DNA from: a virus
DNA length: 26,279 nucleotides
Direction: 5' to 3' (one strand)
Virus record (IMG/VR): IMGVR_UViG_3300009130_000117
Location: 1-26,279 of that record
Both the position numbers and the translations under genes were made by a program. The notes below the pieces were generated by a model, which worked only from the letters and a program-made list of their open reading frames with translations, ran no database searches and was not told the DNA's origin. Positions 1-26,279 of this stretch are shown piece after piece. Every line of letters starts with the position of its first letter. Position 1 is the stretch's first letter.

Positions 1-744
1 GTTTTTGCAAACACTGGAAAAGAAAATGAAGAAACACTTGAATTCGTTCACAAGTGTGATCAAGAATGGAATCTGAATGTTGTCTGGCTTGAAGCGAAAG
101 TGATCCATGAAGCAAACAAAGGAACAACATTCAATGAAGTATCATTTGAAACCGCATCACGAAATGGTGAACCATTTGAAGAAATGTTGAAAAAATATCC
201 ACTTCCGACAAATATCGGTAGCACATGCACAAGAGAATTGAAACTTCGTCCGATCAAAAAATACATCAAAGAACTGGGTTTTGAAAAATACAAAATCGCA
301 ATCGGAATTCGACATGATGAAAGACATCGACAATCAAATGATCCACAAATCAAAGACTTTTATTTTTATCCACTTTGCGATGAATTGCCAGTGGATGAAA
401 AATTCATTCGATCATTCTGGGACAATCAATCGTTTGATCTTAAATTGAAAGACTATCAAGGAAACTGCGATTTGTGTTTCAAAAAATCAAACAGAAAAAA
501 AATGACAATTTTGAAAGAAGATCCAGAAATTGCAAAATGGTGGATTGAAATGGAAAACAAACATGGAAACGAAAAAGTTCCACGTTTTGATCTTCGAAAC
601 AATCTTTCAATCGAAGAACTTCTTGAAAAATCAAAAGGAAAATTCAGTTCAGTTCAAGATCAACACGAATTGTCAAAAAAACAAACGTGTTTGTTTGAAC
701 CAGACATGGACATGGAAACAGATTGTTTCTGTAAAACAACATAA
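1..744 (+). CDS. PAPS-reductase-like PP-loop protein, 5' end missing
   Basis: The reading frame is open from base 1, so the true start lies outside the window. Visible codons 2-8 read FANTGKE, followed by a Glu-Glu-Thr turn. This is the hallmark just after the PP-loop in phosphoadenosine phosphosulfate reductase-like adenine nucleotide alpha-hydrolases; the PP-loop itself would be upstream and is not seen. Codons 156 and 159 form a CxxC in GNCDLCFKKS, common in phage members and perhaps metal-binding, and the C-terminus carries further cysteines (CFC). Family members act on nucleotide-sulfur chemistry. Phage versions are of uncertain role, with sulfur assimilation, tRNA or DNA modification all possible. 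The gene ends 187 nt before the next start at 932. Family call is good; substrate unknown. Confidence 0.75.
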   Translation, partial: VFANTGKENEETLEFVHKCDQEWNLNVVWLEAKVIHEANKGTTFNEVSFETASRNGEPFEEMLKKYPLPTNIGSTCTRELKLRPIKKYIKELGFEKYKIAIGIRHDERHRQSNDPQIKDFYFYPLCDELPVDEKFIRSFWDNQSFDLKLKDYQGNCDLCFKKSNRKKMTILKEDPEIAKWWIEMENKHGNEKVPRFDLRNNLSIEELLEKSKGKFSSVQDQHELSKKQTCLFEPDMDMETDCFCKTT

Positions 745-775
745 ATCGATGAAAAATCGCATTCAAAACGTGTAA

Positions 776-878
776 AATGAAAGAAATTTTGACGAAATAC
801 AAAGAATTTTTTGTTGTTTCTTATCTAGTAAACAAAGAAAAATGAAAGTTTTTTTCATTTTGTCATTGTAGAATGAAA
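776..878 (+). promoter_or_regulatory. Operator-like array of AATGAAA half-sites
   Basis: AATGAAA occurs at 776-782, 841-847 and 872-878, and its inverse TTTCATT at 853-859. Sites 839-847 and 853-861 form a perfect 9-bp inverted repeat with a 5-nt spacer. The last half-site lies in the spacer of the promoter at 866-894. The same arrangement recurs at 3182-3205 and 25850-25887. The string TTATCTAGTAAA at 821-832 also recurs at 25829-25840. I infer binding sites for a phage regulator. AATGAAA also occurs by chance in this A-rich coding DNA, so the clustering and inversion carry the weight. Confidence 0.5.
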
Positions 879-894
879 GTTTTTTTTATCTTTG
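866..894 (+). promoter_or_regulatory. Bacteroidetes-type promoter for the 932 operon
   Basis: A TTG (-33 type) at 866-868 and a perfect TAnnTTTG (TATCTTTG) at 887-894 are separated by 18 nt, within the usual Bacteroidetes spacing. Transcription would begin near 898-902. This should drive the small-gene operon 932-2766. Confidence 0.6.
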
Positions 895-931
895 TAGTAT
901 GAAAACAGAAACAAACCTAAAAAACAACACA

Positions 932-1225
932 ATGGAAATGAAACTATCTTTCGAAATCTTTGGTGACTGGTATCTTGGTGACACAAAGTGGTGTGTGGTT
1001 TGTAACGAAACACAAATGGTGATCGGTTGCAACACAAAAAAACTTGCAACTGAATTGAAAAGAAACTGGACATCTTGGGAATATGTTGATCAAACAAAAT
1101 TGCGTCCAGAAACAACATTCAGATTCTGGAACAAAACAGATGAAGAAACTTTCACATCTGATGATTCATTCGACAACATCTTCAATCTTTTGGATCTTCC
1201 GAAAGATCAACTGACAAATTTTTAA
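932..1225 (+). CDS. Hypothetical protein (97 aa)
   Basis: I do not recognise this protein. It begins MEMKLSFEIFG and is rich in Trp and Phe with a charged C-terminus, which suggests a small soluble globular protein. An ATG at 899 is in frame, but it lies only 5 nt after the -7 box. The ATG at 932 has the A-rich leader ACCTAAAAAACAA, also found before the gene at 25956, so I prefer 932. If transcripts are read as leaderless, the 108-aa form from 899 is the alternative. First gene of the small-gene operon. Confidence 0.6.
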   Translation: MEMKLSFEIFGDWYLGDTKWCVVCNETQMVIGCNTKKLATELKRNWTSWEYVDQTKLRPETTFRFWNKTDEETFTSDDSFDNIFNLLDLPKDQLTNF

Positions 1226-1257
1226 TATATTAGTAAACTAAAAAACCAAAAAACAAA

Positions 1258-1692
1258 ATGGAACAAAAACTTCAAATCACAATCAAAGACGACACAATGA
1301 AAGTTGTCCAGATTGTGGATCAAAAAGAACATGAACTTGCAAACAGAAATTTTCAAGATCATGAATGGAACAAAATGATTGATGCATTTCAATCAACATT
1401 CATCAGACCAAAAACATTTGCATTCACTGAAATTGACTGGTGGGTTGCAGTCAATGAATTCGGTCGTGGAAACTGGACACGTAATTTCTACAAATTGGTT
1501 GTTTCATATCCGAATGGATTCAAATATAAGTTTCGAACATTCAAAGAATTCAATGATGTCTTCGGAATGAAATTTCACAAGGAAACAACATTTGATCAGT
1601 TCAAAGAAACCATGAAAAGAATTCATGATGAATTGAAAACAGATCAAGATCCAGCGTTCAATGTTTATCAATCAGAATTTGACGTGTCATGA
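1258..1692 (+). CDS. Hypothetical protein (144 aa)
   Basis: No family recognised. The start follows an A-rich leader (CTAAAAAACCAAAAAACAAA). The protein has a Trp/Phe-rich centre (EIDWWVAVNEFGRGNWTRNF, about residues 59-78), probably beta-rich, and a helical charged tail. The stop overlaps the next start in an ATGA arrangement at 1689-1692, which suggests translational coupling. Probably a soluble early or accessory phage protein. Confidence 0.65.
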   Translation: MEQKLQITIKDDTMKVVQIVDQKEHELANRNFQDHEWNKMIDAFQSTFIRPKTFAFTEIDWWVAVNEFGRGNWTRNFYKLVVSYPNGFKYKFRTFKEFNDVFGMKFHKETTFDQFKETMKRIHDELKTDQDPAFNVYQSEFDVS

Positions 1693-2111
1693 ATTCAGAA
1701 AATTTCACATCAAAAAACACTGAATGCAATTTCGATGTTGACATTGATGGATTCAACAAATGGTTCATCAAAGAATTCGACATGCCAGAAGATATTGAAA
1801 TCGATTGTGTCACACCGATCATTCAAGTGGACTGGTCGTTTTATCTTGAAATGCGATCATGGGGTGTCAAGTCAATCGGTGCGTATGCAACAAAAGTTTC
1901 TGGATCAATAGTTGTTGACTATTACGACACCGAAGAAAAAGAACATCAATTTGAAATCACTGATCTTGTTCTGAACAAATACTTTTCAGAATGGGAAAAT
2001 GAAAATGGTGATTTCATTGAATCAAATGATCAACGTGAAATTCAAGACACGTTTCAAGTCAATTTATGCACAATCGACTTTGAAGACAAAACGATTGAAG
2101 TTCAATTCTAA
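1689..2111 (+). CDS. Hypothetical acidic protein (140 aa)
   Basis: No family recognised. The protein is clearly acidic, with many Asp and Glu and no membrane segment or signal peptide. Its start overlaps the preceding stop (ATGA), so translation is probably coupled. Strongly acidic small phage proteins sometimes act as DNA mimics that inhibit host DNA-binding proteins, but nothing specific here proves this; it is only a possibility. Confidence 0.65.
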   Translation: MNSENFTSKNTECNFDVDIDGFNKWFIKEFDMPEDIEIDCVTPIIQVDWSFYLEMRSWGVKSIGAYATKVSGSIVVDYYDTEEKEHQFEITDLVLNKYFSEWENENGDFIESNDQREIQDTFQVNLCTIDFEDKTIEVQF

Positions 2112-2120
2112 AAATAAAAA

Positions 2121-2378
2121 ATGACAAAAAAGAAAACACTGGAATGCGGAATGTGTGAAGGCAAAGGACAAGTGCTGATGTCGTGTTGTGGCTACAATAT
2201 ACATGGACACGATTCTGATCTATGTCCAGATTGCAAAGAACATTGTGGTGATCAAACGGAAGATTGTTTCGATTGTGATGGAACTGGATCTTTTGAAATG
2301 CCACAAAGTCAATTTGAACATCTTATTCAATGCGGAATCAAATTCAAGGAAATAAAATCAAATCACTTTAATAACTAA
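2121..2378 (+). CDS. DnaJ-like cysteine-rich zinc-finger protein (85 aa)
   Basis: The protein has two CxxCxGxG-type knuckles: C9-x2-C12 followed by EGKG, and C49-x2-C52 followed by DGTG. Between them are C22-C23 and C35-x2-C38-x3-C42. CxxCxGxG repeats are the zinc-binding signature of the DnaJ central domain. There is no J domain, so this is a stand-alone zinc finger rather than a co-chaperone. It starts 9 nt after the previous stop with leader AAAATAAAAA, inside the small-gene operon. Likely role is protein or nucleic-acid binding; the target is unknown. Confidence 0.6.
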   Translation: MTKKKTLECGMCEGKGQVLMSCCGYNIHGHDSDLCPDCKEHCGDQTEDCFDCDGTGSFEMPQSQFEHLIQCGIKFKEIKSNHFNN

Positions 2379-2391
2379 AAAAAAGAAAACA

Positions 2392-2766
2392 ATGGCAAAA
2401 AAAGAAAAATCAAAATCATTGACACCAGAAGACGAATGTTTCAAAATCATTCAAGCGATCTGGTCATGCAAAGATGACGAACAAAAAAAAGGTTGTGAAA
2501 ATATGTTGAAGACATACATCAAGAAACATGGTGATGACAACATCGGAATCACATTCATCAAAATTGAATTGATGCGACTTGAACAAATCATCAAACTGAC
2601 AAAATTGCGAAACGAACAAATGAAAAAAGTTCAAGATGGACTGGCGGCACAAAAAAAAGAACAAGATGAAAAACTTGAAGGAATGCCACCACCAACAAAC
2701 GAACAACTGCAAAAAGCAATGAAAGAAGGCAACATCATAAATTTGCCAAATGCTGCGAAAAATTAA
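2392..2766 (+). CDS. Hypothetical coiled-coil protein (124 aa)
   Basis: No family recognised. The protein is Lys/Glu/Gln-rich and predicted by eye to be mostly alpha-helical. A long charged segment around residues 50-95 looks like coiled coil, followed by a Pro-rich turn (GMPPPTNEQ, near residues 96-104). Last gene of the small-gene operon; it is followed at once by the hairpins at 2775-2826. Confidence 0.6.
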   Translation: MAKKEKSKSLTPEDECFKIIQAIWSCKDDEQKKGCENMLKTYIKKHGDDNIGITFIKIELMRLEQIIKLTKLRNEQMKKVQDGLAAQKKEQDEKLEGMPPPTNEQLQKAMKEGNIINLPNAAKN

Positions 2767-2774
2767 AAATAAAA

Positions 2775-2798
2775 AATCACAATCTTTGTGATTGTTTT
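2775..2798 (+). terminator. Hairpin with short U-run, weak terminator
   Basis: AATCACAA (2775-2782) pairs perfectly with TTGTGATT (2786-2793) across a 3-nt loop, followed by GTTTT. The stem is AT-rich and the U-run short, so on its own it is a weak terminator; it may act in tandem with the next hairpin. Confidence 0.4.
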
Positions 2799-2826
2799 CC
2801 ATTGATCTTCGGATCTGTGGTTTTTT
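2799..2826 (+). terminator. UUCG-tetraloop intrinsic terminator
   Basis: GATC (2804-2807) and GATC (2812-2815) enclose a TTCG loop with the favoured C-G closing pair. CCA (2799-2801) pairs with TGG (2818-2820), with one T-G wobble and one T-T mismatch in between. Six T follow at 2821-2826. This fits an intrinsic terminator ending the 932-2766 operon. Confidence 0.6.
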
Positions 2827-2830
2827 AGGT

Positions 2831-2882
2831 GAAACCGATTGCGACTTTGAAGATTCCAAACTTCATTGTTGTGGTCGGTTTC
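2831..2882 (+). ncRNA. Long structured RNA hairpin in leader of gene 2904
   Basis: Bases 2831-2845 pair with 2868-2882 over 15 consecutive positions, four of them G-U (2839-2841 and 2843). Next come two opposed U-U positions, then a 5-bp stem (2848-2852 with 2861-2865) and an 8-nt loop. The wobbles pair only in the + strand transcript, so the structure is one of RNA rather than a DNA palindrome. No long U-run follows, arguing against a simple terminator. It ends 21 nt before the ATG at 2904 and could be a leader regulator, processing site or small RNA. Confidence 0.45.
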
Positions 2883-2903
2883 TTAATTTAACAAAATAAA
2901 AAA

Positions 2904-3167
2904 ATGAAAGGTCTGGACAAATACAAATCGCTTGAAGATCATTTGAACAAAACACAAGAACACAAAATCAAAGATCATGAACTGAATGAAACATTTGACA
3001 AGGTGATCACATTGAAAGTTTCCGAAGAAACATTTGAAGCATGGGAACTTCTTTGTGAAAACTGGGGTGATGTTCTTGGCTACGATAACAAATCAAAGAT
3101 ATTTGAATTCGCAATCATTGAAGCATTGAATGTTCCGATTGCATCGCTTGGGGGTTTCAACATTTAA
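2904..3167 (+). CDS. Small ribbon-helix-helix-like protein (87 aa)
   Basis: After a charged, helical N-terminus, the segment DKVITLKVSEETFEAWELL (near residues 32-50) resembles a beta strand and first helix of a ribbon-helix-helix domain. A second amphipathic helix follows (NKSKIFEFAIIEALN). RHH proteins are dimeric DNA-binding regulators. The gene sits alone between the structured spacer 2767-2903 and the terminase promoter, a good position for a regulator. The resemblance is by eye only; it could be another small helical protein. Confidence 0.5.
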   Translation: MKGLDKYKSLEDHLNKTQEHKIKDHELNETFDKVITLKVSEETFEAWELLCENWGDVLGYDNKSKIFEFAIIEALNVPIASLGGFNI

Positions 3168-3181
3168 TCGTTCACAAATAG

Positions 3182-3223
3182 TTTCATTGAATGAAAGTTT
3201 TTTCAATTAAATTTCTATTTTTG
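3182..3223 (+). promoter_or_regulatory. Promoter and operator-like site before terminase genes
   Basis: TTTCATT and AATGAAA form a 15-nt palindrome centred on G3189 (3182-3196), and a third half-site TTTCA follows at 3201-3205. A TTG at 3187-3189 lies 18 nt before TAAATTTC (3208-3215, one mismatch to TAnnTTTG) and 26 nt before a perfect TATTTTTG (3216-3223). Which -7 box is used is not clear. The site should drive the terminase and probably the downstream tail genes. The half-sites match those at 841-878 and 25850-25887. Confidence 0.55.
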
Positions 3224-3243
3224 TGAAAACAAAATGAAACAAA

Positions 3244-3642
3244 ATGGGACACACTAAAAAAAAGGAACAAAAAAGAACCGAAGTGACAAAAGACACATTG
3301 ATTGAATCATTGCGTCAAAACATGGGAAACATCACACTTGCATGTCACTTCACTGGGTGTTCAAGATCCACGTTCTATCGATACATGGATTCTGATGAAC
3401 AATTCAAAAAAGATGTTGATGATATTTCAAACATGGCAATCGATATTTGTGAAGCCGAATTGTGGAAACTGATCAAAGAAGGAAATTCAACCGCAATCAT
3501 TTTCTTTTTGAAAACAAAAGGAAAAGTGCGTGGCTATGTTGAAAGACAAGAATTGACCGGATCAGATGGATCACCGATCAACTGGATGGAAACGAAAACA
3601 TATTTGAATGCACCTATCGATCAAACAGACACAAGCGATTGA
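3244..3642 (+). CDS. terS: Terminase small subunit
   Basis: TerS recognises phage DNA and recruits the large subunit for packaging. An N-terminal helix-turn-helix is seen in NITLACHFTGCSRSTFYRYM (residues about 30-49). It is followed by helices (DEQFKKDVDDISNMAIDICE) and the stretch NSTAIIFFLKTKGKVRGYVE, typical of phage small terminases, where the motif reads roughly as many small helices ending in KxRGY. Length 132 aa is normal. The start at 3244 was chosen over ATG 3234, which opens only a short out-of-frame peptide. It overlaps terL by 35 nt, as expected for partner subunits. Confidence 0.85.
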   Translation: MGHTKKKEQKRTEVTKDTLIESLRQNMGNITLACHFTGCSRSTFYRYMDSDEQFKKDVDDISNMAIDICEAELWKLIKEGNSTAIIFFLKTKGKVRGYVERQELTGSDGSPINWMETKTYLNAPIDQTDTSD

Positions 3643-4912
3643 TCTATTGCAAGACGATCAACACAATGTCATTTGCTATGGTGGCGGTGCTGGTGGTGGC
3701 AAATCAATGCTGGGTGTTTATTTCATCATCAAGCAATGTTTGAAATATCCAGAAACCAGATGGTGCATCGGACGATCAAGATTGAAGACTTTGAAAGAAA
3801 CAACACTTGTTTCATTTTTTGAAGTTTGCAAACTGCAAGGTCTTGATGCTGGAAAAGATTTCACATACAATCAAGCAACATCATCAATTTTGTTTCATCG
3901 ATCTGGATCAGTTATTCTTTTGAAAGACTTGTTTCAAATGCCATCAGATCCAGAATTCAGTTCACTAGGATCACTTGAAATTTCTGGTTGCTTTATAGAT
4001 GAAGCATCTGAAATCACACAAACTGCATTTGCTATTTTACAAAGTCGGATCAGATATAAACTGGACGAAAACAATTTGATTCCGAAAACCTTGATCACGT
4101 GCAATCCATCAAAAGGATGGGTGTTCAGTCAATTCTGGAAACCATTTGAAAACGGAACACTTGATGACAACAAGGCATTCGTTCAATCATTAGTCACTGA
4201 CAATCCAAACATTTCAAAACATTACATCAAACAACTTGAAGAACTTGATCCACTAAACAAGAAACGATTGTTGTTCGGTGACTGGAACTATTCAGATGAC
4301 GATTCAAATCTTTTTTCAATAGATCATTTGAATGATATGTTCACAAATGAATTTGTTCCATCTGGCACGAAATACATGTCAGTCGATGTTGCAAGATTCG
4401 GAAGGGACAAATCCGTCATTTGCATCTGGTCTGACTGGCAACTGATCAAGATCAAGACATGGTCAAAAAATACATTGTCAGAACTTGCAGACAATGTCAA
4501 GAAATATGCTGATGAATTTCAAATATCCAGATCAAACATCATCACTGATTCAGATGGTGTCGGTGGTGCAATTCCAGATTTCATCAAAGGAACAAAAGCA
4601 TTCGTCAACAATTCAAAAGCACTGAATGATCAGAACTACAAAAATTTGAAAACACAATGTTTCTATCATCTTGCAAGTAAAGTTTCAAAAGGTGAAATCT
4701 ACATTGCAGACAAAGATCCAGAAATCAGAAACCAAATCATTCAAGAACTTGAAGTGATCAAGCAACATGATGTTGACAAAGACAATCGAATTTCAATGAT
4801 TCCAAAAGATCAGATCAAATCAATTCTGGGACGTTCACCAGATATTGCAGACGCAATTTCAATGCGATCTTTTTTTGACTTGAACAAATCACGAATCATG
4901 TATTTCGGCTAG
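3608..4912 (+). CDS. terL: Terminase large subunit (ATPase/nuclease)
   Basis: TerL is the packaging motor: an N-terminal ATPase translocates DNA and a C-terminal RNase H-like nuclease cuts it. Walker A is GGGAGGGKS at residues 25-33. Walker B is CFIDEASE with D131 and E132. The nuclease acidic residues fit D260 (SVDVARFGRDKS), D314/D316 (TDSDGVGG) and D412/D415 (SPDIADA). At 434 aa it is complete for the compact terminase class. The Met at 3608 leads directly into the Q-motif-like SIKQTQAIDLL, supporting this start despite the overlap with terS. Confidence 0.93.
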   Translation: MHLSIKQTQAIDLLQDDQHNVICYGGGAGGGKSMLGVYFIIKQCLKYPETRWCIGRSRLKTLKETTLVSFFEVCKLQGLDAGKDFTYNQATSSILFHRSGSVILLKDLFQMPSDPEFSSLGSLEISGCFIDEASEITQTAFAILQSRIRYKLDENNLIPKTLITCNPSKGWVFSQFWKPFENGTLDDNKAFVQSLVTDNPNISKHYIKQLEELDPLNKKRLLFGDWNYSDDDSNLFSIDHLNDMFTNEFVPSGTKYMSVDVARFGRDKSVICIWSDWQLIKIKTWSKNTLSELADNVKKYADEFQISRSNIITDSDGVGGAIPDFIKGTKAFVNNSKALNDQNYKNLKTQCFYHLASKVSKGEIYIADKDPEIRNQIIQELEVIKQHDVDKDNRISMIPKDQIKSILGRSPDIADAISMRSFFDLNKSRIMYFG

Positions 4913-4936
4913 TTGAAAACTTAAACAAAAACTGCG

Positions 4937-5413
4937 ATGGCTAAAAAACAAAACGAAGTATCTTTGCAAATTATGGAAAAAATAAAATCTTTGAATAAAA
5001 AACACAAACTGATTCTTGAACACTTTTTCAATGAAGTGGATCGTTTTGTCTATGATATAACGGAAGACCAAAAATCAGAAATGTTTCAAAATTTTATTCT
5101 ATTGAAACGAAAAGCAAAACTTCTTCACAACACACTGGGTGCAAACATCAACAACGATGAACGAATTTCAAAAACAGAATGGGTTTTCATGTTGCCGAAT
5201 TTTCTGATGTTCGGTGCGTTCGGTTTTGCACTTGCATTGAAAAACAAAAGCAATGGTGATCTGATTGAACTTCATATTCATGAATTGTTTGAAGAAATGA
5301 CGGACACCATTCATGATCTTGACAAAATGCTTGATGCACACTTTGTGGAACTTGAAGCAACCACAACACTTGAAGAAATAATGAAAAAAAAACAAACTAA
5401 AAAAACAAACTAA
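4937..5413 (+). CDS. Hypothetical phage protein (158 aa)
   Basis: No family recognised. The protein is mainly helical and charged with one hydrophobic stretch (WVFMLPNFLMFGAFGFALAL, near residues 82-101) that could be a membrane segment or a buried helix. It ends in a Lys/Thr-rich tail. It sits between terL and the tail chaperone gene, 1 nt before the latter, so it is probably expressed with morphogenesis genes. Confidence 0.6.
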   Translation: MAKKQNEVSLQIMEKIKSLNKKHKLILEHFFNEVDRFVYDITEDQKSEMFQNFILLKRKAKLLHNTLGANINNDERISKTEWVFMLPNFLMFGAFGFALALKNKSNGDLIELHIHELFEEMTDTIHDLDKMLDAHFVELEATTTLEEIMKKKQTKKTN

Positions 5414-5414
5414 A

Positions 5415-6098
5415 ATGATAAAATTGAAAGTCGGAAATGAAAGATGTGAAATTCCAAATCAATGGTCAGAATTGAATGTTTCAGAATATGCAAAGATTGT
5501 TCATATATTACAAGAATATGAAGTTGCGGATCTTGAAAAAATTGAAGACGAACATTTGAAGAACAAACAAAAACTTGCAAACATCACTGCAAATCAAAAG
5601 GTGTTTGAGTATTTGACTGGGCTGGATGAAAAGAAAATCAAACAATGCAATGTTCGTGAAATGAACACGTGTCTGGAATTGATGACAAAATTTCTGAACG
5701 AAAAGGTTGAAACAAAAAGTTCAGAAGATCATCAAGATTCATTTGAATGGAAAAATAAAAGATACTATTTTCCACAACACGAAATGAAAGAAACAAAGTT
5801 CGGTGACTTCATTGAAGCGGAACAAGTGATGGTGAACGCAAAAGAAATTGAAGGTGGACGTTTCGGATTGATAGCAAAACAAATGGCAATTCTTTGCAAA
5901 GAAAAAAATGAAGAAACAACCGAAGCACTGATTGAAAAGAAAGCACGATTGTTTGAAAAGTTGCCGATGGACATTGTGTGGCGATTCGTTTTTTTTTTGA
6001 TCACACAAACGAAACTATTCGCAAAAAATTCAGCAACATCTTCAAAGACGGACAAAGAACTGGAAACCGACATGCAGACGAAAACTGGGAAATCATGA
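5415..6098 (+). CDS. Tail assembly chaperone-like protein, 0-frame product
   Basis: This 227-aa protein starts with MIKLKVGN and has IPNQWSELNVSEYAKIVHIL near residues 14-33, resembling chaperone N-termini in Bacteroidetes phages (from memory, not searched). Such proteins coat the tape measure during tail assembly and are not in the virion. After codon 195 the 0 frame gives only a short Lys/Thr/Ser-rich tail, while a second frame stays open to 6310. A run of ten T at 5989-5998 lies in the overlap, the classic layout for gpG/gpGT-type -1 frameshifting. The tape measure is four genes downstream rather than adjacent, which weakens the call a little. Confidence 0.6.
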   Translation: MIKLKVGNERCEIPNQWSELNVSEYAKIVHILQEYEVADLEKIEDEHLKNKQKLANITANQKVFEYLTGLDEKKIKQCNVREMNTCLELMTKFLNEKVETKSSEDHQDSFEWKNKRYYFPQHEMKETKFGDFIEAEQVMVNAKEIEGGRFGLIAKQMAILCKEKNEETTEALIEKKARLFEKLPMDIVWRFVFFLITQTKLFAKNSATSSKTDKELETDMQTKTGKS

Positions 6099-6310
6099 GT
6101 GGATTCGGATGGTTGAACACTTTGTATGATCTTGCATTTGATGGTGTGTTCACAAACCACAACAAAAGTGCAATCGTTTCAGTTCAAGAATCAAACTTGT
6201 ATGAAGTGCTGACATTTCTTTCATGGAAATCAGCAAAAAATGAATATGAAAATGAAGTTCGTGAAAGCATGGCACAAGAAGCCGAAGCGAAGCAAAGATC
6301 AAAACGATAA
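5978..6310 (+). CDS. Tail chaperone -1 frame extension (T-like part)
   Basis: The frame is open from the stop at 5954-5956 to the TAA at 6308-6310. It has no ATG near its beginning, only a GTG at 5978 inside the upstream gene, so independent translation is unlikely. Read after a -1 slip at 5997-5999, it adds 103 codons and gives a fusion of about 298 aa. The segment GFGWLNTLYDLAFDGVF followed by NLYEVLTFLSWKSAKNEYE looks like a well-folded, conserved-type domain rather than a chance frame. In lambda-like systems the G-T fusion bridges tape measure and tail tube. Confidence 0.6.
   Translation: MAIRFFFDHTNETIRKKFSNIFKDGQRTGNRHADENWEIMSGFGWLNTLYDLAFDGVFTNHNKSAIVSVQESNLYEVLTFLSWKSAKNEYENEVRESMAQEAEAKQRSKR
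5989..5999 (+). other. Probable -1 ribosomal frameshift slippery site
   Basis: Ten T followed by G. In the 0 frame the codons are GTT TTT TTT TTG, which provides U UUU UUG (5993-5999) as well as U UUU UUU, both valid X XXY YYZ heptamers. A -1 slip enters the frame that is open from 5957 to 6310. Transcriptional slippage or a homopolymer sequencing error are alternatives. Confidence 0.6.
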
Positions 6311-6327
6311 AATAAAAAAAAGAAAAC

Positions 6328-6837
6328 ATGTCAGATAATACACTAAAACTGCAACCGCTAATCACACAAATGGAACAATCATGGACATCATTTTCATGTG
6401 GTGGTGGTGAAGGTTCACCGAACAACAGATTTCTTTTCGGATGGTCACAAGAAGTTGATGACGTTCACAACAAGGGAAATATCGGTGAAACCGCATTCAT
6501 GGTTTTGAATCCACCAACATCATCAGCGTCATCCGTTGAAATGGAATATGGACAAGTCAAAACAACCACTTCATTTGTTTGTCAAATATATTCACAAGTT
6601 CCGTCAACACAATTCGGACTTTCACCGACAACAATTCCGGCACACTGGGACGAAATGGAAAATTGCTTTTATCATTTCCTTGATGATGTCTTGTTGAATA
6701 TAGGATCAAAACTTCAACTGGGTGGTGGATCTCTAAATATAACTAGAACAAAACAAGCATCGAATGATCAGTTGTTTCAAATGGAATGCAAATGGAACAT
6801 GGACTATTTCAGACATTGCTTTGTTAATTTACAATAA
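6328..6837 (+). CDS. Putative tail-completion/terminator-like protein
   Basis: The 169-aa protein has a beta-rich body (FLFGWSQEVDDVH near residues 37-49, then a strand-rich segment with EYGQVKTTTSFVCQIYS). A helix follows (HWDEMENCFYHFLDDVL), and it ends with strands around CKWNMDYF. This order of strands, helix and strands resembles small Bacteroidetes-phage neck proteins that cap the tail or join head and tail. It lies between the chaperone and another neck candidate, which supports a structural role. Specific function is an inference. Confidence 0.4.
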   Translation: MSDNTLKLQPLITQMEQSWTSFSCGGGEGSPNNRFLFGWSQEVDDVHNKGNIGETAFMVLNPPTSSASSVEMEYGQVKTTTSFVCQIYSQVPSTQFGLSPTTIPAHWDEMENCFYHFLDDVLLNIGSKLQLGGGSLNITRTKQASNDQLFQMECKWNMDYFRHCFVNLQ

Positions 6838-6843
6838 AAAAAA

Positions 6844-7371
6844 ATGATTCAAAAACAAATGATCAGTGATGTCGCAGTGAAAATTCAAGCAATACTTGGA
6901 TTGAAATTGATTGCATTGAAAAGACGTGCATCTGGTGCATTGATCAATTCTTTCACACATCAAATTGTGATGGCAAATGAATATGACATGACATTGCAAA
7001 TCAAAGGTCTGGACTATTGGAAAGTTGTGAACTATGGTGTGAATGCAATGGCAATTCCTTATTCACCACAAGAAAAAAGTTCAAAAGCATCTTCACTTTA
7101 TATTCAAGGACTGATGCAATGGATCAAAGTCAAAGGCATTGCAAGTGACAATCCGACTATCAAGGCAATCGCATTTGCGATCGCTACAAAACAAACTGGT
7201 CAACAAGGTGGATGGGGAAAAGGAAATCCGATGGACAAAAACAAATTGTATTTCGTAGAAAAAACACAAAAAGAACGTGAAGTCGAAGTTCAAAAAATAG
7301 GACTAGCATATCAACAATCTGTGATCACTAGCATCCGATCTTTAACTGGCGGCATCGAAATTGTAATATAA
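6844..7371 (+). CDS. Putative head-tail connector/neck protein
   Basis: The 175-aa protein contains DYWKVVNYGVNAMAIPYSPQ (near residues 57-76), then a helix with MQWIKVKGI, an Ala-rich helix (KAIAFAIATKQ) and a Gly-rich loop (GQQGGWGKGNPM). This succession resembles HK97 gp10-type tail-completion proteins of Bacteroidetes phages. It follows the 6328 gene by 6 nt and precedes the distal-tail genes. Probably a minor virion protein of the neck; the alternative is another minor tail protein. Confidence 0.5.
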   Translation: MIQKQMISDVAVKIQAILGLKLIALKRRASGALINSFTHQIVMANEYDMTLQIKGLDYWKVVNYGVNAMAIPYSPQEKSSKASSLYIQGLMQWIKVKGIASDNPTIKAIAFAIATKQTGQQGGWGKGNPMDKNKLYFVEKTQKEREVEVQKIGLAYQQSVITSIRSLTGGIEIVI

Positions 7372-7383
7372 AAAATAAAAAAA

Positions 7384-8841
7384 ATGGCAGCACCGATCAT
7401 CACAATTCAACCACGTGGAATCGTTTCCACACTTGCACCGATATTCTATCAATGCACCGAATCAACCGCAAACACATTGAATGTTGTTGCACAATTACAA
7501 TATGATGCAACTGGTTCTGGTGGCTGGACAGACTGGGGTGGAAAAATGCGTCTTGCATCAACACTTGTCGCATCCACAACTTTTCAACTTGATGCCGGTG
7601 ATGTTTTCAATTCATTGCCAAAAGGACAAGCCGAAGACATGTCAAGACTTGGATCTGGATGTTGCTATGGTGGTGGTCATTCAACACTAGGTCAAGATTT
7701 CTGGTTTCTGAAATCAAACTGGCATGTTCGTGCGATCTTTCAACGTGAATATCTGGATGCTGCAACTGGATTCATTGAACTTGATCCAGATGAAACTGAA
7801 TCAAATGTTGTGACGATCCATGAAGGGTTGCCACCACGAATTCAATCACAACGTCAAAGTTCATTGGTGGTGACTTCGGCATGGCAATTCGGTGCATATT
7901 ATATGCAATTCGATCCGTTGAATGGAACGGAAGGAAACTGGCTATGGTTAACAGATGCAATTCACAACACCAGATCAGACTTCGGTGGCTATACAACGAA
8001 AAAAAACTACAAAGTGCGAATTCGTCCGACTGAACAATTTCTGATCAGCACCTTCAATGGTGAACTTGCGTCCGGCATAACGGATGAAAACGTGTTGACA
8101 ATTCGAACTTTTGATCAAACTGGTTCAATGCTTGAAACACGTGAAATCAACTGGTCACAAGGAAACACGAATGATGGAATGCAAACAATGGATGTTGGTT
8201 TCCGAACAATTATATGTGCATTAGAACCGATCGTCACCGAAGGAACAGATTTCGAAAATGTGACGCACTATGAAGTTTACAATGCAGTGAAATCTGACAC
8301 TGGTGCATGGAAAGCATCAACAAGATGGTGGTTCACGATTGATCGAACATGTGTTGAACAAAATGCATATCGAAGATTCTTGTGGAAAAATCAACTGGGT
8401 GGATGGGACATGTTTTCATCGGAAGGAACTTTTGAATCCAAAAGACAAACGAAACATGAAACTTTCACAAAACGTCTGGTTGCTGGTGGTCAAGCACAAC
8501 CGCAGTTGTATCACTACGGAAAAAACAACTGGATCACGATCGAAGATCAAGTCCATAAAATCACAACACATGCACTGACTGATTCCGAAGCGATGTGGTT
8601 TTCAAAAATTGTGAATTCAGCATTCACCTATGTTCGTGTTGACATGGAAGCAACACTGGGTGGTCAAATCTTCGGAACTTGGGATTCTTATGAAACATGG
8701 CGTGATGGTAGTGATTGCAATGGATGGGCAATGATAGTGATCAAAACAAACACAATGAGAATCAGAAGAACAAGCAAAAAGACGCAAAGAATTACTTTTG
8801 AATATTCATTCGCAAGACGTGATGTATATCCACGAAACTAA
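7384..8841 (+). CDS. Putative distal tail/baseplate protein (485 aa)
   Basis: The protein opens with PIITIQPRGIVSTLAPIFYQ and is beta-rich throughout. Near residues 328-345 it has YRRFLWKNQLGGWDMFSS, the N-x2-G-x-W/x-D pattern I associate with tail proteins of Bacteroidetes phages that have a Dit-like position. It ends with strand-rich sequence and an Arg-rich tip. Its place directly before the very large 8861 protein and the tape measure supports a tail-tip role. There is no enzymatic motif; the precise role is inferred from context. Confidence 0.5.
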   Translation: MAAPIITIQPRGIVSTLAPIFYQCTESTANTLNVVAQLQYDATGSGGWTDWGGKMRLASTLVASTTFQLDAGDVFNSLPKGQAEDMSRLGSGCCYGGGHSTLGQDFWFLKSNWHVRAIFQREYLDAATGFIELDPDETESNVVTIHEGLPPRIQSQRQSSLVVTSAWQFGAYYMQFDPLNGTEGNWLWLTDAIHNTRSDFGGYTTKKNYKVRIRPTEQFLISTFNGELASGITDENVLTIRTFDQTGSMLETREINWSQGNTNDGMQTMDVGFRTIICALEPIVTEGTDFENVTHYEVYNAVKSDTGAWKASTRWWFTIDRTCVEQNAYRRFLWKNQLGGWDMFSSEGTFESKRQTKHETFTKRLVAGGQAQPQLYHYGKNNWITIEDQVHKITTHALTDSEAMWFSKIVNSAFTYVRVDMEATLGGQIFGTWDSYETWRDGSDCNGWAMIVIKTNTMRIRRTSKKTQRITFEYSFARRDVYPRN

Positions 8842-8860
8842 AAACTAAAAACAAAAACAA

Positions 8861-11800
8861 ATGCCACAAGCATCGAATGTAAAATTTCAAATACTTTCAC
8901 AAGATCCATCAACATTGTTGTGGTTTGTTGAAGGTGAACTGGACATTGAAAATCCGACTTCATTTCCAGTTGCATTGACATATTCAATCAAAGATATTCA
9001 AGACATCACCAAATCAAAAGGATCATTTTCAAAGACGTTCAAAATTCCAGCAACCGCACACAACAATCATGTGTTGCAAAACATTTTTTCAGATTCGTTT
9101 TATGATTCATTTGCATACATTGAAAACAAACAATCAAAAATCTTTGTTGACGGATCACTGATCATGGAAGGAAAATTCAAGATCAAGGCAACCATTCAAG
9201 ATGAAGTTCCGAAAGAATATGAATGCGTTGTGTTCGGTGAAAACTACGAATGGGTGAATGCACTTGAAAATGTGAATCTTTGTGATCTTGACTTTGATGC
9301 TGGTGGTGATCTTTTTCCAAACACACCATCAACAATTCAATATGAACTTGAAGACATTGAAGACACATGGAAGATTGAACATTCTGGCTATTTGCATGGT
9401 GGTGTCGGATCACATGTTGTCTATCCACTTGTGAACACTGGGAAATGGACTTATGGTGACTTTGCACACAAAGACGACATGCTACCGGCAATTTTCATTC
9501 GTGACATCATTCTTTGTGCGTTCGCTGGTATAGGTTACAAAGTTGAATCAGAATTCTTTGACACTGACTGGTTCAAAAAACTGATCACACTTTCATCACG
9601 TCAAGTCTTTGAAATCAGTCAAGATTCATCAGTTGCAACACCTTATTCATGGGAATATTGCACTGATCCAGACAATGAATCAGCATGGAAAATTCCGACA
9701 AACTATCGGAATTTAGCAGAACCAGAAAATGTCTTTGATGGTGCAATCAATTTTCTTTGCACACCATGCTGCACTGGTTGTGATCCAGATGGAATCTGGT
9801 CATGTGCAAACAATATCAGTGATGCAATGTTTCAACTTTTTCACAATGGGTTTGATGAATTCGATGACAAACAAATCATCGCTGGATGGTATTGGGGTGC
9901 ATACGGAATGTATGCAAGGGCTGGAAATTATTTTTCATCATCATTGAATTATCTTCCTTTTAACATCGGATCACTTTGCAACACCGGTTTGTGGATCTGG
10001 GGAATGGAATGGAATTGTGTCTGGACTGATCCATACGACTATGCCACCACACTAGGTTCGATTGATCCTTTGCAAACACATTCAGAAACTATCAGCAATT
10101 TTTCAATCATGCAAACACCACAAACTGGTGAATATAGTTTCAACATCACATGTGAAGTGGAAATGGAAAATCAATATGTGATTGATAATGTTCCGGAAGA
10201 ATTTGATCCATTCGGAAATCCGACAAATGTTCCGTATCAATACAGAAATCGTGGTTTCATGTATGCAAACGCAAATGGAATGTCATGGGGTGGAACTGAT
10301 CCGATGACTGGACTGGATGAATATGAAGACTTCGGTTGTCAGTATTGTGCAAGAATATATCTTGTAAAAATTGACGCAACGGATGGTTTTCATAAACCAT
10401 ATTGGCTTGATTCGAATTGTGCAGTCAACATTGATGATTTCTTGTGGCATGGTCTTTTCACATCGTGGCGACCGGATGGAAATCTACCGGCACAAAATAT
10501 CAAATTCAATCTTGAATGCTATGACTATTTGATTGACATTCTTGATCCAGATGATCGTTTCTATTTTTACGTTGAAGCACATGAAACGCTGGTTTGTTTC
10601 TGGGAAGAAAATGGTGCTGGTGGTGTTTCGAACGAACAACATTGTCAACTGAAATATCGTGTCAATGATGCGGTGACTTGGGGTGGTCTGACTGATGCAA
10701 TGGTCAATGGTGGTCAAATCAGTATCAATGCACTTTTGCCATGTGATGTGACACAACTTGAATGGATCAATGGTCTGACTGGTCTTTTCAATTTGTATTG
10801 GTATGCAGACGAAGGAACGAAAACAATCTATGTTGAACCACGTGATTCTTTCTTTTTTGATCGACTTCAAGCGGTTGACTGGTCTGACATGATGGACATG
10901 TCGCAAGAAACAAAATCGGAATTTGTTTATGATACGCTGAATCGTGATCTTTGTTTCACTTATGAAAACGATTCGTCTGACGGATTCGTTGAAGAACGAA
11001 ATGATCGTGTCGGACAAATTTGTTCTTTGAATTCTTATGCAATGGATCTTGGCAATATGTATAAAAACAAAGACACACAAATCGGTTCTGAATTTTATGC
11101 ACCGACATACATGTTCAATGACAAGGTGATCGGAACAAATCAAGACAAATCACCATTCATTCCGGTGATTCATTCTGAATATAGTCCGATCTGGACTGCG
11201 GTCTTGAACAATGAATATCCAGACAAAGTTGAAGACTTCACTGCACGAATTTTGTTGTGGGGTGGACTTGTTCCAGTTTTTCAAGCGGATGGTGCGACAA
11301 ACAACAATCGATGGCGATGGGGAAAAGAAAATCCATCTGATCCACCAACATTGAAAAAACACTATCCATTTGCTGGAACATTCAACAATCAAAATGAAGA
11401 CTTTTTCGGATCATATACAATCGGATCGATCACATATCATCCGACATTGCCATTTCAAGATGTTGAAGCAAATGATCAAGTTCCAGCCGCAACACCACCT
11501 TATTATCCGTATTGTGACGGACTATTCAAGGTTTTCTGGGAAAAAAATATCAATGGACTTTTGTTGCGTCCACGAATCAAACGTGTGTGGTTCAAGTTGA
11601 CTGCAAAAGACATCATGGACTTTGATTTCAGACGACTGGTCTATCTTGATGTTGGGACTGGTGAAGGTGGAACATACTGGGTTGTCAACAAAATAATTGA
11701 CTATAAACCAGCAAAGAATGAAATGACAAAAGTTGAACTATATCAATGGTTTGTGCAAAAACCATCAAAAGGCGGTCGTCCACCAAAAAGATCAATTCGT

Positions 11801-12379
11801 CTTTCAAATTTAGGACAAACACGTGATGTGCCGATCGGAAGAAACTATCAAACAAATATCAGACTAGAAAATTTTTCTGACAAATTTGTTTCTGGAAATG
11901 TATTGAAAACAAGTGCCACAAAGAACAACATCAATCTAACAAATCCAGTTCCACGAAATGAAGAAGGGTATGAAGATCGACAAGCGGCATATCCAAACAG
12001 AAAACCGATGATGCCGACTGATGGTGCAATGCGTCCGCAATCAATGTCAGACAAAGAATCTTTCAACATCGGAACAAACAATGAAGTGATCAAGGGTTCT
12101 GGAACGATTGTGATAGGAAACAACACAAAATCAAAATCTGGTGGTGGAATAAAAATCGGAAACAATGTTCGAAGTGTTCAGCGATACAATCAACAAGTGA
12201 TTGTTCAAGGTGGAAACACAAGAACACCAGCATTTGTCATCGGAAATGATGGACGTTTTCTTGAAGGTGGTGGCGGTGCAGTTTTATTCGAAGATGCGTC
12301 CGGAAACATTGTTGAAGTGATGACGGAAATCGGTGGCATGGATTCTGGTGAATATACAAAAGTTTTGAAAAGTAGATAA
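8861..12379 (+). CDS. Large tail-tip/baseplate hub-like protein (1172 aa)
   Basis: The N-terminal region has SKGSFSKTFKIPATAHNNHV (residues about 53-72), the S-K-T-F-x-x-P-A-T-x-x-N-N motif seen in large tail proteins of Bacteroidetes phages. The long middle is aromatic-rich and beta-rich. A cysteine cluster C300-x2-C303-C304-x2-C307-x7-C315 stands out. The C-terminal ~100 residues are Gly/Asn/Val-rich with short repeats around IVIGNN and IKIGNN that look like a beta-helix. Size and position between the distal-tail gene and tape measure suggest a tail hub or receptor-engaging tip. No peptidoglycan hydrolase motif noticed. Confidence 0.6.
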   Translation: MPQASNVKFQILSQDPSTLLWFVEGELDIENPTSFPVALTYSIKDIQDITKSKGSFSKTFKIPATAHNNHVLQNIFSDSFYDSFAYIENKQSKIFVDGSLIMEGKFKIKATIQDEVPKEYECVVFGENYEWVNALENVNLCDLDFDAGGDLFPNTPSTIQYELEDIEDTWKIEHSGYLHGGVGSHVVYPLVNTGKWTYGDFAHKDDMLPAIFIRDIILCAFAGIGYKVESEFFDTDWFKKLITLSSRQVFEISQDSSVATPYSWEYCTDPDNESAWKIPTNYRNLAEPENVFDGAINFLCTPCCTGCDPDGIWSCANNISDAMFQLFHNGFDEFDDKQIIAGWYWGAYGMYARAGNYFSSSLNYLPFNIGSLCNTGLWIWGMEWNCVWTDPYDYATTLGSIDPLQTHSETISNFSIMQTPQTGEYSFNITCEVEMENQYVIDNVPEEFDPFGNPTNVPYQYRNRGFMYANANGMSWGGTDPMTGLDEYEDFGCQYCARIYLVKIDATDGFHKPYWLDSNCAVNIDDFLWHGLFTSWRPDGNLPAQNIKFNLECYDYLIDILDPDDRFYFYVEAHETLVCFWEENGAGGVSNEQHCQLKYRVNDAVTWGGLTDAMVNGGQISINALLPCDVTQLEWINGLTGLFNLYWYADEGTKTIYVEPRDSFFFDRLQAVDWSDMMDMSQETKSEFVYDTLNRDLCFTYENDSSDGFVEERNDRVGQICSLNSYAMDLGNMYKNKDTQIGSEFYAPTYMFNDKVIGTNQDKSPFIPVIHSEYSPIWTAVLNNEYPDKVEDFTARILLWGGLVPVFQADGATNNNRWRWGKENPSDPPTLKKHYPFAGTFNNQNEDFFGSYTIGSITYHPTLPFQDVEANDQVPAATPPYYPYCDGLFKVFWEKNINGLLLRPRIKRVWFKLTAKDIMDFDFRRLVYLDVGTGEGGTYWVVNKIIDYKPAKNEMTKVELYQWFVQKPSKGGRPPKRSIRLSNLGQTRDVPIGRNYQTNIRLENFSDKFVSGNVLKTSATKNNINLTNPVPRNEEGYEDRQAAYPNRKPMMPTDGAMRPQSMSDKESFNIGTNNEVIKGSGTIVIGNNTKSKSGGGIKIGNNVRSVQRYNQQVIVQGGNTRTPAFVIGNDGRFLEGGGGAVLFEDASGNIVEVMTEIGGMDSGEYTKVLKSR

Positions 12380-12399
12380 TAAATAAATAAAAAAAGATC

Positions 12400-15300
12400 A
12401 TGGCTGGAAATACACTTGACACAATTCTGAACATAAAAGTTGAAGGAACATCACAAATGGTGGCATTCAAAGACGCAATCGACAAAACCGCTGCGGAATT
12501 AAAAACACTAAAAGCGGAACAAAAAGCCGCTGGTGCTGATGGTGCAAAATACAACAAACAAATTGTTGAATCAGAAACGAAATTGAAGTCAATGCGAAAG
12601 CAACTGAATCTTCAAAAGAATGATTTGATCAAAACAAATTCAGCACTTTCGGCAACTGGAAAATCCTATAATGATCTGACAAAACAAAATGCAGCACTGG
12701 TTGTTCAAATGAAAAAACTTCAAGATCCACTTGGAAAAGATCGAAAAGAGTTTGACAAACTGACTGGAACAATAAACAGAAACACCGCTGCATTGACAAA
12801 GATGGATGCAAAGATGGGACGATCACAAAGGAATGTCGGAAACTATGGTGGTGCAATCAAAGGCATGGCACTGCAAATCGGTGCTGCGGTCATGGCATTC
12901 AAAACACTTGAACGTGTGATCGGTGTGTTTGTTGACTTTGAATTCCAGATCAAACAAGTCGGTGTGATTTCTGGTGCTACTGCAACGGAAATGAAAATGC
13001 TTGAAGAACAAGCAAAAGATCTTGGTGGAACAACTGCATTCACCGCTGGTGAAGTTGCTGCATTGCAAAAAGAACTTGCAAAACTTGGTTTTGATCCGGA
13101 AGATATAAACAACATGACAAGTTCCGTTCTTGATCTTGCATTTGCGTTCGGTGATGATCTTGATCAAACCGCAACGGTAGTCGGTGCGACACTGCGACAA
13201 TTCAATCTTGATGCCGAAGAAACATCACGTGTCACTGATGTCATGGCGGTTGCATTTGCAAATTCATCACTAGATCTGGGTAAGTTTGAAACTGCAATGT
13301 CAAAAGCCGCACCAGTTGCAAAAGCACTTGGTTTCACACTTGAAGACACAACTGCAATTCTTGGAACTTTGGTGAATGCCGGACTTGACGCATCAACCGC
13401 TGGAACATCTTTGAAAAATATATTCTTGAAACTTGCAGATCCGACTGGTGATCTTGCACAAGCACTCGGACGAAACATCAAGTCCGTTGATGAACTTGTT
13501 CCAGCAATGAATGAACTGGTTGCAAAAGGTGTTGATGTTGCTGGAATGCTAGAAATAACAGACAAAAGATCGGTGACTGCATTTGCGTCAATGTTGGCTG
13601 GATCACAATCAATCACTGAAATGTCTGAAAAACTAAAAAACGCAGAAGGAACAACGAAAGCATTTGCCGAAGTGATGCGTGATACATTGAAAGGTTCGAT
13701 TGATGAAATGACAAGTGCAGCATCCGCATTTGCAATGGAATTGATTGAAAATCTTGCACCGATTCTTGAAACGCTGATCGACTTGGTCGGTTCAATGTTC
13801 AGTGTATTGAAAAAAATGTCACCAGTGATCGTGTCATTGACCGCTGGTTTTGTAGCATATAAGGTTGTCGTGATGGCATCAAATGTTGCAAGTAAAGCAT
13901 GGGCGGCAACACAAGTGTTGATGCGGATTGCTGCGGTTGCAACCAGCGGTGGTGTTACTGGTTTGACACGTGCAATCAGATTGTTGAACATTGCTATCAA
14001 GGCAAATCCGATCGGACTTTTGATCGGTGGTTTGACCGCTGGAATTGCATTGTTGACAACCATGAGTGATGAAAGTGAAGAATCAGCCGAAGCAATGGAA
14101 AAATTGAATGCCGAAACTGAAAGAATGGATGCGATCAAAGAAGGTTTGAAAAACACACAAGCCGAAGAACTTCAAAATGTAAGAGAACTAATCGCAAAGA
14201 TAAAAGATGAAAATGCCGAACGAAAAGATCGTTTGAAAGCGGTGAAAGAATTGAATCAGATTGCTGGAACAAACATCACAAACTTGAAAGATGAAAAGAA
14301 ACTTGCAGATCAACTTGCTAGTGCATACAAAACCGCAGTGGCTCAAATAAAAGCAAAATATGTTCTTGATCTTGCAAAAGGAAAAGTGCTGGGACTTGTT
14401 CAACAAGAACTTGATTTGATGAATGATTTGAAAAAGGCACAAGATGCCGAAAATCTAGCACTGAAAGAATATAATGCAGTCAAAAAAGAAAATGCAGCAA
14501 TTCATAAAAATGACAAAGTTGCAATCGCAAATTCAGTGGCAATGATCGACATTGAAGGTCAAGCGGTCGAACACAACATTGACATTCAAAAAAGAAGTGA
14601 AGAAAGAACAAAGTCAAACACACTTCATGAAGAATTCTATCAAGAACAAAAACAAAAAAGAATTGACATTGAAAAGAAAATCACTGATCTTCAAACAAAA
14701 CAAAATGAAAAAATGTCCGAAGCACAAAAGATTGTTGATGGCTTGGTTGTCAAAGGAAAAGACGACAATGATGACAAAAAGGAAAAGATCACATTGTATG
14801 AACAACTTCGGAAAAATGTCACCGAAGAAGAAAAGGCATTGAAAAAATTGATCATTCAAAAAAACAATGGAAAAGCAACGGACGAACAAGTTGAAGCACA
14901 AGTTAAAGAATTGAAAAAAGCAAAGAAAAAGTTGATGGATGTTGATGATCAAGTGAAAAAGAAGAACAAAGAAATTGAAGAATCTTTGAAACCGGTTGAA
15001 GATGCACTGACAAAACAAATCAAAAAGATCAATGAAACGATTGATGCTGAAAACAAACAACTGGATGCAATGAAGAAACTTGAAGACGCTGGTGCAAATC
15101 TAGCAAAAGAACGGATTGAACAATCACTGAAAATTGCACAAGCCGAACTGGATCTTGCATTGATCACAATTCAAAGTTCGGATGAAACAACAAAAACACA
15201 AGTTGACAACATCAATAAATTGAAATCTACAATCACCGGCTATCAAAACGACTTGAAAGACTTGGGCAATGATCCAGATGTTCAAGGTGGATGGATGAAG

Positions 15301-16215
15301 AAAACATTGTATGGATCAACAGAAGATGGAACTGCGTTCACTGGTGAAGATCTGGTTGAATCAATTTCGATGACAATAGGTGCGGTCATGGACATCATGT
15401 CCAGTGTGAATGAACTTCAACACACACAAATGGATGCACAAATTCAAGGAATTGAAGGTGAAAAAGAAACCGAATTGAAAGCAATTCGTGAAACACAAAA
15501 ATACAAAATTGCAAGTTCAGAAGAACAAGCAAAAATGGAAGAAGACATTGCAGCGAAACATGACAAAAAGATTCTTGATCTAAAAATCAAACAATTTGAA
15601 CGTGATAAAAAAATGATGAAATCACAAGCATTGATGGCTGGTGCAATGGCGATCATGAACATCTGGGCTGGAACAATTTCTGGAAATCCAGTTGTGGATG
15701 CGATCATCAAAGGAATCATGACCGCTGCAATGGTTGCCATGACTGGTCTTCAAATAGCAACTATCAATGCACAACCACCACCAACTGCGGAACTGGGTGG
15801 TGTGATGGATGAATCATTTTTTGAAGAAGGTGGAAGTGTGAAGAAACATGCACGTGGTGGAATGGTTCAAGGAAAATCACATGCACAAGGTGGTGAAAAG
15901 TTTTCGGTCGGTGGACGTGTTGTTGAACTTGAAGGTGGTGAAGCGGTGATCAATAAGAAGTCAACTGCAATGTTCAAACCGATGTTGTCACAAATCAATC
16001 AAGCCGGTGGTGGACGAAAGTTTGCTGATGGTGGAATGATTTCAAAATTTGCTGATGGTGGAATGGTGATGGCAACGGACATGATGGAACAACAATCACT
16101 TGCAATGTCAAATGCATTATCAGCACGTAAAGATCAAAAAGTTTTCCTTGTTGAAGCCGATGTGACTGACACACAAATTGCAGTGAAAAACATTGAAGCA
16201 CAAGCGACATTCTAA
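12400..16215 (+). CDS. Tail tape measure protein
   Basis: This protein sets tail length and lies inside the tube until DNA ejection. The 1271-aa protein has an N-terminal coiled coil (about residues 20-140). A TP901-type core follows from about residue 181 (FQIKQVGVISGATATEMKML, then the AFTAGEVAALQKELAKLGF pattern). Hydrophobic segments lie near 478-553 and 1073-1124, with long charged coiled coil between about 575 and 1070. The Gly-rich C-terminus has KFADGGM repeats and EGGEAVINKKS, frequent in Bacteroidetes tape measures. At roughly 0.15 nm per residue, a known rule of thumb, the tail would be near 190 nm. Confidence 0.92.
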   Translation: MAGNTLDTILNIKVEGTSQMVAFKDAIDKTAAELKTLKAEQKAAGADGAKYNKQIVESETKLKSMRKQLNLQKNDLIKTNSALSATGKSYNDLTKQNAALVVQMKKLQDPLGKDRKEFDKLTGTINRNTAALTKMDAKMGRSQRNVGNYGGAIKGMALQIGAAVMAFKTLERVIGVFVDFEFQIKQVGVISGATATEMKMLEEQAKDLGGTTAFTAGEVAALQKELAKLGFDPEDINNMTSSVLDLAFAFGDDLDQTATVVGATLRQFNLDAEETSRVTDVMAVAFANSSLDLGKFETAMSKAAPVAKALGFTLEDTTAILGTLVNAGLDASTAGTSLKNIFLKLADPTGDLAQALGRNIKSVDELVPAMNELVAKGVDVAGMLEITDKRSVTAFASMLAGSQSITEMSEKLKNAEGTTKAFAEVMRDTLKGSIDEMTSAASAFAMELIENLAPILETLIDLVGSMFSVLKKMSPVIVSLTAGFVAYKVVVMASNVASKAWAATQVLMRIAAVATSGGVTGLTRAIRLLNIAIKANPIGLLIGGLTAGIALLTTMSDESEESAEAMEKLNAETERMDAIKEGLKNTQAEELQNVRELIAKIKDENAERKDRLKAVKELNQIAGTNITNLKDEKKLADQLASAYKTAVAQIKAKYVLDLAKGKVLGLVQQELDLMNDLKKAQDAENLALKEYNAVKKENAAIHKNDKVAIANSVAMIDIEGQAVEHNIDIQKRSEERTKSNTLHEEFYQEQKQKRIDIEKKITDLQTKQNEKMSEAQKIVDGLVVKGKDDNDDKKEKITLYEQLRKNVTEEEKALKKLIIQKNNGKATDEQVEAQVKELKKAKKKLMDVDDQVKKKNKEIEESLKPVEDALTKQIKKINETIDAENKQLDAMKKLEDAGANLAKERIEQSLKIAQAELDLALITIQSSDETTKTQVDNINKLKSTITGYQNDLKDLGNDPDVQGGWMKKTLYGSTEDGTAFTGEDLVESISMTIGAVMDIMSSVNELQHTQMDAQIQGIEGEKETELKAIRETQKYKIASSEEQAKMEEDIAAKHDKKILDLKIKQFERDKKMMKSQALMAGAMAIMNIWAGTISGNPVVDAIIKGIMTAAMVAMTGLQIATINAQPPPTAELGGVMDESFFEEGGSVKKHARGGMVQGKSHAQGGEKFSVGGRVVELEGGEAVINKKSTAMFKPMLSQINQAGGGRKFADGGMISKFADGGMVMATDMMEQQSLAMSNALSARKDQKVFLVEADVTDTQIAVKNIEAQATF
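16021..16065 (+). repeat. Short tandem repeat in tape measure gene
   Basis: The 18-nt string TTTGCTGATGGTGGAATG occurs at 16021-16038 and 16048-16065, a 27-nt period encoding two FADGGM units near residue 1208 of the tape measure. In-frame repeats here could vary in number between relatives. Confidence 0.7.
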
Positions 16216-16232
16216 TCAAATAAAATAAAAAA

Positions 16233-16421
16233 ATGAAATTTACTGAAACAAAAGAAGTTCAAAATGAAAGACTAAAAATTTGCAGAACATGCGAAAACCG
16301 AAGAAACAAATTTTTGTGGATCTTCAATGCTGATTCATGTTCAGTTTGCAAATGCAATTTGAAAGCAAAAACATTGATGTCAAAAGAAATGGGTGGTGAA
16401 TGTCCGATCGGCAAATGGTAG
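16233..16421 (+). CDS. Small zinc-ribbon-like protein (62 aa)
   Basis: Cysteine pairs are seen as CRTC near residues 17-20 and CSVCKC near 35-40, with a final Cys in ECPIGKW at the C-terminus. The pattern suits a small zinc ribbon. Proteins of this kind, ending in CPxGKW, are common near phage structural genes, but their role is unknown. The gene starts 17 nt after the tape measure stop. Confidence 0.6.
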   Translation: MKFTETKEVQNERLKICRTCENRRNKFLWIFNADSCSVCKCNLKAKTLMSKEMGGECPIGKW

Positions 16422-16455
16422 CAATCAACATTGACATGTTAAAAAACGAAACAAA

Positions 16456-16764
16456 ATGATAGTTGCTGGAATAAAAAAACCACGTATTTTTGAAAAAACA
16501 AAACATTTCACAATGAAAGAAATTGCTGATCAAGTTTCACTTGAAGATCAAATGAAGATTGATAGTGTCTTGAAAAAAATCAAAAAAGACGCACGTGGTC
16601 GATATATGTATAATAAGAAAGACGCACTGGCTGCACTTCCGTTTTTCAACAAATATATTGATGCAAAAGTCGGAAAAAACATTTTCGGTTGTGGTGGATG
16701 TGTTGTGAAAGTGATGAACAAAATGTTCGAACTTCAAAAACAATGGCGAAACCGAACGAAATAG
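16456..16764 (+). CDS. Hypothetical protein (102 aa)
   Basis: No family recognised. It is Lys-rich and helical, with a possible small DNA-binding N-terminus (TMKEIADQVSLEDQMKIDSV near residues 19-38) and a CGGC pair near residues 78-81. It follows an A-rich leader and overlaps the next gene by 22 nt. The CxxC could be redox-active or metal-binding; nothing more is certain. Confidence 0.55.
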   Translation: MIVAGIKKPRIFEKTKHFTMKEIADQVSLEDQMKIDSVLKKIKKDARGRYMYNKKDALAALPFFNKYIDAKVGKNIFGCGGCVVKVMNKMFELQKQWRNRTK

Positions 16765-17102
16765 AACATGTCGAAAATTTCATTGAAACGATCTGGACTG
16801 AAATCCAGACACGATTCGGTGAATATGCAACACCAAAAGACATTGTCTATCATTTGATTGAACGTGGAATTGCAGAACCGACACGTGTTCGAAACTATTT
16901 GATCATAAAAGAATTTGATCGTCTTCTAATTGAAAACGAAGGACATGTGACGCACACGTTCATGGATCTTTCAATCATATACGATTTGTCAGATCGTCAA
17001 GTTCAAGGTGTTGTCTATAAATACAGAAACAAATTCCGAAAAGACGCAAACATCAAGGCAAAGAAAAAAATCCTTGTTCGCAAAAAATTATTGAAAAAAT
17101 AA
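16743..17102 (+). CDS. Possible HTH regulator (119 aa)
   Basis: The C-terminal half contains FMDLSIIYDLSDRQVQGVVY followed by a very basic tail (KYRNKFRKDANIKAKKK). This is compatible with a helix-turn-helix whose recognition helix is DRQVQGVVYKYR. The start at ATG 16743 (MAKPNE) gives a sensible N-terminus; an upstream in-frame ATG at 16689 would add a Cys/Trp-rich leader read from the previous gene and is rejected. It lies directly upstream of the head-operon promoter at 17141-17148, so it might regulate it. Function is an inference. Confidence 0.55.
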   Translation: MAKPNEIEHVENFIETIWTEIQTRFGEYATPKDIVYHLIERGIAEPTRVRNYLIIKEFDRLLIENEGHVTHTFMDLSIIYDLSDRQVQGVVYKYRNKFRKDANIKAKKKILVRKKLLKK

Positions 17103-17117
17103 ATTTCCGCAAATTTC

Positions 17118-17148
17118 GAAATCATCTGATTTCATGTTTTTATTTTTG
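17118..17148 (+). promoter_or_regulatory. Head-operon promoter with dyad operator
   Basis: A perfect -7 box TATTTTTG lies at 17141-17148, 5 nt before the protease ATG at 17154. Upstream, GAAATCA and TGATTTC (17118-17133) form a 7-bp dyad with a 2-nt centre, too tight for an RNA hairpin but fit for a dimeric regulator. No clear TTG is seen at -33, so an activator may be needed. Confidence 0.55.
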
Positions 17149-17153
17149 CAAAC

Positions 17154-18215
17154 ATGAATCAAAACTGGTTTGAAATCAACAACAAGGCAAAAGAAGTTGC
17201 CGATGTTTACATATATTCTGAAATCGGAAGTTTCGATGTCAACGCAAAATCTTTCATTGACGAACTGAAAGAAGTCAAAGGCAAAGATCTGAATGTCCAC
17301 ATCAATTCACTGGGTGGATCAGTCTTTGATGGTCTTGCAATTTACAACGCATTAAAAAATCACAATGGCAAAGTCACAACAATGGTTGAAGGAATTGCCG
17401 CATCGATCGCATCAGTGATCGCAATGGCTGGTGATACAATTTCAATGGCAAAAAATTCATTGTTCATGATCCACAATCCGTTCACAATGGCTGGTGGTGA
17501 TGCTGATGAACTTCGAAAAACTGCAAATGTTCTTGACAAGATTCGTGATGAAATCGCAAACATCTATTCAAGCAAAACAGAACATGATGTTGAAACGCTT
17601 GTCGGTTTGATGTCCGCTGAAACTTGGTTCAATGCAGACGAAACACTTGAAATGGGACTTGCAAATTCAATCGGTGATTCAGTTGAAATTGTCAATTCAT
17701 ACGATATTTCAAAGTTCAACAATATAACCGAAGAAAAAATCAATTCTATAATATTAAATAATAAAACAGAAAAAATCATGGCAAATTCAAACACTGAAAA
17801 CGAAAAAGGTTTGATCGAACAAATCAAGTCACTTTTCAACAATCAAAATGAAACAATCAAAAACGATCATGAAGAAGGTCATGATGGTGACACACCAGCG
17901 GAAGACGTTGACTGGGCAAAGACTTATGAAGAACTGAAAGATCAAGTGAAAAATCTTGAAGACGCAGTTCATAAAATTGAAGAACAACTAGGAATGAAAG
18001 AAGAAGAAATTGCAGACAAAGTTGGTGAACTAGAAACTGCAAATGAAGAAATTGAAAATCTTTCAAAAGAAATTTCAAAGATGAAAGCAACAAAGAAAGA
18101 TGTGGTTGCAAATGCAGATCCAGTTGTCGGTGCAGTGAAAAGTGAAGACGCAAATGCTGCATTTTACAATGCAATGCTGCGTGGATTGCAAAGAAAAAGT
18201 GGTGGAAATCAATAA
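17154..18215 (+). CDS. ClpP-like prohead protease with scaffold domain
   Basis: Residues 1-205 match the ClpP fold used by phage maturation proteases: INSLGGSVFDGLAIYNAL (50-67), catalytic Ser84 in EGIAASIAS and His107 in MIHNP. The third position seems to be Glu156 (SAETW) where ClpP has Asp, which other phage members also tolerate. From about 209 the protein changes to an acidic, Lys/Glu-rich coiled coil (near 255-305), as in capsid scaffolds, ending GGNQ. It would cleave scaffold and capsid in the prohead. The gene is directly upstream of the major capsid gene. An internal start at 17778 probably makes the scaffold separately. Confidence 0.85.
   Translation: MNQNWFEINNKAKEVADVYIYSEIGSFDVNAKSFIDELKEVKGKDLNVHINSLGGSVFDGLAIYNALKNHNGKVTTMVEGIAASIASVIAMAGDTISMAKNSLFMIHNPFTMAGGDADELRKTANVLDKIRDEIANIYSSKTEHDVETLVGLMSAETWFNADETLEMGLANSIGDSVEIVNSYDISKFNNITEEKINSIILNNKTEKIMANSNTENEKGLIEQIKSLFNNQNETIKNDHEEGHDGDTPAEDVDWAKTYEELKDQVKNLEDAVHKIEEQLGMKEEEIADKVGELETANEEIENLSKEISKMKATKKDVVANADPVVGAVKSEDANAAFYNAMLRGLQRKSGGNQ
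17778..18215 (+). CDS. Nested scaffold protein from internal start
   Basis: The in-frame ATG at 17778 (Met209 of the protease) is preceded by AATAAAACAGAAAAAATC, the same A-rich leader type with final ATC-ATGG seen before the genes at 12400, 18253 and 21391. The product would be 145 aa, beginning MANSNTEN, and is precisely the coiled-coil scaffold part without the protease. This mirrors the known C/Nu3 arrangement of lambda. Evidence is the leader and domain boundary; no direct proof. Confidence 0.55.
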   Translation: MANSNTENEKGLIEQIKSLFNNQNETIKNDHEEGHDGDTPAEDVDWAKTYEELKDQVKNLEDAVHKIEEQLGMKEEEIADKVGELETANEEIENLSKEISKMKATKKDVVANADPVVGAVKSEDANAAFYNAMLRGLQRKSGGNQ

Positions 18216-18252
18216 TCAATAATAATAAATAATAACCAAAAAATAAAAAATC

Positions 18253-19236
18253 ATGGCAAATGTAGCACTAGACAACATTTCGGCAACATATAGCGGTGCG
18301 AATTTTAGCACGTTATTTCTTGAACCGATATTCAGGGATTCAGACTTGATGCAATTTCGAGTAATTCCAAACGTAAAACACAAAATGAACTTATACACTG
18401 CGGACGCTTTGTCTTGTATCGTTCAAAAATACACTGGATGTGGTGACGCAGAAAGTGGATCATTCAATGTGAATGACAAAGTGATCACCGCTGGAAGAAT
18501 GCGTGTGGCGGTTTCACAATGTCAAGATGCGTTCTTCGGAACTTATCTTGAAGAAAGTTTCAGAAACGGAATCAACGTGTTTGATCTTCAAGGAACTGAA
18601 CTTGCAGACACAATTCTTGCAAATGTTAGAAACGGAATTTCGCAAGATGTTGTGAAATTAGCATGGTTCGGTGATACTTCATACACTGGTGACGATTCTG
18701 ATTGCTACGATTCAACTGATGGATGGTGGACACTATTCAAGGCAAACACTGAAATCGGAACAACAAGAAAAGTTGCAATCGCAAATTCTGGTGCATGGAC
18801 AACTGGTGATGCATTGGTTGCACTTCGTGCGATGTGGGCATCAGCACCATCAGCATTGCAAGGTGTTGACAATAGAGATAAAGCAATCTATGTTTCAAGA
18901 TTGATGTATGATGACTACTTGACATCACTTGAAGATCTTGGAAATGCAGAAGGTTTTTCACAATTAGTTGATGGATCTGTAAAAGTTTATTTTAGAGGGG
19001 TTGAAGTGATTCCGATGTATATCTGGGACACTGCAACAACACAAATGTCGATCGCTGATGATGTGTGTGCTGCTTATGTAGCAAAACAAAATCTTGCAGT
19101 CGGAACTGACACAAATGATCCAGAAGGAGAAATGAAAATGTTCTACGATGATTTAACTGAAAAAGTTTATGTTCGAGCATATTTCAAACTTGGGGTTCAA
19201 TTTTTACATGAATCACTTGTGCAAGTTGGCTACTAA
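18253..19236 (+). CDS. Major capsid protein
   Basis: The 327-aa protein follows the protease-scaffold gene with a strong leader (AATAAAAAATC-ATGG), as expected for the most abundant virion protein. Sequence from about residue 36 (IPNVKHKMNLYTADALSC) through the acidic middle (DSDCYDSTDGWW) to the C-terminal VRAYFKLGVQFLHESLVQVGY fits the HK97-like capsid class of Bacteroidetes phages by layout, with a long helix in the middle (DTILANVRNGISQDVVKLAW). No N-terminal delta domain is obvious, in keeping with a separate scaffold. Family call depends on context and general features. Confidence 0.75.
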   Translation: MANVALDNISATYSGANFSTLFLEPIFRDSDLMQFRVIPNVKHKMNLYTADALSCIVQKYTGCGDAESGSFNVNDKVITAGRMRVAVSQCQDAFFGTYLEESFRNGINVFDLQGTELADTILANVRNGISQDVVKLAWFGDTSYTGDDSDCYDSTDGWWTLFKANTEIGTTRKVAIANSGAWTTGDALVALRAMWASAPSALQGVDNRDKAIYVSRLMYDDYLTSLEDLGNAEGFSQLVDGSVKVYFRGVEVIPMYIWDTATTQMSIADDVCAAYVAKQNLAVGTDTNDPEGEMKMFYDDLTEKVYVRAYFKLGVQFLHESLVQVGY

Positions 19237-19274
19237 TAACTAATTGAATCTAATAATATAAAAAATAAAAAATC

Positions 19275-19826
19275 ATGAGTATAACAAGAGGACACAATGT
19301 GATTTGCTGCGATAGAAACAGACGTGGTGGAATCAAAAAAATCTGGCTAGTCGATACAGACAAAATTGCATCTTTTACTGCTGGAACAGATCATGACTAC
19401 ACTGCGGTGACAATGGTGAATCCGGGAACGGATGTGTTTTATGTGTGGGAATTTGATCGTGGGACTGCTGGTTTCACTGCAAATGCAACACGTGAAAACG
19501 GATCAACTTTGATGGATGTTTCACTTGAATTCTACATTCCGAAGATCACTGGTGTGGTGAATGAAGATTTGATGATGTTGGCAACAAGTTGTGGAATCAC
19601 TGCAATCATTGAAACTTATGCAGATGATTGTGCTGATCCAGCGGTGACGTATAAATTTGTTCTAGGATGGGACGAAATTTTTGAAGAAACTGCATACATG
19701 GAATTCACATCTGGTGAACAAGGAACTGGAACTGGTCTTCAAACTGCAAACGGAACATTGATCACGTTGACAACACAACAAGGTGAATATCCACGTGACG
19801 TGACTGCAATCACAATTCCAGTATAA
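19275..19826 (+). CDS. Putative major tail tube protein
   Basis: The 183-aa protein is beta-rich. It opens with ICCDRNRRGGIKKIWLVDTD, followed by SFTAGTDHDYTAVTM, the pattern of tail tube proteins in Bacteroidetes phages (GGIxxIxLxDxxxIxSxT). Near the end GTGTGLQTANGTLITLTTQQ supports a strand-rich tube fold. It follows the capsid gene with a strong leader and is ended by an intrinsic terminator, matching a high-copy virion protein. A capsid decoration protein is the alternative. Confidence 0.6.
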   Translation: MSITRGHNVICCDRNRRGGIKKIWLVDTDKIASFTAGTDHDYTAVTMVNPGTDVFYVWEFDRGTAGFTANATRENGSTLMDVSLEFYIPKITGVVNEDLMMLATSCGITAIIETYADDCADPAVTYKFVLGWDEIFEETAYMEFTSGEQGTGTGLQTANGTLITLTTQQGEYPRDVTAITIPV

Positions 19827-19849
19827 TCTGGAACAAGATTCTGGTTTTT
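19818..19849 (+). terminator. Intrinsic terminator after tail tube gene
   Basis: CCAG (19818-19821) pairs with CTGG (19841-19844), and AATCT (19825-19829) pairs with AGATT (19836-19840). The stem has a 3-nt bulge and a 6-nt loop, and is followed by TTTTT (19845-19849). The left arm overlaps the stop codon of the tail tube gene. Confidence 0.65.
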
Positions 19850-19874
19850 GTAGGTGTTGAAGATATGAACATTG

Positions 19875-19909
19875 AAATGGTGATATTCTGTCAAAGGGTG
19901 TCACCATTT
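19875..19909 (+). repeat. Perfect 9-bp inverted repeat
   Basis: AAATGGTGA (19875-19883) and TCACCATTT (19901-19909) are perfect inverted copies separated by 17 nt, in the gene-free 19827-19954 stretch. It could be a second terminator (short T-rich tail TTTAGTTTG follows) or an operator for the promoter at 19925. Confidence 0.55.
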
Positions 19910-19924
19910 TAGTTTGAGAATCAC

Positions 19925-19932
19925 TACTTTTG
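19925..19932 (+). promoter_or_regulatory. -7 box for portal operon promoter
   Basis: TACTTTTG matches TAnnTTTG perfectly and precedes the ATG at 19955 by 22 nt, leaving room for an A-rich leader. No TTG is found 17-21 nt upstream; the inverted repeat 19875-19909 occupies that place, so regulation may be by an activator. Confidence 0.5.
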
Positions 19933-19954
19933 TAGAAACTAAAAACATAAAAAA

Positions 19955-20191
19955 ATGGCAAACTATAAATTGATCAAGAACATTGCAAACGCACAATCAT
20001 TTCGTTTTGATGGCATCAAATACGTGACACGTGAAGTGACACAACAACAACTTGAAAGACTATTCGGAAACGGATGTCCGTTCGTAGTTGAAGGAAAAGC
20101 ACCAAAAGCACCAAAAGCAACAACAACACCAAAACCATCAAAAAAGAAATCAAATGTCGAAGAAGAAGAAACTGGATCAACAACTGAATAA
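19955..20191 (+). CDS. Small basic-tailed protein (78 aa)
   Basis: No family recognised. A short N-terminal domain (MANYKLIKNIANAQSFRFDG, then YVTREVTQQQLERLF) is followed by a low-complexity Lys/Pro/Thr linker and an acidic end (EEEETGSTTE). It overlaps the portal gene by 38 nt in another frame. Small proteins of this type precede portals in some Bacteroidetes phages; the role is unknown and a head-assembly accessory is one possibility. Confidence 0.55.
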   Translation: MANYKLIKNIANAQSFRFDGIKYVTREVTQQQLERLFGNGCPFVVEGKAPKAPKATTTPKPSKKKSNVEEEETGSTTE

Positions 20192-21386
20192 GATTGCAAA
20201 ATCGGCTGGATTTGCAAAATTTGATGTGATCAATCTTGCAGTTCCAGAAAGAATTGAAGAAATGAGTGGAACAACAAATGTTCCGACACCATACATTCCA
20301 TTCGGTGCAAACAATTTATTTCCACAATTTCTTGCAGAAATTTCCAGACTATCACCGACACATCGTTCAATTCTAGGACAAAAGAAAATCTTGTCAGTTG
20401 GAAAAGAATTTCAATCAACATCAGAATCTTTGATGTCATTTGTTGATGATGTCAACACTGGTGAATCATTGCGTGATGTTTATGGAAAACTGATGTTTGA
20501 CTATTATTGTTTCGGAAACGCATATCTGGAAATTGTTCAACACAAAGGTGGTGTGAATTTGTATCATATTGACGCAACAAAAGTTCGAATTTCAAAAGAC
20601 ATGAAAGATGTCTATATTCATGCAGACTGGGCAAACTATAATTCAACAAAAAAAGATCAAGTCATTTTGCCACTATATCCGCAATTTAGGGAAAACACAT
20701 CGGTGATCCATTTCAAAGACTATGAACCGACTTTTTCATATTATGGAATGCCGGATTTCATTGGATCTTTGTCATGGTTGTCCATTGATAATTTGTTGCA
20801 ATCCTACAACAAAACAAAGTTCGAAAATAATTTTGTGCCATCAGCGATTGTTGAAATCAATGGTGACATGGGTGAAGAAGAAGCCGAAGCACTTGTCAAA
20901 GATGCACAACAAAGATGGACTGGAAAAAACAACAATTCAAAGATCTTGTTTCTTGTCAAGAATGGTGATTCAAAACCAGCAAACATCACAATGTTGAATG
21001 ACAATGCAGACGGATCATTCATGGAATTGCAAAAATTGACAAGTCAAAACATCATCACTGCACATCGATGGCAACCAGCAATGTCCGGAATTGTTGCAGC
21101 AAACAAACTTGGATCAACTGGAAATGAAATTCGTGTTGCATGGGAAATGGTGATGGGAACAATCATCAAAGATGTTGAAGGTGTTATTCTGAAAAGGATC
21201 AGACAAGTCATTGATGACATGACACCATTGAATGCCGATGATCTGGAAATTGTTTATGAACCACCGATTTCATATCTTGCAGACATCAATCCGTCCGCAA
21301 TTTTAACATTGAACGAACAACGAATCATGCTGGGGTTTGATCCGATTGATTCTGGTGATCAATTTTTATCAACAACTAAAAAATAG
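20154..21386 (+). CDS. Portal protein
   Basis: The portal is the dodecameric ring through which TerL packages DNA. From MSKKKK at 20154 the 410-aa protein has PYIPFGANNLFPQFLAEISRLSPTHRSILGQK (split here: PYIPFGANNLFPQ then FLAEISRLSPTHRS). It continues with YCFGNAYLEIVQHKGGVNLY and the IDATKVRIS pattern common to portals, and the wing and stem helices follow. An upstream in-frame ATG at 20088 would add a Lys/Gln/His-rich tail translated from the previous gene's other frame, so I use 20154. The position after capsid and tube, rather than next to terL, is unusual. Confidence 0.8.
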   Translation: MSKKKKLDQQLNKIAKSAGFAKFDVINLAVPERIEEMSGTTNVPTPYIPFGANNLFPQFLAEISRLSPTHRSILGQKKILSVGKEFQSTSESLMSFVDDVNTGESLRDVYGKLMFDYYCFGNAYLEIVQHKGGVNLYHIDATKVRISKDMKDVYIHADWANYNSTKKDQVILPLYPQFRENTSVIHFKDYEPTFSYYGMPDFIGSLSWLSIDNLLQSYNKTKFENNFVPSAIVEINGDMGEEEAEALVKDAQQRWTGKNNNSKILFLVKNGDSKPANITMLNDNADGSFMELQKLTSQNIITAHRWQPAMSGIVAANKLGSTGNEIRVAWEMVMGTIIKDVEGVILKRIRQVIDDMTPLNADDLEIVYEPPISYLADINPSAILTLNEQRIMLGFDPIDSGDQFLSTTKK

Positions 21387-21390
21387 AATC

Positions 21391-21921
21391 ATGGCATTGA
21401 CAAACAACTACATGGCAGACGCAGCATTCATGACCGCACAAGAAGTGATCGATCTTTCATTCACAAATCAAAACACTGATCCGACATTGATTTCAAAACA
21501 ACAACGTGTCTTGGCGGAAATTGCACACATCAAAGAACCACTTGGTGAAGACTTCTACATTCATTTGAAAGATGCATTTGATGCTGGAACGCAAACTGCG
21601 GATGAAACCACATTGATGACTGACTGGATCAAACCGACACTTGCGTGGTTCACTAGGTTTGAACTACTTCTTGAAATTCAAAATCAAACAACATCATCTG
21701 GTGTTGTTCATAACATGCCAGAATTTTCACACTTGGTTTCACCAGCGGATTTGAATGTTTTCAAGCAAGACACATATCGAAAAGCAAAAGTCATGGTGAA
21801 AGCAATGATTGAATGGATTGATGAAAACGCATCATCATTTCCAGAATATGGTGCTGGATCATCCAGCATTTGTTCGACAAATGCAAGTGTCACAAAGAAT
21901 CATGGAATGATAATATACTAA
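21391..21921 (+). CDS. Putative head-tail connector protein
   Basis: The 176-aa helical protein begins MALTNNYM and has KQQRVLAEIAHIKEPLGEDF near residues 38-57, then TDWIKPTLAWFTRFELLLEI and a conserved-looking C-terminal helix (AMIEWIDENASSFPEY). This helical pattern and its place directly after the portal fit an adaptor that extends the portal channel. The start has the ATAGAATC-ATGG leader. An in-frame ATG at 21337 lies in the portal gene and is rejected. Exact family not certain. Confidence 0.55.
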   Translation: MALTNNYMADAAFMTAQEVIDLSFTNQNTDPTLISKQQRVLAEIAHIKEPLGEDFYIHLKDAFDAGTQTADETTLMTDWIKPTLAWFTRFELLLEIQNQTTSSGVVHNMPEFSHLVSPADLNVFKQDTYRKAKVMVKAMIEWIDENASSFPEYGAGSSSICSTNASVTKNHGMIIY

Positions 21922-21931
21922 TAAAAGAAAA

Positions 21932-22099
21932 ATGCCACTACCTACACCAAAACCAGAAGAAACAAAATCACAATTCATTTCACGATGTGTTTCGAATCAA
22001 GTGATGGTGACTGAATTTCCAAATGTAGCACAAAGAATTGCAGTTTGTTCAACGCAATTTGAAAAACCAAAAACAAACAAAAAAACAACTAAAAAATAG
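21932..22099 (+). CDS. Conserved small phage protein (55 aa)
   Basis: Reading from ATG 21932 gives MPLPTPKPEETKSQFISRC, then EFPNVAQRIAVCSTQFE and a Lys/Thr-rich end, stop TAG at 22097-22099. The P-x-P-x-E-x-x-x-F-x-x-R-C ... E-F-P-x-x-x-Q-R-x-A-V-C pattern is a recurrent small protein of head modules in many phages, sometimes fused to other head proteins. It fills the gap between the connector and fibre genes with 10 and 3 nt of spacing. Function unknown. Confidence 0.75.
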   Translation: MPLPTPKPEETKSQFISRCVSNQVMVTEFPNVAQRIAVCSTQFEKPKTNKKTTKK

Positions 22100-22102
22100 A
22101 CC

Positions 22103-22849
22103 ATGTCAAATCTACATAAAAACCTTCCGAATGACCAGATCCATGATCCGAAAGACTTTGCAACTGCGGCAAATTCAACAAAACTGACAAAGAATGCCAC
22201 TGGTGATCTTGAATGGGTTGCAGATGCCGGTGGTGGTGGTGGTGTTGTCACAAGTCTGACAACAACCGGAACATCTGGTGCATCAACATTGTCTGGTGCT
22301 GGGGTTTTGAACATTCCTATCTATGCACCGGACACAAACACACAAATGCTTTCCAGAAACATTCAAGCATATTGCGACATCAGTGGTTCGGATGAATTCG
22401 CACTGGGAAATGCACAATACAACAATGAACATAAATTCATCACAAATCTAGGAACGGCTGCGGTCACCGCTATCACACCGAAAAACATGGTGAATGGATC
22501 AGTCTGGGTTGTTCCGAAAAGTCTTTGCACAATAACAAGTTGGAATGGCTGGGCTTGGGGTGCGGCTGGAAATTCAGTTCACTTGTCTTTGTTACGTGCA
22601 AAACTTGCATGTCCACCACCTTCGGAAGAATATCCGGCAAGTATTGATGTGTGCAGAATCGCAACACAACTTCTTGAAACTACTGGAAACACAACACCGA
22701 TCTGTTTCAACATTAACGAATTCACAACATGTGAAGGGTGGAATGCAACACTTGATGAAATGGATGTTCTTCTTCTTTCGGCATACGTTCCAGAAGGAAA
22801 AGAAACATCGCAAATCGTTTTGAATTGCAACATTTCGATGACATACTAA
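22103..22849 (+). CDS. Putative virion fibre protein (248 aa)
   Basis: The N-terminus reads MSNLHKNLPNDQIHDPKDFA, then TAANSTKLTKNATGDLEW. This is a frequent attachment module in Bacteroidetes phages whose C-termini vary widely; here it is followed by a Gly-rich hinge (GGGGGVV near residues 44-50). The C-terminal part is beta-rich with several Cys. This organisation is typical of head or tail fibres. Proximity to portal and connector genes suggests a head or neck fibre. Receptor binding is a guess. Confidence 0.55.
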   Translation: MSNLHKNLPNDQIHDPKDFATAANSTKLTKNATGDLEWVADAGGGGGVVTSLTTTGTSGASTLSGAGVLNIPIYAPDTNTQMLSRNIQAYCDISGSDEFALGNAQYNNEHKFITNLGTAAVTAITPKNMVNGSVWVVPKSLCTITSWNGWAWGAAGNSVHLSLLRAKLACPPPSEEYPASIDVCRIATQLLETTGNTTPICFNINEFTTCEGWNATLDEMDVLLLSAYVPEGKETSQIVLNCNISMTY

Positions 22850-22857
22850 TATGAAAA

Positions 22858-23049
22858 ATGACTACTAAAATGCACGAAATAATTGAAAGAATTTGTCCGT
22901 TGACAATCATGTTGAATGCTGGTGCGATCGGAATATCAATGACGGACTTTGAACTTGGATTGAAACTTTTATCATATACCGCAGCGATCGTCTGGACTAT
23001 TGTGAAAATCACAAAAGAAATCAAATTCTGGAACGATAAAACAAAATAG
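22858..23049 (+). CDS. Small membrane protein, holin candidate (63 aa)
   Basis: The protein has two hydrophobic stretches, ICPLTIMLNAGAIGISM (about residues 12-28) and LLSYTAAIVWTIVKI (about 36-50), and a short charged C-terminus (KEIKFWNDKTK). These are features of small phage holins. It begins after a weak upstream ATG at 22851 that encodes only a few codons. It lies two genes before the amidase. A second membrane protein at 23714 competes for the holin role. Confidence 0.5.
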   Translation: MTTKMHEIIERICPLTIMLNAGAIGISMTDFELGLKLLSYTAAIVWTIVKITKEIKFWNDKTK

Positions 23050-23051
23050 AA

Positions 23052-23186
23052 ATGGCAAAAATGGCTGCGTTTGTTTATCGCAAAAATAAACACAAGAAAA
23101 GAAAAGGTGTCCATGCGAAATCAAAGACATCCAAAAACAAAGGTGCTGACAATTACGTCAAACCATACAATTCACAAGGAAGATGA
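23052..23186 (+). CDS. Basic 44-aa phage protein
   Basis: Reading from ATG 23052 gives MAKMAAFVYRKNKHKKRKGV, then HAKSKTSKNKGADNYVKPYN and SQGR, ending at TGA 23184-23186. The motif GVHAKSKTSKNKG ... NYxKPYxxQGR is one I associate with a small protein widely present in Bacteroidetes phages. It is strongly basic and suggests nucleic-acid binding. Its stop overlaps the amidase start (ATGA), a coupled arrangement. Confidence 0.7.
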   Translation: MAKMAAFVYRKNKHKKRKGVHAKSKTSKNKGADNYVKPYNSQGR

Positions 23187-23707
23187 AAAAGCAAAAATTT
23201 CTGATCCTTCATTGTTCAGCAACTTATGAAGGTGATGACATTCGTCCAGAAACAATCAAGAAATGGCACATGGACAAGTCTGGTCGTGGATGGTCACGTG
23301 TTGGCTATTCAGATGTGATCACGATTGATGGTGCATTGCACAATCTACATTTTGCAAAAGGTTCAAATCCGTATGATGGATTCATTGAAAGTTCAGAAAT
23401 GACATGGGGTGTCAAAGGTGAAAATTCACATTCCAAACATGTTTGCTATATTGGTGGACTTGACAAAGACACAAAAGAACCAAAAAACACACTAAATAAA
23501 GAACAAAACGAAACGCTTGAAATTTACATCAAGCATGAAATTTTAAGAAATCCAGATGTTCTTGTTGCTGGACACAATCAGTTTTCAAACAAGGCATGTC
23601 CATCATTCAATGTTCCAGACTATTGTTGCAAGATAGGTTTGACAATGAAGAATGTTCATTTTGGATCTTCCGAAAATTGCGAAAATAATTCAGAAAAAAA
23701 AAATTAA
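23183..23707 (+). CDS. N-acetylmuramoyl-L-alanine amidase (endolysin)
   Basis: This is the T7-lysozyme type (Amidase_2), which cuts the bond between N-acetylmuramic acid and L-alanine. Zinc ligands fit H10 (LHCSAT), H131 (AGHNQF) and C139 (NKACPSF); H131 and C139 are 8 residues apart, as H122/C130 in T7 lysozyme. K137 and Y42 match the catalytic Lys128 and Tyr46 of that enzyme. Length 174 aa is normal. There is no signal peptide, so release should depend on a holin. It lies in a lysis cluster with the holin candidates and a spanin-like gene. Confidence 0.88.
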   Translation: MKKQKFLILHCSATYEGDDIRPETIKKWHMDKSGRGWSRVGYSDVITIDGALHNLHFAKGSNPYDGFIESSEMTWGVKGENSHSKHVCYIGGLDKDTKEPKNTLNKEQNETLEIYIKHEILRNPDVLVAGHNQFSNKACPSFNVPDYCCKIGLTMKNVHFGSSENCENNSEKKN

Positions 23708-23713
23708 ATTTAT

Positions 23714-23941
23714 ATGAAAACTTTATCAAATATATTTCAAATGCTAAAATCAAAAAGATTTCTGGTGACTTTATTCATGATGTTGTCATGGCTTGTCTTC
23801 GGTTATTTAGGAATAAAAAGTGACACCAACATGTCAGAATTTGCAGCATATTTTGCAGCACTTTCACCATTTGTGATCGGCTACATCTATGGTGAAACGA
23901 AACGATCTTCTGGATCAACAAACTGCGAATGTAAAAAATAA
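23714..23941 (+). CDS. Two-TM small membrane protein, likely holin (75 aa)
   Basis: Two clear membrane segments are seen: FLVTLFMMLSWLVFGYLGI (about residues 16-34) and FAAYFAALSPFVIGYIYGE (about 43-61). The tail is short, charged and Ser/Cys-containing. Small two-TM proteins directly next to an endolysin are usually holins or antiholins. It follows the amidase by 6 nt and precedes the spanin-like gene by 4 nt. I favour it slightly over the 22858 product as the main holin. Confidence 0.6.
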   Translation: MKTLSNIFQMLKSKRFLVTLFMMLSWLVFGYLGIKSDTNMSEFAAYFAALSPFVIGYIYGETKRSSGSTNCECKK

Positions 23942-23945
23942 CATC

Positions 23946-24416
23946 ATGAAAATAGTCAAGTGCTTGATCTTATCGGTTTTGATTTCAAGTTGCTGCACAA
24001 CACGTGTTTGCAAAGTGGAACGTGCTGAAAAAAAAATCTACAACTTGACGCAAAAATTTCCAGAACTTTTGCAAAAAGGTGACACGATAATTTTGCAAGA
24101 TACGATCAAACTTGATCCAGTTCTTGCAGACACATCGTTTGTTGATTCACCTTCGGACACGATCATTGTGATCAAGGACAAAATAAAAATTCAATATATC
24201 AGACAAGATTCAATCATCTATTTGTCTGGTGAATGTGAAGGTGACACAATATACATCACAAATGAAGTTCCGGTTGAAAAGGTTGTGATCAGAAAACCAA
24301 CATTTGCAGAACGTGCAAAAGACTGGACATGGTTCTTGTTTGCGGTGGCTGCGTTGCTATTGGTGGCACGAATCTTTTTCAAGGATTTCTTCAAGATATT
24401 CAACATCTTCAAATGA
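23946..24416 (+). CDS. Probable unimolecular spanin (lipoprotein plus TM)
   Basis: From ATG 23946 the protein begins MKIVKCLILSVLISSCC, a lipoprotein signal with Cys16 as lipidation site (lipobox ISSC). The middle (about 45-125) is strand-rich with repeated DTI/IxI patterns, and the C-terminus has a membrane helix WTWFLFAVAALLLVARIFF (about 130-148). One protein with an outer-membrane lipid anchor and an inner-membrane TM is the definition of a u-spanin, such as T1 gp11, which fuses the two membranes in the last lysis step. An in-frame ATG at 23889 would bury the signal and is rejected. Confidence 0.7.
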   Translation: MKIVKCLILSVLISSCCTTRVCKVERAEKKIYNLTQKFPELLQKGDTIILQDTIKLDPVLADTSFVDSPSDTIIVIKDKIKIQYIRQDSIIYLSGECEGDTIYITNEVPVEKVVIRKPTFAERAKDWTWFLFAVAALLLVARIFFKDFFKIFNIFK

Positions 24417-24482
24417 TGGTTGTCAACATGGTCTTGTTCATTGATGTTCAAACAACTATGTTTCAAGTGTTGAAAAAAACTT

Positions 24483-24490
24483 TTACTTTG
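24483..24490 (+). promoter_or_regulatory. Weak -7 box before phosphoesterase gene
   Basis: TTACTTTG differs from TAnnTTTG at one base and lies 4 nt before ATG 24495, the spacing seen at 887-899 and 17141-17154. The nearest TTG (24470-24472) is too close to be a normal -33 element, so this is a weak call. Confidence 0.3.
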
Positions 24491-24494
24491 TCGC

Positions 24495-25736
24495 ATGACT
24501 TTGAAAAATAAAAAACAAAATCGTCCACACTGGGACGAAAATCTTTCACCACTGGTCACTGAACTTCGAAAATTTCCGAAAGCAATTCAAGCACAATGTT
24601 TGAATGCTGCAATCAACTATGCAAAAAAAGGTGGTGAAATTGAAATTGATCATTCAAAAAACAAACAAACAATCACATCACCAAAATCATCAAGGATCAA
24701 AACACTTGATGATCTGATTCGTGTGTGTAAAATAGACACATCGATCTGGAATGTTGATCGATATGTTGTCAACAAATGGGAAGTCGGATCACAAGTTGAT
24801 GGACAAATCATTGTTGAACCATTGTTTCAAATCAAAGCGTGGTTGAAAAGATCCACTGAAATTTTTGAACTGAAAAGGATCAGACAAGAAATGATGGATG
24901 ACATCAAGTCTTTTTCACCGATCTACAAAACAAACAACCACAAGATTGTTGATGAAGGTCAGTTGATGGAAATCAACATCTTTGATCTACATTTTGGCAA
25001 ACTTTGCTGGGGAAAAGAAACTGGTGACAACTACGATATAAAAATTGCCACCAGAAGGTTCATTGATGCGATTTCAGCGATGATAACAAGATCAAAAGGG
25101 TTTGACATCAAACGCATTGTTTTTCCTATTGGAAACGACTTTTTCAATGCAGACACAAGATTCAATCAAACATCAAACGGAACACCACAAGACGAAGATC
25201 TTCGATGGCAAAAAACATATCGTGCCGGACGTGAATTGCTGATCAAAGGAATTGACATGTTGTCAGAAATTGCACCAGTCGATGTGATCGTGGTTCAAGG
25301 AAATCATGACTTTGAAAGATCGTTTTATGTTGGTGATGCAATGGAATGCTGGTATCATAAGAACGAAAACGTGGTGGTCAACAATGGTGCGAATCCACGA
25401 AAACACTATCGGTTCGGACAATGCTTGATCACATACACACATGGAAACAATGAAAAAATTGTGGATCTTCCGTTGCTTGTTGCAAGTGAAGAACCGAAAT
25501 TGTGGTCACAAACAAAGTATCGTGAAATTCATGTCGGACATTTGCACCACAAAAAGGAAATCAAATTCATGTCAACACAAGAACACAAAGGAATGGTGAT
25601 CAGATTCATGCGATCTTTGTCTGGAACGGACGCATGGCACAACTTGAAGGGCTACAAAGGTGGAATCCAGTCATGTGAAATGTTCATCTGGGACGAAAAT
25701 GATGGTCTTGTTTGTCAATTTGCACACAATTTGTGA
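24495..25736 (+). CDS. Calcineurin-like metallophosphoesterase
   Basis: The catalytic set of the family is present: D164-x-H166 (IFDLHFGK), G213-N214-D215, G269-N270-H271-D272, H316 (YTHGN) and G348-H349-L350-H351. These residues bind two metal ions and hydrolyse phosphoesters. The first ~150 residues form a separate helical region (LDDLIRVCKIDTSIWNVDRY) of a kind seen in phage relatives, possibly nucleic-acid binding. The substrate is unknown: nucleotides, RNA or DNA ends are possible. It lies downstream of lysis genes and may have its own promoter. Length 413 aa. Confidence 0.85.
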   Translation: MTLKNKKQNRPHWDENLSPLVTELRKFPKAIQAQCLNAAINYAKKGGEIEIDHSKNKQTITSPKSSRIKTLDDLIRVCKIDTSIWNVDRYVVNKWEVGSQVDGQIIVEPLFQIKAWLKRSTEIFELKRIRQEMMDDIKSFSPIYKTNNHKIVDEGQLMEINIFDLHFGKLCWGKETGDNYDIKIATRRFIDAISAMITRSKGFDIKRIVFPIGNDFFNADTRFNQTSNGTPQDEDLRWQKTYRAGRELLIKGIDMLSEIAPVDVIVVQGNHDFERSFYVGDAMECWYHKNENVVVNNGANPRKHYRFGQCLITYTHGNNEKIVDLPLLVASEEPKLWSQTKYREIHVGHLHHKKEIKFMSTQEHKGMVIRFMRSLSGTDAWHNLKGYKGGIQSCEMFIWDENDGLVCQFAHNL

Positions 25737-25828
25737 TCAAAATCGATGAAAAACATGGATCTTTTATACAAAAAACAACCAAAAAACAACGAAAATCAAA
25801 GAAATTTCAATCTTTTTTTTGTCATTCC

Positions 25829-25903
25829 TTATCTAGTAAAACAAAAAAAGTGAAAAAAACTTTCATTTTTCCATTGTCAGAATGAAAAAAAGTTTTATTT
25901 TTA
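25829..25903 (+). promoter_or_regulatory. Second copy of promoter/operator cassette
   Basis: TTATCTAGTAAA (25829-25840) repeats 821-832. Half-sites follow: GTGAAA at 25850-25855, TTTCATT at 25861-25867 and AATGAAA at 25881-25887. A TTG at 25874-25876 is 19 nt before TATTTTTA (25896-25903), which matches TAnnTTTG in all but the last base. The string AAATCGATGAAAAA at 25740-25753 also repeats 743-756. The whole 25737-25955 gap is regulatory and holds no gene. Confidence 0.55.
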
Positions 25904-25955
25904 CAAAAGAAATCAAGACACAAAGTTTTGATCACACCTAAAAAACAAAAACAAA

Positions 25956-26279
25956 ATGGAAAATTCAAGAAAAATGACGCACAAACCAAATGAAAACGAC
26001 TACACTGCAACAATCAATGTTGCAACAAGAATCGAATTTCAAGTGACAAAAAAATTCAAACAAGTTCGTGAAATGGACTATTCAACTGGATCACGTCCAA
26101 CATTCAAAGTGATGCGAAGACAAATGGAATCTGACTTCGGAAACTGGTCTTCTGATATTATTGAAAGACGTGCAGTTGAAGGTTGCGAAGAATATGCAGA
26201 ATTCACGTCCGAAGAAATGGCACATGTTTTTTGTCAAGCATTGAACAACATGACACAACATGAACTGGTCAATCTTTCA
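25956..26279 (+). CDS. Hypothetical protein, 3' end missing
   Basis: The frame stays open for 108 codons to the window end, so the gene is truncated on the right. It begins MENSRKMTHKPNENDYTATI and is charged and probably alpha/beta; no family recognised. Its leader ACCTAAAAAACAA (25936-25948) is identical to that of gene 932, and its upstream region shares that gene's regulatory layout, which suggests the same expression class. Confidence 0.6.
   Translation, partial: MENSRKMTHKPNENDYTATINVATRIEFQVTKKFKQVREMDYSTGSRPTFKVMRRQMESDFGNWSSDIIERRAVEGCEEYAEFTSEEMAHVFCQALNNMTQHELVNLS

Follow-up and report, generated by a model that had tools for sequence, protein, structure and literature searches.

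A promoter class with phased ATGAAA boxes in a group of tailed phages ascribed to Bacteroidota, and its candidate regulator

The Cro/CI operators of lambdoid phages (OL and OR) consist of several dyad sites of ~17 bp that overlap early promoters and go with a small early HTH protein. Controller proteins of the C.Esp1396I type use tandem operators near a promoter and act both as activator and as repressor. Middle promoters of phage T4 have a MotA box in place of the upstream core element, at a constant spacing ahead of the downstream one. The sigma-ABfr promoters of Bacteroidota have the consensus -33 TTG / -7 TAnnTTTG (PMC6847099, PMC7366714). The promoters described here combine a -33/-7 arrangement of this last type with additional, phage-specific boxes. 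They were found in an entire virus record of 26,279 bases, a linear fragment to which we refer as the window.

Judged by terminase and promoter type, the phages in question are tailed phages of Bacteroidota. By terminase, Flavobacterium phage 11b comes closest among isolates (45% identity), and the isolated phages searched contained no near DNA match to the window. About two dozen related records were gathered through terminase relatives, DNA patterns and the HTH protein discussed below. An exact search of viral contigs for TGAAAGTTTTTTTCATT returned mainly chance matches within genes and yielded one of these records (G015). In the literature on Bacteroidota phage promoters we found no description that matches this promoter set.

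A sequence-only reading of the window had pointed out that AATGAAA and its inverse recur in tight inverted arrays at three promoters (P1, P2 and P3), each time with one half-site shortly after the -33 TTG, and had proposed a single phage regulator for the three transcription units. The positions of these half-sites are correct except for the left half at 25849, which reads AGTGAAA. The placement downstream of the TTG applies to P1 and P3, but not to P2. P1 and P3 are built alike: a distal TTATCTAGTAAA is followed by a dyad box and the -33 TTG, another box lies 31–32 bp downstream of the first one, and the -7 element comes last (Table 1). Since the right half of the second box overlaps the -7 element, this box is only a weak dyad. 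Between P1 and P3 the same 19-bp dyad is flipped, an arrangement open to a binder with two-fold symmetry. Both promoters contain a TTG near -33. P1 resembles sigma-ABfr promoters in its combination of this TTG with TATCTTTG across an 18-nt spacer, and the -7 element of P3, TATTTTTA, differs from the consensus by one letter. A further criterion for such promoters is a transcription start ~4–7 nt after the -7 element. Because ATG 899, the start given in the list of open reading frames, sits at the predicted P1 transcription start, ATG 932 is the more probable start of the first gene.

Table 1. Positions of promoter elements, half-sites and first genes in the window
Feature	Position	Strand	Remark
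P1 promoter	821-894	+	same architecture as P3
P1 distal element TTATCTAGTAAA	821-832	+	imperfect dyad; 3' end at about -70
P1 box 1, AATGAAA-GTTTT-TTTCATT	841-859	+	perfect dyad
P1 -33 TTG	866-868	+	
P1 box 2, AATGAAA-GTTTT-TTTTATC	872-890	+	31 bp after box 1; 8 nt before -7 element
P1 -7 element TATCTTTG	887-894	+	fits consensus TAnnTTTG (PMC6847099)
First gene of P1 unit	932-1225	+	a homologue (G003, G009) spans this reading
Exact half-sites, P1 region	841-847, 853-859(-), 872-878		
Exact half-sites, P2 region	3182-3188(-), 3190-3196		
Exact half-sites, P3 region	25861-25867(-), 25881-25887		
P2 half-sites and dyad	3182-3188, 3190-3196; dyad 3192-3205	+	upstream of terminase small subunit
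P2 -7 element TATTTTTG	3216-3223	+	
P3 promoter	25829-25903	+	same architecture as P1
P3 distal element TTATCTAGTAAA	25829-25840	+	
P3 box 1, AGTGAAA-AAAAC-TTTCATT	25849-25867	+	P1 box 1 reversed with one change
P3 -33 TTG	25874-25876	+	
P3 box 2, AATGAAA-AAAAG-TTTTATT	25881-25899	+	32 bp after box 1
P3 -7 element TATTTTTA	25896-25903	+	
P3 leader hairpin	25912-25932	+	8-bp stem, 5-nt loop, z -3.4
First gene of P3 unit	25956-26279	+	truncated at record end

AATGAAA is not enriched in the window as a whole (41 copies, 41.2 expected). Within the 908 bases of larger intergenic stretches the half-site occurs nine times against 1.8 expected, and the dyad AATGAAA-N5-TTTCATT with at most one mismatch four times against 0.04; none of 2000 shuffles reached either count. 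The arrays are therefore in excess over shuffled intergenic DNA, as expected from the sequence-only reading. Because the motif was discovered in these same intergenic sequences, the independent test is conservation.

The related phages preserve the P1/P3 layout, and the arrays of these two promoters recur in close relatives, the second point on which the sequence-only reading depended. An alignment on ATGAAA of 14 promoters, drawn from eight records including the window, shows one scheme, and the class box can be written as ATGAAA-N5-TTTNAT, ~17–19 bp long and present in two or more copies per promoter. In the closest relatives, the order is TTATCTAGTAAA, ATGAAA-N5-TTTGATT or -TTTCATT, TTG, another ATGAAA 31 bp on and then, after 8 nt, TATCTTTAC or TACTTTTAC. 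Unlike the sigma-ABfr consensus, the -7 element of the class often ends in TTTAC instead of TTTG. A scan of 28 pieces of related phage records (372 kb) paired AATGAAA with a -7 element at gaps of 0–30 nt in 42 cases, and in 27 of these, which are not independent since the records are related, the gap was exactly 8 nt (shuffle mean 0.13). On the opposite strand of the same pieces this spacing did not occur. The distance to a further upstream ATGAAA was 31 bp (eight promoters), 18 bp (four), 42 bp (three) or 20 bp (two), with single cases at 34, 40 and 41 bp; the upstream boxes mostly lie 20, 31 or 42 bp away, which is the same face of the helix, and a distal TTATCTAGTAAA often accompanies them. 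The distal TTATCTAGTAAA is found at the same distance in P1, P3 and four relatives (G010, G012, G013 and G002). Two further phages (G008 and G009) contain three boxes ~21 bp apart instead of two at 31 bp, and by hand count (P1, P3 and L110) the distance from the distal element to the -7 element is constant in both layouts. We tentatively count P1 and P3 among the early or middle promoters of one family in this Bacteroidota phage group.

Variants of the layout also occur. In a compact form (L102 4942, L106 899, L108 814 and L119 6441), the two ATGAAA copies are 18 bp apart, and the palindrome (C)ATGAAAAA(G/C)TTTCAT(G), or one close to it, stands directly upstream of the box. In the window, TTGAAAAAAACTTTTACTTTG at 24470–24490, just ahead of a gene at 24495, resembles a degenerate box with a -7 element. 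Four records of a more distant phage each contain a single copy of box-N8-TATCTTTA, and the metallophosphatase of the one compared is 34% identical. With one copy per record, we rejected this box as a regulon. A homologue of the HTH protein was not found in these four records, an empty search that counts as weak evidence.

The box also changes in concert. Most phages use ATGAAA; G003 uses ATAAAA, three loci (L112, L116 and L117) use ATCAAA, and L115 uses GTAAAA. As a rule the variant letter recurs in several promoters of the same phage, with mixed cases in L111, L110 and L113. Among 40 pairs of promoters from the same phage, 33 share the letter, compared to 17.7 expected (permutation, p about 5e-5), a result that is indicative given the manual assignment of letters and the relatedness of the phages. 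This pattern suggests either a reader acting in trans or promoters that were copied within genomes.

The packaging-gene promoter, P2, behaves differently. Between its TTG (3187–3189) and its -7 element there are 26 nt, a distance too great for a -33 element of that promoter, and its box is separated from the -7 element by 19 nt instead of the 8 nt of the class. At this position ahead of the gene for the terminase small subunit, AATGAAA is absent in all 10 relatives compared; close relatives read AATCAAA-GTTT-TTTGAATT. On account of the different spacing and the missing AATGAAA in relatives, we judge that P2 is not a member of the P1/P3 class. The dyad TGAAA-GTTT-TTTCA of the window corresponds to TCAAA-GTTT-TTTGA in G010, and G001 and G002 are similar. 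Both arms have changed while two-fold symmetry was kept, so P2 may carry a separate operator, of the packaging-gene promoter, for something else. Of the proposal that one regulator controls three units there remains a promoter set shared by P1 and P3, probably with one regulator; P2 drops out as the third member.

The first gene of the P3 unit has homologues in G012 (54% identical) and G010 (52%), located behind the same promoter. The first gene behind P1 encodes small proteins that are unrelated between phages (745–931 in the window; 9040 onward in G010; G012), and the P1 unit of G012 starts, by eye, with a methyltransferase-like protein. Since this first gene differs among phages, P1 may drive a position whose genes are exchangeable. 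Ahead of P1, the window contains a PAPS-reductase-like gene (1–744), and G010, G012, G002 and G003 contain a VRR-NUC nuclease gene at that place. The leaders of class promoters (P3 of the window, G010, G012, G015, L109 and L117) mostly contain a hairpin of 4–8 bp with a promoter-specific stem, followed by ACCTAAAAAA or ACCAAAAAA ahead of the start codon. The P1 leader of the window has the A-rich part, and the hairpin is absent.

Which protein could read these boxes? The distance from P3 to P1 is ~5.2 kb in G010 and G012 and 1.3 kb in the window when read across its ends, which indicates that ~4 kb is absent from the record. In the corresponding stretch of their early region, the relatives encode a Cro/C1-type HTH protein of ~70 residues. 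From this we infer that the phage of the window would carry the HTH gene and two further class promoters. The protein was found in 19 loci, and no terminase relative whose record covers the early region lacks it; these loci were found through the protein, so its association with the box is partly built in. In G010 the gene (73 residues, 6412–6630) sits between the class promoters at 4942 and 7338. The G012 homologue passes the Pfam thresholds for HTH_3 (23.9 bits, cut-off 23) and HTH_26 (24.0 bits, cut-off 22), and the G010 homologue, at 19.4 bits, is just under the cut-off. A structure model (pLDDT 86) contains five helices (8–15, 20–26, 31–39, 46–56 and 60–72), and its best structural matches are Cro/C1-type regulators, at Foldseek E-values of only 0.05 or more. 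The phage collection returned one chance-level match to this protein, and none was confirmed in prokaryote genomes. A second HTH protein, which adjoins the first, has no match in G004 or G007 and is thus not required for a box.

The HTH protein is a better candidate binder than the three that the sequence-only reading had named, namely the products at 2904 (RHH-like), 2121 (zinc finger) and 16743. For 2904 and 16743, Pfam returned nothing, and for 2121 sub-threshold matches only. The 2904 protein has a conserved counterpart in each relative examined, and its gene immediately precedes P2. Its sequence pattern agrees with a ribbon-helix-helix fold, which it might adopt; it has no PDB match and its model is of low confidence (pLDDT 47). 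With AATGAAA absent at P2 in relatives, it is very improbable that any of the three recognizes the half-sites and governs all of P1, P2 and P3.

From the observed promoter class with its phased boxes we infer binding, the identity of the binder and the sign of regulation as follows. Several early genes are probably switched together by one DNA-binding protein. A dimeric protein encoded by the phage would bind the boxes of a promoter jointly; the most likely binder is the Cro/C1-type HTH protein that relatives encode between two such promoters. Occupying the proximal box, it would mask the core promoter, so that the units shut down once the protein accumulates. The result would be a Cro-like negative feedback on the early region, the protein's own operon included, with P2 outside this regulon. 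We assign this explanation as a whole a probability of about 0.48. The concerted letter change, the conservation of layout from promoter to promoter and from phage to phage, and the 8-nt phasing argue for it, as do the rarity of the box in hosts, the presence and fold of the HTH protein, and the position of its gene between class promoters. The recognition helix of the HTH protein, SQPTIKxYC, is constant while the box letter varies, which counts against a simple match between protein and box.

The proposed feedback resembles the lambdoid Cro/CI system in its small early Cro/C1-type HTH protein and its several ~17 bp dyads over early promoters. It differs in that the parts read contain no divergent repressor/Cro switch or integrase; in the stretches of G010 and G012 that were read, from records that may be incomplete, all genes assigned by homology point in one direction. 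Furthermore, the class boxes are phased to the -7 element over many promoters, the promoters are of the Bacteroidota -33/-7 type, and binding is putative. Controllers of the C.Esp1396I type are among the closest solved folds to the HTH model. Unlike those systems, the HTH gene has no adjoining restriction-modification pair, the operator sequence is unrelated, and here also binding is putative.

A plain repressor fits poorly with the rigid 8-nt phasing and with a letter change that leaves the recognition helix unchanged. The box could instead be a positive element, bound by an activator from the phage or by a factor redirecting the host sigma factor, with the bound protein making contact with the polymerase as happens at T4 middle promoters. 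Phasing of the box follows the -7 element and not the TTG, which differs in its distance by 2–5 nt, and the G010 promoters at 4942 and 7338 contain the box without a TTG at the usual distance. A box at fixed distance and the loss of the upstream core element from some class promoters are shared with MotA-dependent promoters. On the other hand, P1 and P3 retain both the TTG and the -7 element and on paper could work unaided. In the early genes that were scanned, neither an activator or sigma-like protein nor a MotA or AsiA homologue was recognized. We consider this alternative unlikely, and equally so its more specific form, in which ATGAAA is a phage-specific core element (box, N8, TAnnTTTG or TTTAC) that can replace the -33 element through such a factor. 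If true, it would be a phage-controlled kind of promoter for which we found no description in Bacteroidota, with a box that changes together from phage to phage. Repression by the bound protein is preferred to activation at only about two to one, because the 8-nt rigidity and the missing -33 TTG at two promoters fit activation better.

A slightly less likely alternative is that the boxes contribute to intrinsic promoter strength: phased A-tracts would curve the DNA or serve the host polymerase as UP-like elements, and no phage regulator would be involved. The boxes are indeed A/T-rich and phased at helical repeats, and in Flavobacterium johnsoniae AT-rich motifs at about -18 and -28 are stronger than -33 (PMC6847099). 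However, most phages keep the G or C of the box, and within one phage this letter changes in concert; bending by A-tracts does not depend on it. The exact element is also very rare in host genomes. TTGNNGAATGAAA-N8-TATCTTTNC matched 16 stretches in 257 billion bases of prokaryote genomes, about half of them in Bacteroidota, and some of the matches lie in clearly coding, GC-rich DNA of other phyla. With so few matches, we rejected the box as a general host promoter element.

The control of transcription in Bacteroidota phages is poorly charted. A class of promoters with a rigidly placed box across uncultured phages provides a testable regulon together with a named candidate regulator, and its members are possible promoter parts for Flavobacterium-type hosts.
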